Below are positions 1-64,000 of a stretch of 64,000 nt of DNA, in pieces (within the stretch, counting starts at the first letter, position 1; every line of letters begins with the position of its first letter). The position numbers were made by a program, and so were the translations under genes. Location of the stretch: NCBI GenBank assembly GCA_016209735.1, contig JACQVN010000062.1, positions 1 through 64,000 on the forward strand. Direction: 5' to 3'. The notes under the pieces were generated by a model. The model had not been told where the DNA came from and searched no databases. It saw only the letters and a list, made by a program, of their open reading frames with translations. This DNA comes from Candidatus Methylomirabilota bacterium (GTDB taxonomy: Bacteria > Methylomirabilota > Methylomirabilia > Methylomirabilales > 2-02-FULL-66-22).

Positions 1-70
1 GAGAAAGCTCATGATGTGGCAGTGTAGGACCGCACGCATGGACTGCAGATGCACGAATTGCTCGGCCCTC

Positions 71-131
71 CGCGCGCGGTCAGGCCCCTTTGAGGGGCCA
101 GCGCGCGTAAAGCCCCCGGCTCTGCCGGGGG
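71..131. repeat. Two adjacent GC-rich hairpins (REP/IS-end-like)
   Basis: cgcgcgcggtcaggcccc-tttga-ggggccagcgcgcg, followed by gcccccggc-tct-gccggggg. Confidence 0.55.
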
Positions 132-244
132 ATACTTACTTACGGAAACGGGATTTGGATAGGGTCCTTCTCCCCACCTTATACAGGTGTAGGCATAGGG
201 TTGAGTGGAAGTGGTTATAACACTAATACTTGGACGACAAAGTG

Positions 245-619
245 ATGAACCCAACAGATTTTATTCTCATAGCAATTGCTGTTATATTGGGAGTCAGCGT
301 TACTCTTCTTGTCTATCATTTAACTCAGTTTGAATACACACTAGAAAAGAAGCATCTCATCATGAAATGGAATTCCTTAGGCTTTCTTCCTATAAAGAGT
401 AAGTTAGACATTGATACAATAACTGAGGTTCAAGAGATTAATTCAAATCAGTTCTTGTCTACGCTTTTGAAAAATAAGTTTTGGTTATTGGTTTGGGGAA
501 AGCCGTATCGTAAGATGGTTCGCATAAAAAGAGTCCGGGGATTCTATAGGACAATACTAATTTCGCCTGCCGATCCAGATGCATTTGCCTCGGTATTGAG
601 AGCAGCGATCGGAAAATAA
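245..619 (+). CDS. Small membrane-anchored hypothetical protein
   Basis: ORF with one N-terminal TM segment (FILIAIAVILGVSVTLLVYHL); locally AT-rich codons. Confidence 0.6.
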   Translation: MNPTDFILIAIAVILGVSVTLLVYHLTQFEYTLEKKHLIMKWNSLGFLPIKSKLDIDTITEVQEINSNQFLSTLLKNKFWLLVWGKPYRKMVRIKRVRGFYRTILISPADPDAFASVLRAAIGK

Positions 620-941
620 TTGCAGGGTCATCTCCAAAGCGTGTGGGTAGATCGTGACGGTTTCAGAGCTCCGGCAGGATACGCGTGAGTACTTTGTAAT
701 GGGGGACCCGGGCGTCTTGGCGCTGTCAAGCGAAATCCCCCCTGTCGAATGCGAGTACACCGCTCGTGCTCCGGATATCATCCCGCGGCGGGAGCCGGGG
801 TCTCATCGTAGTGGCTCGCTCCGAGCTCTGCGCTGCTGGCGGCCTGGCCGTGCCGGGCACGGCAGACAGGGATCCACGCGGCCTAGTCGAGACTCCCGGC
901 ATGGAAGCGGCCCGCCGCTGTCATGGGGGCTAGGCCAGCAG

Positions 942-1160
942 ATGGTTCTGCCTTGGCTCTTGTATGCGCTCTCCGTGGGATTTTGCCTCATCGGCTGGCC
1001 CTTCTGGTGGGCCTACCGGAACTGGGAGCGCATTGTCCGCACGTACCCCCCTATCCGCTCGAGCGGTTCCGGAGCGAGTTCCTGGGGCCCCCGGCGGCGC
1101 GGGCGGGCCTCACGGGGCCGCGCTGCGCAGCGAAAGCCCCGCGGCGGAACCCGGTGTTGA
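942..1160 (+). CDS. Small membrane hypothetical protein
   Basis: MVLPWLLYALSVGFCLIGWPFWWAYRNWERI; hydrophobic N-terminus only. Confidence 0.3.
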   Translation: MVLPWLLYALSVGFCLIGWPFWWAYRNWERIVRTYPPIRSSGSGASSWGPRRRGRASRGRAAQRKPRGGTRC

Positions 1161-1162
1161 AG

Positions 1163-1363
1163 ATGGCGAGCACCCCCCTCCGATGGCCACAGGCCCTCGG
1201 GGCCGCCCCGGTCATCTTCGGCGTGCCGGCGCTCTGCCAGGGCGTGGTGATCCTCGCCCAGGCCATACGGGAAAACGCGAAGTACGATCTCGCGTTCGCG
1301 GGTGGCATGACGGCAGCCGCCAGCGTCTTTCTCCTCGTAGGAACATGGCTCTGGAGGCGATAG
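1163..1363 (+). CDS. Small two-TM hypothetical protein
   Basis: MASTPLRWPQALGAAPVIFGVPALCQGVVIL...GGMTAAASVFLLVGTWLWRR. Confidence 0.4.
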   Translation: MASTPLRWPQALGAAPVIFGVPALCQGVVILAQAIRENAKYDLAFAGGMTAAASVFLLVGTWLWRR

Positions 1364-1420
1364 ATTCCAGGGGGCATGCTGGGGGCCAAGGACGACACGT
1401 GGTGATCGCCGCGACTCCGC

Positions 1421-1785
1421 CATGCCCCGTCAAGCCCAGGTGGATGCGCTTCTGCACTGCGTCCGGGATCTTCGACCGGTACTCTCCATTCCGTGATGGT
1501 GCGCGGGATCGAGCGGACCGCCATCTTCCGCGATGACGCGGATCGCGCCGACCTCATGGCGCGCCTCGCCGCCCTGACGGAGCGCGGGGCGCTCATCGTC
1601 TACGCCTGGGCCCTCTGGCCCACCCATGCCCACCCCTTAGCGGACGGGCACGCGCCCGTTACCGCGCAGCATGCCGATCCTCCTCACGGGGTATGCCGGG
1701 GCCTTCAATCGCTGCGGGGAATGGGAGCAGAACCGCCGGAGGCAGCTTGCGCTGCCTCCGGCGGTGGCGAGTCCGGGATGTGACT
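1421..1785 (+). pseudogene. Degraded IS200-like/REP-associated tyrosine transposase (RAYT) remnant
   Basis: MPRQAQVD.. / VMVRGIERTAIFRDDADRADLMARLAALTERGALIVYAWALWPTHAHPL / LLTGYAGAFNR occur in different frames. Confidence 0.7.
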
Positions 1786-1790
1786 GGCGC

Positions 1791-3692
1791 CTAGGGGTGC
1801 GACGTGGGCTCGCCTGCGGGCGCGGAGGGGGCCAGGCTGAGCGTGTTGGCGCCCCAGAAGCCCAGGCGCTCGCCGGCCCGGTAGTAGGCCTGGCGGACGC
1901 GGTTGAGCTTGTTGGTGAAGAGGAGGCCGATCTTGGCGTAGCTTTCGAAGATGGGGCCCTGCTCGATGTTGATCGGGAGGGTGATGACCTTCACCCGGTC
2001 GTAGTTGGCGTAGAGGGACTTGGCCAGGGCGTTGAGACGGTTGGAGAAATCCTCCTGCCCCTGGGCGGCCCGCTTGACGATGGGGGCGATGACCAGGTCC
2101 ACGCGCTCCCGCAGGCGATGGAGGGCGTCCGCCGCCCCGGGCAGGATATAGGCTTCGGACGTGGCCTGCGCCTGGGTGGGGAGCGGCACCACCTCCACTC
2201 CCAGATCCGACAGGAAGCGCTGGAGCATCCCGCCCAACTGGTGTTGCAGGAACATGTCGGGGACGGCCACACGCTTCCAGGCCTTGGCCTCCCCCGCTTT
2301 CCGCACGCGCTCGACCTCGCCGTACAGCTCCCGCTTCAGCTTCGCGACGTAGGCCGCGTTGGCCTTGAACCAGTCGCGCAGGAGGTGTTTCCCGTAAAGC
2401 TGAATGCCCGCGGTGAATCCATCCCGCCGGAGGAGCAGGCTGCGCACAATGGTGCCCCAGGAGTAGAACTTCTTCATGGCCTTCATAGCGCCTACCTGCA
2501 GCTCGTAGGGGGACATCTTGCGGGGCTGGTGGACGACGTGGTGGCCGTCGTAAAGGCTCCAGTCCTTGGTCAGGATGTCCTTACCGCCGCGGGCGTAGAG
2601 ATTCTCCCAGTCGGGGGAGCCGGGGCAGGGGGTGAGGATCATGAACTGGACCGACTCCAGACCGTGCCGCACGGCGAACCTGGCCGTGGCGTCCAAGGTC
2701 TCGACCTCGTCCTCGTCCGAGCCGACCACGAACATGCCGTGGATCTTGACGTTGTGCCGGTGGAAGGCGTCGATGGAGCGCTCGATCTTGGCCAGGTCCT
2801 GCTTCTTGTTGAAGAGTTTCAGGGTCCGTGGATTGATGGACTCGAAGCCGACGTAGACGTTGAAGCAGTTGCTCCGTCGCATCAGCTCCAGCATCTCGGG
2901 ATCGTCGGCCGCCTCGGTGCGCACCTGGGCGCCCCATTCGGGGGTGAGCCCCTCGGCGATCATCCGCGAGAGCAGCTCCTTGGTGCGCTTCTTGTTGGCG
3001 TTGAAGATGTCGTCGGCAAAGAAGATGTAGCTGGCGTCCTTGCGGTGCCGCAGCTCGGTCAGGACGCGGTCGACCGAGTGGGTCCGGAAGGCGTGACCGT
3101 ACATCCCCGGCACGGAGCAGAAGGTGCAGGAGAACGGGCAGCCCCGCGAGGTGGCGATGCTCACGATGCCCCCGGGCTTCCAGCCTTCCACCAGGCCGAA
3201 ATCCGGCACGGGGGTCGCATCCAGGTCGCGGAGCTTCGGCCGCTCGGGATTGTGGACGATCCGGCCGTCCCGCTTGTAGGACAGGTTCTGGATGGAGGCC
3301 AGATCCCGCTTCCCCTGGAGGGCCTCCAGCAGCTCCACGAAGGCCCCCTCGCCCTCGCCGCGGATCACGTAGTCGGCGTGCTGGAGGCCCTCCTCGGGCA
3401 GGAAGGAGGTATGGGTCCCGCCGAGGACGGCGGGAATGCCGGCCGCCCGAACTTTCTCGGCCAGGGCGTAGGAAGGCGGAGCGGTCGAGGTGATGGTGGA
3501 GACGCCGACCACGTCGGCGCCGAGCACGTCGCTCATGTCGATGGGGGCGATATCTTCGATGTACACGCGCGCGTCGTAGCCAAGATCTCGCGCAATGGTG
3601 CCCAGCAGGACGGCGCCAAGGCGCGGGATGGCGATTCGGCTGTAGACATGGAGGTGCGTGGACTTCGGCTCGACGAAAACGATCTTGCGCAT
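1791..3692 (-). CDS. B12-binding domain radical SAM protein
   Basis: N-terminal cobalamin-binding-like domain and CxxxCxxC (ATSRGCPFSCTFCSVPG); start set at MRKIVFVEPKS. Confidence 0.85.
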   Translation of the reverse strand: MRKIVFVEPKSTHLHVYSRIAIPRLGAVLLGTIARDLGYDARVYIEDIAPIDMSDVLGADVVGVSTITSTAPPSYALAEKVRAAGIPAVLGGTHTSFLPEEGLQHADYVIRGEGEGAFVELLEALQGKRDLASIQNLSYKRDGRIVHNPERPKLRDLDATPVPDFGLVEGWKPGGIVSIATSRGCPFSCTFCSVPGMYGHAFRTHSVDRVLTELRHRKDASYIFFADDIFNANKKRTKELLSRMIAEGLTPEWGAQVRTEAADDPEMLELMRRSNCFNVYVGFESINPRTLKLFNKKQDLAKIERSIDAFHRHNVKIHGMFVVGSDEDEVETLDATARFAVRHGLESVQFMILTPCPGSPDWENLYARGGKDILTKDWSLYDGHHVVHQPRKMSPYELQVGAMKAMKKFYSWGTIVRSLLLRRDGFTAGIQLYGKHLLRDWFKANAAYVAKLKRELYGEVERVRKAGEAKAWKRVAVPDMFLQHQLGGMLQRFLSDLGVEVVPLPTQAQATSEAYILPGAADALHRLRERVDLVIAPIVKRAAQGQEDFSNRLNALAKSLYANYDRVKVITLPINIEQGPIFESYAKIGLLFTNKLNRVRQAYYRAGERLGFWGANTLSLAPSAPAGEPTSHP

Positions 3693-3897
3693 GCGGGGCT
3701 CCTTCGCACGGGGTACCTCGCTGACTGGATCGAGGAAGGCCTGACCGGCGAAACGGGAGGGGCAGTCGGCGGGCTCCCTCAACCGGGAAAGAGAGAAACC
3801 GACGTTATCCCGGGAGGTGGGGGGATGTCAAGCTAAAGGTTTCAGGAGGGCTATAGATTGACAATGGGGGTTAAGCTGGTATAAAAGCTCAGGGGAT

Positions 3898-3997
3898 TGA
3901 CGATGGACGATGGATCCCAGGCCGTGGACCGTGGACCACGGACCGCGGACGATGGAGGATGGACCGGCGGCGATTGACCATGGTCCATGGTCCAAGG
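3898..3997. repeat. 7-nt-period array, unit GACNATG/GACCGTG
   Basis: gacgatg gacgatg gatccca ggccgtg gaccgtg gaccacg gaccgcg gacgatg gaggatg. Confidence 0.75.
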
Positions 3998-4006
3998 AAG
4001 GTGCCG

Positions 4007-4906
4007 ATGCCACAAACCAAGCGGCCGCCGACCATTCGGAAGGCGGTCTTCCCCGCGGCGGGTCTCGGGACGCGCTTCTTGCCGGCCACCAAGGCCCAGC
4101 CCAAGGAGATGCTGCCTATCCTGGACAAGCCGACGATCCAGTATGTGATCGAGGAAGCGGTGGCCTCGGGTATCCAGGAGATCATCGTCGTCACGGGCCG
4201 AGGCAAGAACGCCATCGAAGACCACTTCGACCGCTCCATCGAGCTGGAGCTGATGCTGCAGAGGAAGGGGCGGGAAGATCTGCTGGGGGTGGTGCGGAAC
4301 ATCTCGGAGCTAGCGCGCATCTGCTACGTGCGGCAGGGGGAACCGCTGGGTCTGGGCCATGCGGTCCTGTCCGCCCGGGAGCTGGTGGGCAGCGAGCCGT
4401 TCGCCGTTCTCCTCGGTGACGACATCCTGACCGATACCTCCCCCGCGCTCAAGCAGATGCTGGCCGTCTACGCCAAGCATCGGAGTCCCGTGATGTGCGT
4501 GAAGCGGGTGCCGAAGGCCGAGGTGTCCCGGTACGGTGTCATCAAGGGGCGACGGCTGGCCGAGCACATCTACCAGATCACGGACATGGTCGAGAAGCCC
4601 CGGGTGGAGGAGGCGCCGTCGGATCTCGCCATCGTCGGCCGCTACATCCTGCCGCCGGAGATCTTTCCCCTCCTGGAGAAGACCAAGGAAGACCGGACGG
4701 GGGAGATCCAGCTTACGAATGCCCTGAAGGCCTTGCTCAGGGAAGAGAAGCAGCGCATCTACGCGCTCGAGTATCAGGGGCGCTGGCACGATGCGGGGAC
4801 CGTGCTGGGCTTCTTGAAGACGACCGTGGAGTTTGCCCTCGCGCGCCCCGAGGTCGCCCCGGCCTTTCGCGAGTTCTTGCGGAGTCTTGACCTGGGAGAG
4901 GCGTGA
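4007..4906 (+). CDS. galU: UTP--glucose-1-phosphate uridylyltransferase
   Basis: KAVFPAAGLGTRFLPATKAQPKEMLPILDKPTIQYVIEEA. Confidence 0.95.
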   Translation: MPQTKRPPTIRKAVFPAAGLGTRFLPATKAQPKEMLPILDKPTIQYVIEEAVASGIQEIIVVTGRGKNAIEDHFDRSIELELMLQRKGREDLLGVVRNISELARICYVRQGEPLGLGHAVLSARELVGSEPFAVLLGDDILTDTSPALKQMLAVYAKHRSPVMCVKRVPKAEVSRYGVIKGRRLAEHIYQITDMVEKPRVEEAPSDLAIVGRYILPPEIFPLLEKTKEDRTGEIQLTNALKALLREEKQRIYALEYQGRWHDAGTVLGFLKTTVEFALARPEVAPAFREFLRSLDLGEA

Positions 4907-4910
4907 AAGG

Positions 4911-5213
4911 AAAGTTCGAGAGTACGGCGGTACGACAGTACGGCGGTACAGCGGTACAGGGAAGCCTGGGTGTTGAGGAGCGTAGGGGCAGAGGAGCGGA
5001 TGGCCCTTGGCTCATGGTTGATGGCTGGAACCACCATGAGCCGCACGCGGTGTACGTAGAACATCGAACCTCGTCCTCGATGTTGCAGACCATGCACGTT
5101 GAACATGAAACGTTAACCGTTGAACGCTGAACGTGGAGCGTGGGGCCGGAACCTCCGAACCCTCGAACTTCCGAACCGTTCCTGTACCGTCGTACTGTTG
5201 TACCATCGAACTG
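4911..5213. repeat. Mosaic of short-period arrays between galU and lon
   Basis: GTAC octamers, CTCATGG heptamers, GTTGAAC heptamers, GAACC octamers, then GTAC octamers again. Confidence 0.8.
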
Positions 5214-5253
5214 CGTGAGGCGCGCCGGCCTAAGGCGTGGAAGGAGAGTTCCC

Positions 5254-7728
5254 TTGGAGAACAATCCGAAGGTTGCCCAAGACCAAAGCGCTGCAGCGGA
5301 CGAATCGGGTGAGGGCGGCGTGGGAGTCGAGCAGCCCAAGACGGAACGCAAGACGCCGCCGGAGATCCCTCTCTTGCCGGTGCGTGACGTGGTGGTCTAC
5401 CCCTTCATGATCCTGCCCTTGTTCGTCGGGCGCGAAAAGTCGATCCGGGCGGTGGACGAGTCGCTCAGCCGCGAGCGGCTGATCCTCCTGGCCGCCCAGC
5501 GGGACGCCGAGGCCGAGGATCCCGAGCCGGAAGGGCTGCACCGGGTCGGGACCGTGGCCATGATCATGCGCATGCTCAAGATGCCCGACGGGCGGGTCAA
5601 GGTCCTGGTCCAGGGGGTGTCGCGCGCGGAGATCCTGGACTTCACGCGGCGGGAGCCCTACTTCGAGGCCCGCATCCGCGAGATCTCCGAGCCGGAGACG
5701 GTGGCCCGGCCCCTGGAGGGGGAGGCCCTGATCCGCTCCGTCAAGGAGATGGTGCAGAAGGGAGTCAACCTGGGCAAGGGCCTCTCGCCGGACGTCCAGG
5801 TGGTCATCAACAATCTGGAGCACCCGGGGCGACTGGCCGATCTGATCGCCAGCAACCTGGACCTCAAGGTGGAGCAGGCGCAGCAGGTCCTGGAGGTGTT
5901 CGACCCGGTGGAGCGCCTGAAGCGGCTCTCCGACCTCCTGGGGAAGGAGCTGGAGGTCCTGGAGATGCAGCACAAGATCCAGAGCCAGGCCCGGGAGGAG
6001 ATGGACAAGACCCACCGGGAGTACTACCTGCGCGAGCAGCTCAAGGCCATCCAGAAGGAATTGGGGGAGACCGACGAGCGGGGCCAGGAGATCCAGGAGC
6101 TGGAGCAGAAGATCGAGAAGGCCAAGATGCCCGAGGCCGTGGCGGCCGAGGCGCGGACGCAGCTCGGCCGGCTCTCCCGCATGCATCCGGACGCCGCCGA
6201 GGCCTCGGTCATCCGCACCCACCTGGACTGGCTCATCGATCTGCCGTGGAACAAGCAGACGACGGACAAGCTGAGCATCAAGCAGGCGCAGAAGATCCTG
6301 GATCAGGATCACTACGACCTGGAGAAGGTCAAGGAGCGCATCCTGGAGTACCTGGCGGTGCGGACCCTGAAGCGCAAGACGAGGAAGAAGATGAAGGGCC
6401 CCATCCTCTGCTTCGTGGGACCCCCGGGCGTGGGCAAGACCTCGCTGGGGCGCTCCATTGCCCGGTCGCTGGGCCGGAAGTTCGTCCGCATCTCGCTCGG
6501 CGGCGTGCGGGACGAGGCCGAGGTCCGCGGCCACCGGCGCACCTACATCGGCGCGCTGCCCGGCAAGATCATCCAGGGTATCAAGCAGGCCGGCACCAAT
6601 AATCCCGTCTTCATGATGGACGAGGTGGACAAGGTCGGCGCCGACTTCCGGGGCGACCCCTCGGCGGCGCTCCTGGAGGTCCTGGACCCGGAGCAGAACT
6701 CGGCCTTCGTCGATCACTACTTGGGGGTGGCCTTCGATCTCTCCAACGTGATGTTCATCACCACGGCCAACCTGGCCGATCCCATCATTCCGGCCCTGAA
6801 GGACCGCATGGAGGTCATCGAGATCTCGGGCTACACGGAAGAGGAGAAGCTCCATATCGCCCGCCAGTACCTCCTGCCGCGCCAACTGGAGGAGAACGGG
6901 ATCACCGGTAAGATCCTGGAGATCACCGACGAGGCCGTCCTCAAGACCATCCAGCACTACACCCGGGAGGCGGGACTGCGCAATCTGGAGCGGGAGATCG
7001 CCACCATTTGCCGCAAGGTGGCCAAAGACGTGGCCGCCGGCAAGAAAGGCCAGACCAAGGTGACGGCGGCGGGCCTCTACCGATACCTGGGGGCGCCCAA
7101 GTTCCTGCCCGAGGCCGAGCAGGAGAAGGACGAGATCGGGGTGGCGACCGGACTGGCCTGGACGCAGGCGGGGGGCGACATCCTCTACATCGAGTGCACC
7201 ATGATGCGCGGGAAAGGGATCCTCTCCCTCACGGGACAACTGGGCGACGTGATGAAGGAGTCGGCCCAGGCCGCGCTCTCCTACGCGCGGAGCCGGGCCA
7301 TGGCCCTGGGGATCAAGGACGAGGTCTTTGCCAAGCATGACTTCCACATCCACGTGCCGGCCGGGGCCATCCCCAAGGACGGCCCGTCGGCGGGGATCAC
7401 CATGGCGACGGCCCTCATCTCCGTCCTCACGCGGACGCCGATCCGGCGCGACGTGGCCATGACCGGAGAAATCACGCTGCGGGGGAAGGTTCTCCCCATC
7501 GGCGGGGTGAAGGAAAAGGTCCTGGCGGCCCGGCGCATGGGGATCATGACGGTGCTCGTCCCCGCCAAGAACGACAAGGACCTGGATGAGCTGCCTCCGA
7601 ACGTGAAGCGGGGGATGAACTTCGTCTACGTGGAGCACATGGACCAGGTGCTGGACACAGCCCTGGCCAAGCGCGGCGCCGCGCGCCGTCCGGCGGGGGC
7701 CGTGGAGCGGCGGGTCGGCCGAGCCTAA
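5254..7728 (+). CDS. lon: ATP-dependent protease La (TTG start likely)
   Basis: [23 protein letters not shown]; Walker [10 protein letters not shown]; catalytic KDGPSAGI; aaggagag upstream of TTG 5254. Confidence 0.95.
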
Positions 7729-7732
7729 GGCG

Positions 7733-7868
7733 GGCAATCAGGCAGTTGGGTAATCAGGCAGTTGGGCAATTGGGCAATTGGGCAATTGGGAATTAGGCAA
7801 ATGGGCGATCCGGCAACCCGGCACACCAATTCCGGGCTCCTGATTGCCTGATCGCCAAGTTGCCCAGT
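7733..7868. repeat. 8-nt-period foldback array, unit GGGCAATT
   Basis: gggcaatc aggcagtt gggtaatc aggcagtt gggcaatt gggcaatt gggcaatt, then reverse-complement arm gattgcct gatcgcca agttgccc agttgcc. Confidence 0.85.
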
Positions 7869-7901
7869 TGCCATTTTCTGAGAAGGAGGTACACCGTCAG
7901 C

Positions 7902-9569
7902 TTGAGCCAGCCGGAAGCGTGGGTCCGCGTCATCCCTCTGGGCGGGGTGGGCGAGATCGGGATGAACATGACCCTCCTGGAAACCGCGCAGGACCTCCTG
8001 GTCATCGACGCCGGCCTGATGTTTCCGGAGGAGGAGATGCTGGGGATCGACCTGGTCCTTCCGGAGGTGACGTATCTCCTCCAGCAGCGGGACAAGGTCC
8101 GGGGGATCCTTCTCACGCACGGTCACGAAGATCACACCGGCTGCCTGCCGTACCTTCTGCCCCAACTGCCCGTGCCCGTCTACGGGACCCGCCTGGCCCT
8201 GGGGCTTGTCCGCGAGAAGCTGCGCGAGTTCGACCTCGACGCCACCGCCGACCTCCGCCCCATCCAGGCCAAGGAGCGGCTCTGCCTGGGGAGGCTTCCC
8301 GTCGAGTTCATCCGCGTCGCGCACAGCATCCCCGACGGCATCGCGGTGGCGGTGCAGACGCCGCCGGGCTGGGTGGTTCATTCCGGCGACTTCAAGCTCG
8401 ACCGGATGCCGGTGGACGGGGCGGACACCGACCTCGAGACGTTCGCGGCGCTGGGAGAGCGGGGGGTCCTGCTCCTCCTCTCGGACAGCACCAATGCCGT
8501 GCGCGACGGCTTCACCCCCTCGGAGTCCGGGATCGGCCAGACCTTCGAGCAGCTCTTCCGGGCTGCCCCGCGCCGCATCATCGTGGCCTGCTTCGCCAGC
8601 AACATCCACCGCATTCAGCAGGTGCTGGACGTGGCCGCCCGCCTCGGCAAGAAGGTGGCGATCAACGGGAAGAGCATGGCGGCCAACACCCGCATCGCGG
8701 CGGAGTTGGAGTACCTCCGGATTCCCCCGGCGACGGTGGTGCGGCTGGACGAGCTGAAGCGACTGCCGCCGCAGGCGGGGCTGATCCTCACCACCGGCAG
8801 CCAGGGCGAGCCGCTGTCCGCGGTGGCCCGCATGGCCGTCGGCGAGCACAAGCAGATCGAGATCGAGCCGGGCGACATGGTGATTTTCTCGGCCCGGGTG
8901 ATCCCGGGCAACGAGAAGTCGATCGCCCGGATGATCAACCAGCTCCTGAAGCGGGGGGCGCAGGTCATCACGGAAGAGAATACCCCGGGGGTCCACGCCT
9001 CGGGCCATCCCAGCCGCGAGGAGCTCAAGCTCCTCCTTGGCGCCACCCGGCCGCGCTACTTCACCCCGATCCACGGGGAGTACCGTCACCTGCACGCCCA
9101 CAGAGAGCTGGCCCGGCAGATGGGGGTGCCCGACGACCGGGTCTTCCTGCTGGAGGATGGGGATGTGCTGGAAGTGACCGCGGCCGAGGGCCGGGTCGTG
9201 GACAAGGTCCCGGCGGGGCGAGTCCTGGTGGATGGCAAAGGAGTGGGAGACGTGGGGGATACGATCCTGCGCGACCGCCAGCACCTGGCCCAGGACGGTA
9301 TGCTGGTCGTGGTGATCGGCTTCGATAAGACGGGTGCGGTGGTGGCGGGTCCCGATCTCATCAGCCGCGGATTCGCGCTCCTGCCGGAGGACCACGCGCT
9401 CTTCGAGGAGGCCCGGAGGCTGATCCTCACGGTCCTGGAGGGCTGCAGCGTGGAGGAGAAGACCGAGTGGACGCTCATCAAGCAGCGGATTCACGCGGTG
9501 CTGCGGAGATTCCTGCAGAAGACCGTGGACCGGCGGCCGATGATTCTCCCGGTGATTATTGAAGTGTGA
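7902..9569 (+). CDS. rnj: Ribonuclease J (MBL-fold/beta-CASP; TTG start likely)
   Basis: VIPLGGVGEIGMNM, LTHGHEDHTG, GHPSREELKLLLGATRPRYFTPIHGEYRHL; aaggaggt upstream. Confidence 0.92.
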   Translation: MSQPEAWVRVIPLGGVGEIGMNMTLLETAQDLLVIDAGLMFPEEEMLGIDLVLPEVTYLLQQRDKVRGILLTHGHEDHTGCLPYLLPQLPVPVYGTRLALGLVREKLREFDLDATADLRPIQAKERLCLGRLPVEFIRVAHSIPDGIAVAVQTPPGWVVHSGDFKLDRMPVDGADTDLETFAALGERGVLLLLSDSTNAVRDGFTPSESGIGQTFEQLFRAAPRRIIVACFASNIHRIQQVLDVAARLGKKVAINGKSMAANTRIAAELEYLRIPPATVVRLDELKRLPPQAGLILTTGSQGEPLSAVARMAVGEHKQIEIEPGDMVIFSARVIPGNEKSIARMINQLLKRGAQVITEENTPGVHASGHPSREELKLLLGATRPRYFTPIHGEYRHLHAHRELARQMGVPDDRVFLLEDGDVLEVTAAEGRVVDKVPAGRVLVDGKGVGDVGDTILRDRQHLAQDGMLVVVIGFDKTGAVVAGPDLISRGFALLPEDHALFEEARRLILTVLEGCSVEEKTEWTLIKQRIHAVLRRFLQKTVDRRPMILPVIIEV

Positions 9570-9571
9570 GA

Positions 9572-9690
9572 GGCAGGGGTTGGGGGTCGGGGTTCAGGGG
9601 CCAGGGGACGGCGGATGGGTCGGGCGCACGGTTCCCCCGCGTTCCCTCCCTGACCCCCGGCCCCCAGTCCCTGGCCCCTGGAGTTTCAAG
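9572..9690. repeat. 7-nt-period foldback array, unit GGGGTYN
   Basis: ggggttg ggggtcg gggttca ggggcca gggg ... cctgacc cccggcc cccagtc cctggcc cctgg. Confidence 0.75.
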
Positions 9691-9752
9691 AAATCCTTGG
9701 CGAACGAGGAAAATGAGGCTACAGTCATCGCCAAACCACGAGCGTGAGGGGT

Positions 9753-9830
9753 ATGCGGCTGATGGCTCATAGCTCATGGCTGCTAGCAGGCCCTACCATG
9801 AGCCAAGTGCCATGAGCCAAGAGCGAGGGG
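9753..9830. repeat. 7-nt-period foldback array, unit RGCTCAT
   Basis: gctgatg gctcata gctcatg gct ... catgagc caagtgc catgagc caagagc. Confidence 0.75.
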
Positions 9831-9834
9831 TGGC

Positions 9835-12156
9835 GTGGCGGATCTGACCCGACCGAGTGTCTGGCTCAAAGGGCTGGCAGTCTTCCTGCGGCACGACAAG
9901 ACGCGGGAGGGGATGGGCGTGCTGGCCATGGCGGCGGCCATCCTTACCCTGGCCGGCCTGGCGACCTTCGATCCGCAGGATCCTTCGTTCTTCACTTATG
10001 TGGCCGCCAGCGAGAAGCGGGTCCAAAACGCCGTGGGCCGGGTGGGGGCCGAGGTGGCGGGCGATCTCCTGGGGGTGCTGGGTCTCTCGGCCCTCCTCAT
10101 CCCGCCCGCGCTCTTTCTCTGGGGCTGGGGGCGGCTCGGCGGCCGCCTCCTGAGCCACCGCTGGCGGCGGGCGCTGGGCGTCGTGCTGGCCATCCCCTCC
10201 ATCAGTCTCCTCGCCAGCGTCCTGCATCACCTCGCCATCTTGCCAGGCGGCCGCGTGGAGCGCCCGGGCGGGTTTGTCGGGGACGAGCTGTTCCGATTGC
10301 TGAGTTACTCCCTGGGCACCTTCGGGATGATGGTGCTGGCCCTGGCTACGCTGGCGCTGGCCGTCATCTGCCTGTCGGAGCGTTCCCTGCTCGCCTGGTT
10401 CGACTGGCCGTCCGCCGTCTTGGGTCGGGCGACCGCCTGGGTTCATGGGCGCGTCTCGTCCTGGAAGCCTCGCAAGTCCCAGTCCCCCGCGTCGCGGATT
10501 CGAACCCCCCGACCCGCCGAGACTCCCGAGGCCGGGGCGGAAGCCGGGCTCGGTCCGGCTGCGGGGATGGGGGGGGCCGCGCTGGCGGCGACGGCGTCGA
10601 TGAGTGCGGCGTCTCCTCCCGCCGTGGAACCGACCGCCGGAAAGGAGCGGACCGCCAAGGAGACACTTACCAAGAAGGAGCAGCAAGCCTTCGAGTTCCT
10701 GAGGGCCAGCCCGGGGTTCATCCGGCCGTCGGTGAAGCTCCTGGACGCGCCGCCCGGAGAAGCCGTCGGCATCAGCCAGGAAGAGATGGTGCACAACTCC
10801 CGCCTCCTGGAGAAGAAGCTGCTGGAGTTCGGCGTCGAGGGGCGGGTCACGGCGGTCAATCCCGGGCCGGTGATCACCAGCTACGAGCTGGAGCCGGGGC
10901 CGGGGATCAAGATCAACCGCATCGTGGCCCTGGCAGACGATCTGGCCCTGGGTCTGAAGGCCATGAGCGTCCGGGTCGTGGCGCCGATTCCCGGCAAGGC
11001 GGCCGTGGGCGTGGAGATTCCCAACCAGCACCGGGCCACGGTCCATCTCCGGGAGGTGCTTTCGGCCAAGGAGTTTGCCAACGAATCGCTGCAGCTCCCC
11101 CTGGCCCTGGGCAAGGATGCCGGCGGAGCGCCCGTGGTGGCGGATCTCGCGCAGATGCCCCACCTCTTGATCGCCGGCGAGACCGGGTCGGGCAAGAGCG
11201 TCTGCATCAGCTCTCTCATCCTCAGCCTGCTCTTCCGCGCGCAGCCCAAGGACGTGCGTCTGCTCCTCATCGACCCGAAGCGGGTGGAGCTGTCGGTCTA
11301 CAACGGGATCCCGCACCTGGCGGACAAGGTGGTGACGGATCCCAAGGACGCCGCCCGGCGCCTGCAGCGGGTCGTCGAGCACATGGAGGAGCGGTACAAG
11401 CTCTTCGCCCAGGTCGGGGCCCGCAACCTGCAAAGCTACAATCGGCGCATGGCGCTGGAGCCGCCGGCGGCAGACGAGCTCACCCAGGGCTCCTACCGCG
11501 GTCCGCTGCCCATGCTGGTGGTGGTCATCGACGAGCTGGCGGATCTCATTATGACGTCGCAGGCCGAGGTGGAAAACGCCATCATGCGCCTGGCCCAGAT
11601 GGCCCGCGCGGTCGGCATCCATCTCGTGGTGGCCACGCAGCGGCCGTCGGTGGACGTCCTCACCGGGGTGATCAAGGCGAACTTCCCCGCCCGGATCTCG
11701 TTCCGCGTGGCGTCCAAGGTGGACTCCCGGACAATCCTGGACATGAACGGGGCCGAGGCGCTGCTGGGGAAGGGGGACATGTTGTTCGTCCCGCCGGGGA
11801 GCTCCAAGCCCGTCCGGATCCACGGCTGCAATGTGTCGGAAGTGGAGATCCGCCGCCTGGTGGAATTCCTCAGCGGCCAGCCCAAGCCGGAGGAGTTCGT
11901 CTGGCGCCTCTTGCCACCCGAGCCCGATGCGGAGGAGGAGGGGGAGGAAAACACCGACGAGCTGTACCGCCAGGCGGTGGAGATGGTGGTCCAGACCCAG
12001 CAGGCCTCCATTTCCATGATTCAGCGCCGGCTGCGTGTCGGCTTCAACCGTGCGGCGCGCATGATCGAGCGGATGGAGCGCGAGGGGGTCGTGAGCGCGA
12101 TGGATGGGACGCGGCCCCGCGAGGTGCTGGTCTCGCGCGCGGCGGACGGATCATAG
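9835..12156 (+). CDS. ftsK: DNA translocase FtsK/SpoIIIE
   Basis: LIAGETGSGKSVCISSLILSLLF; PSVDVLTGVIKANFPARISFRVASKVDSRTILD; C-terminal winged helix; GTG start. Confidence 0.95.
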   Translation: MADLTRPSVWLKGLAVFLRHDKTREGMGVLAMAAAILTLAGLATFDPQDPSFFTYVAASEKRVQNAVGRVGAEVAGDLLGVLGLSALLIPPALFLWGWGRLGGRLLSHRWRRALGVVLAIPSISLLASVLHHLAILPGGRVERPGGFVGDELFRLLSYSLGTFGMMVLALATLALAVICLSERSLLAWFDWPSAVLGRATAWVHGRVSSWKPRKSQSPASRIRTPRPAETPEAGAEAGLGPAAGMGGAALAATASMSAASPPAVEPTAGKERTAKETLTKKEQQAFEFLRASPGFIRPSVKLLDAPPGEAVGISQEEMVHNSRLLEKKLLEFGVEGRVTAVNPGPVITSYELEPGPGIKINRIVALADDLALGLKAMSVRVVAPIPGKAAVGVEIPNQHRATVHLREVLSAKEFANESLQLPLALGKDAGGAPVVADLAQMPHLLIAGETGSGKSVCISSLILSLLFRAQPKDVRLLLIDPKRVELSVYNGIPHLADKVVTDPKDAARRLQRVVEHMEERYKLFAQVGARNLQSYNRRMALEPPAADELTQGSYRGPLPMLVVVIDELADLIMTSQAEVENAIMRLAQMARAVGIHLVVATQRPSVDVLTGVIKANFPARISFRVASKVDSRTILDMNGAEALLGKGDMLFVPPGSSKPVRIHGCNVSEVEIRRLVEFLSGQPKPEEFVWRLLPPEPDAEEEGEENTDELYRQAVEMVVQTQQASISMIQRRLRVGFNRAARMIERMEREGVVSAMDGTRPREVLVSRAADGS

Positions 12157-12415
12157 GTCCTATATGGCTTATAGGACTTATGGGACTCATCAAACGTGAG
12201 CGGTGGACGGGGAACGGAACACGGAACGTGAACAGACGGGGAACGGGGCGAACCCCCGAACTCTTGAACTTTCGAACCCTCGAACTTTCGAGCCGGGTGC
12301 TTTGGGTGCATCATGACCTACGAGCCACGAACCATGTGCGTTGAACGTCGAACGGTGAATGGTGAACATGAACCCCGTACCGCCGTACCGCCGTACCGCC
12401 GTACGGCCGTACGGC
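12155..12415. repeat. Mosaic of short-period arrays between ftsK and lolA
   Basis: ataggtcctatatggcttataggacttatggg; gaactctt gaactttc gaaccctc gaactttc; gaacgtc gaacggt gaatggt gaac; gtaccgcc repeats. Confidence 0.8.
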
Positions 12416-12417
12416 CC

Positions 12418-13107
12418 TTGTGCCATCGATTGGTAGCGGCGCTGGCGTTGCTCCTGGCGGCTGCCGGCGTGCCGGCCGCGGCGGCGGAGCGCCCCCGCAA
12501 CGCCGATCCTGCCGGGCTGGCCGAGATTGTGCAGCGGGTTGAGTCGGCCTGCAAAGGGGTGCAGGACCTCTCGGCGAAGTTCTCGCAGACGGCGACCAAC
12601 CGCGCGCTGGGCCAGGTGCAGGAGGCCAGCGGCCTCTTCCTCCTCAAACGTCCCGGCAAGATGCGATGGGAGTACCAGAAGCCGGAGGCGTACCTGATCG
12701 TGACGGACGGGAAATCCCTCTGGGTGTACAGGCCTGTCGAGAAGGAAGTGCGCGTTCAGGAGGTGGAACAGGCCTTCAGCTCCCGGATCCCCATCTCGTT
12801 CCTGGCGGGGGACTGCGACCTCAAGCGGGAGTTCGATATCTCCAAGGTGGAGCATGCCGGAACCCGGGGCTCCGGCGCGTCGATTCTGGACCTCAAGCCC
12901 AAGCGGCCGGAGGGGGGCATCGCAAGGGTCCTGCTGGAGGTGTCGCTGAAGAACTACGCGATCGAAAAGACCACGCTCTTCGATGCGTACGGCAACACCA
13001 CGGTGGTGGCCTTCTCCGACCTGAAGCTGAACGGCGGCCTCAGCGATTCGCAGTTCGCGTTTTCGCCGCCCCCCGGCGTCACGGTCGTCAGGCCCCCCCA
13101 GCGCTAG
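12418..13107 (+). CDS. lolA: Outer membrane lipoprotein carrier protein (start uncertain, TTG)
   Basis: QDLSAKFSQTATNRALGQVQEASGLFLLKRPGKMRWEYQKPEAYLIVTDGKSLWVY; signal peptide after repeat-encoded N-terminus. Confidence 0.85.
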   Translation: MCHRLVAALALLLAAAGVPAAAAERPRNADPAGLAEIVQRVESACKGVQDLSAKFSQTATNRALGQVQEASGLFLLKRPGKMRWEYQKPEAYLIVTDGKSLWVYRPVEKEVRVQEVEQAFSSRIPISFLAGDCDLKREFDISKVEHAGTRGSGASILDLKPKRPEGGIARVLLEVSLKNYAIEKTTLFDAYGNTTVVAFSDLKLNGGLSDSQFAFSPPPGVTVVRPPQR

Positions 13108-13137
13108 GGGGATGCTATGCCTCCGTTCAACCTTCGA

Positions 13138-13257
13138 CGGGCACAGGGCATGGGGCACGGGGCGAACGGAGGATCGGTTGGGGGGACCGAGGCGCTTCCG
13201 CTCATGCTGAGCCCGTCGAAGCATGAGCCCGTCGAAGCATGAGCCCGTCGAAGTAAC
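13138..13257. repeat. 7-nt GCACAGG array plus REP-like GAGCCCGTCGAAGCAT tandem units
   Basis: gcacagg gcatggg gcacggg; ctcatgctgagcccgtcgaagcatgagcccgtcgaagcatgagcccgtcgaag. Confidence 0.8.
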
Positions 13258-13449
13258 GGGATGCCTTTTCCGGCAGTCCTCGACTGTGGCGGTACGCAGT
13301 TTCAGATTGGTCTGGCATCCATCATGCGCCTCCTGGCCGTGTTCCTCTCTCCCACTCGCGCCTCGGCGGGCACCCGGAGGGGAGAAGGGGAAAGGTGAGG
13401 AGCCTTGGGGGACCTGAAGGGTGTTTGCTACACAGCAGGCGGGGACACC

Positions 13450-13944
13450 ATGGCCAAGGAATGCTCATTCGATATCGCCTCCAAGATCGATCTCCAGGAA
13501 GTGGACAACGCCATCCATCAGGTCGTGCGCGAACTCGGCCAGCGCTTCGACTTCAAGGGCAGCCCGACCGCCGTCGAGCGGGAGGAGCACGCCATCACGC
13601 TGATCGCCGAGGATGATTTCAAGCTGAAGCAGGTCCTGGAGATCCTGGAGTCCAAGCTCATCAAGCGTCAGGTGTCCCTGAAAGCCCTCTCGCGGGGAAA
13701 GGTGGAGTCCGCGGCGGGCGGGCGCTCGCGGCAGCGGATCGACCTCCAGCAGGGCATTCCCACCGAGAAGGCGCGGGAGATCGTCAAGCTCATCAAGGGG
13801 ACCAAGCGCAAGGTGCAGGCCCAGATCCAGGAAGATCAGGTCCGCGTCTTCGGGCGAGACCGGGATGAGCTCCAGGCCGTCATCCGGATCCTCCGCGAGC
13901 AAGATCTGGGGATTCACATGGAGTGCATCAACTATCGCTCCTGA
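13450..13944 (+). CDS. yajQ: YajQ family nucleotide-binding protein
   Basis: MAKECSFDIASKIDLQEVDNAIHQ...RFDFKGS...VRVFGRDRDELQAVI. Confidence 0.93.
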   Translation: MAKECSFDIASKIDLQEVDNAIHQVVRELGQRFDFKGSPTAVEREEHAITLIAEDDFKLKQVLEILESKLIKRQVSLKALSRGKVESAAGGRSRQRIDLQQGIPTEKAREIVKLIKGTKRKVQAQIQEDQVRVFGRDRDELQAVIRILREQDLGIHMECINYRS

Positions 13945-13965
13945 TCCGCCGCCGACGGATCGGTC

Positions 13966-15513
13966 ATGGAGGAGGGTGCGGTGGGCAAGCGGGCCTTGGT
14001 CGTTGACAACGACAACTTCTGCGTGGAGTTACTGTCGGACATCCTGATCCAGGCCGGCTACGAGGTCGCCAAGGCCTACGATGGGTTGGAGGCCATGGAC
14101 GCCCTCCACCGCACCTGCCCCGACATCGTCTTTCTGGACATGGTCATGCCCAAGGTGGACGGCGACCAGGTCCTCCGCTACATCAGGGAAAACCCGGCCA
14201 CCCGCCACATTCCCGTGGTGATCGTGTCGGGCACGCTGGTCGAGGACCAGGAGAAGCTGGTCGCCCTGGGGGCGGATGGCTACGTGGCCAAGGGGCGCGC
14301 CCAGGACCTCGCCCGGAATGTGCAAGCGACGCTGGAGCGGCTGGATCGCGGAGCGGCCGGCCAGGAGCAGAGCATTCTGGGGATCGAGAACCTGGTGCCC
14401 CGGGACAAGGTCCGGGAGCTGCTGCACATCCGCCGCTACCGGAACGCCATCTTGAGGACCATCGGGGAGGGGGTGGTCATCCTGGACGAGGCGCGGCGGA
14501 TCATGTCCGTGAACCGCGCGGCCTTGACCATTCTCGATCAGCCGGAGCTGCGGCTCATCGGGAGTCCTGTCATCGAGATCCTCGGACCGTCGCTGCGCCC
14601 CGTCCTGGAGGAGGCCCTGGAGCGGTTCACGGTCACGCCGGACCGCGACATGGATCCGGTGGGGCTCCGCTACCGGGAGCGCCTGCTCCGCATGGCCTTC
14701 GCCTGGGTCAGTCCGGGCATCCCCAAGGACGGCTTCTTCCTCATTTTGCAGGACGTGACGGATCTGGCCGGCAAGATCGAAGAACTGTCGGCCCTGAACG
14801 CCCGCCTGGAGGCCATGGACAAGATGCGCTCGGAGCTTCTGGCCATGGTCTCGCACGATCTCCATACCCCGCTCACGGCGATCAAGGGATCGCTGGAGGT
14901 CCTCCTCAAGGAGAACATCGGGGTGGAGCTTGGCCGGGAGCTTCTGGGGATCGCCCTAAAGAACGCCGACCGCCTTTTCCGCTTGGTCAGCGACATCCTG
15001 GACCTCACCCGCATCGAGTCCGGCCGCTTCAAGGGTCGCCGGGAGTTCTTCGACGCGACGGCATCGCTCCAGGCGGCCGTCGAGCGGATGCGACCGCTGG
15101 CGGATCAGCGCCGGGTCCGGCTGGAGATCCGGACCCGGCAGGGCATGGCGCCGATCTGGGCCGACAGCGTTCGCATGGAGCAGGTCTTCGTCAATCTGCT
15201 GGACAACGCCCTGAAATTCACGCCGGCGGGGGGGCGGGTCGAGGTGACGGCGGAGGACGATCCTGCGGAGATCCTGATCGCGGTGCGCGACTCCGGCATC
15301 GGAATCCCCGCCGAGCATCTGGAGCGAATCTTCGATCGGTTCTACCGGGTGCCCCGGGCGCCGGAGACGGATGCGGAAGGGACGGGTCTCGGTCTCAGCA
15401 TCTGCAGGGCCGTGGTCGAGGACCACGGGGGCCGAATCTGGGCCCAGAGCGCGCCGAGTGAGGGCAGCGCCTTCTACGTGACGATCCCCCGGGGAGAAGG
15501 CAGGAGGCAGTAG
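13966..15513 (+). CDS. Hybrid REC-PAS-histidine kinase
   Basis: REC domain (VDNDNFCVELL, FLDMVMPKVDG), HisKA LLAMVSHDLHTPLTAIKG, HATPase DNALKFTPAGG, GTGLGLSICR. Confidence 0.9.
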   Translation: MEEGAVGKRALVVDNDNFCVELLSDILIQAGYEVAKAYDGLEAMDALHRTCPDIVFLDMVMPKVDGDQVLRYIRENPATRHIPVVIVSGTLVEDQEKLVALGADGYVAKGRAQDLARNVQATLERLDRGAAGQEQSILGIENLVPRDKVRELLHIRRYRNAILRTIGEGVVILDEARRIMSVNRAALTILDQPELRLIGSPVIEILGPSLRPVLEEALERFTVTPDRDMDPVGLRYRERLLRMAFAWVSPGIPKDGFFLILQDVTDLAGKIEELSALNARLEAMDKMRSELLAMVSHDLHTPLTAIKGSLEVLLKENIGVELGRELLGIALKNADRLFRLVSDILDLTRIESGRFKGRREFFDATASLQAAVERMRPLADQRRVRLEIRTRQGMAPIWADSVRMEQVFVNLLDNALKFTPAGGRVEVTAEDDPAEILIAVRDSGIGIPAEHLERIFDRFYRVPRAPETDAEGTGLGLSICRAVVEDHGGRIWAQSAPSEGSAFYVTIPRGEGRRQ

Positions 15514-15582
15514 GCAGGAGGCAGAGAGACTTCTTCCACCGTTTCCTGCTGCCTACTGCATCCTACTTTCTGCCTTCTGGTG
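15500..15582. repeat. 7-nt-period foldback array, unit AGGCAGT
   Basis: aggcagg aggcagt aggcagg aggcaga ... ctgcctactgcatcctactttctgcctt; begins inside the kinase 3' end. Confidence 0.75.
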
Positions 15583-15837
15583 CTCTACCGCCGGTCGCGG
15601 TGAATGCGGCTGGCGTTGAAGCGGCTTTCCGGCGCGATTGGACGCGCGGGGGAGCCCAGGGGAACCAGCGACGGCGGAACCACCCGATCCGGCAGCCCGA
15701 GGAGCGTGCGCATCGTCTTGAGCTGCCATTTTTCGGTTGCGCCTGCCGCAGTTTGCCGCTATTCATATCAGACTGATAAGGGATTCCCGAGAAGATCCCT
15801 GAGGATTCGTGGGAGGGGGCGTCGGAGCCGACGGACC

Positions 15838-17826
15838 ATGCCGGAAGCCAGCGACCAGACCAGCCAGGGTATACCGGGGGTGGCGGCGCAAGCCAGCCTG
15901 CCGACCATCCTGATCGTCGAAGACGACGCAGGAATCGCGCGCATGATCCAGGTTCTTCTGGAGGCGCGGGGATTCGCCACGGCGGTGGCCCGGAACGGCA
16001 AGGAGGCATTCTTGCGGCTTGCCAGCGAGCCCGTGGACCTCATCCTCCTCGACGTCATGATGCCGGGGATGGACGGATACGAGGTCTGCCGCCGCATCAA
16101 GGCGGACGCGCGCTGGAAGAGCATTCCCGTGGTCATGCTCACCGCCAAGGACGCCGTCCGGGATGTCGTGCAGGGGCTGGAGGTCGGCGCGGAGGAGTAC
16201 ATTCGCAAGCCCTTCAACACGGACGAGCTGGTCGCCCGGATCCGGACGCTCCTCCGCATCCGGGCCGAGAGTCAGGCCCTGGTGAGCCAGAACCGGCAAC
16301 TGCAGGCATTGCAGGCCCTGGCGCAGGTGGTGGGCCGGTCCTTGAAGCCGGGCGAGATCGCCCGAGGGGCTGTGGAGCAGACGGTGGCCAGCCTCTCCCT
16401 GGAAGGGGGTCTGCTGCACCTCCTGGACGGGCAGGGAAACCTGGTGCTGGAGGCGCAGGCGGGACGGCTGCCGCTGGATGACCCGATGCCTCTCCGGCTG
16501 CCGCCGGGGCCGTCCTGGGCCTGGCAAGCCCTGGAGAGTGGAAAGACCCTGGAGCTGCCAGACGCCGCCAGGGCCGATGGGCTCGGGGCGCGGTCCATAA
16601 TTCCGCCACAGCCGCTGATGGCCATGCCGCTCCTGCTGCATGGCCGCCGGTTCGGCCTTCTCACCGGCGTCGGCCGTGCCGGCCAGCGAATCGAGGAGGA
16701 GGAGCGGGGGATCCTGGAGGCGATGGGGCGCCAGACCGCCATTGCCCTGGAAAACGCCAAGCTTTATGCCGAGACGAATCGCCGGGCCCAGCAGTTCGAA
16801 GCCCTGTATGAGGTGGGGCGCACCATGGCCTCCACCTTGAACCTGGGGGACATCCTGGGGCGGATCAGCGAGGCGGTCTCGAGTCTTCTGACGGCCCGGG
16901 CCATGTCCCTCATGCTGCTCAATCCCGACGGCCAGAGCCTCTCGACGGTTGCCGGGTACGACCAGTTCGACGCCGCCCTGGAACAGGCGGAAGCCCGGAC
17001 GCAGGCGCAGGGAAGAAGCCCGAGCTTGACCGCGGTCCGGGAGAAGCGGGCGGTAGTCGTGGAGGATCTCGACGACGATGCCGCCTCAGGATCCCGATTC
17101 GCCGCCGCCCGCGCCGAGGGCTACCGGATGTTCTTGGCCATTCCGCTCTTGGTGCAGGACCGGCCGGTCGGCTGCCTGAACCTCTACCTGACGGAGCGGC
17201 ACGAATTGGAGCAGGAGGAGCTTCTGCTGCTCTCGACGCTGGCCAGCCAGGCCGCCATCGCCGTCGAGAACGCCCGCCTGTTCGAGGAGACACGGCAGCT
17301 CGCCATCACCGATCCCTTGACCGGCCTGGCCAATCATCGCCAGTTCTACGACCAGCTCGCCCGAGAGTTCCGGCGCTGCCAGCGCTACGGCCGCCCGCTC
17401 ACCCTGCTGATGCTGGACATCGACAAGTTCAAGCAGTTCAACGACACCTTCGGCCACCTGGCCGGTGACCAGGCCCTGCGCGAAACGGCGGAGGTCCTCC
17501 GGCAGAACGCGCGGTCTGTGGATATCCTGGCCCGCTACGGGGGGGAGGAGTTCGCCATCATCCTGCCGGAAACGGAGGATGTCCGGGCGCTGGTCCAGGC
17601 GGAGCGCGTCCGGGTCGCCGTGGCCGGCCACTCCTTCAGCGGCTTGGAGGGGGGGGCAGCCAAGGGGGTCACGGTCAGCATCGGTCTGGCGGCCTTGAAC
17701 CCCACCATGAAGCGCATCGAGGAATTGGTCCAGGCGGCGGACGCGGCGCTCTACCGGGCCAAGTCCGGGGGGCGCAATCGCATCGAGGTGGCCGATCGCG
17801 ATACGGCGCCCCCGATGCCTGTCTAG
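15838..17826 (+). CDS. REC-GAF-GAF-GGDEF diguanylate cyclase
   Basis: REC domain LLDVMMPGMDGYEVC; ARYGGEEFAIILPET (GGEEF). Confidence 0.88.
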   Translation: MPEASDQTSQGIPGVAAQASLPTILIVEDDAGIARMIQVLLEARGFATAVARNGKEAFLRLASEPVDLILLDVMMPGMDGYEVCRRIKADARWKSIPVVMLTAKDAVRDVVQGLEVGAEEYIRKPFNTDELVARIRTLLRIRAESQALVSQNRQLQALQALAQVVGRSLKPGEIARGAVEQTVASLSLEGGLLHLLDGQGNLVLEAQAGRLPLDDPMPLRLPPGPSWAWQALESGKTLELPDAARADGLGARSIIPPQPLMAMPLLLHGRRFGLLTGVGRAGQRIEEEERGILEAMGRQTAIALENAKLYAETNRRAQQFEALYEVGRTMASTLNLGDILGRISEAVSSLLTARAMSLMLLNPDGQSLSTVAGYDQFDAALEQAEARTQAQGRSPSLTAVREKRAVVVEDLDDDAASGSRFAAARAEGYRMFLAIPLLVQDRPVGCLNLYLTERHELEQEELLLLSTLASQAAIAVENARLFEETRQLAITDPLTGLANHRQFYDQLAREFRRCQRYGRPLTLLMLDIDKFKQFNDTFGHLAGDQALRETAEVLRQNARSVDILARYGGEEFAIILPETEDVRALVQAERVRVAVAGHSFSGLEGGAAKGVTVSIGLAALNPTMKRIEELVQAADAALYRAKSGGRNRIEVADRDTAPPMPV

Positions 17827-17851
17827 CCCGGATCACCCAGACGGAAGGCCC

Positions 17852-19228
17852 ATGCGACGACGCTTCCCTCCCGACAACCTCCCTCCCGTCCGGATCGGCG
17901 TGGTCAATCTCGGCTGCCCGAAGAATCAGGTGGATGCGGAGGTGATGCTCGGCCAATTGGCCGGGGCCGGCTACTTGATCACCGAGGAGCCCACGGAGGC
18001 CGACCTCCTCATCGTGAATACCTGTGGCTTCATCCGGGACGCCAAGGAGGAGTCCATCCAACACATCCTGCAGGCTGCCGCCCTCAAGCGGACCGGACGT
18101 TGCCGGACCGTGGTGGTGAGCGGCTGTCTGCCGCAGCGCTACGGGGCGGAGCTGTCGACGCTCCTCCCCGAGGTCGATGCCTTCGTGGGCACGGGCGAAT
18201 TCCCAAGGATCGCGGAGATCGTCCGGGCCACACTCCGCGGCCCGGCCGCGAAGAAGCGCTGGATCACGGGTCACACGGCCCTGGCGACGGCGGAGCTGCC
18301 GCGACGGCGGCTCACGCCGCCGCACCTGGCCTACGTCAAGATTGCGGAGGGATGCGATCACGCCTGCCGGTTCTGCGCCATCCCGGGCATCCGCGGCCCC
18401 ATGCAGAGCCGGCCGCGGGCCGACATCCTGGCCGAGGTGCGCCGGCTGGCCGCGGAGGGGGTACGCGAGGTCGTCCTGATCTCCCAGGATAGCACCAGTT
18501 ACGGGCGGGACCGCGGCGAGGGAAACGGCCTCGTTCGGCTCCTGGAGGAGCTGGTCGGCGTCCCGGGCGTCCGCTGGATCCGCCTCCACTACCTTTATCC
18601 CACCCGGATCACGACGGAGCTTCTCCGCGCCCTGGCGACGGAGCCCAAGCTGTGCCGCTACCTGGACATGCCGCTCCAGCACAGCGAACGGGCCCTCCTG
18701 AAGGCGATGGGTCGCGGCGGGGATGCCGCGAGCCTGAAACAGCTCATAGACCGCTGCCGCTCCCTGGTGCCCGACCTCACCGTGCGCACGGCTTTCATCA
18801 CCGGATTCCCCGGCGAAACGGCGCGTCAGTTCGCAAGCCTCTTGCGCTTCGTCCGTGAGGTCCGCTTCGACCGCATGGGCGTGTTCTGTTACTCCGACGA
18901 GGAGGGGACGGCCGCCGCCCGCCTTTCGCCCAAGGTCTCGCGGCGCGTGACCGAGTCGCGGCGGGCGCGCCTCATGGCGGCCCAGGCAGAGATCGCCGAG
19001 GCGAAGGGCCAGGCCATGATCGGGAGCCTCCAGACGGTCATGGTGGACGGGGAGGCGCCGGAGTTTCCCCGACTGCAGGTGGGGCGGACGGCCGGCCACG
19101 CGCCGGAAGTGGATGGCGGGGTCTATCTCTCCGGACCCTTCCACCCGCCCGGCACCCTGGTGCGTGCGCGCATTCGGCAGGCCTTCGAACACGACCTGGA
19201 GGGAGAGGTGCTGGAGGTCATTGGATAA
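17852..19228 (+). CDS. rimO: Ribosomal protein S12 methylthiotransferase
   Basis: NLGCPKNQVDAEVMLGQL; radical SAM CDHACRFCAIPGIRG; TRAM-like C-terminus. Confidence 0.95.
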   Translation: MRRRFPPDNLPPVRIGVVNLGCPKNQVDAEVMLGQLAGAGYLITEEPTEADLLIVNTCGFIRDAKEESIQHILQAAALKRTGRCRTVVVSGCLPQRYGAELSTLLPEVDAFVGTGEFPRIAEIVRATLRGPAAKKRWITGHTALATAELPRRRLTPPHLAYVKIAEGCDHACRFCAIPGIRGPMQSRPRADILAEVRRLAAEGVREVVLISQDSTSYGRDRGEGNGLVRLLEELVGVPGVRWIRLHYLYPTRITTELLRALATEPKLCRYLDMPLQHSERALLKAMGRGGDAASLKQLIDRCRSLVPDLTVRTAFITGFPGETARQFASLLRFVREVRFDRMGVFCYSDEEGTAAARLSPKVSRRVTESRRARLMAAQAEIAEAKGQAMIGSLQTVMVDGEAPEFPRLQVGRTAGHAPEVDGGVYLSGPFHPPGTLVRARIRQAFEHDLEGEVLEVIG

Positions 19229-19230
19229 CC

Positions 19231-19737
19231 ATGGGCGAACGGAAGCGTGCGACGCGTGCAGCGGTTCCGACGGCGGCGATCCCGCCGCTCCCCTGGGCCA
19301 TCGCCACGGTGGGGGGCCTGGGACGGGTCCCGCTATTGCCGGGAACGGCGGGGAGTCTCCTGGGGGCTGCGCTGTGTCTCCCCTTCCTCTTTCTTCTGCC
19401 GTGGCCCGTCCATGTGGCGGCTGCAGCGGTCCTGGCGGGGGTCGCCATCTGGGCCTCCGGCGTGGCGACCGGGGGCCTCGGGGAGCGGGACTTGCCGGTG
19501 ATCGTGATCGACGAGGCGGCAGGGATGCTGGCGGCGGGGATCGCCCTGCCCGCGACGATGTACGATCTGGCCGCCGCCTTCCTCCTGTTTCGGCTCTTCG
19601 ACGTGGTGAAGCCCGGCCCGCTGGAAAGACTGGAGCGCCTGCCGGGTGGCTGGGGGATCGTGCTCGACGATCTGGCCGCGGGACTCCTGGCCCGCGCCAC
19701 CTGGTGGCTGCTCAAGCAGAACTTCGAATTCCTGTAG
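19231..19737 (+). CDS. pgpA: Phosphatidylglycerophosphatase A
   Basis: ATVGGLGRVPLLPGTAGSLLGA; VIDEAAGML; FRLFDVVKPGPLERLERLPGGWGIVLDDLAAG. Confidence 0.92.
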   Translation: MGERKRATRAAVPTAAIPPLPWAIATVGGLGRVPLLPGTAGSLLGAALCLPFLFLLPWPVHVAAAAVLAGVAIWASGVATGGLGERDLPVIVIDEAAGMLAAGIALPATMYDLAAAFLLFRLFDVVKPGPLERLERLPGGWGIVLDDLAAGLLARATWWLLKQNFEFL

Positions 19738-19754
19738 GCCCCGGGGACGGCTTG

Positions 19755-20280
19755 AACCGCCAAGACGCCAAGGACGCCAAGGGATTCCTTTCACAGAACG
19801 ACGGGGGCCGAGTGAAGTGGCAAGATACCAATTGGCCCAAAATTCTGGGGGGACTGCATGGAAGAGCCCGGTGACAGCTTGGATCGCTTGGCTCGTGAGG
19901 TCATTGCGGCCGCCATCGAGGTGCATCGAGAGCTCGGTCCAGGATTCCTTGAGAGTGTGTACGGGCAGGCCTTGGCTGTGGAGCTCAAGCTGCGAGGGAT
20001 TCCCTTCGAAGAACAGAAACCTTTTTCGCTGACTTACAAGGATCATAAGATCGGCGAAGGACGCCTGGATTTCCTCGTTGATGGGCGGCTTGTGGTCGAA
20101 CAGAAAGCAGTGGAAGCGTTGGCCCCGATCCACGAGGCGCAGATGATCTCGTATCTCAAGGCCACCGGCCACCGGCTGGGCCTGCTAATCAATTTCAACG
20201 TTTCGGTTCTCAAATCGGGTCTTCAGCGTATCGTTCTCTCTTGAGAAGTTTTCCTTGGCGTCCTTGGCGTCTTGGTGGTT
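19755..20280. mobile_element. Candidate cassette: GxxExxY gene bounded by 28-bp near-perfect inverted repeats
   Basis: Left aaccgccaagacgccaaggacgccaagg (19755-19782); right ccttggcgtccttggcgtcttggtggtt (20253-20280), reverse complement 27/28 identical. Confidence 0.65.
19858..20244 (+). CDS. GxxExxY protein (PDDEXK_3-like nuclease fold)
   Basis: AIEVHRELGPGFLESVYGQALAVELKLRGI; RLDFLVDGRLVVEQKAV (D..ExK). Confidence 0.93.
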   Translation: MEEPGDSLDRLAREVIAAAIEVHRELGPGFLESVYGQALAVELKLRGIPFEEQKPFSLTYKDHKIGEGRLDFLVDGRLVVEQKAVEALAPIHEAQMISYLKATGHRLGLLINFNVSVLKSGLQRIVLS

Positions 20281-20305
20281 CGATTCTGGTCTTGTCGGGG
20301 TGAAC

Positions 20306-21562
20306 ATGGGGACGGAGATCTTGACGGTGGGGACGGAGCTTCTGCTGGGGCAGACGGTGGATACCAACACCGCCTGGATCTCGCAGCGGCTGGCCGAGGC
20401 GGGGATCGACGTCTTCTACAAGACCACGGTCGGGGACAACTGGGGGCGGATCGAGGCCGCCATGCGCCTGGCTCTCTCCCGGGCGGAGGCTCTCATCATC
20501 ACCGGCGGGCTGGGGCCGACCGAAGACGACCTCACCCGGGACGTCTTGGCGGCGGTGATCAACCGCCCCCTCAAGCCGGATCCGGCCGTCCTCGCCCACA
20601 TCGAGAAACGCTTCGCCCAGCGCCGGATGCCCATGGCCGAGAACAACAAGAAGCAGGCCATGGTCCCCGAAGGTGTCGAGGTGCTGCACAACCCGCGCGG
20701 GACCGCCCCCGGACTGTTTGCGGTGGCGGACGGCAAGGCGATCGCCTGCCTGCCCGGCGTCCCCGGCGAGATGATGCCCATGTGCCTGGAGCAGGTGATC
20801 CCCCGCATCCGCGCACGTTTCGGCAGCAAGGGAAGGATCGTCTCCCGCGTGCTGAAGGCATGCGGCATCAGCGAGTCCACCCTGGATCAGCGCATCGGCG
20901 ACTACTTCCGGGAGATGCGAAACCCGACCATCGGGGTGCTGGCCCACCGGGGAGAAATCCACGTCCGCCTCACCTGCAAGGGAGACGATCCCCAGAGGAT
21001 CGGCGCGCAACTGGACGACCTGGAGGACAAGATCCGCGAGCGCCTCGGGCACCTCATCTTCGCCAGGGACGAGGAGGTGATGGAGGCGGTCGTCGGCCGG
21101 CTGCTCCGGCAAAGGGGCGCGACGCTGGCCGTGGCCGAATCGTGCACCGGGGGCCTGGTGGCCAGCCGACTGACGGATGTCTCCGGCAGCTCGGACTACT
21201 TCGAGTCCGGGGTGGTGGCCTACAGCCTCGCCGCCAAGCAGGCCCTCCTGGATGTGCCCCGAGCCCTCCTCGAGCAGTACGGCGCGGTGAGCTTGCCCGT
21301 GGCGACCGCGATGGCCGAGGGGGTCCGCCGGCGGGGCGGAACGACGTTCGGCCTGGCCACCACGGGGGTCGCCGGGCCGACCGGCGGCACGCCGGAGAAG
21401 CCTGTGGGACTCGTGTGGGTGGCCCTGGCGTGGGAGGGCGGCAGCAGCGGGCGGGATTTCCGCCTGTTGGGCGATCGGGAGATGATCAAGCATCGGGGCT
21501 CGCAGATGGCCCTGGAGATGCTCCGGCGGCACCTGTTGGGGGTGCCGGCGGAGGAAGCCTGA
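20306..21562 (+). CDS. cinA: CinA family protein (competence/damage-inducible; NMN amidohydrolase domain)
   Basis: MGTEILTVGTELLLGQTVDTNTAWI; GGLGPTEDDLTRD; VAESCTGGLVASRLTDVSGSS. Confidence 0.95.
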   Translation: MGTEILTVGTELLLGQTVDTNTAWISQRLAEAGIDVFYKTTVGDNWGRIEAAMRLALSRAEALIITGGLGPTEDDLTRDVLAAVINRPLKPDPAVLAHIEKRFAQRRMPMAENNKKQAMVPEGVEVLHNPRGTAPGLFAVADGKAIACLPGVPGEMMPMCLEQVIPRIRARFGSKGRIVSRVLKACGISESTLDQRIGDYFREMRNPTIGVLAHRGEIHVRLTCKGDDPQRIGAQLDDLEDKIRERLGHLIFARDEEVMEAVVGRLLRQRGATLAVAESCTGGLVASRLTDVSGSSDYFESGVVAYSLAAKQALLDVPRALLEQYGAVSLPVATAMAEGVRRRGGTTFGLATTGVAGPTGGTPEKPVGLVWVALAWEGGSSGRDFRLLGDREMIKHRGSQMALEMLRRHLLGVPAEEA

Positions 21563-21563
21563 G

Positions 21564-21652
21564 CCGATTTCGAATTGCGAATTGCGGATTTCGAATTGAC
21601 GCCTGGATCCGCACAATTTCGCAATTCGCAATTCGCAATTCGAAATTACTGC
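21564..21652. repeat. 7-nt-period foldback array, unit CGAATTG
   Basis: cgaattg cgaattg cggattt cgaattg ... caattcg caattcg caattcg aaatt. Confidence 0.8.
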
Positions 21653-21653
21653 C

Positions 21654-22214
21654 ATGCGCCTGTTCGTTGCCGTTCATCTGCCGGAGGAGATTCGCGAGCG
21701 GCTGGCCGCGGTGCAGGATCGGCTGCGGGCCGTCCGGGCGGACGTGAGTTGGGTGCGTCCGGGCAACATTCACCTCACCTTGAAGTTCCTGGGCGAGGTC
21801 GAGCCGGCGCGGCAGGAGGGCATCCGGGCTGCGCTCAGGGAGGTGGCCCGGGGGTCCGAGCCCTGCGAGGCGGCCGTGGCCGGTGTGGGCAGCTTCGGGG
21901 GACGGATTCCCCGCGTCATCTGGGCGGGGATCACGGGCGGCGCGGAGGCGCTGGGCAAGCTGGCAGGTCGTGTGGACGCCGCCATGGCCGGCGTGGGCTT
22001 CTCCCGCGAAAAGCGCCCGTTCGCGCCGCATCTCACGCTGGGGCGGGTCCGATCGCCGCGCAAGGCGGCGGAGCTTTTGGCGGCCCTCAGAGCCGAGGCG
22101 CAAGCGGATCTCGGGGCCACCCGCGTGACCGCCATCTTCCTGATGGAGAGCCAGCTCAACCCGCAGGGATCCATCTACACCGTCGTCGAGCGGTTCCTGC
22201 TCGGCCCACGCTGA
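21654..22214 (+). CDS. thpR: RNA 2',3'-cyclic phosphodiesterase
   Basis: MRLFVAVHLPEEIRERL; HLTLKFLGEV; PHLTLGRV (two HxTx motifs). Confidence 0.93.
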   Translation: MRLFVAVHLPEEIRERLAAVQDRLRAVRADVSWVRPGNIHLTLKFLGEVEPARQEGIRAALREVARGSEPCEAAVAGVGSFGGRIPRVIWAGITGGAEALGKLAGRVDAAMAGVGFSREKRPFAPHLTLGRVRSPRKAAELLAALRAEAQADLGATRVTAIFLMESQLNPQGSIYTVVERFLLGPR

Positions 22215-22237
22215 GTCCGAGCGATTACGGAATCGCT

Positions 22238-22305
22238 GACGGGAGACGGAGGACCGATGACGGAAGCCCGGTCTCCAGTCTTCCGTCCCCGCTCCGAAAA
22301 AGCGC
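22238..22305. repeat. 7-nt-period foldback array, unit GACGGAN
   Basis: gacggga gacggag gaccgat gacggaa ... ccggtct ccagtct tccgtcc. Confidence 0.55.
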
Positions 22306-22368
22306 AGCACCCCTCGGGCTGTCTACAGTGAACAAACCGGGTTGAACCCGCGATGCACGGAGAATTCT

Positions 22369-23697
22369 ATGGACATCAAGGCCCTTCGCCGGGCCGCCCG
22401 CAAGATCTTCGACGCCGCCGTAGCGGCCGTGGACCCGGCCGAGGCCATCCGCCGCCACCTGAGACGGGAGGGGAACTCCCTCCGGGTAGGCGGGCAAACC
22501 TTAGACCTGGCGACGATTCGACAGCTGCTCGTGGTGGGGCTGGGGAAGGCGGGCGCCTCCATGACCTCGGCGGTCGAGGAGATCGTGGGCGACCGCATCA
22601 CGCGGGGCGTGGTCGTGACCAAGTACGGCCACGTGCAGCCAACCAAGACCGTTCGCCTCCACGAGGCGGGGCACCCGGTGCCGGATGCCGCCGGCATGGC
22701 CGGCGCCCAGGCGATACTCGACTGCCTGCGGGGCGCGACCGCCGCCGACCTCCTCCTGGTCCTGATCTCCGGCGGCGGGTCGGCCCTCACCCCCGCCCCG
22801 GTGGCGAGCATCGCGCTGGAGGAGAAGCAGGCGCTCACCAGAGAGCTTCTGGCCTGCGGGGCCGACATCCGGGAGATGAACACGCTCCGGAAGCACATCT
22901 CCCGGATCAAGGGCGGGAAGCTCGCCCGCGCGGCCGCGCCGGCGCGGGTGGTGACCCTGATCCTCTCCGACATCGTGGGGGATCCATTGGATGCCATCGC
23001 CTCGGGCCCCACGGTTCCGGACCCGACCACCTACGCGGATGCCCTGGGGATCCTCGACCGGTACAAGATCCGTGAAGCCATCCCGGCCTCGATTCGAACC
23101 TATCTGGAGTCGGGAGCAGCCGGGAAACATCCGGAGACGCCCAAGCCGGGCGATCCGGTCTTCGCCAAGGTGCAGAATGTCATGGTGGCGAGCAACATCC
23201 AGGCCCTGCGAGCTGCCGAGGCCGAGTCGCAACGCCTGGGCTTCACCCCGCTGATCCTCTCTTCTTTCATCGAGGGGGAGACAAAGGAGGTGGCTCGGCT
23301 GCACGCGGCGCTGGCCCTGGAAGTGCGATCCAGCGGCCTACCCGTCGCGCCGCCCGTCTGCTTCATCACCGGGGGGGAGACGACCGTGACGCTGAAGGGC
23401 CACGGCAAGGGGGGACGGAACCAGGAGTTCGCGCTGGCCGCCGCCTTCGACATCGCCGGTCTGGCCAACGTGGTCGTGTTGAGCGGTGGGACAGACGGGA
23501 CGGACGGCCCGACGGATGCGGCCGGCGCCCTGGCAGACGGCGAGACGATAGCCCGCGCGCGGGCGCTCGGCCTCAATCCGCGCGCCTTCCTGGAAAACAA
23601 CGACTCCTACAACTTCTTCGCCAGGCTGGGGGATCTCTTGCTCACCGGCCCCACGCGCACCAACGTGATGGACGTGCGGCTGGTGCTGATCGGCTGA
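22369..23697 (+). CDS. Glycerate 2-kinase (DUF4147/MOFRL)
   Basis: LVVGLGKAGASM; LISGGGSALTPAP; GGETTVTLKGHGKGGRNQEFALAAA; GGTDGTDGPTDAAGA. Confidence 0.93.
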   Translation: MDIKALRRAARKIFDAAVAAVDPAEAIRRHLRREGNSLRVGGQTLDLATIRQLLVVGLGKAGASMTSAVEEIVGDRITRGVVVTKYGHVQPTKTVRLHEAGHPVPDAAGMAGAQAILDCLRGATAADLLLVLISGGGSALTPAPVASIALEEKQALTRELLACGADIREMNTLRKHISRIKGGKLARAAAPARVVTLILSDIVGDPLDAIASGPTVPDPTTYADALGILDRYKIREAIPASIRTYLESGAAGKHPETPKPGDPVFAKVQNVMVASNIQALRAAEAESQRLGFTPLILSSFIEGETKEVARLHAALALEVRSSGLPVAPPVCFITGGETTVTLKGHGKGGRNQEFALAAAFDIAGLANVVVLSGGTDGTDGPTDAAGALADGETIARARALGLNPRAFLENNDSYNFFARLGDLLLTGPTRTNVMDVRLVLIG

Positions 23698-23702
23698 GGG
23701 CT

Positions 23703-23792
23703 TTGAGTCCCATAGGTCCCATGGGTCCTATAGGTCCCATGGGTCCGATAAGACTCATAGGACCCATGGGACCTATGGGACCTCCAAAGCAC
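23703..23792. repeat. 9-nt-period foldback array, unit GTCCCATGG/GTCCTATAG
   Basis: gtcccatag gtcccatgg gtcctatag gtcccatgg gtccgataa gactcatag gacccatgg gacctatgg gacc. Confidence 0.85.
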
Positions 23793-23799
23793 CAGAGAG

Positions 23800-24618
23800 C
23801 TACCGGCCAAGCAGCGGCAGGATTTCGGGAGGGACGAGGTCGGCGGCAGATTCTCCCCGGGCCAGGCGTCGGCGCACGGCCGTGGCGGAGATGCTTGCGA
23901 TGTCGGCGGGCAGGCGGAGCAGATGGATCCGATCCCGGAAGGGCCGAACCTCACGGCGGTGCAGAAAGGCTGCGACGGCCTCCGGCGTCTCCGGGGCACG
24001 GTTGGCTGCCAAAACCTCGGCGGCAGCGAAGAGTTCGGCCAGCTCTCCCTCCATGTCCCTGTAGTACCGGGGGTCGAAGAGCCGGACCAACGTATCGAAC
24101 CCCAGAATGAATGCCAGCCGGGTCTGCGGCGGAACCAGGGGACGGATGGCGCGGGCCTTGTCCACGAATCGCCCGTGGCTGACTGCGGCCACGGAGAGCT
24201 TCGGCCGATTTTCCGCATACGCCAGCAGGAACCGCAAGCGGTCGGCCAAGGGGAATCCGGCGATCCCCTTGTCCACGTTGGCCAGGGCGAGGAGGAGGAG
24301 GATCTCGTCCGGCGGGGCGATCCGCGCGCCTTCCCGTACCAGACGTTCGTGGGCCAGGGTGAGAGGATTGAAAGAGGCGGAGAGGCAGAGGAGGGTTCCC
24401 CCCCCCTCCGGGATTCCCGTCGGCGTCCTGCGGAGAAACGCCATCCGGGGTGACCCGGCCTGCGCCAAACCTTCCAAGAGCGTCTGGATGTCCTCGTTCA
24501 GGCGAGGCCCTTGATCCTCCACGGGTTCTCCTCCTGCGGCACAAGGGGTAGAGCGAGAATAGCCGTTGGTGGGTCTCGGGGTCAAGGCCGGGCTGGAAGA
24601 CCGGGTCGAAATCTTCAA
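23800..24618 (-). CDS. Nicotinate-nucleotide adenylyltransferase-like protein (start uncertain)
   Basis: CLSASFNPLTLAHERLVREGA; ISATAVRRRLARGE (ISxTxxR). Confidence 0.75.
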   Translation of the reverse strand: MKISTRSSSPALTPRPTNGYSRSTPCAAGGEPVEDQGPRLNEDIQTLLEGLAQAGSPRMAFLRRTPTGIPEGGGTLLCLSASFNPLTLAHERLVREGARIAPPDEILLLLALANVDKGIAGFPLADRLRFLLAYAENRPKLSVAAVSHGRFVDKARAIRPLVPPQTRLAFILGFDTLVRLFDPRYYRDMEGELAELFAAAEVLAANRAPETPEAVAAFLHRREVRPFRDRIHLLRLPADIASISATAVRRRLARGESAADLVPPEILPLLGR

Positions 24619-24658
24619 TAGCGACGCGGGGTTGTCGCGCTCCGGGGGGGGTTTTACC

Positions 24659-24687
24659 TTGACAAGGTGCGGCCAGGCGGCTATTTT
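24659..24687 (+). promoter_or_regulatory. Putative sigma70-type promoter upstream of ffh
   Basis: TTGACA - 17 nt - TATTTT. Confidence 0.5.
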
Positions 24688-24713
24688 TCGTCTTTACGCC
24701 ACGAGACAGGACT

Positions 24714-26054
24714 ATGTTCCAAGCCCTTTCCGACCGACTGAATACTATCTTCAAGCAGCTCCGGGGCCACGGCCGTTTGACCGAGGATAATATCGCCGAG
24801 GCCCTCCGGGAGGTGCGTCTGGCGCTCCTCGAGGCCGACGTGAACTTCAAGGTGGTTCGGTCCTTCGTCGAGAAGGTGCGGGAGCGGGCCATCGGGCGGG
24901 ACGTCCTGGAGAGCCTGACGCCCGGTCAGCAGGTGGTCAAGGTCGTCTACGAAGAGCTCACGGCCCTCATGGGCGGGACGGCGACCCGCCTGAAGGTGGC
25001 CAATCAGGCCCCCAGCGTGCTCATGCTGGTAGGATTGCAGGGCTCGGGGAAGACGACCACGGCCGGCAAGCTGGCCCGCCTCCTCAGGGAAGAGGGGCAG
25101 CAACCGCTCTTGGTGGCGGCGGATCTCCAGCGACCGGCGGCACAGGATCAACTGGCCACCCTGGGGGAGAGCCTGGGAGTGGAGGTGTTCCGGAGTCCGG
25201 GTGCGACCTCGGCCGTGGCGGTCTCCCGCGAGGCGGTGAGGCAGGCGCGCTCCCGGCTCCTGGATCCGGTAATCCTGGACACGGCCGGCCGGCTTCATAT
25301 CGATGAGGCACTGATGCAGGAGCTCTCCGCCATCAAGGCCGAAGTGAAGCCCACCGAGATCCTGATGGTGGCCGACGCCATGACGGGTCAGGACGCCGTC
25401 AACTCGGCGACCGCCTTCCACCAGGCGCTGGCGCTCACCGGCTACATCCTCACCAAGCTGGATGGCGACACGCGCGGCGGCGCCGCCCTGTCCATCCGGG
25501 CGGTGACCGGCGTCCCCATCAAGTTCGTGGGGGTGGGGGAGAAGCTGGATGCGCTGGAGGTCTTCCATCCGGATCGCCTGACCTCCCGCATCCTGGGGAT
25601 GGGGGATATCCTCAGCCTGGTGGAGCGCGCCGAGCAGGCGGTAGACGCCAAGCAGGCCGAGAAGCTCCAGAAGAAGCTGAAAGCCCAGACATTCAGCCTG
25701 GAAGACTTCCGGGAGCAGTTGCGACAGGTCCGCGGGATGGGGCCGCTGGACCAGCTCGTCGGCATGATCCCCGGGCTGTCGCGGATGAAGGGGCTGCCGG
25801 ACAGCACGGAGCAGGAGAGGGAGCTGAAGCGGGTGGAGGCCATCATCGACTCCATGACCCCCCGGGAGCGGCAACGGCCCGAGATCATCGACGGCGCGCG
25901 CCGGAAGCGGATTGCCGGCGGCTCCGGCACGAGCGTGCAGGACGTGAATCGCCTGCTCAAGCAGTTCAGCGAGATGCAGAAGGTGGTGCGGCAGATGCTG
26001 CAGGGCGGGAAAGGCCGCCGCCTGCCCCGCAATCTGCCGTTCTCGATTTCCTGA
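24714..26054 (+). CDS. ffh: Signal recognition particle protein
   Basis: VGLQGSGKTTTAGKLARLL; DTAGRLHIDEALM; LTKLDGDTRGGAALS; methionine-rich C-terminal M domain. Confidence 0.96.
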   Translation: MFQALSDRLNTIFKQLRGHGRLTEDNIAEALREVRLALLEADVNFKVVRSFVEKVRERAIGRDVLESLTPGQQVVKVVYEELTALMGGTATRLKVANQAPSVLMLVGLQGSGKTTTAGKLARLLREEGQQPLLVAADLQRPAAQDQLATLGESLGVEVFRSPGATSAVAVSREAVRQARSRLLDPVILDTAGRLHIDEALMQELSAIKAEVKPTEILMVADAMTGQDAVNSATAFHQALALTGYILTKLDGDTRGGAALSIRAVTGVPIKFVGVGEKLDALEVFHPDRLTSRILGMGDILSLVERAEQAVDAKQAEKLQKKLKAQTFSLEDFREQLRQVRGMGPLDQLVGMIPGLSRMKGLPDSTEQERELKRVEAIIDSMTPRERQRPEIIDGARRKRIAGGSGTSVQDVNRLLKQFSEMQKVVRQMLQGGKGRRLPRNLPFSIS

Positions 26055-26066
26055 CGAGGAGGAAGC

Positions 26067-26351
26067 ATGGCTGTCAAGATTCGCCTGCGCCGCATGGGAA
26101 CCAAGCAAACGCCCTTCTATCGAGTCGTCGTGGCCGACTCCCGCGCGGCGCGGGACGGCCGTTTCCTGGAGAGCCTGGGGAGCTATGATCCGTTGAAGCA
26201 GCCCGCGGGGCTCACCATCGACGCGGAAAAGGCGGCCCGATGGCTGGCCAAGGGCGCGCAGCCCACGGAAACGGTCCGGACCCTTTTGCGGCGGGCCGGC
26301 GTCCTGAAACAGCGCGCCGAGGCCCGCAAGGGGGCGGCGGCCGCCTCCTGA
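26067..26351 (+). CDS. rpsP: 30S ribosomal protein S16
   Basis: [42 protein letters not shown]. Confidence 0.97.
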
Positions 26352-26413
26352 GCAATCTGGGCGCCGAGAGGGGGACTGCCGGGTAGGGTCAGGGTCCGAG
26401 GGAGGACGCCCCA

Positions 26414-26647
26414 GTGTTCAAAGAGCTCGTGGAATACGTGGCCAGAGCCTTGGTGGATCACCCGGAGCAAGTGCAGGTCGAGGCGAGCGAGAGCGGGGGC
26501 ACCACCACTCTCCGTCTCCAGGTAGCCCAGACGGACCTCGGGCGGGTCATTGGCAAGCAAGGGCGCACAGCCCGGGCGATCCGCACGCTGCTCCACGCCA
26601 CGGCCTCCCGGACCAAGCAGCGTGTGGTCCTGGAGATCGTGGAGTAG
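26414..26647 (+). CDS. khpA: KH domain RNA-binding protein
   Basis: DLGRVIGKQGRTARAIRTLLHA; GTG start; between rpsP and rimM. Confidence 0.93.
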   Translation: MFKELVEYVARALVDHPEQVQVEASESGGTTTLRLQVAQTDLGRVIGKQGRTARAIRTLLHATASRTKQRVVLEIVE

Positions 26648-26650
26648 CAG

Positions 26651-27193
26651 GTGCCGGGCTTCCTCATCCTTGGCCGCATCCTCAAGCCGTATGGGGTGCG
26701 GGGCGAGGTGAAGGTGGCCTCCTGGGCCGAGGGAACCGCCCTGCTCTGCCAACTGGCCGAGTGCTGGGTGGGTCCTCCCGACGGCGCGTGGCAGGCCGTT
26801 GCCATCGAGCGGAGCCGGCTCCAGGGGCGGGCGGTGATCCTGAAGTTGGCCGGTGTGGGTTCGCCCGAGGCGGCGAGGTCGCTCGTCGGCCGGGAGGTGG
26901 CGATTCCCCGCGAAGCAGCCCCCGACCCGCCCGAGGGCTCCTACTACCATGCCGATCTCCTGGGCCTGGCGGTGACGGACGGGGAGCGGGCGCTGGGCGC
27001 GGTGGTTGAGATCCTGGAGACGGCCGCCCACGATGTGCTGGTGGTGCGGGGGGAGGCGGGGGAGTGGCTGTTGCCGGCGACCCGGGCGCATATTCGCCGG
27101 ATCGACCTGGCGTCCCGACGCCTCGAGATCCAGCCGATGGACGGCCTGATCGAGGCCACGGGAGGAGGCGGGGCGGGCGCTGAAGAGCTATGA
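26651..27193 (+). CDS. rimM: 16S rRNA processing protein RimM
   Basis: [38 protein letters not shown]; operon context. Confidence 0.92.
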
Positions 27194-27944
27194 CGTCCTG
27201 ACGCTGTTTCCCGGGATGTTCCAGGGGCCCCTCTCGGAGAGCATTCTCAAGCGGGCCCAGGAACGGGGCCTGGCGGAGATTCGCGTTCACGACCTTCGCA
27301 CCTGGACGCACGATCGCCACCGGACGGCGGACGACGCTCCCTACGGGGGCGGGGCCGGCATGGTCATGAAGCCGGAGCCGGTGTTCGAGGCCGTGGAAGC
27401 CCTGGGGCGGACGTCCGGGAGCAGGATCGTCGTCCTGTCCGCCCAGGGTACGCGCTTCAACCAGCGCTTGGCCGCGGAGCTGGCGGAGGCCTCGCACCTG
27501 CTCCTGATCTGCGGGCGGTACGAGGGGCTGGACGACCGGATCCCCACGGGGCTGGGCGCCCTGGAAGTGTCCATCGGGGATTACGTCCTCACGGGGGGTG
27601 AGATCCCCGCCATCGTCCTCTTGGACGCGATCATCCGGCTGATTCCCGGCGTCTTGGGGGACGCCGATTCGGCGGCGAGCGATTCGTTCACCACGGGTCT
27701 CTTGGAGCACCCGCACTACACGCGGCCGCCGGTGTACCGCGGGATGGCGGTCCCAGAGATCTTGCTGTCGGGCGACCACCAGGCCGTGGCGCGGTGGCGG
27801 CGGAAGGAGGCTCTTCGCCGCACACGCATCCGGCGTCCGGATCTGCTGGCCGGGGCCGAGCTGGATCAGCGCGACCGGGAACTCCTGGCGGAGATAGAAG
27901 CGGAGGAGCCGGGGAGCGGAAGGGCAGGGGAGCAGAGGGGCTAA
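27180..27944 (+). CDS. trmD: tRNA (guanine37-N1)-methyltransferase; CTG start proposed
   Basis: [48 protein letters not shown]; ggaggagg at 27161-27168. Confidence 0.9.
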
Positions 27945-28060
27945 GGGAGCGGGGGCAAATCGAAATTGCAAATTGCAAATTGAAAATGCCGAACCCTCGA
28001 ACCTTGAACCGTGGAGCGAGTGCCGTACTCTTAATCCATACGCCATAAGCCATACGCTAA
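27913..28060. repeat. Mosaic arrays at trmD 3' end/rplS upstream
   Basis: gggagcgg aagggcag gggagcag aggggcta agggagcg; aaattgcaaattgcaaattg; ccatacg ccataag ccatacg. Confidence 0.7.
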
Positions 28061-28076
28061 TCCGGAGGGAATGCCC

Positions 28077-28424
28077 ATGTCAGCGATACAGGCAGTCGAG
28101 GAGCGCTTCCTGCGGACGGATCTCCCCGCGTTCGATCCGGGCGACACCGTCCGCGTGCAGGTGAAGGTCGTCGAGGGGGACAAGGAGCGATTGCAGGCGT
28201 TCGAGGGGATCTGCATCCGGAAGCGAGGCGGCAGCCTCGGCGCCACCTTCACGGTGCGCAAGGTGACCTACGGGGTGGGGGTCGAGCGCACCTTCCCGTT
28301 GCATTCACCCAGCGTGGACGCCATCGAGGTCCTGCGCAGGGGCCGGGTGCGCCGCGCCAAGCTGTACTACCTCCGCAAGCTGAGGGGCAAGGCAGCGCGC
28401 ATCAAGGAGCGGCGGGCCTCCTAG
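28077..28424 (+). CDS. rplS: 50S ribosomal protein L19
   Basis: [35 protein letters not shown]...[15 protein letters not shown]. Confidence 0.97.
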
Positions 28425-28431
28425 GTGTGAA

Positions 28432-29136
28432 GTGGTGTTCGGCATGGCCGGGAGGGGGGGCCGAACGGGCGGCGCATCGGGCCGGCAGGGGCGTGCGGCG
28501 CTCCGCCCGCTCCTTCACGGGGACAGCCTGTTTCCCGTCGAGGTTCCGGCCGTGCGGATCGCGGGCGTGGACGAGGCGGGACGTGGGAGTCTGGCGGGAC
28601 CAGTGGTGGCGGCGGCGGTGATTCTCCCCGCAGACGCGGTCATCCCGGGCCTGGCCGACAGCAAGCTGCTCCGTCCGAGAACCCGGGAGCGGCTCGCAGA
28701 GGTCATCGGCGCCGCCTGCGTGGCCTGGAGCGTGGCGGCGGTGGAGGCGGCGGAGATCGACGCCACGAATATCCTGCGCGCCACCCTGGCGGCCATGGCC
28801 CGGGCGGTCGAGGGGCTCGCTTCCCAGCCTGCCCTGGTGTTGGTGGACGGGAACGTCACGCCACGCCTCAGCATGCCGGTGCGGGCCATCGTGCAGGGAG
28901 ACCGTCGCGTGGCCGCCATCTCGGCGGCGTCCATCCTGGCCAAAGTGACCCGGGACCGGCTGATGGAGGCGTGGAGCCGCCAGTTCCCCCGCTACGGCTT
29001 CGCGCAGCACAAGGGGTACGGGACCGCTCTGCACCGGGCCAACATCGCACGCTACGGCCCCACGCCCATCCATCGGCGGACCTTCGCCGGCGTGCGGGAG
29101 CACGTGCGGCTGCCAGTGCAGGGGAGCCTCTGGTGA
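28432..29136 (+). CDS. rnhB: Ribonuclease HII (start uncertain)
   Basis: IAGVDEAGRGSLAGPVVAAAVIL; AAISAASILAKVTRD. Confidence 0.95.
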   Translation: MVFGMAGRGGRTGGASGRQGRAALRPLLHGDSLFPVEVPAVRIAGVDEAGRGSLAGPVVAAAVILPADAVIPGLADSKLLRPRTRERLAEVIGAACVAWSVAAVEAAEIDATNILRATLAAMARAVEGLASQPALVLVDGNVTPRLSMPVRAIVQGDRRVAAISAASILAKVTRDRLMEAWSRQFPRYGFAQHKGYGTALHRANIARYGPTPIHRRTFAGVREHVRLPVQGSLW

Positions 29137-29519
29137 CCGAGGCCCGCCGGGCCGTGGGGCGTTCGGGCGAAGATGTCGCCCGGGAGTTCCTGGAGCGTCG
29201 CGGCTTCACGATTCTGGCGGCCAATTTTCGCTGTGCGGCGGGCGAGATCGACCTGATCGGGCGAGACAGCAAGACGCTCGTCTTCGTCGAGGTCAAGAGC
29301 CGCACCTCGGATGCCTTCGGTCCGCCGAAGCTGGCCGTGCACCGGCGGAAGCAGCGACAGATCGTGCGGGCCGCCGAGTGGTTCTTGGCGGAACGACGCC
29401 TGACCGACGTGGCCTGCCGCTTCGACGTTTTGGCCGTGAATTTTCCCGAGGAGGATGAGCCGCCCCGCATCGAGTGGGTGCGGGATGCCTTCCCCGCCGA
29501 GGGACTCTGGGTCTGGTGA
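29133..29519 (+). CDS. yraN: YraN family (UPF0102) endonuclease-like protein
   Basis: GEDVAREFLERRGFTILAANFRCAAGEIDLIGRDSKTLVFVEVKSR; GTGA overlap with rnhB. Confidence 0.93.
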   Translation: MTEARRAVGRSGEDVAREFLERRGFTILAANFRCAAGEIDLIGRDSKTLVFVEVKSRTSDAFGPPKLAVHRRKQRQIVRAAEWFLAERRLTDVACRFDVLAVNFPEEDEPPRIEWVRDAFPAEGLWVW

Positions 29520-29524
29520 GGATC

Positions 29525-30004
29525 ATGGCAGCCGACGCGACAGCCGTTCGAGACGCCATCCGCTCCGTGCCCTTTTTTGCTCACCTGACCGAAGAAGAAC
29601 TCGCCTGCGTCATCGCGCTGGGCAGGGTCGTCGCCTATCCCAAGGACATGGTTCTGTTTCATGAGGGGGATGTGGGCGAGGCTTTCTATATCGTGGTGGA
29701 CGGCTCGATCCGCATCAGCAAGCAGATCCCCGGCGTGGGGGAAGAGGCCATATACTTCGTCGAGCGGGGGAACTGGTTCGGGGAGATGGCCCTCTTCGAC
29801 GCTTTCCCCCGCTCGGCGACCGCCATCGCCCACCAGGCCGCCCTGGTGCTGTTCCTGGACCGGCATAGCCTCCTCGCCCTCTTCGACTCGGATCCCATCA
29901 TCGCGCGAAAGATCCTCTGGGCGTTCTGTCGCACCCTCTCGCTGCGCCTCCGCGAAACCAACGACCGCATCACGGCGCTCTTCACCATCGCCGGACGATT
30001 CTGA
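29525..30004 (+). CDS. Cyclic nucleotide-binding domain protein (no HTH seen)
   Basis: FFAHLTEEELACVIALGRVVAYPKDMVLFHEGDVGEAFYIVVDGSIRI. Confidence 0.88.
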   Translation: MAADATAVRDAIRSVPFFAHLTEEELACVIALGRVVAYPKDMVLFHEGDVGEAFYIVVDGSIRISKQIPGVGEEAIYFVERGNWFGEMALFDAFPRSATAIAHQAALVLFLDRHSLLALFDSDPIIARKILWAFCRTLSLRLRETNDRITALFTIAGRF

Positions 30005-30017
30005 CGCGCCGACGCGC

Positions 30018-30292
30018 GTGGTGCGTGGCTCATGGGCCATGGCGAGCCATGGGACCTATGGGACCCATGGGACCTATGGGACGGATGGGCATCAGCCGTG
30101 GGCTCTGGGGGACGACCGGTCAACGGTGAACGTCGAACGGCGAACTCGCGAACCCCGAATTCGCCTGCGGCGGATCTCCGTCGCCTCCGGCGACTCCGAC
30201 CTCGTACCGCCGTACCGTCGGACTGCCGTACCGTCGTACTCCCGAACCTGCGAAGTTTCGAACTCCCGAACCCGTGAACCCTCGAACTGTCT
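30018..30292. repeat. Five-family mosaic of short-period arrays upstream of trxA
   Basis: ggctcatgggccatgg; gacctatgg gacccatgg gacctatgg; gaacgtc gaacggc gaac; gtaccgcc gtaccgtc; gaacctgc gaagtttc gaactccc gaacccgt gaaccctc gaac. Confidence 0.85.
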
Positions 30293-30310
30293 TTCCTATC
30301 GGGAAAGGAC

Positions 30311-30339
30311 TTGACCGGAGCGGGGCAATTCACTAGACT
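30311..30339 (+). promoter_or_regulatory. Putative sigma70-type promoter for trxA
   Basis: TTGACC - 17 nt - TAGACT. Confidence 0.45.
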
Positions 30340-30377
30340 GCGCCCACGTTTGTCGCATCCGAACACGCGGGGGTCCC

Positions 30378-30713
30378 ATGGCGGGTCAGGCAATACTCAC
30401 GCTCACCGATGCCGATTTCGACACCCAAGCCAAAGCTCACCCGGTCCTCCTGGTGGACTTCTGGGCGGAGTGGTGTGGCCCGTGCCGCATGATCGCCCCG
30501 ATCCTGGAAGAACTGGCCGGCGAGTATGCGGGACGGCTAACCGTCGGCAAGGTCAATGTGGACGAGAACCGCCAGACGGCTGCCCGATTCGGCGTCCGCA
30601 GCATCCCCACCCTGATTATCCTGCGCGGGGGCAACCGGGTGGAGCAGGTCATCGGCGCCCATCCCAAGGCAGCGCTCAAGTCAAAGATCGATCAGGTCTT
30701 GGCCTCCGCCTGA
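30378..30713 (+). CDS. trxA: Thioredoxin
   Basis: VLLVDFWAEWCGPCRMIAPILEELA. Confidence 0.96.
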   Translation: MAGQAILTLTDADFDTQAKAHPVLLVDFWAEWCGPCRMIAPILEELAGEYAGRLTVGKVNVDENRQTAARFGVRSIPTLIILRGGNRVEQVIGAHPKAALKSKIDQVLASA

Positions 30714-30835
30714 GGGGTTACCCGTGATCCGCACTCCCCACACCTGTCCTGGCCTGATTCCCTCGCACCGCTGGTGACCCACGGCCCGCTCGCCGTCTGC
30801 CCGTTGGCGGTGTCTTCACTCTTTTTCGGTAAGCG

Positions 30836-30985
30836 TTCAGCGGTCAGCCGCCAGCTTTCAGCGAAACAAGAGCACAGACAGAGGACATCACGCTGTCCGG
30901 ACGATGCTATCGGTGAAGCTTATGACGTTCTCGTATTTGCGTATTCGACTGATCGCTGATCGCTGACAGCTGACCGCTTGCCTGT
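30836..30985. repeat. 7-nt-period foldback array, unit AGCGGTC / CGCTGAT
   Basis: agcgttc agcggtc agccgcc agctttc agcg ... gactgat cgctgat cgctgac agctgac cgc. Confidence 0.7.
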
Positions 30986-31073
30986 TCCGGATTCTCTGGC
31001 CTCCCCCATGTGCCTGGGCCGCGGCCCCGGCGAGATCGTTGGTGGGAGCGCCCTTCCTTCGCGAGGCGCGGCC

Positions 31074-32561
31074 GTGTACACACCGAACATTGACGACTTT
31101 TGCCAGTTGGCGCAGCACGGCAACCTGATCCCCATCGCGCGGCAGATCCTGGCCGATACCGAGACACCGGTCTCCGCCTTCCGCAAGGTCGACAGCGGCA
31201 ACTATGCGTTCCTCCTGGAGAGCGTGGAGGGAGGCGAGCAATGGGGCCGCTACAGCTTTCTGGGAGCCAACCCCAGCCTGGTCCTCACGGTGAAGGGGGA
31301 CCGGGCGGAAGTCCTGGAGGGGGAGGGACGCCGCCTCCTGCCGGAGGCGCGCGATCCCCTGGGGGCCCTGGCCCAGCTTCTCAAAGGGTATCGTCCGGTG
31401 GTTGTTCCCGGGCTCCCGCGGTTTACCGGCGGCTTCGTGGGGTTCCTGGGGTACGACACGGTGCGGCACCTGGAGCGGCTGCCCGCCACGGCGGGCGACG
31501 ACCTCGGACTGCCGGATGCCGTCTTCCTCCTGACCGACACCCTGGTCATTTTCGACAACGTGACCCACCGGATCACCGTGCTCTCCAACGCGGCGGTCGC
31601 GGACCGAACGCGCGCGGCCCTGGAGCGGGTCTATCGCGAGTCGGTGCAGAAGATCGAGGCGATCATCGCCGCGTTGCGCCGGCCCATGGGGGCGCCTCTG
31701 GGCAGTGCGTCGGCTGCGCCGGCTCGACCCCCTGCCTCCACCTACACCCAGGAGGGGTTCTGCGAGGCGGTGCGTCGGGCCAAGGGGTATGTGCAGGCAG
31801 GCGACGTGATCCAGGTGGTGCTCTCGCAGCGACTGACCCTCCAGACGGCGGCGGACCCCTTCGACGTTTACCGGGCACTCCGGGTCGTGAACCCCTCCCC
31901 CTACATGTACTACCTCCGGCTCGGCGACCTGCGCATCGTCGGCAGCTCGCCCGAAATGCTGGTCCGGCTGGAGGGGGAGCGGATCGACCTCCGGCCCATC
32001 GCCGGGACCCGGCGGCGCGGCGCCACGGAGGGGGAGGACGGCCGGTTGGAGGCCGAGCTCTTGGCGGATCCCAAGGAGCGGGCCGAGCACATCATGCTGG
32101 TGGACCTGGGCAGGAACGACGTCGGCCGGATCGCGCGGGTGGGAAGCGTCACGGTTCCGGAGCTGATGGTGGTGGAGCGCTATTCCCACGTCATGCATCT
32201 GGTCTCGCATGTGCGGGGGGTCCTGGAAGACGGCCAGGATGCCTTCAGTGTCCTGGCGGCCTGCTTTCCGGCGGGGACAGTCACCGGGGCCCCGAAGATT
32301 CGCGCCATGGAGATCATCGAGGAGCTGGAGCCGGTCCGCCGCGGCCCGTACGCCGGCGCCGTCGGGTACATCAGCTTCGCGGGCAACCTGGACACCTGCA
32401 TCACCATCCGGACCGCCGTCTTCGCCCGCGGTGCAGCCACGGTGCAGGTGGGGGCCGGGATCGTGGCCGACTCCCTGCCGGAGCAGGAGTACGAGGAGAC
32501 CATGAACAAGGCCCGGGCCGTCCTCAGGGCCATCGCGTTGGCCGAGGCGGGACTGGAGTAG
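31074..32561 (+). CDS. trpE: Anthranilate synthase component I
   Basis: GDVIQVVLSQRL; PIAGTRRRGATEGED; LPAGTVTGAPKIRAMEII-type motif; GTG start at VYTPNIDDF. Confidence 0.95.
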   Translation: MYTPNIDDFCQLAQHGNLIPIARQILADTETPVSAFRKVDSGNYAFLLESVEGGEQWGRYSFLGANPSLVLTVKGDRAEVLEGEGRRLLPEARDPLGALAQLLKGYRPVVVPGLPRFTGGFVGFLGYDTVRHLERLPATAGDDLGLPDAVFLLTDTLVIFDNVTHRITVLSNAAVADRTRAALERVYRESVQKIEAIIAALRRPMGAPLGSASAAPARPPASTYTQEGFCEAVRRAKGYVQAGDVIQVVLSQRLTLQTAADPFDVYRALRVVNPSPYMYYLRLGDLRIVGSSPEMLVRLEGERIDLRPIAGTRRRGATEGEDGRLEAELLADPKERAEHIMLVDLGRNDVGRIARVGSVTVPELMVVERYSHVMHLVSHVRGVLEDGQDAFSVLAACFPAGTVTGAPKIRAMEIIEELEPVRRGPYAGAVGYISFAGNLDTCITIRTAVFARGAATVQVGAGIVADSLPEQEYEETMNKARAVLRAIALAEAGLE

Positions 32562-32563
32562 CG

Positions 32564-32838
32564 AATAGCTCATGGCTCATAGCTCATAGTTCATGGGGGA
32601 CCCGCCATGAGCCATCAGCCATGAGCCGCGGGATACGGCAGGGGAGCGGGGGAGCAGGGGGCTGAGGGGCAGACCATGGACGATGGACCGTTGACCATAG
32701 ACCAGAGAAGAGACGGAAATGCGGGGGCAGAGAGGCAAAGGAGCAGGGGAGCGAAGCCTTCGGCCCCGTACAGCCGTACAGCCGTACCGTCGTACTGCCG
32801 AACCCCCAAACCGTGAACCGTGAACCTTGAACCGCGCC
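32564..32838. repeat. Mosaic arrays between trpE and trpG
   Basis: agctcat ggctcat agctcat agttcat ... catgagc catcagc catgagc; gggagcgg gggagcag; gtacagcc gtacagcc gtaccgtc; gaaccgt gaaccgt gaacctt gaacc. Confidence 0.85.
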
Positions 32839-32848
32839 GGAGGCGCTC

Positions 32849-33448
32849 ATGCTCTTGATGATCGACAACTACGACTCCTTCACGTACAACCTCGTGCAGT
32901 ACCTGCGAGAGCTGGGCGCCGAGGTCGCCGTCTACCGGAACGACCGCATCGATCTAAAGACCATCCGCGCCCTCGCCCCGGAGCGAATCGTTCTCTCCCC
33001 CGGCCCCTGCACGCCAGCCGAGGCAGGGATCTGCTGCGACCTGATCCGCGCCGCGGGCGCCACCACCCCCCTCCTCGGCGTGTGTCTCGGCCATCAGTGT
33101 ATCGGCGCGGCCTACGGCGGACGGATCGTGCGGGCAGCCCGGCTCATGCACGGGAAGACCTCCCCCATCCAGCACGACGGCCGGGGGGTGTTCCAGGGGC
33201 TGCCGAACCCCTTCGAGGCCACCCGCTACCACTCCCTGCTGATCGAACGGTCGAGCCTCCCCGGCTGTCTGGACATCTCGGCGGCCACGGCAGAGGGGGA
33301 AATCATGGGAGTTCGCCACCGGACCCATCCGGTGGAGGGAGTGCAGTTCCACCCGGAGTCTATCCTGACCCAAGCCGGCAAGGGGCTGCTCCGGAATTTC
33401 CTGCAAACGCCCGTGCAGGAGAGGGGGATTGCGTGCGGTGGCGGGTAA
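32849..33448 (+). CDS. trpG: Anthranilate synthase component II (glutamine amidotransferase)
   Basis: [53 protein letters not shown]. Confidence 0.96.
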
Positions 33449-33508
33449 AGGGGAAGGGTTGAAGGGAAGGGACGCGGACACTCGCACGAGAGAGAGGGGG
33501 AATCGCCG

Positions 33509-34552
33509 ATGATCGTGGAGATTATTCGGAAGCTGGCGGATCGTCAAGACCTGACCCGAGACGAGGCCTTCGCCGCCATGGACGCCATCATGTCGGGCCA
33601 GGCCACGGACGCCCAGATCGCCGCCTTCCTCACCGCCCTCAGGATGAAGGGGGAGACGGTGGAGGAGCTGATCGGCTTCGCCCGGGTGATGCGCGAGAAG
33701 GTCTCGCCGGTCAAGACCCGCCACCGGGTGCAAACCTCGCTGTCGGGGACGGACCGCGAGATGCTGGTGGACACCTGCGGCACCGGCGGCGACGCCACCG
33801 GCACGTTCAACGTCTCCACGGCCACGGCCTTCGTGGTGGCGGGGGCCGGCATCCCGGTGGCCAAGCACGGCAACCGCTCGGTGAGCAGCCTGTGCGGCAG
33901 CGCGGATGTGGTGGAGGCGCTGGGGGTCCGCCTGGACCTTCCGCCGGAGCGGGTGGGCAGATGTATCGACGAGGTGGGGATCGGGTTCTGCTACGCCCCG
34001 CTCCTGCACAAGGCGATGAAGTTCGTCATGCTGGCGCGGCGGGAGATCCGGATGCGGACCGTCTTCAACATCCTGGGACCCCTCACCAATCCGGCCCGCG
34101 CCTCGGCGCAGGTGATCGGGGTCTACGACGGGGCCCTCACGGAGATCATGGCCCAGGTGCTCAAGGAGCTGGGAACCGTGCGGGCTTTTGTGGTGCACGG
34201 CGAGGACGGCCTGGACGAACTCTCCACCACCTGTGAGAGCCGGGTCGCCGAGCTGAAGGACGGCTGGATGCGGACGTACACGATTCGCCCCGAAGACTTC
34301 GGCCTGGCCCGCGCGTGCATGGCGGACCTTCGGGGGGGCAGCGCCGCCGATAACGCCGAGATCATCCGGCGGATCCTGAGCGGAGAGAAGGGCCCCAAGC
34401 GCGATATTGTGCTCTTGAATGCCGGCGCCGCCATTGCCGCAGGCGGCAAGGCCGAGAGCCTGGGCGACGGCGTTCGGCTGGCCGAGCAATCCATCGACGG
34501 CGGGGCGGCCCGGGCCAAACTGGAACAGTTGGTGGCGTTCTGTCAGAGCTGA
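33509..34552 (+). CDS. trpD: Anthranilate phosphoribosyltransferase
   Basis: DTCGTGGDATGTFNVSTATAFVVAGAGIPVAKHGNRSVSSLCGSADVVEALG. Confidence 0.97.
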   Translation: MIVEIIRKLADRQDLTRDEAFAAMDAIMSGQATDAQIAAFLTALRMKGETVEELIGFARVMREKVSPVKTRHRVQTSLSGTDREMLVDTCGTGGDATGTFNVSTATAFVVAGAGIPVAKHGNRSVSSLCGSADVVEALGVRLDLPPERVGRCIDEVGIGFCYAPLLHKAMKFVMLARREIRMRTVFNILGPLTNPARASAQVIGVYDGALTEIMAQVLKELGTVRAFVVHGEDGLDELSTTCESRVAELKDGWMRTYTIRPEDFGLARACMADLRGGSAADNAEIIRRILSGEKGPKRDIVLLNAGAAIAAGGKAESLGDGVRLAEQSIDGGAARAKLEQLVAFCQS

Positions 34553-34558
34553 CAGGAC

Positions 34559-34972
34559 GTTCGAAGGTTCGAGGGTTCGCAAGTTCGAGAGTTCGGCGGT
34601 ACGACAGTACGACAGTACGGCGGTACGAGGGTACGACAGTACGAGGGTACGAGGGTACGGCGGTACGAGAGTACAGGAGCGGCACAGGGCACAGGGCACA
34701 GGGCAGAGCCGGAAGGGGCAGGGTCGCAGCGCCACAGAGGTAAGAGCCACAGAACCTCAGGGCGGCAGAGGGCAGAGAACAGTTGAAAATCCCGCGCCCT
34801 CGAACCATTCCAATACCGCCGCACTATCGAACTCTCGAATCCCCGACCGCTCCTGTGCCGTGGTACCGTCGTACTGCCGTACTGTCGTACTTCCGAACCC
34901 GTGAACCTTCGAACCCGTGCACCCGTGAACCTTCGAATCCCCGAACCCGGGAACTCTCGAACCCTTGCGCTG
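34559..34972. repeat. About 415-bp foldback mosaic between trpD and trpC
   Basis: Left arm gttcgaag gttcgagg gttcgcaa gttcgaga gttcg + cggtacga cagtacga cagtacgg; right arm gtaccgtc gtactgcc gtactgtc gtacttcc + gaacccgt gaaccttc gaacccgt. Confidence 0.9.
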
Positions 34973-34974
34973 CG

Positions 34975-35826
34975 ATGAGTATCCTTGATACGATCCTTGA
35001 ACGCACTCGGGCAGATCTGATCGACAGGATGGCGCGGCTGCCGCTGGTCGAGCTTCGGGCGCGCTGCCGGGATCTGCCCCCCACGCGGGACTTCCTGGGC
35101 GCCGTGCGGCGGGAGCCGGAGGCGGCGGCTCGACGGAAGGGGCCGCTCCGGGTGATCGCCGAGGTGAAGAAGGCTTCGCCCTCGCGGGGCGTCATCCGGG
35201 GGGATTTCCAGCCTGCGTCGATCGCGGCCGATTACGCGGCGGCGGGCGCCGGCGCCATTTCCGTTCTCACGGATGCCCCGTTCTTTCAGGGGGGCCTAGC
35301 GGACCTGGCAGCCGTACGACAGGCGGTGGGGCTTCCGATCCTGCGCAAGGACTTTCACGTTGACCCCTACCAACTCTGGGAGGCGCGGGCGGCCGGCGCG
35401 GACGCCGTCCTCCTGATCGCGGCTGCCCTGGCGCAGGAAGAGATCCAGAATCTCCTCGGCCTGGCCGCCGAGCTTGGGCTGCATGCACTGGTCGAAGTCC
35501 ACGGCCGGGACGAACTGGGGTCGGCCCTCGCCTGCGACGCCAAGATCCTCGGGATCAACAACCGGGATCTCAGAACGTTCCAGGTGACGCTGCAGACGAC
35601 CTTCGACCTTTTGCCCCTGGTCCCGGCCGATCGCGTGCTCATCAGCGAGAGCGGGGTGGCCACCGCCCTGGACGCGCGCCGTCTGGAGGGGGCGGGCGTG
35701 GATGGGATCCTGGTGGGCGAGGGATTGCTCAGGCATGCGGATGTGGGGGCGGCCCTGCGAGAGCTTGTCGCGTTGCCGGGAGAACGGGGAACAAGTGAAA
35801 AGTCAAAACCGACAACCGACAAGTGA
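34975..35826 (+). CDS. trpC: Indole-3-glycerol phosphate synthase
   Basis: VIAEVKKASPSRGVIRGDF; ISVLTDAPFFQG; ISESGVAT; C-terminus runs into repeat array. Confidence 0.95.
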   Translation: MSILDTILERTRADLIDRMARLPLVELRARCRDLPPTRDFLGAVRREPEAAARRKGPLRVIAEVKKASPSRGVIRGDFQPASIAADYAAAGAGAISVLTDAPFFQGGLADLAAVRQAVGLPILRKDFHVDPYQLWEARAAGADAVLLIAAALAQEEIQNLLGLAAELGLHALVEVHGRDELGSALACDAKILGINNRDLRTFQVTLQTTFDLLPLVPADRVLISESGVATALDARRLEGAGVDGILVGEGLLRHADVGAALRELVALPGERGTSEKSKPTTDK

Positions 35827-35942
35827 AAAGTGAGAAGCGACAACCGACGAGTGAAAAGTGAAAATTGACATCCGAATGCGAAACCGATAATCGAAAACGG
35901 CCTCCCTTTTTCAATTTTGACTTGTCGGTTGTCGGTTTTACC
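35792..35942. repeat. 7-nt-period foldback array, unit ANYGACA/AGTGAAA
   Basis: accgaca accgaca agtgaaa agtgaga agcgaca accgacg agtgaaa agtgaaa attgaca ... ttgacttgtcggttgtcggtttt. Confidence 0.85.
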
Positions 35943-35966
35943 TTTGAAATTGAGCCGTGAGGCGTC

Positions 35967-36587
35967 ATGACTCGGGTCAAGATCTGCGGCATCACATCGG
36001 CCGGGGATGCAGAGGCGGCGGTGCGATCGGGGGCGGATGCTTTGGGTTTCGTCTTCGTGCCGGGGACGCCCCGCCATGTCTCGGCCGAGGCGGCGGCAGA
36101 GATCGTTGCCGCTCTTCCCCCCTTCGTTACGCCGGTGGGCGTGTTTCTCGATCAGCCGAGAGAGGAGATCCTGGCCTGCATATCCCGCTGCGGGCTGCAG
36201 GCGGTGCAGCTCCACGGCCGCGAATCGCCCGAGCTGAGCCGGGCGATGCCTTTGCCGGTCATCAAGGGTCTCAGGATCCGAGACCGCGAAAGCCTGAGCC
36301 CGCTCCTCTGCTACCCGGCGCGGGCATTTCTCCTGGATAGCCACGTGGAGGGGGCGCCGGGGGGGACGGGCACCGCCTTCCCCTGGGAGTTGGCCATCGG
36401 TCTCGCATCCCGGGCGCCGATCATCCTGGCCGGGGGCCTCACCCCCGGGAACGTGGCCGAGGCCGTCCGCCGCGTCCGACCGTACGGGGTGGACGTGAGC
36501 AGCGGGGTGGAGCGCGCCCCAGGACGGAAGGACCATCGCAAGCTGGAGGAGTTCATTGCCAATGTCCACTCAGCCGATCGCGCATGA
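35967..36587 (+). CDS. trpF: Phosphoribosylanthranilate isomerase
   Basis: [53 protein letters not shown]. Confidence 0.96.
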
Positions 36588-37800
36588 GCCGCCGCCGGCC
36601 TTGCCGGACGCTCTGGGTCACTTCGGTCCCTACGGCGGCCGTTTCGTTCCGGAGACCCTGATGGCAGCCCTGGAGGCCCTGGCGAAAGGCTACGACGCCG
36701 CCCGCCGGGATCCCGCCTTCCAGGAGGAGATGCAGAATCTGCTGCGCCATTACGTGGGGCGGCCGACGCCGCTCTACTTCGCGCGGCGGCTCACGGAGCG
36801 CCTGGGCGGCCCGCGCATCTACCTGAAGCGGGAAGACCTGGCCCACACCGGGGCGCACAAGATCAACAACACCCTGGGGCAGGTCCTCTTGGCGCGACGC
36901 ATGGGGAAGCGCCGGGTCATTGCCGAGACGGGGGCCGGCCAGCACGGCGTGGCCACGGCCACGGTGGCGGCCCTGATGGGCCTGGCCTGCGAAGTGTACA
37001 TGGGGACGGAGGACATGGAGCGGCAGGCCCTGAACGTCGTCCGCATGCGCCTGCTGGGGGCGAAGGTGACCGCCGTCTCTTCGGGGAGCAAGACGCTGAA
37101 GGACGCCATCAACGAGGCCATGCGGGACTGGGTGACCAACGTGGAAGCGACCCACTACGTGCTCGGGTCGGTCCTGGGCGCCGACCCGTATCCGCGGATG
37201 GTCCGGGATTTCCAGTCCGTCATCGGTCTGGAGACCCGGGAGCAGATTCTCGAGGCGGAGGGGCGCCTGCCGGATTGCCTCCTCGCCTGCGTGGGGGGCG
37301 GGAGCAACGCCATGGGCCTCTTCTATCCCTTCCTGCCGGAGACCGGCGTCCGGATGGTGGGCGTGGAGGCGGGTGGGCTGGGCATCGCCTCCGGCCGCCA
37401 CGCCGCCCGTTTCGCGGAGGGGGTGCAGGGCATCCTGCACGGAACGCGAAGTTACGTCCTGCAGGACGAGGACGGCCAGATCCGCGTGACCCACTCCATC
37501 TCGGCGGGGCTGGACTACTCGGGGGTCGGCCCCGAGCACGCCTACTACCACGACGCGGGGCGCATCGAGTACGCGTCGGCGACGGACGAGGAAGCCCTGC
37601 AGGGCTTCCGCCTCTTGTGCGAGACGGAGGGGATCATCCCCGCCCTGGAATCCGCGCACGCCGTGGCCTACCTGCCCCTTCTCGCGCGGGAGCTGCCGCG
37701 GAATTCCGCGGTCATCCTGAATCTATCGGGGCGAGGCGACAAGGACGTGGAGGTCGTGGCCAAGGCCCTGGAGCTAACCCCAATGCGAAAAACATGTTGA
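36562..37800 (+). CDS. trpB: Tryptophan synthase beta subunit
   Basis: [49 protein letters not shown]. Confidence 0.97.
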
Positions 37801-37948
37801 ACCGCCAAGACGCCAAGATCGCCAAGGAGAACAGATTTCTTATTTCGGAACGAAGATCGGGAAGCCCACCGCGTGGGGCCTTCAGATTCTGGGCTCCGAC
37901 GCGGGTATCTACCGCTCCATCCTTGGTGTCCTTGGCGCCTTGGCGGTT
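37800..37948. mobile_element. MITE-like 149-bp segment with CGCCAAGGA inverted repeats, no gene
   Basis: aaccgccaagacgccaagatcgccaagg ... ccttggtgtccttggcgccttggcggtt; arms match 24/28; first base is the last base of the trpB stop codon. Confidence 0.6.
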
Positions 37949-37984
37949 AAGCGGTTTCTCGGATCAGGGCTAACGGGAGATGAC

Positions 37985-38785
37985 ATGTCTGAAAATCGGA
38001 TCGATCGCACCTTCGCCCGACTCAAGGCCGCAGGGCGGAAGGGGATGATTCCCTTCGTGGCGGGAGGCGACCCCTCCCTGGAAACCACGCTGGCTCTGGT
38101 GCGGGAATTCGAGGCGCGTGGGGCGGATCTCGTCGAGATCGGCGTCCCGTTCTCCGACCCGCTGGCCGACGGGGTCGTCAACCAGCGGGCCTACCAGCGC
38201 GCCCTGGAGGCGGGCGCCACGCTGCGCGGGGTCCTGGAGCTGGTGGCGGCAGTCCGCAAGCGGTCGGAGATTCCCCTCGTCCTGATGAGCTATGTGAATC
38301 CCATCCACCGCTTCGGGGGGGCGCGGTTTGCCGCGGCGGCACGCGAGGCGGGGGTGGACGGCCTGATCCTGTCCGATTGTCCTCCCGAGGAGATGGCGGC
38401 GCTGGGCGAATCGCTCACGACGGCGGGCCTCCATTCCATCTTCCTGGTGGCCCCGACGAGCCCGGAGCGGCGAATTTTAATGATCGCGGAAAAGGCCAGA
38501 GGTTATGTATACTACGTCTCGCTCCGGGGTGTGACCGGTCCGCGGGATCGGCTGCCGGACGACCTGGCCGAGGGGGTCCGGCGGGTGAAGGCGCTGACCC
38601 CTTTGCCGCTGGCGGTCGGATTCGGGATTTCCACCCCGGCCCAGGCTGCGGCCGTGGCCCGGTTGGCGGACGCCGTGATTGTGGGGTCGGCCATCGAGGC
38701 CCGGATCGAAGCCTCGCTGGGATCGGCGGACCTCGTCGCGCAGGCGGGCGCCTTTCTGGGGGAGTTGCGGGCGGCGCTGGGGTGA
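37985..38785 (+). CDS. trpA: Tryptophan synthase alpha subunit
   Basis: MIPFVAGGDPSLETTLALVREFEARGADLVEIGVPFSDPLADG. Confidence 0.96.
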   Translation: MSENRIDRTFARLKAAGRKGMIPFVAGGDPSLETTLALVREFEARGADLVEIGVPFSDPLADGVVNQRAYQRALEAGATLRGVLELVAAVRKRSEIPLVLMSYVNPIHRFGGARFAAAAREAGVDGLILSDCPPEEMAALGESLTTAGLHSIFLVAPTSPERRILMIAEKARGYVYYVSLRGVTGPRDRLPDDLAEGVRRVKALTPLPLAVGFGISTPAQAAAVARLADAVIVGSAIEARIEASLGSADLVAQAGAFLGELRAALG

Positions 38786-38948
38786 CGATGTGACCGGCCC
38801 TGAAGAGGTTTGGCTTCCTTCGCGCCGAGTGTGATTCAGATCATACTCCCCGCCAGGCAGGTCAGTGATTGTGCCTGGGTCAGGGGCCGGCTACGTGCAA
38901 TGGTTCATGTATTCACCAGGGCAACTGGCGACGGTGGACCCGCCCCCC

Positions 38949-39104
38949 CCGCTCACCCTTCGACTGGCTCAGGGTGAGCGGGCTGACCTCTGACAAGGTT
39001 TGGGCCTGCGGCGCCAGCTTCGGCCGGGTCCGGGTAAGCGAGCGGAGATGTGTCACGCGCCCCCAGTCCCTTCCGCTCACCCTGAGCCCGTCGAAGGGTG
39101 AGCG
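38949..39104. repeat. Two REP-like palindromes (CCGCTCACCCTTCGAC..GAGCC..GGGTGAGCGG)
   Basis: ccgctcacccttcgactggctcagggtgagcgg and ccgctcaccctgagcccgtcgaagggtgagcg. Confidence 0.85.
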
Positions 39105-39145
39105 TGTAAGGGGATCGGGCCCCATCTCAGGCGCCACCCACTGAT

Positions 39146-39475
39146 ATGACTTTCTGGGTGTACATGCTCGAATGTGCTGATGGCTCCTTCTATGTGGGGC
39201 ACACTGACAATCTTGAAGAACGCCTCCAGCAGCATCAGTCTGGAGCGTTGGGCGGCTACACCCGAAACCGCCGCCCCGTGCGCCTGGCGTATTCTCAGGA
39301 CTTTCCGACGCGTGGCGAGGCCTTTGTCGGGGAACGCCAGATCAAAGGTTGGGCTCGCAGCAAAAAGAATGCGCTCATGCGGGGGGACTGGGAAGCGTTG
39401 CGGCGGCTAGCGCGGGGTCGCCGCCGGGGGCCCGCTCACCCTTCGCCCCTTCGACAAGCTCAGGGCTCAGGGTGA
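39146..39475 (+). CDS. GIY-YIG nuclease family protein
   Basis: WVYMLECADGSFYVGHTDNLEERLQQHQSG; RQIKGWARSKKNALMRGDW; tail GPAHPSPLRQAQGSG is repeat-encoded. Confidence 0.93.
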   Translation: MTFWVYMLECADGSFYVGHTDNLEERLQQHQSGALGGYTRNRRPVRLAYSQDFPTRGEAFVGERQIKGWARSKKNALMRGDWEALRRLARGRRRGPAHPSPLRQAQGSG

Positions 39476-39480
39476 GCGGG
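39431..39480. repeat. REP-like palindrome overlapping GIY-YIG 3' end
   Basis: cccgctcacccttcgccccttcgacaagctcagggctcagggtgagcggg. Confidence 0.85.
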
Positions 39481-39564
39481 GTTAGATACATATATCGATC
39501 GTCAGATGTTCGGCCGCCAGCAGAATGTCATTGAGAAAAAGCGGGGGCTCTTGTTTTCCGGCCG

Positions 39565-40113
39565 ATGTGCCGCAGGGGAGATTTGAGACACGTGCCGGGA
39601 CTCCGGGGCGAATTCCGACGCGGACAGAATTCCCGATGGTGGCGGTGCGGCAGGCGGGGGGTCACCGCGCTGGAACTGGTCACGATCGTCGTCCTGTGCG
39701 TGATCATCGCGGCGATCGCGATTCCCGGCATGAGCCCGGTGGTCCTGAACCACCGGCTGCGGGGGGCTGCCTGGCAGGTGGCGGGTGACTTGCGATTGGC
39801 CCGGCAACGGGCGGTGACGGTCCGCAGGCCCTTCCGTGTCTGCGTGAACAACTGTGCTATCGCCGTCCCGGCCGGCGCCTACAGTGTGGAGCGGAACAAC
39901 GGGACGCCCGGCAACCCCGGGTGGGTCAACGAGACCGGGGTGGTCACACAGCTTCCGTCCGACGTGACGGTGAGCCTCAATCAGACAGTGTCGTTCAACG
40001 TGACCGGGCAGACCAGCGGCGGCACATTCACGCTGGTCAACCTCATCGGGACGTACCAGGTCGTGGTGAATTCCACCGGGAGGGTGGTTGTATGTAAGGG
40101 GAGCTGCCCGTGA
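39565..40113 (+). CDS. GspH/FimT-like pseudopilin, cassette 1 (start uncertain)
   Basis: RRGVTALELVTIVVLCVIIAAIAIPGMSPVVLNHRLRGAAWQVAGDLRLARQRAV. Confidence 0.8.
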   Translation: MCRRGDLRHVPGLRGEFRRGQNSRWWRCGRRGVTALELVTIVVLCVIIAAIAIPGMSPVVLNHRLRGAAWQVAGDLRLARQRAVTVRRPFRVCVNNCAIAVPAGAYSVERNNGTPGNPGWVNETGVVTQLPSDVTVSLNQTVSFNVTGQTSGGTFTLVNLIGTYQVVVNSTGRVVVCKGSCP

Positions 40114-40640
40114 CCAGGCCAGGGGAGAGGGCCGGCCTCGGCTTGACCCTGGTGGAGTTCCTCTTTGCGATCTCCGTCACGGCCATCGTGATGCTGGGCG
40201 TGGCGGGGATGTTTCCCTCGGCCCTCCGTTCGGTGGTGGTGGGAGGCCAGCAGACCAAGGCCTCCGCGCTGGCCACGCAGATGGCCGAGGCGATCCGCAA
40301 CGACTACTTCGATTTCCTCATTTCCCGGTACAACGGTTTCGATACCCGGAACCTGACCATGAATTGCGGCGCCCTGGCGCCACCCTCGACGGCGTTCGAC
40401 AGCGAGTACAGCAAGAAGAAGTGGACGTGCGACCTCCTAGGAACCGCCAGCCAGGAGTCGGGGCAGGGACTACCCGGAGCCTACGGTACCATCGCCGTCA
40501 CCTGCCGGAATGCCGACGGCAGCCTGAACAGTACCAGTCCCTGCCCGACCGACCTCCTGCGGGTGGTTGTCACCGTCCGCTGGGATCGGACCGGCGAGCG
40601 CTCCGCCGGGTACACGACCTATGTGTCGCGGAAGGAGTAG
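40110..40640 (+). CDS. PilV-like prepilin, cassette 1
   Basis: GLGLTLVEFLFAISVTAIVMLGVAGMFPSALRSV. Confidence 0.78.
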   Translation: MTRPGERAGLGLTLVEFLFAISVTAIVMLGVAGMFPSALRSVVVGGQQTKASALATQMAEAIRNDYFDFLISRYNGFDTRNLTMNCGALAPPSTAFDSEYSKKKWTCDLLGTASQESGQGLPGAYGTIAVTCRNADGSLNSTSPCPTDLLRVVVTVRWDRTGERSAGYTTYVSRKE

Positions 40641-41322
40641 GCTGCCCGTCCGCCGGGGCGGGCGAGGCGTGACCTTGGTCGAGACGCTGATCAGCAGCGT
40701 CCTCTTTGCCTTCGTCATCGCCGGGGTCTACTCGGTGTACACCGCCATGCAGGGGACGCTGACGCGGGGGGAGATGAAGGCTGATTTGCAGCAGAATGCC
40801 CGGATCGGCCTGGGGCGGATGGTGAGCGAGATCCGCATGGCGGGAAGCGACCCGAGCGGCGTCCTCTCCTCGGCCTTGCCGCCACCCCGGGCGGCCATCC
40901 GGGCCGCCGCAGCCGGGTGTCTCTCCTTTATCGCGCCGGACGAGTTGGGGAATACCAAACAGATTACCTACAGTCTGGATGGACCTAACCTCCGGCGTCG
41001 GGAACAGCCGTGGAATAGCTCAGAGAGTACGTTCACGGGGGGCAGCGTCCAGCCGGTAGCGGAGGCAATGCACCAGCTCCTCTTCACTTACTACGACCAG
41101 CACAACAAGGTGATCGCCCCCGCCGCCTGGTCGTCCACCCATGCGTGTCCGCCGGACAAGAACGCGACGACGATCGCGTCGGTGACTCAATTGACCTATT
41201 GGCAGATGCAACAGATTCGCCGTATCACCATCGCACTCCGGACCTGGAAGGACCCGCAGGTGCCGGGCCTGGCTCCGGAGTTTTTCACCCTGACGACCGA
41301 TGTGCGCCTCCGGAATCGCTAG
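40621..41322 (+). CDS. PilW-like prepilin, cassette 1
   Basis: GGRGVTLVETLISSVLFAFVIAGVYSVYTAMQ; QQNARIGLGRMVSEIRMAGSDPSG. Confidence 0.82.
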   Translation: MCRGRSRLPVRRGGRGVTLVETLISSVLFAFVIAGVYSVYTAMQGTLTRGEMKADLQQNARIGLGRMVSEIRMAGSDPSGVLSSALPPPRAAIRAAAAGCLSFIAPDELGNTKQITYSLDGPNLRRREQPWNSSESTFTGGSVQPVAEAMHQLLFTYYDQHNKVIAPAAWSSTHACPPDKNATTIASVTQLTYWQMQQIRRITIALRTWKDPQVPGLAPEFFTLTTDVRLRNR

Positions 41323-42535
41323 ACGCCGCCGCGAGCGCGGGGCGGCCCTGATCATCTCCATGCTGATCATGGCGGTCCTCCTCTTGGCCGGGACGACCTT
41401 TCTGACCATCTCGTCCACCGAGAGCCAGATTGCCCTCAACGAGACTTCGCTGAACCGGGCCTTCCACGAGGCGGAAACCGTCCTGAATCAAACCATCGTT
41501 ATACTGAATGGCAACAGCAGCTACACGGGGACCACAGGGACGACTTCGACCGGCGCGAGCTACACGGTGAGCGTGACCGCGGCCGCCGACCAGCCCTGTC
41601 CCACGGCCGATGCCAGGACCATCGCCGTGCGGGCCTCAGTGAATGTCCGGGGCGGCCAGGCCCCGGTGGACCTCTCGGCCACGGTGGACCGGATTGCGTA
41701 TCCGTTCCGTTTCGCGGCCTTCGCCCTGGGGCCCGACACGGGCGGGCGGGAATTACGGTACGACCTGAACGCCTACACGGACAGCTTCGACTCCGGCCTG
41801 GGGGGGTACAATGCTGCTCTCTCGCAGTACACCACCTCCACCAACCGGTCAGCATTCGGGAGCGCCGGGGCCAACGCGGACGTGTACTTCGAAAACACGA
41901 ACTCTATCTACGGGGACCTCCGCGCGGGAGATACCATCACCAACGAATCCAGGGTCACCATGATGCAAGGCGGCGTGAAGGTGAAGAGGCTCCTCACCGC
42001 GAACCCGAGCGTCGACTCGCCGGGAGGGCAGTTCCCTTCGATTACTCCCCCGACCACGCCGACCTCGGCCCTGAGCGTGCCGGCGAACACCACCACCACG
42101 CTAAACGCAGGCTTCTATTATTACACGACGATGAGCATCGGCTCCAACGGCCGGCTGCAAGTGAACGGGCCGGCCACCCTGTACTTCACGGGCGGCCCGA
42201 CCTCCTTCGGGAACAATGTCATCTGGGGAAATGCGGCCAACCCCACGTACCTGAAGGTGGTCCTGAAGAGCACCGGCGGCAGTACGGAATACGTAGCCGT
42301 TAACGCCGGTAACCAATTCACCCTCTATGGAAGCCTCTACGGTCAAAACACCAATATTGACCTCGGCCAGAGTTCCGTAGTATACGGATCGGTGATCGGT
42401 CGCACCGTTCGGCTCGACAAGGATTCTGTGGTACACTATGACCAGGCCCTGGCCCTGGAGCCGATCTGCCGTGGCGTAGGCGAACCATACCAAGTGCGCA
42501 AAGGGTCCTGGCGGGAGGTCCTGCCCTCGTGGTAA
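41300..42535 (+). CDS. PilX-like pilus assembly protein, cassette 1
   Basis: RRRERGAALIISMLIMAVLLLAGTTFLTISSTESQIALNETSLNRAFHEAETVL. Confidence 0.78.
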   Translation: MCASGIARRRRERGAALIISMLIMAVLLLAGTTFLTISSTESQIALNETSLNRAFHEAETVLNQTIVILNGNSSYTGTTGTTSTGASYTVSVTAAADQPCPTADARTIAVRASVNVRGGQAPVDLSATVDRIAYPFRFAAFALGPDTGGRELRYDLNAYTDSFDSGLGGYNAALSQYTTSTNRSAFGSAGANADVYFENTNSIYGDLRAGDTITNESRVTMMQGGVKVKRLLTANPSVDSPGGQFPSITPPTTPTSALSVPANTTTTLNAGFYYYTTMSIGSNGRLQVNGPATLYFTGGPTSFGNNVIWGNAANPTYLKVVLKSTGGSTEYVAVNAGNQFTLYGSLYGQNTNIDLGQSSVVYGSVIGRTVRLDKDSVVHYDQALALEPICRGVGEPYQVRKGSWREVLPSW

Positions 42536-42652
42536 GAATAGCTTCCGGTGTGGGAAACGGGGGAGTGTGAACCGGCCCACGGACAGGCCGGAGGGCGCCA
42601 CCTAGTATCAGTGGAAGGTTATTCGGCAGCCTGTCACGTGACGGGAGGTGCG

Positions 42653-43228
42653 ATGGCGGCATCCAGGAGGTTCGAGGGATCTCGCGGCACCGGGGGGTGG
42701 GCCGGGGGTTTCACCACCCTGGAGATCCTCATCGTGGTTGCCATCGTGGTGGTGGTAGCCCTGGTCGCCATGCCGAACATCATGGGGACCATCCAGCGCT
42801 ATCGGTTACGCAGCGGGGCCGACCAGGTGATGAGCGACCTCCGCCAGATCCAGACACTGGCCATGACCAAAGGGGTTCGCCACCGGCTGACCGTGAGCGA
42901 CTGCGCCTCCGGCCCGACCCCATGCAAGCGCTACCGGCTGGAACGGCAGGCGTCCGGAGTGTGGCCTCTCGCCACCAGCGGGAGCGGGGGGGATGTCCTG
43001 TCCGAGTGGGTGGACCTGCAGAGCCTGTTCGGCGGTATCCGGCTCAAGTCGCTGGCAGATGGCAGCAGCGGCAGCAGCCTGGACAGCGTGGTGTTCGACG
43101 CGCGGGGCGCCTCGGTGACCGCTGCAACCCCCTACAATCCGATCAATGTCACCATCACCATCGCCCACACCTCGGGCCAGGAGCGAAGCGTCTGGGTCCG
43201 GAGTGCGGGCTCCGTGAGGATGCCATGA
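42653..43228 (+). CDS. GspH/FimT-like pseudopilin, cassette 2
   Basis: GGFTTLEILIVVAIVVVVALVAMPNIMGTIQRYRLRSGADQVMSDLRQIQTLAM. Confidence 0.83.
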   Translation: MAASRRFEGSRGTGGWAGGFTTLEILIVVAIVVVVALVAMPNIMGTIQRYRLRSGADQVMSDLRQIQTLAMTKGVRHRLTVSDCASGPTPCKRYRLERQASGVWPLATSGSGGDVLSEWVDLQSLFGGIRLKSLADGSSGSSLDSVVFDARGASVTAATPYNPINVTITIAHTSGQERSVWVRSAGSVRMP

Positions 43229-43608
43229 GCCGTGAAGCGGGCTACCGGGCGGATCAGGGGAAAGGCTTCACTCTGGTGGAGGTCCTGGTCGCCATGACCG
43301 TGCTGGCCGTCGGCCTCCTGGCCATCAGCGGGATGGTGCCCACCGCCTACACCAACATCTCCATGAGCGGCGTGGACACCCGGGGGATCGGGTTCGCCCA
43401 GGAGCGGCTGGACCAGCTCCGGCTGGAGCCGTGGACCAGCACGGCCCTGACGGCCGGGTCCCATACGGACACGGCGCCCGCCAGCGGCTATACCCGATCC
43501 TACCTGGTCGAGGACAATGCCCCCATGAGCGGCGTCAAGCGGCTCACCGTGACGGTGACCGGTTACCGCGGCCGCCAGGTGATCCTGCAAACGCTCATCA
43601 CCAACTGA
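43225..43608 (+). CDS. PilV-like prepilin, cassette 2
   Basis: GKGFTLVEVLVAMTVLAVGLLAISGMVPTAYTNI; ATGA overlap. Confidence 0.83.
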   Translation: MSREAGYRADQGKGFTLVEVLVAMTVLAVGLLAISGMVPTAYTNISMSGVDTRGIGFAQERLDQLRLEPWTSTALTAGSHTDTAPASGYTRSYLVEDNAPMSGVKRLTVTVTGYRGRQVILQTLITN

Positions 43609-43645
43609 CGGCACAGGCCGCGATCCCAGGAAGGTGGCGCGCCCC

Positions 43646-44257
43646 ATGCGACAGCGATTCCCGAATCGGTTGGCGGCCCAGGGCGGCCGGGGCTTCACCC
43701 TGACCGAAGCCCTCATCGCCATCAGCCTGTTCGCCTTTATCCTGATCACCATCCTGATGATCTACGACAGCAACCAGAAGACCTACGTCCGGGGCGAGGC
43801 CGAGATGGATGCCCAGCAGAACATCCGGGTGGCCCTCGGGCAGATCGTCACCGACGTCCGGCTGGCCGGCTACGATCCTTCCAACGCCATCGGCGCCCAG
43901 AGTGTCAAGCAGCCCCTCCAGCCCGTGTCGGGCAGCGCGCTGAGCAACGCGGAGCTGCGTCTGATCGCGGACGTGGACGAGGACGGGACGACGGACTGCG
44001 TGGCCTACCGCTTGAGCAGCGGGCAGATCCTGCGGCGCACGACCGCTTGGAGCTCCGGCGCCTGCGCCTGGACGGCGACCGAGAGCCCGGTGGCGGAGAA
44101 TATCACCGCCCTGACCTTCACCTACTTCACGGGCCCCGGCGCCACCACGACCACCGACCCCACCCTGGCCCGACGCGTGCGAATCGTGGTCAGCGGCGGC
44201 AATACCGCCACGGGGACGAGCTTCACCGCAGAAAATGAGGCCAGCCTCCGGCAGTAG
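43646..44257 (+). CDS. PilW-like prepilin, cassette 2
   Basis: GRGFTLTEALIAISLFAFILITILMIYDSNQ; AQQNIRVALGQIVTDVRLAGYDPSNA. Confidence 0.84.
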   Translation: MRQRFPNRLAAQGGRGFTLTEALIAISLFAFILITILMIYDSNQKTYVRGEAEMDAQQNIRVALGQIVTDVRLAGYDPSNAIGAQSVKQPLQPVSGSALSNAELRLIADVDEDGTTDCVAYRLSSGQILRRTTAWSSGACAWTATESPVAENITALTFTYFTGPGATTTTDPTLARRVRIVVSGGNTATGTSFTAENEASLRQ

Positions 44258-44276
44258 TGGACAAGCACAATCCTCC

Positions 44277-44388
44277 GCTCATGCTTCGACGGGCTCAGCA
44301 TGAACGGAAATGCACCAGGGCTGTCCACCTTTCCTCCGCTCACCCTGAGCCCGTCGAAGGGTGAGCATGTCGAAGGGTGAACGGGGGT
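44277..44388. repeat. REP-like TTCGACGGGCTCAG palindromes (two copies)
   Basis: ctcatgcttcgacgggctcagcatgaacgg; ccgctcaccctgagcccgtcgaagggtgagcatgtcgaagggtgaacgg. Confidence 0.85.
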
Positions 44389-44417
44389 TTTCAGCGTCCT
44401 GCGAGGAGGGTAGTGTC

Positions 44418-45647
44418 ATGAATACGAGAAATCGAACGAGCCCCCGCGGCACGGTGCTGATGGCGTCGGTGCTCCTGCTCACGCTCCTGGCCACGCTGGG
44501 CATGGCCATGCTGAGCTCCTCCCTGAACGAGAACACCATCGCCCGGAACGACATCAATGCCCAGCGGGCCCTGGCGGTGGCGGAGGCGGGAACCGCCCAC
44601 GCCCGGCAGGTGATTTCCGCCGCCATCAGCACGACCAGCCTGGACGTTCGTCTCAGTGGCGCGACCACGACAAACCCGTGGCGTACGCTCTACATCATGC
44701 CTCCGAGCACGGATCCCCTGACCAATTATGCCGCGCTGGGGACCGGGAACGGGACCTATTCCGTGCAGGTGTCGAACAACCTCGCCGGATACAAAGGGAA
44801 CCTCTATCCGGCGGAGACGTTGCCCACGGCGGATGTCGACAAGTTGCTCTGGATCGAGTCGGTGGGGACCTACGGGAATGCCTCACGGACTGTCCGGGTC
44901 CTGGTCAACTTCGTCAACGTGGTGGATCCCCCGGCGGCCATCACCCTGGTGGACGGGGCCAATCCCACTCAGCTCACGGCGGGCTTCACCGGCAACTCCT
45001 TTCTGATTCAGGGGGGCGACAGCACCCCCCCGGATACAACGGGGGCCTGCGGCAGCCAGGGCGCGGCCAAGCACGGCATCTCAACGAACAGCCTCAGCTC
45101 CAACAATGTCATTGCCAACGCGCTGTCCGAACAGCAGGAGGACAACATCGAGGGGCAGGGCTTCATTGCAGGGGCAAAGGGATCCGACCCCAGGGGGAGT
45201 TACACCAACAATGGCACTTACACCCGCGGGCAGCTCCAGGCCCTGGCCACCTCGCTCTTGAGCCAGGCCACGCCCATCCCGGCCGGCAACAACAGCAGCG
45301 ACTTCGGGACGGCGGCCAACCCCGGCATCTTCAAGGCCACCAGCGATGTGACCCTCCTCGGGAACGGCAAGGGGTTCGGCATCCTGGTCGTGACCGAAGA
45401 CTTGCAGATGCAGGGCAACTTCAAGTGGGAGGGGCTGATCCTGGTGGTGGGGAAGGGTTCGTTCCACGTCACCGGCTCGGACAGCATTGCCTACGGGGCG
45501 GTCCTGGTGGCCAACACGGAGCAGAGTGGAACGACCTCGCTGGAGGTGGCCGGAAACGGGGGCGTGTACTACAGCAGCCAGGCTATCTGCCGGGTGAAGA
45601 ACATGATGCCCTCATCGTCGGTGATCGCCTGGCAGCAGCGATGGTGA
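44418..45647 (+). CDS. PilX-like pilus assembly protein, cassette 2
   Basis: SPRGTVLMASVLLLTLLATLGMAMLSSSLNENTIARNDINAQRALAVAEAG. Confidence 0.77.
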   Translation: MNTRNRTSPRGTVLMASVLLLTLLATLGMAMLSSSLNENTIARNDINAQRALAVAEAGTAHARQVISAAISTTSLDVRLSGATTTNPWRTLYIMPPSTDPLTNYAALGTGNGTYSVQVSNNLAGYKGNLYPAETLPTADVDKLLWIESVGTYGNASRTVRVLVNFVNVVDPPAAITLVDGANPTQLTAGFTGNSFLIQGGDSTPPDTTGACGSQGAAKHGISTNSLSSNNVIANALSEQQEDNIEGQGFIAGAKGSDPRGSYTNNGTYTRGQLQALATSLLSQATPIPAGNNSSDFGTAANPGIFKATSDVTLLGNGKGFGILVVTEDLQMQGNFKWEGLILVVGKGSFHVTGSDSIAYGAVLVANTEQSGTTSLEVAGNGGVYYSSQAICRVKNMMPSSSVIAWQQRW

Positions 45648-45743
45648 TGGAGAAGGGGCTTTCCATATCTTGGGCAGCACCCCCAGAATATCCACAACCT
45701 GTTGGGTTCATCCACAAACGGCTGTGGAAAACAGTTTTTTTTC

Positions 45744-45772
45744 TTGACAAATCAATATGTTGCAGCTAATAG
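45744..45772 (+). promoter_or_regulatory. Putative sigma70-type promoter of pilMNOPQ
   Basis: TTGACA - 17 nt - TAATAG, locally AT-rich. Confidence 0.55.
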
Positions 45773-45828
45773 GCAACGTATAAACCTGAGCCAGAAGGCG
45801 TAACTTCCCAACAGAAAAGGATTAAGCT

Positions 45829-46890
45829 ATGTTTGGCCTGGGCGGGAAGAGTGACACAGTCGGGCTGGACATCGGGGCAAGCTCCGTCAAGGCGGTTCAG
45901 CTCAAGCAGTCACGTGGCAACTACGAGCTTGTCCGTCTGGGGATCGCCCCCCTCCCGCCGGAGACCATCGTGGACGGGGTCATCATGGACTCGGGCACGG
46001 TCATCTCCGCCATCAATACTGTCTTCAGCGAGAACCAGATCAAGGCCAAGGACGTCGCGGTGGCGGTCTCGGGCCACTCGGTTATCGTCAAGAAGATCAA
46101 GATGCAGAAGATGAAACCGGAGGAGTTGCAGGACGCCATCGCCTTCGAGGCGGAGCAATACGTGCCGTATGCCATCGAGGACGTGAATCTGGATTTCCAG
46201 ATTCTGAGCCCGCCGGAGGCCGAGGGCAACGAGATGGACGTTCTCTTGGTGGCGGTGAAGAAGGACGTCATCAACGACTACCTCTCCATCATCTCCACGG
46301 CCGGGCTGCGGACGGTGGTGGTGGATGTGGATGGATTCGCCCTGGAGAACGCCCTGGAGCTGGCGCACGAGCCCGAACTCGACCAGGTCATCGCCCTGGT
46401 GAACCTGGGAGCCGCCGTGATGAACATCAATATCCTCGTGGGCGGCATGTCGGAGTTCACCCGGGATTCGCCTCTGGGGGGGAACCGCTACACCGAGTCC
46501 ATCCAGAAGATGCTGGGCCTGGCCTACGAGCAGGCGGAGAAGCTGAAGCTGGGAGAAGAGGTGGACGGGAAGACGTTCAACGACGCCATGCCGGCCATCG
46601 ACATGGTCCACGCCGAGCTGGCGGGCGAGATCCGCCGCTCCTTCGACTTCTTCCGCTCCTCCTCGCACAGCGAGACCATCCACAAGGCCATTCTGAGCGG
46701 CGGCTGCGCCCGGCTGCCCGGGCTGGTCGAGTACCTTTCGGAGAATCTCGAGGTGCCTTTCGAGGTGGCCGATCCGCTGCGCAAGATCAAGGCGGACCCC
46801 AAGAAGTTCGACCCGGAGTATCTGCAAGTGATCGCGCCGCAGCTCGCCGTGAGCGTCGGACTGGCCCTGCGGCAGGCGGGGGACAAGTAA
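45829..46890 (+). CDS. pilM: Type IV pilus assembly protein PilM
   Basis: TVGLDIGASSVKAVQLKQSRGNYELVRLGIAPLPPETIVDG. Confidence 0.95.
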   Translation: MFGLGGKSDTVGLDIGASSVKAVQLKQSRGNYELVRLGIAPLPPETIVDGVIMDSGTVISAINTVFSENQIKAKDVAVAVSGHSVIVKKIKMQKMKPEELQDAIAFEAEQYVPYAIEDVNLDFQILSPPEAEGNEMDVLLVAVKKDVINDYLSIISTAGLRTVVVDVDGFALENALELAHEPELDQVIALVNLGAAVMNINILVGGMSEFTRDSPLGGNRYTESIQKMLGLAYEQAEKLKLGEEVDGKTFNDAMPAIDMVHAELAGEIRRSFDFFRSSSHSETIHKAILSGGCARLPGLVEYLSENLEVPFEVADPLRKIKADPKKFDPEYLQVIAPQLAVSVGLALRQAGDK

Positions 46891-46891
46891 G

Positions 46892-47443
46892 ATGATCAAG
46901 ATCAACCTGCTGCCGCAGGAAGAACGGAAGAAGACCGCCCCCCCGAGCGCCACGCCATTCCTTATCGGATTGGGGGTGGCGGTGCTCGTGGGTCTCATGG
47001 GCTACGGCTGGTACTGGCTGAGCGGAGAGGTCGAAGGGGTGCAGAAGGACATCGAGCGCACCCAGGCGGAGTTGAAGCGGGTGGAGGACATCACCAAGCT
47101 GGTGGACAAGCTACAGAAGGACAAGAAGACAGTTCAGGACAAGCTCAAGACCGTCGAGACGCTGGTGGCGGCCCAAAGCGGCCCGGTTCGCCTGCTGGAC
47201 GTGATCAGTCGGTCCCTGCCGGGGGAGGTTTGGTTGAGCGGAATGGTGCGTGCCGGCAAGAAGCTGGACATCTCCGGCTTTGCCTTCTCCCCCTTCTCCG
47301 TGGCCACCTTCATGACCAATCTCAGCGGCGCAAAGGAACTCGTCAACAGCGTGGACCTGGTGGTTTCCGAGAAGGCGGTGGTCGAGACGGTGCCCGTGGA
47401 GCGATTCAGCCTTACCATGGATCTCAAGGAAGGCAAGAGTTAA
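46892..47443 (+). CDS. pilN: Type IV pilus assembly protein PilN
   Basis: MIKINLLPQEERKK + TM segment; between pilM and pilO. Confidence 0.93.
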   Translation: MIKINLLPQEERKKTAPPSATPFLIGLGVAVLVGLMGYGWYWLSGEVEGVQKDIERTQAELKRVEDITKLVDKLQKDKKTVQDKLKTVETLVAAQSGPVRLLDVISRSLPGEVWLSGMVRAGKKLDISGFAFSPFSVATFMTNLSGAKELVNSVDLVVSEKAVVETVPVERFSLTMDLKEGKS

Positions 47444-47457
47444 CCGGGAGGCGGGCC

Positions 47458-48072
47458 ATGGCCCTGGATTTTAAGACCGCGTTTGCCAATCTCTCAAAGA
47501 AGCAGCGAATCGCCCTCATCGGCGGCAGCGTCGTCGTCGTCTTGGGGCTGTACGGGTACTTCCTCATCTACCCCATGTGGGAAGAAAAGGGAAAGCTGGA
47601 GGGGGACCTGGAAAAACTGCAAGCGGATCTCCGTCAGAAGCAGTTGATCGCGGCCAACCGGCCCAAGCTGGACAAGGAGATCAAAGATCTGGAAGCCAAG
47701 CTGCAGCAGGTGCTGGTCCGGCTCCCGGAGGAGAAAGACATCCCGCGCCTTCTCACCCAGGTCAACACGCTGGGGCAGCAAAATGGGCTGGAGTTTCTTC
47801 TCTTCCGCCCGTCCGCGCCGGTCCGGAGGGGCTTCTACGCCGATGTGCCCATCGATATTCGGGTGGAGGGACAATACCACACCGTGGGAGGCTTCCTCGA
47901 CAAGGTGAGCAAGCTGGAACGGATCGTCAACGTATCCGACTTCAGAGTCACTCCGCTCTCCGCGCAGGCCCAGCAGCAGAAGAGCGGCCGGACGATCATC
48001 GTCGATATGAAGGCGACGACTTTCACGTTCCTGGAGAAGGGAGGGGCCCCCAGTGCTCCCGCGAAGAAGTAG
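47458..48072 (+). CDS. pilO: Type IV pilus assembly protein PilO
   Basis: N-terminal TM, coiled coil, LPEEKDIPRLLTQVNTLGQQNGLEFLLFRP. Confidence 0.93.
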   Translation: MALDFKTAFANLSKKQRIALIGGSVVVVLGLYGYFLIYPMWEEKGKLEGDLEKLQADLRQKQLIAANRPKLDKEIKDLEAKLQQVLVRLPEEKDIPRLLTQVNTLGQQNGLEFLLFRPSAPVRRGFYADVPIDIRVEGQYHTVGGFLDKVSKLERIVNVSDFRVTPLSAQAQQQKSGRTIIVDMKATTFTFLEKGGAPSAPAKK

Positions 48073-48580
48073 GCCCTCGGCTCTCGGCGCGCTGGCGTTG
48101 ATGCTGGCGCTGGCTGGGTGCTCGGACGATAGCGGTCCCCCGAGCGCGCCCCCCGCGCCCGCCGGCCCCCCGGCCAAGGCGGCGCCCGCCGGCCCGCCGG
48201 CCAAATTCGCCCAGGCTCCGCTCCCTCCCGCGGCGGTGTACGCGTATGAGACGAAGGGACGTCGGGACCCCTTCCGGCCCCTCATCATGCCCAAGGTCGA
48301 CAAGCCAAAACCGCCGGGACCTCGGCCGAGTGGGCTGGCGGCACTGGGCGTGAATGAGCTGAAGCTGGCCGGCATCGTGTGGGATCGGCGAGGGCACTTC
48401 GCCCTGGTGGAGGCCCCCAACGGGGCAGGCTACGTGCTTCGGGTGAACGATACGATCGGGGAGGATACGAAGGTCACCAGGATCACGCCGGAGAGTGTCA
48501 CCTTCGAGGTCAGAATGGAGTCGCCGCTGCCGCAGGCCCGAACGCGGATGGTCGAACTCCAGCTCAAAAAGGAGGAGTAG
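48053..48580 (+). CDS. pilP: Type IV pilus lipoprotein PilP
   Basis: Lipobox-like ALAGCSDD; GRRDPFRPLI; LKLAGIVWDRRGHFALVEAPNGAGYVLRVND. Confidence 0.93.
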   Translation: MLPRRSRPSALGALALMLALAGCSDDSGPPSAPPAPAGPPAKAAPAGPPAKFAQAPLPPAAVYAYETKGRRDPFRPLIMPKVDKPKPPGPRPSGLAALGVNELKLAGIVWDRRGHFALVEAPNGAGYVLRVNDTIGEDTKVTRITPESVTFEVRMESPLPQARTRMVELQLKKEE

Positions 48581-48583
48581 AGC

Positions 48584-50914
48584 ATGGACGCGTGGTGTTC
48601 CGCTCGCCTGATCTGGCGCGGCGCGCTCCTCGCCGCGGTCGCCCTCTTGATCGGGGCCGGCGTCGCCGATGCGGGACAGGTCCCAGCGGCCCAGCCCTCC
48701 CCGCCGGCGCCTCCCGCCCCCGGACCGGTTGAGGTCACGGGTGTCGAGGTGCAGGACGCAGGCCCGGGGGCCCTCCGAGTGCTGGTGACCGCCGACGGGC
48801 CCATCCCCACTTACGAGTCCTTCACCCTGTCGGATCCCCCGCGGCTGATCCTGGACATCCCGAACGCCCTGCATGCCATTCCGCAGCCGATCTCGGCGCG
48901 GCCCCCCGCCGTCACCGCCGTCCGCTCCTCCCAGTATCGGGAGCGCCCGGTGAGAATCGTGCGGATCGTCCTCGACCTCGGGGCCGTGCTCCCCTACCAA
49001 GTCCTGGCGGTGGGGAATCAGTTGCGGGTGGAGATGGGGAGCGGCGTCTCCACGGCCCCGCTGGCCCAGGTGTCTCCCGCGCCCCCGGCGCCCCCCGCGC
49101 CCCCGGTCCCCCGGCCGGAGGTCGGGCCCGCCGGCCGGGTGACGCGGGTCGACCTGCAACGGGTGCGCGGACGGTACCAGATCGTTATCCGGACCAGCGG
49201 GAAGCTGCCGTACCAGATCAGCGAAGGGCAGAATCCCCTCACCCTGTCGGTGGACATCCAGGGTGCGACGGTGGATCCGGCCGCGGCCCGCTCCGTGGAT
49301 CTGCGCCAGGTGGCCGCCCCCCTGGATCGGCTGAAGGCCACCCAGTTGCGCGGTGATCCGGACCGGGTGGTCCGCGTGACGGCCTCGCTGCGGGGGCCCA
49401 CCCGCTACGACGTGCGACAGACCGCTTCCGGCATCGTCGTGGATTTCCTGGAAGCGCCCCGCCCGGCCGTCGCCGCGGCGAAGCCGCCGGCCGCCGAGCC
49501 GAAGCCGCCGGCCGCCGAGGCCAGGCCGGCTGGGGCGGCCGCCGCCCCGCCCGGACCCCCGCCGGCGCCCGGCGCGCCCGCCCGCCTCTCCATGGACTTC
49601 AAGGACGCGGATGTGAAGAACCTCCTCCGCATCATCGCCGAGGTCAGCGGCATGAATGTGGTGGCGGGGGCCGATGTCGGGGGCCGGGTCACGGTCCGGC
49701 TGGTCAATGTGGACTGGCAGCAGGCCCTGGATGTGATCCTCAAGATCAACGAGATGGGCTACGAGATCGACGGGAACGTCATCCGCGTGGCCAGGCTGAC
49801 CAGGCTCGAGGCGGAGCGGAAGGCACGCGACGACGCCAAGAAGCGGGAGGAAGAGGCGCGGCTGGCCGCCGCCCGGGCCAAGGAGACCGAGAAGCGCGTC
49901 GAGGTCCAGCTTGCGCCCCTGAAGATCGAGATCGTGCCGGTCAACTACGCCAAGGCAGCGGAGGTGGTGAAGAACCTCGACCGGCTCAAGACCCAGGGCC
50001 GCACCGACGTGAGCATCGTGGTGGACGACCGGACCAACAAATTGATCATCAACGAAACCGAGGATACGCTCGTCAGGATGAGGAATTTGTTGAAAGAGCT
50101 GGACCGGCCGACCCCGCAGGTGCTGATCGAGGCGCGGCTGGTGGAGGCCACCCGGACCTTCGCCCAGAGCCTGGGCGTCGAGTGGGGCTTCGCGGCCCGA
50201 GCCTTCAACAATAGCGGCGCGGCAGGCAAGAACCTTACACCGATCAGCGTCTTCTCGGGGGGCGGGGGGGTGAGCATCGGGCCCGCCCCTGCCGGCGGGA
50301 TCGGCGCGGCGGTCCCGGTGGCCATCTCGCTGCCCGCCACCTCGCCGACGGCGTCCGTCGGGATCCTGATGGGAAGCATTGCCGACAACCTGGGGCTGGC
50401 GGTCCGCCTGTCCGCCGGCGAGAGCGAGCAAAAGCTCCGCACCCTCTCGGCTCCCAAGGTCGCGACCCTGGACAACCAGGAGGCAGAGATCAAGCAGGGC
50501 ACCCAGGTCCCCTACACCACGGTGGACTCGTCCGGGCGGACCGTGGTGGCCTTCCAGGAGGCCTTCATCAAGCTGAGGGTCACCCCCCACATCACCAATG
50601 ACCGGCGGGTCTCCATGAAGGTCGAGGCCGAGCGCTCCTCGCCGGGCGATCGCATCGACTACGCCGGCGGGTTCGCCTTCCCCGTGAACACTCGCAAGGC
50701 CACCACCAACGTCCTGGTGACCAACGGGTCCACCATCGTCATCGGCGGGCTGCTCCAGTCGGAGGACCGCTCCTCCGAGACCCGGGTCCCCTGGATCAGC
50801 AACATCCCGGTCATCGGCGCGCTCTTCAAGAGCGTTGGCACCGGCCCGCAGCAGAAGATCGAACTGCTCATCTTCCTGACGCCGACGATCCTCGAGGAGC
50901 AGAAGGTGAGCTAG
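48584..50914 (+). CDS. pilQ: Type IV pilus secretin PilQ
   Basis: AMIN-type domains, LSMDFKDADVKNLLRIIAEVSGMNVV, C-terminal secretin domain. Confidence 0.95.
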   Translation: MDAWCSARLIWRGALLAAVALLIGAGVADAGQVPAAQPSPPAPPAPGPVEVTGVEVQDAGPGALRVLVTADGPIPTYESFTLSDPPRLILDIPNALHAIPQPISARPPAVTAVRSSQYRERPVRIVRIVLDLGAVLPYQVLAVGNQLRVEMGSGVSTAPLAQVSPAPPAPPAPPVPRPEVGPAGRVTRVDLQRVRGRYQIVIRTSGKLPYQISEGQNPLTLSVDIQGATVDPAAARSVDLRQVAAPLDRLKATQLRGDPDRVVRVTASLRGPTRYDVRQTASGIVVDFLEAPRPAVAAAKPPAAEPKPPAAEARPAGAAAAPPGPPPAPGAPARLSMDFKDADVKNLLRIIAEVSGMNVVAGADVGGRVTVRLVNVDWQQALDVILKINEMGYEIDGNVIRVARLTRLEAERKARDDAKKREEEARLAAARAKETEKRVEVQLAPLKIEIVPVNYAKAAEVVKNLDRLKTQGRTDVSIVVDDRTNKLIINETEDTLVRMRNLLKELDRPTPQVLIEARLVEATRTFAQSLGVEWGFAARAFNNSGAAGKNLTPISVFSGGGGVSIGPAPAGGIGAAVPVAISLPATSPTASVGILMGSIADNLGLAVRLSAGESEQKLRTLSAPKVATLDNQEAEIKQGTQVPYTTVDSSGRTVVAFQEAFIKLRVTPHITNDRRVSMKVEAERSSPGDRIDYAGGFAFPVNTRKATTNVLVTNGSTIVIGGLLQSEDRSSETRVPWISNIPVIGALFKSVGTGPQQKIELLIFLTPTILEEQKVS

Positions 50915-50942
50915 CCCGCGGGCGGCTCACGGCTTGCACACC

Positions 50943-50981
50943 AGGACGAACGCACCCCTCGCGGGTGCGTTCGTCCTTTTA
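50943..50981 (+). terminator. Rho-independent terminator after pilQ
   Basis: aggacgaacgcaccc-ctcgc-gggtgcgttcgtcct-tttt: perfect 15-bp stem. Confidence 0.9.
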
Positions 50982-51010
50982 TACACAACGATGGAAGCAT
51001 GCGACCGCCC

Positions 51011-51078
51011 GCCCGTCATTCCCGCGCAAGCGGGAATCCACACACGACCTATGGGCTCCCGCTTTCGCGGGAGCGACG
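51011..51078. repeat. Palindromic repeat TCATTCCCGCGCAAGCGGGAATCC plus second hairpin
   Basis: cgtcattcccgcgcaagcgggaatcc; gggctcccgctttcgcgggagcgacg. Confidence 0.75.
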
Positions 51079-51170
51079 AGCACATTCGTCGCCTCACTCA
51101 TGCGCAATTACATATGTCGTCGCGTATAATACTGTCCACTTTGTGTACGATGCGATGACAGCGTAGAGCC

Positions 51171-51216
51171 AAATCCCCCCGTCCCCCCCTTTGACAAAGG
51201 GGGGTTGGGGGGATTT
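51171..51216. repeat. Palindromic repeat AAATCCCCCC...GGGGGGATTT
   Basis: aaatccccccgtccccccctttgacaaaggggggttggggggattt. Confidence 0.85.
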
Positions 51217-51287
51217 GCTCGAATCCGCTGGCGGCGCACTGCCATCGTCCAACGCTATGAAGACGGCGTTGGGGCTGGGAGGGAGCG

Positions 51288-52472
51288 ATGCTGCGCTATC
51301 TGACCGCGGGCGAATCCCACGGACCGGGGCTGACCGCCATCCTGGAGGGGATGCCCGCCGGGGTCCCGGTGACCGCGGCTGCTATCACCCGCGATTTGCA
51401 GCGCCGGATGCAGGGCTACGGCCGCGGCGGCCGGATGCGCATCGAGCGGGACACGGTCGAGATCCAAGCCGGGGTCCGGCACGGCAAGACCCTGGGCAGC
51501 CCCATCGCCCTCATCATCCGGAACCTGGACTGGGAGAACTGGCGCCGCACCATGGCGGCCGAATCCGAAGGGGAGGCAGGGCCGCCCGAGCGGCCGCCCG
51601 TGACGCGACCCCGCCCCGGCCACGCCGACCTCAGCGGCGGTCTCAAATTCGACCAGCACGACCTACGGAATGTCCTGGAACGGGCGTCGGCGCGCGAGAC
51701 TGCGGCGCGGGTGGCGGTCGGGGCCGTCTGCAAGTGTCTTCTGCAGGAGTTCGCCATCGAGATCGTCGGTCACGTCGTGAACATGGGGGGTGTCGCGGCG
51801 GAGACCGAGGGACTCAACCCCGTGGAGATCCGCGAGCAATGCGAGCCATCGCCGGTCCGCTGCGCGGACCCGTTGGCCGCGCGGGCGATGATGGCCAAGG
51901 TGGACGACGCGCAAGCCAAGGGGACGTCCCTGGGGGGTGTCTTCGAAGTCCGGGTCCTCAATCTTCCCGTGGGCCTGGGGACGCACGTCCATTGGGATCG
52001 GCGACTGGACGGCCGGCTGGCGCAAGCACTCATGAGCATCCAGTCGGTGAAGGGGGTGGAAATCGGCCCAGCCTTCGAGGCGGCCCGCCGTTTCGGGGCC
52101 GAGGTGCAGGACGAGATCTTCTACGACCCAGCCCGGGCGGAGCGCAGCGGGGGGTTCTACCGGACGTCGAATTTCGCCGGGGGCCTGGAAGGGGGGATCA
52201 CCACCGGGCAACCCCTGGTCCTGCGTGCCGCCATGAAGCCGATTTCCACCCAGGTGAAACCGCTCACCTCCGTGGACGTGCTCAGCAAAGAGACGCGTGC
52301 GGCCGGCGTCGAGCGGACGGACGTCGCCGCGGTGCCTGCCGGCGCGGTAGTCGGCGAGGCCGTGGTGGCGTTCGAGATCGCCCGGGCGCTGCGGGAGAAG
52401 TTCGGCGGCGACAGCCTGGAAGAGATGCGCCGGAATTTCAACGCGTATATCGAGCAGATCCGCCGGTATTAA
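51288..52472 (+). CDS. aroC: Chorismate synthase
   Basis: MLRYLTAGESHGPGLTAILEGMPAG; RPGHADLSGGLKF; GGLEGGITTGQPLVLRAAMKP. Confidence 0.97.
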   Translation: MLRYLTAGESHGPGLTAILEGMPAGVPVTAAAITRDLQRRMQGYGRGGRMRIERDTVEIQAGVRHGKTLGSPIALIIRNLDWENWRRTMAAESEGEAGPPERPPVTRPRPGHADLSGGLKFDQHDLRNVLERASARETAARVAVGAVCKCLLQEFAIEIVGHVVNMGGVAAETEGLNPVEIREQCEPSPVRCADPLAARAMMAKVDDAQAKGTSLGGVFEVRVLNLPVGLGTHVHWDRRLDGRLAQALMSIQSVKGVEIGPAFEAARRFGAEVQDEIFYDPARAERSGGFYRTSNFAGGLEGGITTGQPLVLRAAMKPISTQVKPLTSVDVLSKETRAAGVERTDVAAVPAGAVVGEAVVAFEIARALREKFGGDSLEEMRRNFNAYIEQIRRY

Positions 52473-52548
52473 CCCGACGAGGAGGACGGTTCACCGCCAA
52501 TCCCGCCTATTGGCGGGACAGGGGGAACGAAGACACCACCGGTGGAAC

Positions 52549-52628
52549 AAATCCCCCCGTTCCCCCCTTTGTCAAAGGGGGGCGAGGCCTGCCTGCGCCA
52601 AGCGAAGCGCGGCAGGCAGGGGGGATTT
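52549..52628. repeat. AAATCCCCCC palindrome interrupted by a second palindrome
   Basis: aaatccccccgttcccccctttgtcaaaggggggcgag[gcctgcctgcgccaagcgaagcgcggcaggcagg]ggggattt. Confidence 0.8.
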
Positions 52629-52770
52629 CGCCGGACGGTGGCCGAATCGGACTGGACCGATTCCGAAATCTCCAGTAGAATGCCACGATTTGTCCCGCCT
52701 TGTTTTCCTGAACAGGCCGGCTGCTCGCCGGGAGTCTCGAAAGTCGCTGGACGGCCTGGGGGGTGTTACC

Positions 52771-53523
52771 GTGCGTGTTCTTGCATTCGGCCTGCTCGGA
52801 CTTTGTCTCTGGGCGGCGTCCGGCCTGGCGGCGGGGGAGGCCGAGATGCTCCGCCTGCTGGAGCGCGCCGAACAGCAGTATGCGCACGTCCGGGATTACA
52901 CCGCCATCATGATCACTCGGGAACGGATCAACGGTTCCCTGGAGCCGAAGAAGGCGATCCTGCTCAAGTTCCAGCGCCCGTTCAAGATCTACATGAAATG
53001 GATGGATGGTATGAGCAAGGGCCGCGAAGGGTTGTACGTGGCCGGATCCCACGACGGCAAGTTCCTGGTGTCCGAGCCCAACGGCATCCGCCGGCTCTTC
53101 ACGGCGGTGCTGAAGCCCCGCGACCCCCGGGTCCTGGAAGTGAGCCGCCACCCTGTCACGGATGTGGGAATCGGCCGGGTGCTGGAGATCGTCGGGGAGA
53201 ACACCCGGCGGGCGGCAAAGAACCGGGTCCTCACGCTGATCGACCGGGGCATGGGGGAAGTTGCCGGGCGGAAGGTTCGGGAGATTGAGGGGGTCCTGCC
53301 CAATGATCCGTCGGCGGGGTATTATGGGCTCCGGGTCATTGTGTCCTTTGATCAGGAGCACCACCTGCCGATCCGTGTGGTTGTCTACGACTGGGAGGAT
53401 CGCCTGGTCGAGGACTATGCCTATTCGGAACTCCGCCTGAATCCCGGGTTCTCGGACGCCGACTTCGATCCCGCCAACCCTGCATATGGCTTCTCGATCT
53501 GGCGGCTCCAGTTCCCAGGATGA
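52771..53523 (+). CDS. DUF1571-like secreted protein
   Basis: Signal peptide; AEQQYAHVRDYTAIMITRERINGSLEPKKAILLKFQRPFKIYMKWM. Confidence 0.75.
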   Translation: MRVLAFGLLGLCLWAASGLAAGEAEMLRLLERAEQQYAHVRDYTAIMITRERINGSLEPKKAILLKFQRPFKIYMKWMDGMSKGREGLYVAGSHDGKFLVSEPNGIRRLFTAVLKPRDPRVLEVSRHPVTDVGIGRVLEIVGENTRRAAKNRVLTLIDRGMGEVAGRKVREIEGVLPNDPSAGYYGLRVIVSFDQEHHLPIRVVVYDWEDRLVEDYAYSELRLNPGFSDADFDPANPAYGFSIWRLQFPG

Positions 53524-53912
53524 CCCTTCAAAAGTCAAAAGGTAAAACCGATTTTTGCGCGCTGGGCGCGCAAAAACCAAACTGGTAGGGCAAAAGAATT
53601 GCACGCACGGAGCTTCCGATCAGTCTCATCAAGGGGACGCGTGATGGGAGGCAACCCGGGGCGATTCGAGTCGTGTCCCATCACGCGTAACCCTCGGGGT
53701 GACCTCCTTCCGGGATGGTCGGTGTTCACTTCCGGCCTATCCCCCAGAGGTTCCCTGGTGTGTTTCAAGTATGGTTTTTGTGCGCCAGCGCAAAAACCAG
53801 GCGACAACTGACAAGGTAAACCGACAACTAACAAGTTAAGACCGACAACCGACGATCGACAAGTGCATCGGTTTTTCATTTTGCATTGTCGGTTTTAACT
53901 TTTAACTTGGTT
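53524..53912. repeat. Compound region: AAAACCGACA heptamer arrays, hairpins and a 13-bp-stem inverted repeat
   Basis: gacaact gacaaggtaaaccgacaactaacaagttaagaccgacaaccgac; tttttgcgcgctgggcgcgcaaaaa; acgcgtgatggga..tcccatcacgcgt. Confidence 0.7.
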
Positions 53913-54249
53913 CCTGTTCCTCGCCCCGTCCGATCTCCGCGTCCAGAATCTCTTGCGCACGCGCCTCGTCCGTGACCGGCACGAGGACGCGGAGAACCCC
54001 CAGGGAACCGAGGCCGGCGTGGATACTGTCGTGGTCGCCGCGCACCAGGCAGGGGATTCCGTGCGCTTCCAGCAGAGCTGCGACGATGTCGGCCGAGGAG
54101 CGATCCCAGGTCTCGAACACGAGCCGCAGGGGCTCCCCGGAAGCAGGGGATCCCGGGAATTCCAGGCCGACATGGCACCGGGAGCACGCTGTCACGCCCC
54201 ACGGGTAGCTCTTGCGGCAGGACGGGCAACAGCCCCCCTGGCGAGCCAT
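53902..54249 (-). CDS. DUF2007-like protein with N-terminal zinc-ribbon-like CPSC..CSRC
   Basis: CCPSCRKSYPWGVTACSRC; VFETWDRSSADIVAALLEAHGIPCLVRGDHD. Confidence 0.7.
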   Translation of the reverse strand: MARQGGCCPSCRKSYPWGVTACSRCHVGLEFPGSPASGEPLRLVFETWDRSSADIVAALLEAHGIPCLVRGDHDSIHAGLGSLGVLRVLVPVTDEARAQEILDAEIGRGEEQEPS

Positions 54250-54668
54250 CAGGGCGCCTCCGGTGGCCAGATATCCTCCTCGGCCAGCTCCAGGGAGTTG
54301 CCGTCGGGGTCACGGAAGTAGAAGGAGCGGCCCCGGGGCCAGGTCACTTCTTGCTCGATGGCAATGCCAGCTTCAGCCAGGCGGCGCTTCCAGGCCTCGT
54401 ATGAGCCGCTGGGAATGCGCAAGCACACATGCCCGGGGCCTGTGGTACCGTGAGCGGGGACCGTTTCGGTGATGCGGGTGGCTTCGGCGCGGAACAGCAG
54501 GAGCACGCCCGGTCCCACCCGGAAGAAGACGTGCCGTTCCTCCTCCTTCCCCACCCACCGAAGGCCCAGAACGCCAGTGTAGAATCTCTCGGCCCGGTCG
54601 ATGTCTTTGATATAGAGGCACGTCTCCAACACATGCAGGATCTTGGGAGCCTCGCCCGGCTCTGTCAT
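54249..54668 (-). CDS. VOC/glyoxalase family protein
   Basis: VLETCLYIKDIDRAERFYTGVLGL; GRSFYFRDPDGNSLELAEED. Confidence 0.9.
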   Translation of the reverse strand: MTEPGEAPKILHVLETCLYIKDIDRAERFYTGVLGLRWVGKEEERHVFFRVGPGVLLLFRAEATRITETVPAHGTTGPGHVCLRIPSGSYEAWKRRLAEAGIAIEQEVTWPRGRSFYFRDPDGNSLELAEEDIWPPEAP

Positions 54669-54690
54669 GGCTTGCCTCTGGCACCGTCTG

Positions 54691-54972
54691 TCATCGGACA
54701 TGAAATCCCCGCTCGCCCCGGGGAGCTTCCCAAATCACCTCGACCGCTCTGACGTCGGCCGCGGGGGATCCCCTGTGGCACCAATCGATCATGGCTTCCA
54801 CGGCGGCCGCCTCGCCCTCGAAGACCGCCTCGACTCGCCCGTCGGCGGTATTCCGAACCCAACCGGCGAGTTTCCGAAACGCCGCCTCGTCCCCCGTGTA
54901 AGCCCGGAAGTAGACCCCTTGGACCCGGCCGGAGACCCAGAGGTGCGCCCGTACGCGATCGCCTTCCGCCAT
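54691..54972 (-). CDS. acyP: Acylphosphatase
   Basis: AHLWVSGRVQGVYFRAYTGDEA; VRNTADGRVEAVFEGE. Confidence 0.93.
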   Translation of the reverse strand: MAEGDRVRAHLWVSGRVQGVYFRAYTGDEAAFRKLAGWVRNTADGRVEAVFEGEAAAVEAMIDWCHRGSPAADVRAVEVIWEAPRGERGFHVR

Positions 54973-54992
54973 CAGCCCACCTCGCCGCCGAG

Positions 54993-55103
54993 CGGCAATG
55001 AAAAACCGATCCTGCGTCCCGCAGGACAAAACCGACAATGAAAAACTGAAAACCGATCAAGAGGGGAATTGGTCGGTTTTGACTTGTCGGTTGTCAGTTT
55101 TGA
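54993..55103. repeat. 7-nt-period AAAACCGACA foldback array
   Basis: aaaaccgatcctgcgtcccgcaggacaaaaccgacaatgaaaaactgaaaaccgatc ... ggtcggttttgacttgtcggttgtcagtttt. Confidence 0.8.
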
Positions 55104-56175
55104 ATTCGCCCGACCGCGTCTTGGCCTCCAGGCTCTGCCAGTAGCGGGTGAATCCGCCATCCCACCATGCCAACGCGGTGGAGCGTCCCAGGATGCCGTA
55201 CACCTCGGTGCGGCGAATCTTGATGGGAGCGGCCGGGTTCAAGAGGCCGGGCTCCCAGCGAATCCGCGCCAGCGTGGCCAAACCGATCAAGAGGGGCCAG
55301 GCGCAGGCCAGGCGCATGCGGAACTCGCGCCGGGGCACGGCCAGGGTATAGGCCCTGCCGTCGGCGTAGCAGTCCAGGGTCAACCGGATCAGCTCCTGGA
55401 GCAACGGCTGCAACGAGGGCAGAGCGGCAGGGTCCAGGAGGTCCTCGGGCGCGAGGCCCAGACGGGCCAGCTCCTGCCGGGGCAGGTAGCAGCGGCCGAT
55501 GCGGAGGTCGCGGGGCAGGTCCCGCAGGATGTTGGTGAGCTGAAGCCCCTGTCCGAACCGCACCCCCTGGCGGGCCAGGCGCGGAACGTCCCAGTGCCGG
55601 AGTCCCGGGCAGTGCGCCGCCGCCATCCCCGTCCAGAACTCGCCCACGCAGCCGGCCGCGTAGTAGGCGTGCTGCAGGAGATCTTCGGTCGTCTGGAGGG
55701 CAACCAGCCGGCCGGTCTCCTCGGCCGGGAACAGCTCCAGCTCGCGCTGCATGCCTTGAAGGAGGAGGTGCAACAGCCCGCGAATTCGCTCCCGGTCTCC
55801 CTCCTCCGCCTGCCAGAGGAGGGCGTGGCACTCGGGCAGGCGGGCGAGAAGCTCCCGCTCCCAGGCAACGGATCGGCCCCCCTGAAGGGCCTCCCCGATC
55901 TCGCGGAGTCGCGGCGTCTGGGGGACGTCCAGGGCCCCCCGCACGACCGCAAGCTGCCGCCAGCGATCGGCAGGAGGCAGGACGCGGGTGTCTGCGATGG
56001 TATCCGCCGTCCGGGCCAAGAGGTAAGCGAGGCCAACCGGGCCGCGCAATGCGCCCGGCAGGACGGCAAGGCTCAGGTAGAAGGAGCGGCTGCTCCGTTT
56101 CAGCAGGCTCCAGAGGGGCTGGGGGATCTCTGGGTTCGTGGTCACCGCACCGTCCTCCCGCCATTGGTATACCAT
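55057..56175 (-). CDS. Squalene/phytoene synthase family protein
   Basis: RSFYLSLAVLPGALRGPVGLAYLLARTADTIADT; QLTNILRDLPRDLRIGRCYLP. Confidence 0.92.
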   Translation of the reverse strand: MVYQWREDGAVTTNPEIPQPLWSLLKRSSRSFYLSLAVLPGALRGPVGLAYLLARTADTIADTRVLPPADRWRQLAVVRGALDVPQTPRLREIGEALQGGRSVAWERELLARLPECHALLWQAEEGDRERIRGLLHLLLQGMQRELELFPAEETGRLVALQTTEDLLQHAYYAAGCVGEFWTGMAAAHCPGLRHWDVPRLARQGVRFGQGLQLTNILRDLPRDLRIGRCYLPRQELARLGLAPEDLLDPAALPSLQPLLQELIRLTLDCYADGRAYTLAVPRREFRMRLACAWPLLIGLATLARIRWEPGLLNPAAPIKIRRTEVYGILGRSTALAWWDGGFTRYWQSLEAKTRSGEFKTDNRQVKTDQFPS

Positions 56176-56336
56176 AGTCTCGCGAGAAGCGCAGACGGAA
56201 ATCGCAGCAGGGGCCGGAGGATGCGCCATTCTGCGATTGCCAGGTCTATGCCTGCCCGCCTAGAATAGCCCAGGCTGCGGGCCAGGTCGCTACTTTCTCG
56301 GGTCTCGGGCATGCGGTCTCTCGCAAGGAGCAGTTT

Positions 56337-56480
56337 CCCGCTCACCCTTCGACGGGCTCACCCTTCGACACGCTCAGGGTGAGCGGAGGTCAACGTGAAG
56401 CCTTGGCTGTCACCGCTCATGCTGAGCCCGTCGAAGCATCTTGCTGAGTCCTGAGCTTGCCGAAGGATCGAAGCATGAGC
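56337..56480. repeat. REP-like palindromes (TTCGACGGGCTCAGGGTGAGC family)
   Basis: cccgctcacccttcgacgggctcacccttcgacacgctcagggtgagcgg; ctcatgctgagcccgtcgaagcatc...gaagcatgagc. Confidence 0.85.
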
Positions 56481-56533
56481 ATTCCTTGTCTCGCGGCCTG
56501 TCGAGCTAGGCGGGAGACCTCCGGCTTCTTTTG

Positions 56534-56600
56534 TAAGTGCCGAATTGCCGGCTTGCGCAGTTGCCTAATTGCCCGATTGCCGAAGTGCCTAATTGCCACA
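56534..56600. repeat. 8-nt-period array, unit AATTGCCC (same family as 7733-7868)
   Basis: aattgccg gcttgcgc agttgcct aattgccc gattgccg aagtgcct aattgcc. Confidence 0.8.
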
Positions 56601-56625
56601 TTCCCCTTCCCTCCAGGAGCGACCC

Positions 56626-58485
56626 GTGTCCGACAAGAGCTCGACCGCCGCCGGCGTCCGCTGGGATCTCAGCGACCTGTTCGCCTCCCCCGATGACCCA
56701 CGCCTCGGCCAGCTCTTGACCGACTGCCAGCGTCGGGCCGAGCAGTTCGCCGAGCGCCATCGGACCATATTCCGGCAGGAGGGCGGGCCAGACCCCGCGA
56801 CCTTGCGGGAAGCCATCCAGGAGCTGGAGGCGATCCACGAGGACTTGGAGCAGGCCCGGGCCTTCGCCGGATTGCTGTACGCCGCCGACACGCAGCAGGC
56901 CGCGCACCGCGACCTGCGCGAGCGGGTCGAGCTGAAGGGTACGGCCATCGGCAACACCGTGCTCTTCTTCGAGCTGGACTGGATCGCCCTGTCCGACCTG
57001 CTGGCCGAGCCGCTCCTCGTCCATCCTGCCCTGGCGGAGTATCGCCACTACCTCGCCCAGGCCAGGAAGTATCGGCCGCACACCCTCTCCGAGCCGGAGG
57101 AGCAACTGCTCAACGAACGGGACAACACGGGACGCTGGGCCTTCGGCCGCCTGTTCACCGAGCTTCTCACCAGCCTGGGCTTTCCCCTGGAGCGGGACGG
57201 GAAGACGGAGCGCCTCACGCTGAGCGAGATGCTGGCGCTGGCTCACGACGCGGATCGGGATCTCCGGCGCCAGGCCCACGTCTCGGTCATGAACGTCCTG
57301 AGCCAGCATGCGCTGGTGCTCACCTTCGTCTACGACACCCTGCTCCAGGACCACCTCACGGCCGACCGCCTGCGCCGCTACCCTCACCCCATGGCCCAGC
57401 GCCACCTGGGCAACCAGATCGACGACGCTGCGGTGCAGCAGATGCTTCACGTGACCGAGGCCAACTACCCGGTGGCGCAGCGCTACTTCCGGCTGAAGGC
57501 GCGCCTCCTCGGCCTGCCGCGGCTTTCCGTCTACGACCAGTATGCTCCCGTGGGGGACGCCCTGCCGCGCTGCCCCTTCGCCCGCTCCCGCGAGATCGTG
57601 CTGGAGGCCTTCGCCGCCTTCTCCCCCGTCTTCCGGGAGGCGGCCCGGCAGTTCTTCGATCGGCGGTGGATCGATGCCGAAATCCGGCCCGGGAAACAGG
57701 ACGGGGCGTTCTGCGCCTCGCCGTCGCCGAGCCTCCACCCCTACGTTCTCTGCAATTACGCCGACACGCTCCGGGATGTGATGACGGTGGCCCACGAGCT
57801 GGGGCACGGCCTGCACGGATGGCTCTCCCGCCGGCAGAGGTTCTTCAACTACGACACTCCGCTCACCCTCGCGGAGACCGCCTCCGTGTTCGGGGAGTTC
57901 CTCGTGTTCGACCACCTGCTCGCGACCGAGACGGACCCGCGGGTCAAGCTGGCCCTCCTTTGCGGCAAGATCGAGGATACCTGCGCCACGGTCTTCCGGC
58001 AGGCGCTGCTCACCCGCTTCGAGCAGGCGGCCTTCGCCCGGCGACCCGCCGGCCGGCTGACTTCCGAAGCGGCCTGCGAAGACTGGCTGGCGGCTCACCG
58101 CGCTTACTATGGAGATGCCGTCGAGATGACGGAGCAGTACCGCTGGGGCTGGTCCTACATCCCCCACTTCATCCACACCCGATTCTACTGCTACAGCTAC
58201 GTCTTCGGCGAACTGCTGGTGCTCTCTCTCTACCGTCAGTACAAGGCGGAGGGGAACGCCTTCGTTCCCAAGTACCTGGCCCTCCTGGAGGCGGGTGGAT
58301 CGGACGCGCCAGAGGTCCTGCTCGGCCGGGTGGGGGTGGACATCCGCGCCGCCGATTTCTGGCAGCAGGGCCTGAGCGAGATCCAGAGCCTGGTGGAACG
58401 GGCCGAGGCGGCCGCGGCGGAACTGGGGCTGGAGCAGGAAAGCCATGAAGCAATGACCAATGAAGCAATGACCAATGACCAATGA
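56626..58485 (+). CDS. pepF: Oligoendopeptidase F (M3 family)
   Basis: TVAHELGHGLHGWLS (HExxH); SVFGEFLVFDHLL; GTG start. Confidence 0.95.
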   Translation: MSDKSSTAAGVRWDLSDLFASPDDPRLGQLLTDCQRRAEQFAERHRTIFRQEGGPDPATLREAIQELEAIHEDLEQARAFAGLLYAADTQQAAHRDLRERVELKGTAIGNTVLFFELDWIALSDLLAEPLLVHPALAEYRHYLAQARKYRPHTLSEPEEQLLNERDNTGRWAFGRLFTELLTSLGFPLERDGKTERLTLSEMLALAHDADRDLRRQAHVSVMNVLSQHALVLTFVYDTLLQDHLTADRLRRYPHPMAQRHLGNQIDDAAVQQMLHVTEANYPVAQRYFRLKARLLGLPRLSVYDQYAPVGDALPRCPFARSREIVLEAFAAFSPVFREAARQFFDRRWIDAEIRPGKQDGAFCASPSPSLHPYVLCNYADTLRDVMTVAHELGHGLHGWLSRRQRFFNYDTPLTLAETASVFGEFLVFDHLLATETDPRVKLALLCGKIEDTCATVFRQALLTRFEQAAFARRPAGRLTSEAACEDWLAAHRAYYGDAVEMTEQYRWGWSYIPHFIHTRFYCYSYVFGELLVLSLYRQYKAEGNAFVPKYLALLEAGGSDAPEVLLGRVGVDIRAADFWQQGLSEIQSLVERAEAAAAELGLEQESHEAMTNEAMTNDQ

Positions 58486-58488
58486 CTG
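58444..58488. repeat. CAATGAC short-period array overlapping pepF stop
   Basis: gaagcaat gaccaat gaagcaat gaccaat gaccaat gac. Confidence 0.75.
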
Positions 58489-58683
58489 ACCGGGGGCCAA
58501 GGAGCCGGTTGTCCTGGCCGTCGAATGCAGAAAACAGCGATCATGGAGACCGATGCCGCCGTGCCGAGCGAGTCCCCACTCGTGTTGTTCGATGTCCATT
58601 CCCGCTCGGCCGGCCGGCGCACCATCCAGCTTCTCCGGGAGGTCGCCACGCCCCCGAAGCCGGGCCACGGTGCCATTGCCTGC

Positions 58684-58798
58684 CGATGAAAAGCCAATGC
58701 AAAACTGACAACCGACAAGTAGAAACCGGTCGATGGCTTTTCATTGGTTCCGCCGAAGGCGGATCAGTTTTTCATTGTCGGTTTTGCATTGTCTTGGC
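58684..58798. repeat. 7-nt-period AAAACCGACA foldback array with internal hairpin
   Basis: gatgaaaagccaatgcaaaactgacaaccgacaagtagaaaccgg ... gttccgccgaaggcgg ... ttcattgtcggttttgcattg. Confidence 0.8.
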
Positions 58799-58799
58799 A

Positions 58800-59114
58800 T
58801 TACCCCAGGTCCGCGAGGGCCTGCGTGTATTCCTCGATCAGGGGCTGGTGATGGTGGCGACGGGCAGCGGCGAGACCCTCCTGGTAGGCTTGGCGCGCAG
58901 CGTCGGCCTGGCCCAGCCTGGCGAGGGATTGTGCCAGCATCCGGTACGCGGCACCCTCGTCCTCGGCCAGCGCCAGGTATGCGCGCAGGGCGGCGACGGC
59001 CTCGGCGTAGTTTTGCGCCTTGAAGTATTCGTGCCCCAGCATATAATGAGCCGTTCCGTCCTGGGGATCCTGGGCGATCATCTGCCGCAGCAACGCGATG
59101 CGGGGCACGGTCAT
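58800..59114 (-). CDS. Tetratricopeptide repeat protein
   Basis: DPQDGTAHYMLGHEYFKAQNYAEAVAALRAYLALAEDEGAAYRMLAQSLARLGQADAARQAY. Confidence 0.85.
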   Translation of the reverse strand: MTVPRIALLRQMIAQDPQDGTAHYMLGHEYFKAQNYAEAVAALRAYLALAEDEGAAYRMLAQSLARLGQADAARQAYQEGLAAARRHHHQPLIEEYTQALADLG

Positions 59115-59260
59115 TCCTCCGCTCCTTTTCAGATGAGCCGGCAACACCAATATAGCCGCGGGACGATCGCCCGGCAAGCTCGCGCCGGGGTGTCGGCTTG
59201 GCCCGGCAATCCTGGGCGGCTTCCCCCGTCGAGTTCGTTCCGCCCCCTTCGGGCAGCCTG

Positions 59261-60433
59261 ATGGCAGAGCGGCAGACAGGACAGCCACTGAAATCGAGGC
59301 CACGCGCCGTGCGGCGACCGCCTGGCGGCAGACAGCGCGTGGCGGAGCTGGAGGGCCAGCTCCGGGAGCTTCGCGCCTACTACGAGGATCTGCTGGGGAG
59401 CCTCCAGGACGGGCTGCTGATCCTGGACGGGCAGGGCGGCATCCTCTCCATGAACCAGGCCGCGGAGGAGCTCACCGGCCTCTCCGCCTCGCAAACGATG
59501 GGCCGGGTCATCGGCGACGCCTTCCCCCCGCTGGCCAGCCTGGCGGCCAAGACATTGGCGGCGGGGCGGAGTCACGCGGATTTTGACGGCGTGCTCCTCC
59601 GGGCGGACGGCGCCTGCCTGCGGGTGAGCGCCGTGGCCTCCGTGCTGAGCGACGCGGGAGGGACGAGCCGGGGGGTGGTCCTGGCCTTGCGCGACCTGTC
59701 CCGCGTGTCCGACCTGGAGGAGCAAGTCCGTCGCTCCGAGCGGCTGGCGGCCCTCGGCATCCTGGCAGCCGGCATCGCCCACGAGGTCCGGAATCCGCTG
59801 GTGGGCGTGCGAGGGGCGGCTCAACTGCTGGAGAAGGAGGCCGCCTTTCCGGACCAGCTTCGGGAGTACACGCAGATGATCGTCCGGCAGGTGGATCGGC
59901 TGAATCGGATCGTGAACGACCTCCTGGCGCTGGGTGCGCAGCGGCCCTTGGAGGCGCGTCCCTGCAATGTGCATCAGGTCCTGGAGGAGGCGCTCTCCCT
60001 GAGTGTGGCGACGCTAAAGCCGATGGGGCTCCAAGTCGCCCGGCAGTACGATCCGGAGATCCCGGCCGCCGCGGGCGACTTCGACCGGCTGCTGCAGGTC
60101 TTCCTGAATCTCATCCGGAACGGCATCGAGGCCATGCCGGGCGGGGGCGCGCTGACGGTCCGGACGCGGTTCGAACGAGCCGCCCCGCAGTGCGGGGGGC
60201 GGCCGGCGGTCCAGGTGGAGATCCAGGACCGCGGCCCGGGGATTCCGGACAAGGTTCACCCCAGGCTCTTCACCCCCTTCTTTACCAGCAAGGACGGCGG
60301 GACAGGATTGGGGTTGGCCATCAGTTTGCGCATCATCGAGGAGCACCGGGGGGCCATCGAAGCCCAGAATCGCTCGGGCGGCGGGGCGACCTTCCGGGTC
60401 TTCCTCCCCGTGGTCACGGAGCAGAAGGAGTGA
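59261..60433 (+). CDS. NtrB-like PAS-domain histidine kinase
   Basis: LGILAAGIAHEVRNPLVGVRGAAQLLEKE; GGTGLGLAISLRIIEEH. Confidence 0.92.
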   Translation: MAERQTGQPLKSRPRAVRRPPGGRQRVAELEGQLRELRAYYEDLLGSLQDGLLILDGQGGILSMNQAAEELTGLSASQTMGRVIGDAFPPLASLAAKTLAAGRSHADFDGVLLRADGACLRVSAVASVLSDAGGTSRGVVLALRDLSRVSDLEEQVRRSERLAALGILAAGIAHEVRNPLVGVRGAAQLLEKEAAFPDQLREYTQMIVRQVDRLNRIVNDLLALGAQRPLEARPCNVHQVLEEALSLSVATLKPMGLQVARQYDPEIPAAAGDFDRLLQVFLNLIRNGIEAMPGGGALTVRTRFERAAPQCGGRPAVQVEIQDRGPGIPDKVHPRLFTPFFTSKDGGTGLGLAISLRIIEEHRGAIEAQNRSGGGATFRVFLPVVTEQKE

Positions 60434-60438
60434 GGGCG

Positions 60439-61896
60439 GTGCCGGAGAAGCGGATCCTCGTGGTGGACGACGAGGAGAGCGTGCGCTGGGCGCTCTCCAA
60501 AGCGCTGGAGCGGGCGGGGTACCAGGTGGTCCTGGCGGCGGACGGCCCCGGCGGGAAACGGGAGGCGGCGGACCCGGCGGTGGAGCTTGTCCTCCTGGAC
60601 ATCCGGCTGCCGGGGCAGGATGGCTTGGCCATCCTGCGAGAGATCCGGGCCAGGCGCCCGGACGTCCCGGTGATCATGATGACGGCCTACGGGACGCTCC
60701 AGGTGGCCGTGGAGGCCATGAAACAGGGCGCCTACGACTACATCGGGAAACCCTTCGATGTGGACGAGCTCCTCCTGGTGGTGGAGAAGGCCCTCCAGGC
60801 GCGCGCTCTGGCCGAGGAGGTGGCCCGGCTGCGGCAAGCCACGGAGGGTCCTTTCGATCTCTCCGGCATCGTGGGTGGCAGCCCGGCCATGCAGCAGATC
60901 TTCAAGGCGGTGGGCAAGGTCGCCGGGACCGATCTCACGGTGCTCTTGCGCGGCGAGAGCGGGACCGGGAAGGAGCTCTTCGCCCGCGCCATTCACGAGA
61001 ACAGCCGCCGGAAAGGCCGGCCCTTCGTCCCCGTCAACTGTGCGGCGATCCCCCGCGACCTCTTGGAGAGCGAGCTGTTCGGCCACGAGCGGGGGGCCTT
61101 CACCGGGGCGGTGAGCGGGCGGCGGGGCCGCTTCGAGCAGGCCGAGGGGGGAACGGTGTTCCTGGATGAGATCGGGGACATGGACCTCAGCCTGCAGACC
61201 AAGCTGCTCCGGGTGCTCCAGGAGCGGCAGATCGAGCGGCTGGGCGCGGAGGGATCGATTCCGGTGGACGTACGGATCGTGGCGGCCACCAACCAGGAGC
61301 TGGAGGCCGCGGTGAGCCGGCGTGCCTTCCGGGAAGATCTCTTCTACCGGCTGAACGTGGTGAGTATCCACCTGCCTCCGCTGCGCGACCGCCGGGAGGA
61401 CCTGCCGGGCCTGGTGGCCCACTTCCTGGCAGCCTTCGCGGCCGAGCAGCGATCGGCCGCCAAGGTCGTCTCGCCGGAAGCCCTGGCGCTGCTCCGCGAG
61501 TACGCCTGGCCGGGGAACGTCCGGGAGCTGGAGAACGTGGTGAAGCGAGCGGCCGCCCTGACCACCACCCCCCTGATCCTCCCCGATCATCTGCCAGAGG
61601 CGCTGCACCGGAGCCAGCCGGTGCCAGAGGGGGGTGGCGCGGACCGGTTCCCCGCGGAATGGATCAAGCGGGAGCTTCAGCGGCTTAACGGGGCGCAGGA
61701 CGGCGCCCTGCAGGAGTACTTCGTGGGCTGCCTGGAGCGGCCGCTGCTCGAACTGGTCCTGCGTCGGACGGGGGGCAACCAACTGAAGGCGGCGGAACTC
61801 TTGGGCATCAACCGGAATACGCTGCGCAAGCGGATCAAGAAGCTGGGCCTCCCGCTGCCCAAGCGCGACGATCCCGGCGAGGCGGCGTCGAAATAG
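60439..61896 (+). CDS. NtrC-like sigma54-dependent response regulator
   Basis: REC domain; GESGTGKELFARAIHENS; ELFGHERGAFTGAV; GNVRELENVVKRA; Fis-type HTH. Confidence 0.95.
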   Translation: MPEKRILVVDDEESVRWALSKALERAGYQVVLAADGPGGKREAADPAVELVLLDIRLPGQDGLAILREIRARRPDVPVIMMTAYGTLQVAVEAMKQGAYDYIGKPFDVDELLLVVEKALQARALAEEVARLRQATEGPFDLSGIVGGSPAMQQIFKAVGKVAGTDLTVLLRGESGTGKELFARAIHENSRRKGRPFVPVNCAAIPRDLLESELFGHERGAFTGAVSGRRGRFEQAEGGTVFLDEIGDMDLSLQTKLLRVLQERQIERLGAEGSIPVDVRIVAATNQELEAAVSRRAFREDLFYRLNVVSIHLPPLRDRREDLPGLVAHFLAAFAAEQRSAAKVVSPEALALLREYAWPGNVRELENVVKRAAALTTTPLILPDHLPEALHRSQPVPEGGGADRFPAEWIKRELQRLNGAQDGALQEYFVGCLERPLLELVLRRTGGNQLKAAELLGINRNTLRKRIKKLGLPLPKRDDPGEAASK

Positions 61897-61930
61897 AAGC
61901 TCCCCAGGATCGCGGCCCCAGGGAGCTTTT
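61897..61930 (+). terminator. Rho-independent terminator after ntrC-like gene
   Basis: aagctccc ... gggagctt-tt. Confidence 0.7.
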
Positions 61931-62025
61931 CGTTGAGTAGACCGGACTAGTGGCTGATTGCAGTACTCCTCGATATATCCGGCGACATCTCTGCGTGCGC
62001 ATGCATGCCGCTACGCAAGCTCCCG

Positions 62026-62096
62026 TCGCTCCCGCGAAAGCGGGAGCCCACGGGCCGAATCTGGATTCCCGCTTGCGCGGGAATGACGCCGGGGGA
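62026..62096. repeat. GCTCCCGCGAAAGCGGGAGC and GGATTCCCGCTTGCGCGGGAATGACG palindromes
   Basis: Same pair of hairpins as 51011-51078 in opposite orientation. Confidence 0.75.
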
Positions 62097-62351
62097 GACG
62101 CCCCGGACATATCGGGCAATTCTGCAGGGAGACACTAGTCTGCTTGGAAGAGCAGAACTTGTTGCAACTGAGCCAAGTGTTGGCTCGAACGTTGCCTCCT
62201 CCGTCCGTCATTCCGGTCTCGATCTTCATCGGGATAGACTCCAGCCGGAATCCAGGCCGTAGCCCCTACCCTGGACGCCGGCTTTCGCCAGGGGGACGTG
62301 TGGGCTGTTCAGGGCGTGTCAAACGATTCATCGGTCTGAGGTGGAGCCTCG

Positions 62352-63305
62352 TTAATATTCGATCTTCACTCCCGCCACGCCCCATACCTCGAACCCTTTC
62401 CCCCCGGTAACGTTCAAGCCATTGAGGGCACTGGCGTTGGTCGGGCCTGCCAGCAGCTTGGGATTCTGACCGGGCCAGAGCAGGTGTGGGCCTCCCGAGA
62501 AAGTCCACTTTCCGTAGCGGGCAGGGATGAACTTCAGCGGAATATCCACCACGATGCCCAGGTCGGCGAAGCCGAAGCTCTTGTCCTGCACGGCGGCAGC
62601 CGTTACCACCTCGTAGTACTTGTCGAGGCTGAGTCCCAGGACGCACGGCAGATGAAGGCGAACAGGATAGTCCTTGACAACCGCTACCGAGATGCCGGGG
62701 TCGATGCCCACCTCGAAGTACATCCCCTTCCCGCCACCGGAGGGACCGGCCCCATCGGCGCCGCCCGATGTTTCTTTGGCCAGGAGAACGTACGGTGCCA
62801 GGCCGAAATCCTGATCCCCCGGCCGCTTGAACGGCCAGAGGCCGCTGTCGTCGAGGGCCAGCCTGCCGAAGACCTCTTGCACCTGGGGGGCCGAGCCGAG
62901 ACCGGGATAGGCATAGAGATTCCAGCCGCCCTCCAGGGTCAGCCGCTTGTAGAATGACAGGCCGCCGGAGAGATACACGTCCTGTTCGTAGTAATTGGTG
63001 GTGATGGGCGGGGCGATGGACTGGAAGTGGGAGAAGCCTGCGGCCTTCACGAAGCCCGCCGTCACGACGTCCTTTTCGCCCCCCTCGTAGAGGGTCGCCT
63101 TGAGTTCCAGGTAGGGCTGAAAATGCAAGCCGGCGTTACTCTGGGCGATGCCTCGGAAGTAATAGGACGATGGCACGTTCAGGACAACGGTCAGGGACAG
63201 GGCGCCTGTGTTGGGTGGCGGCCCCTCCCCGGCCAACACCGGAGTGCTGACCGCGATCAGAAGTCCCGCCAAGGCGGCGGCTCGCAGCGCGATAGGGTTC
63301 CTCAC
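62352..63305 (-). CDS. TorF-like putative porin/outer membrane protein
   Basis: Signal peptide; SLTVVLNVPSSYYFRGIAQSNAGLHFQPYLELKATLY; ggagg before GTG 63305. Confidence 0.65.
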   Translation of the reverse strand: MRNPIALRAAALAGLLIAVSTPVLAGEGPPPNTGALSLTVVLNVPSSYYFRGIAQSNAGLHFQPYLELKATLYEGGEKDVVTAGFVKAAGFSHFQSIAPPITTNYYEQDVYLSGGLSFYKRLTLEGGWNLYAYPGLGSAPQVQEVFGRLALDDSGLWPFKRPGDQDFGLAPYVLLAKETSGGADGAGPSGGGKGMYFEVGIDPGISVAVVKDYPVRLHLPCVLGLSLDKYYEVVTAAAVQDKSFGFADLGIVVDIPLKFIPARYGKWTFSGGPHLLWPGQNPKLLAGPTNASALNGLNVTGGKGFEVWGVAGVKIEY

Positions 63306-63342
63306 CGGTATCCTCCGCGGGCTTCTCGGTTGAGCCCGTTTT

Positions 63343-63451
63343 TTCACGCCAAGCTCGCCAAGGGCGCCAAGGCAAGCAGGGGACTGATCTTCTGTGGCCA
63401 GAGCCTGGAGAACAATATTTCTTGGCGTTCTTTGCGTGCTTGGCGAGAGAA
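63343..63451. mobile_element. MITE-like segment with diverged CGCCAAGGA inverted repeats, no gene
   Basis: cacgccaagctcgccaagggcgccaagg ... ttcttggcgttctttgcgtgcttggcgag. Confidence 0.45.
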
Positions 63452-63545
63452 CAGCAACCTTTCGGTCGAAAACTTGTGGCGGTTCCCCACCGATCGCGGC
63501 CCTCGTGAGCGCGATCGGTGGGGACCGAGGAGACGGCCGCGCCCC

Positions 63546-64000
63546 TCAGACGGCCGGCGCCTTGCGGGGGGCGAGCGAAGGGTCGGCCGCCGTCAGGTGC
63601 ATGGGGGCGGGGGCGCTGGGGATGCGCGCCGTCGAGGCGACCTGGAAGTCCGGGTAAGCGGGGATTCCGTGCTCGCCGACGTCCAGCCCTTCCGCCTCCT
63701 CTTCGGCGCTCACCCGGATGCCCAGGGTCAGCTTCAGGAGCATCCATGCGCCCAGGGAGACCAGGAAGGTGAAGACCCCCACCCCGGCCACCCCGGCCGC
63801 CTGGGCCAGGAGGAGCTTCATGCCGCCGCCGAAGAACAGCCCGGCGCCCGTCGTGTTGGGCAGGAGATCTTCGGCGAAGAGCCCCACGGCCAACGTGCCG
63901 AAGATACCGCAGACCAGGTGGACCGAGGTGGCCCCGACGGGGTCGTCGATCTTCGCTCGGTCGAAGAAAAGCACGGCACCGACCACGAGGCCCCCGGCGA
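63546..64000 (-). CDS. amtB: Ammonium transporter, C-terminal part (truncated by window edge)
   Basis: FFDRAKIDDPVGATSVHLVCGIFGTLAVGLFAEDLL. Confidence 0.93.
   Translation of the reverse strand, partial: AGGLVVGAVLFFDRAKIDDPVGATSVHLVCGIFGTLAVGLFAEDLLPNTTGAGLFFGGGMKLLLAQAAGVAGVGVFTFLVSLGAWMLLKLTLGIRVSAEEEAEGLDVGEHGIPAYPDFQVASTARIPSAPAPMHLTAADPSLAPRKAPAV

Follow-up and report, generated by a model that had tools for sequence, protein, structure and literature searches.

The trp operon in the 64,000-nucleotide stretch analysed here (hereafter the window), from a genome of the NC10 bacteria (Methylomirabilota), carries between trpD and trpC a series of short-word arrays whose families return as their reverse complements further downstream. 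The question raised by this locus is whether such a foldback serves the trp pathway, as a structured part of its mRNA, or is one of many similar units that happen to lie in this operon. The window lies inside contig C54 of a metagenome assembly (1.69 Mb, 69% complete), and its trpD shares 85–87% identity with that of named NC10 assemblies. Gene calling relied on a custom-built model applied to metagenome-assembled contigs, and all compared genomes are likewise metagenome assemblies, in which repeats may be misassembled.

Layout and predicted fold of the trpD-trpC foldback

Direct reading showed the mirrored word-array foldback between trpD and trpC to be real (Table 1), and its arrays were also recovered by Tandem Repeats Finder. 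The order of octamers and heptamers described in an earlier sequence-only reading was thereby borne out. The mirror symmetry claimed in the same reading held for the word families but not unit by unit: the left arm has 5+10 words and the right arm 9+4, and permuting the right-arm octamers within their families gave an equally good or better fold in 92.5% of the trials. Likewise, the GCACAGG heptamers form an array on the left, but the right side has only a single CCTGTGCC.

Table 1 Features of the trp operon and of a gene-bearing foldback in the window
Feature	Position	Strand	Basis
Foldback with CGCCAAGGA word arms around a GxxExxY gene	19754-20281	.	
GxxExxY / PDDEXK_3 gene in the loop of the CGCCAAGGA foldback	19858-20244	+	
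Foldback 5' of trpE, TCAGCGG / GCTGATC words	30833-30977 (arms 30833-30863, 30946-30977)	.	
trpE-trpG spacer, ATRGCTC / GAGCCAT foldback (32565-32627) and further word arrays	32565-32804	.	
trpD, upstream neighbour of the foldback	33509-34552	+	
Left arm, outer block: five GTTCGRNN octamers	34559-34598	+	Direct reading, Tandem Repeats Finder, repeat search
Left arm, inner block: ten GTACGRNN-type octamers, the last being GTACAGGA	34599-34678	+	Direct reading, Tandem Repeats Finder
Array of GGCACAG heptamers, lacking a mirrored counterpart array	34681-34705	+	Direct reading, Tandem Repeats Finder
Loop/core with degraded word remnants (CGAAC, TACCG, CCTGTGCC)	34706-34862	.	Direct reading, folding, repeat search
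Right arm, inner block: four GTACYGYC-type octamers (GTACCGTC, GTACTGCC, GTACTGTC, GTACTTCC), reverse complement of GTACGRNN	34863-34894	-	
Right arm, outer block: nine GAACCYNN-type octamers, reverse complement of GTTCGRNN	34895-34966	-	
trpC, downstream neighbour of the foldback	34975-35826	+	
trpC-trpF foldback, AACCGACA and AAGTGAA words	35793-35945	.	
trpB-trpA foldback, CGCCAAGA words	37801-37948	.	

A repeat search in the trpD-trpC gap returned arms at 34560-34642 and 34855-34937 (83 nt, 77% complementary). The hairpin alignment score of the gap was 71 as compared to a maximum of 22 among 20 dinucleotide shuffles (z 20.6), which ranks second among 276 sampled intergenic gaps, and the minimum free energy of the corresponding RNA was −195.8 kcal/mol, with shuffles at −154.0 ± 5.4 (z −7.8). 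The predicted fold comprises 139 pairs, 111 of them between the two halves, so a transcript hairpin of more than 100 bp is possible, as had been proposed, and it would lie between two co-directional genes of one pathway. A search for intrinsic terminators (GC-rich stem followed by a T-run) gave no site between 34553 and 34974, and the reading of the foldback as such a terminator was therefore rejected. The Rfam scan of the window gave no family at the gathering threshold.

Several open reading frames run across the arrays (34419-34904, 34783-35826 and others) and translate into repetitive peptides (EPSNPRT, SYRRTVV, VRRYDST); an open frame through the arrays would lengthen trpC by 64 codons. 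These array-spanning frames are probably annotation artefacts, and repetitive peptides of the EPSNPRT- and SYRRT-like kind are easily annotated as hypothetical proteins.

Dispersal in the genome and in the trp operon

The trpD-trpC foldback is not specific to trp but is one of many dispersed copies. When used as a BLAST query, it matched 87 places in its own genome. In a census covering 428 kb of the genome's contigs (gaps of at least 30 bp, a foldback being scored at z above 5), 57 of the 276 sampled intergenic gaps were foldbacks, a count that takes in some other palindromes, including those of a MITE-like TTTGGTTTTTGCGC family; together the foldback gaps make up 27% of the sampled intergenic bases. 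Autocorrelation in these foldback gaps peaked at 7, 8 and 14 nt. The words of the genome's foldbacks include AACCGACA with GTGAAAA, GACCATG, GTCCCATRG, AATTGCG, CACGGAGG, CACGAAGG and CGCCAAGA, among others. Within the trp operon of the window, four further foldbacks were found, each with its own word set (Table 1), and words of the GTACGR family also occur in the trpE-trpG spacer (32766-32804).

Architecture, polarity and placement of the compact element

Each of the seven genomes of the genus contained triple arrays of GTTCG words (25–297 hits; reversed control 0), which were essentially absent among 34 other NC10 genomes, and GTACG arrays were abundant in G000 and G001 only. The compact form in two of the relatives (G005 and G002) comprises four to five GTTCGRNN units, a loop (mostly 2, 10, 11 or 19 nt) and then the inverse, with arms of exactly 4+4 units in 20 of 37 compact elements. 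The GTTCGRNN word shows an invariance of at least 97% at positions 1–5, has a purine at position 6 and is free at positions 7–8. The compact elements are bounded by symmetric AAAAGC...GCTTTT ends, beyond which the composition is random. The trpD-trpC copy is longer than this 4+4 form. Adjacent units within an arm are identical at positions 6–8 in 28 cases, as compared to 15.8 by chance, a likeness which indicates that arms grow by unit duplication.

The order of a word followed by its reverse complement is nearly fixed, with ratios of 16:0 (G005), 9:0 (G002) and 14:3 (G001), the three exceptions sitting between neighbouring tandem copies. As palindromes copied whole retain their order, this polarity speaks for dispersal as units and against independent local inversions.

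At co-directional junctions, the elements are closer to the stop of the upstream gene than to the start of the downstream gene in 19 of 23 cases in the window's genome and 18 of 22 in the relatives, at a median of about 12 nt. A true stop-codon preference was rejected, since the bias is seen in short gaps and is absent in long ones (5 of 10); the proximity to the stop may simply arise because the next ribosome-binding site needs space. The AAAAGC...GCTTTT ends of the compact relatives may act as bidirectional terminators, although the copies are mostly found at co-directional junctions.

Complementarity of the arms

Position 8 was complementary in only 16 of 137 in-register octamer pairs of the compact elements, as compared to 33.6 expected (P 0.0002), and in this first set not one of the 137 pairs was fully complementary (7.8 expected). 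The avoidance at position 8 is limited to the true register and is seen in both genomes individually (G005, P 0.004; G002, P 0.03); a small held-out set pointed in the same direction (14 vs 19.1 expected, P 0.09). The real elements were furthermore predicted to fold more weakly than those obtained by exchanging right units between loci (−41.6 vs −44.6, all 60 permutations). For the compact copies, this speaks against selection towards the most stable RNA hairpin. The avoidance of complementarity is not universal, as other word families, among them GACCATG in the window's genome, have long perfect arms.

The same junction in relatives and other phyla

Comparison of the junction in relatives, which the sequence-only reading had suggested as a check, showed a trpD-trpC foldback in four of the five same-genus genomes having this junction. 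The words are GTTCGG in three of them (L011, L012, L013) and GTCGA in the fourth (L009); in L010, belonging to genome G006, the gap is 14 bp and the foldback is absent. The trpE-trpG spacer contains GTTCGG octamers in L009 and L011 and GAGCCG heptamers in L012 and L013. In other phyla, AGTGAAC heptamers were found at trpD-trpC of a Desulfobacterales genome, and comparable foldbacks at loci of Acidobacteria, Nitrospirae and Poribacteria, including a TAACTGA-like one in a Poribacteria locus; the examples from this cross-phylum census of trp loci are few but clear. The notion that trpD-trpC is a hot spot beyond mere permissiveness was rejected: a single inherited element accounts for three of the relatives, which leaves few independent cases. 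G006 was the sole same-genus genome with compact trp spacers; it also has the fewest GTTCG arrays, and a PDDEXK_3 gene is absent from it.

Gain, loss and re-occupation of sites

Orthologous sites were located in five relatives for most of 28 elements of G005. A single clean empty site was found, where the flanks in G001 join directly after a TGA stop and G005 has an element; the duplication at this insertion site is at best 3 bp (TGA). Where both orthologous sites carried GTTCG words, the outcome was mostly bimodal, with 6 comparisons unchanged, 13 replaced and 6 intermediate. The unchanged pairs differed at 0% of the core positions and 9% of the free dinucleotide, and the replaced pairs at 4.7% and 71.5%, respectively, the latter being near random at a flank identity of 74–94%. 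Fixed cores combined with randomised free positions cannot be reached by point mutation, so either the units turn over or the sites are re-used. Orthologous sites in other species hold another word family or lack an element. For one orthologous site, a conversion in place of GTTCG words into GTACG words was also considered and rejected, as the left arms were similar but the right arms were not, which fits replacement better.

Genes enclosed by foldbacks

Long foldbacks were found to enclose small genes. One in the window has a GxxExxY gene in its loop (Table 1), and another in the same genome (C61:18772-19361), built of GTTCGG and GTACGG words like the trpD-trpC foldback, encloses a PF05635 gene (S23p/23S_rRNA_IVP); the trpD-trpC copy itself has no S23p ORF. 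When 304 short genes were compared for the strength of the inverted repeats around them, the top three were precisely the PDDEXK_3 genes. In the relatives (score of at least 32, orientation-free bounds), genes for the S23p/IVP four-helix bundle (PF05635) lay within inverted flanks in 36 of 52 cases and PD-(D/E)XK genes of the GxxExxY type (PF13366, PDDEXK_3) in 16 of 19, as compared to 5 of 315 controls (P ~1e-31 and ~1e-20, respectively), P values which overstate independence because some of the sister-species loci are orthologous. Small GIY-YIG genes were enclosed in 5 of 12 cases. The three families were picked after one example each, and nearly all the test loci are other genes. The association of S23p and GxxExxY genes with inverted word arrays is a new link; a literature search, mostly of journals open without subscription, returned no paper on GxxExxY elements, and to our knowledge no mobilising activity has been demonstrated for either S23p or GxxExxY proteins.

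The S23p gene on C160 of G005 is enclosed by GTTCGG words, the dialect of that genome. Word matches to S23p flanks were obtained for four trp junctions and to GxxExxY flanks for trpB-trpA, but the matching to S23p flanks is not exclusive, as words are shared among many foldbacks that lack an ORF. G006 has no GxxExxY gene, yet 25 GTTCG hits occur there. PF05635 is also present in genomes without GTTCG arrays, and the link is thus to the architecture and not to one word. The loop gene of the CGCCAAGGA foldback in the window has intact catalytic-looking PD-(D/E)XK residues (LDFLVDGRLVVEQKA) and an intact GxxExxY motif (GPGFLESVY).

Comparison with known systems

The nearest published architecture is that of the intervening sequences (IVSs) of 23S rRNA. 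In Coxiella burnetii, the IVS has a terminal inverted-repeat stem whose loop holds an S23p ORF, with tandem GACAGAT heptamers beside the ORF whose copy number varies between strains; it is excised by RNase III and has been called a selfish element, and its S23p protein is apparently not made in vivo (PMC4990558). The class described here likewise has an inverted-repeat stem around an S23p (PF05635) ORF. IVSs lie inside 23S rRNA, whereas the present elements, the trpD-trpC copy included, lie between protein genes, many being ORF-less and having imperfect word arrays as arms.

Inverted octamer pairs have their nearest description in Geobacter metallireducens, where, according to the cited part of that report, Gmet_I1 to I3 comprise four tandem GTTGCTYN octamers, three TCTCCGTS units or five heptamers, paired on opposite strands at variable distance (Aklujkar 2009, PMC2700814). 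One such paired site lies beside trpB2 and another between proBA, at a place that holds a different repeat in G. sulfurreducens, and the same part offers a reading as IHF/HU or global-regulator sites as a hypothesis only. The compact elements share with them about four octamers per site and the placement on opposite strands, but the word sequences differ, and a loop gene is not reported in the part of the Geobacter paper cited here.

Similar to REP/REPIN sequences and their RAYTs (PMC2817692, PMC3116915, PMC12306157), the elements are dispersed extragenic inverted hairpin pairs, and they also resemble them in their species-specific dialects and in behaving as non-autonomous mobile units. In contrast to REPs, however, their arms are tandem octamers, and they end in AAAAGC/GCTTTT, in place of a GTAG-type head beside a short, imperfect palindrome. 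Compensatory changes are seen in REPIN hairpins (PMC3116915), whereas complementarity at the free position is avoided here. RAYT mobilisation was rejected: five Y1 genes from G005 and the window's genome are present, and their 450-bp flanks contained no word arrays. With the RAYT link, the GTAG head and the compensatory changes all lacking, the elements were not filed as REPs; the trpD-trpC foldback is filed as IVS/REPIN-like, and is neither a REP nor an rRNA IVS. Cyanobacterial STRRs are grouped with the TAACTGA heptamers as intergenic 7-mer tandem words. The TAACTGA repeats of Beggiatoaceae and Cyanobacteria are likewise intergenic 7-mer tandem words common to several phyla, occurring almost only as direct repeats upstream of starts, with one inverted case (MacGregor 2015, PMC4679880). 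Borg elements (PMC9879509) also have rapidly evolving tandem repeats between and within genes; these, on the other hand, are head-to-tail and perfect, and show no inverted pairing.

Interpretation and alternatives

The trpD-trpC foldback probably belongs, as a copy lacking an ORF, to a dispersed, IVS/REPIN-like class of insertion elements bounded by hairpins. Computed evidence supports this assignment through class membership (architecture and words), gain and loss, re-occupation of sites, dialects, polarity and the enrichment of S23p and GxxExxY genes. In this class, the arms are tandem runs of 7–9-nt words in inverted order, almost always the word and then its reverse complement. Some copies carry a small loop gene, mainly S23p/IVP (PF05635) or GxxExxY (PF13366). 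In the mechanism we propose, the gene-less ones have spread among the spacers between cistrons, places at which an insertion leaves coding sequence intact, and they are gained, lost and replaced between species. The trpD-trpC copy was probably lengthened in the window's species by unit duplication. Mobility may come from the proteins encoded in the loops or from a host factor that reads the words, with the constant word core as the putative recognised part and the free dinucleotide as a spacer. The structure in the trp mRNA would be a tolerated imperfect hairpin, perhaps processed like the 23S rRNA intervening sequences, rather than a dedicated trp regulator.

That the foldback is instead a functional intercistronic RNA hairpin, tuning decay, processing or polarity of the trp mRNA or ribosomes at the trpD stop, as in proposals for REPs in E. 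coli, appears rather unlikely. The strong predicted folding of the gap, the recurrence of trpD-trpC foldbacks in four of five relatives and in the Desulfobacterales genome, and the stop-proximal position at co-directional junctions are in its favour, given that ribosomes can stall at REPs located no more than 15 nt from a stop (PMC12306157); the 3' preference is nevertheless lost in long gaps, exact complementarity of the arms is avoided, and one relative does without the element. The sequence-only reading had gone further in stating that the hairpin should affect RNA stability or polarity, and in that form the claim found no support: a terminator-like site is absent from the junction, the element belongs to a dispersed class present at many unrelated junctions, a species of the same genus has a 14-bp gap in its place, and the arms of compact elements in relatives pair worse than random re-pairing, whereas selection for a stable hairpin would have had the reverse outcome. 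The trpD-trpC foldback may still act on its RNA. Paired sites for a DNA-binding protein, such as a nucleoid protein or global regulator, would account for the invariant core, for the free positions 7–8 as uncontacted spacer and for the missing full complementarity, the hairpin then being incidental, and the Geobacter octamer pairs have been read likewise in the cited part of that report (PMC2700814). We nonetheless consider this quite improbable, as the words vary by species and locus and are unrelated at orthologous sites, unlike a fixed regulon, and gains and losses of elements occur between flanks of high identity. A neutral origin, in which slippage during replication and switches of template between short words with palindromic cores build mirrored arrays in non-coding DNA with neither mobility nor function, is favoured by the likeness of adjacent units at positions 6–8, which unit duplication predicts; it does not predict the fixed polarity, defined ends or standard four-unit arms, nor the dispersal of one species dialect to many loci or the enclosed gene families, and is hardly credible.

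Beyond the assignment of the trp copy to an IVS/REPIN-like class, a broader proposal can be made only tentatively, and we lean towards doubt: that a widespread, unnamed mobile class exists in which inverted arrays of 7–9-nt words are the ends, a small protein from the loop (S23p four-helix bundle, GxxExxY PD-(D/E)XK nuclease or small GIY-YIG nuclease) acts as cognate factor and evolves together with the word dialect, and copies lacking an ORF, such as that at trpD-trpC, spread in trans. Such a class would include rRNA IVSs, the Geobacter octamers and the TAACTGA/STRR repeats. If the link to the loop genes is true, two orphan families, S23p and GxxExxY, gain a testable context, and rRNA intervening sequences become connected with a far larger set of intergenic elements. 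As regards the trp operon, the question moves from regulation of a single pathway to the tolerance of operons for hairpin insertions.

Other palindromic sequences

A small GIY-YIG gene (39146-39475; PF01541 match 39152-39367) lies in the window region 38950-39480 amid CTCACCCTTCGAC...GCTCAGGGTGAG palindromes at 38950-38980, 39074-39104 and 39431-39480. A second palindrome (GGGACCCACGGCACCGCGG...CCGCGGTGCCGTGGGTCCC) is inserted within the arms of GTTCG foldbacks at L011, L012, L224, L227, G005:C253 (~31883) and G005:C1 (~10052), and orthologous copies without it show that it replaced a few bases. The separate MITE-like family, with ends TTTGGTTTTTGCGC...GCGCAAAAACCA and a length of ~230–300 bp, occupies several intergenic gaps and was found in the window's genome on C55 at 21838, 27388, 45867, 63867, 151523 and 176486.
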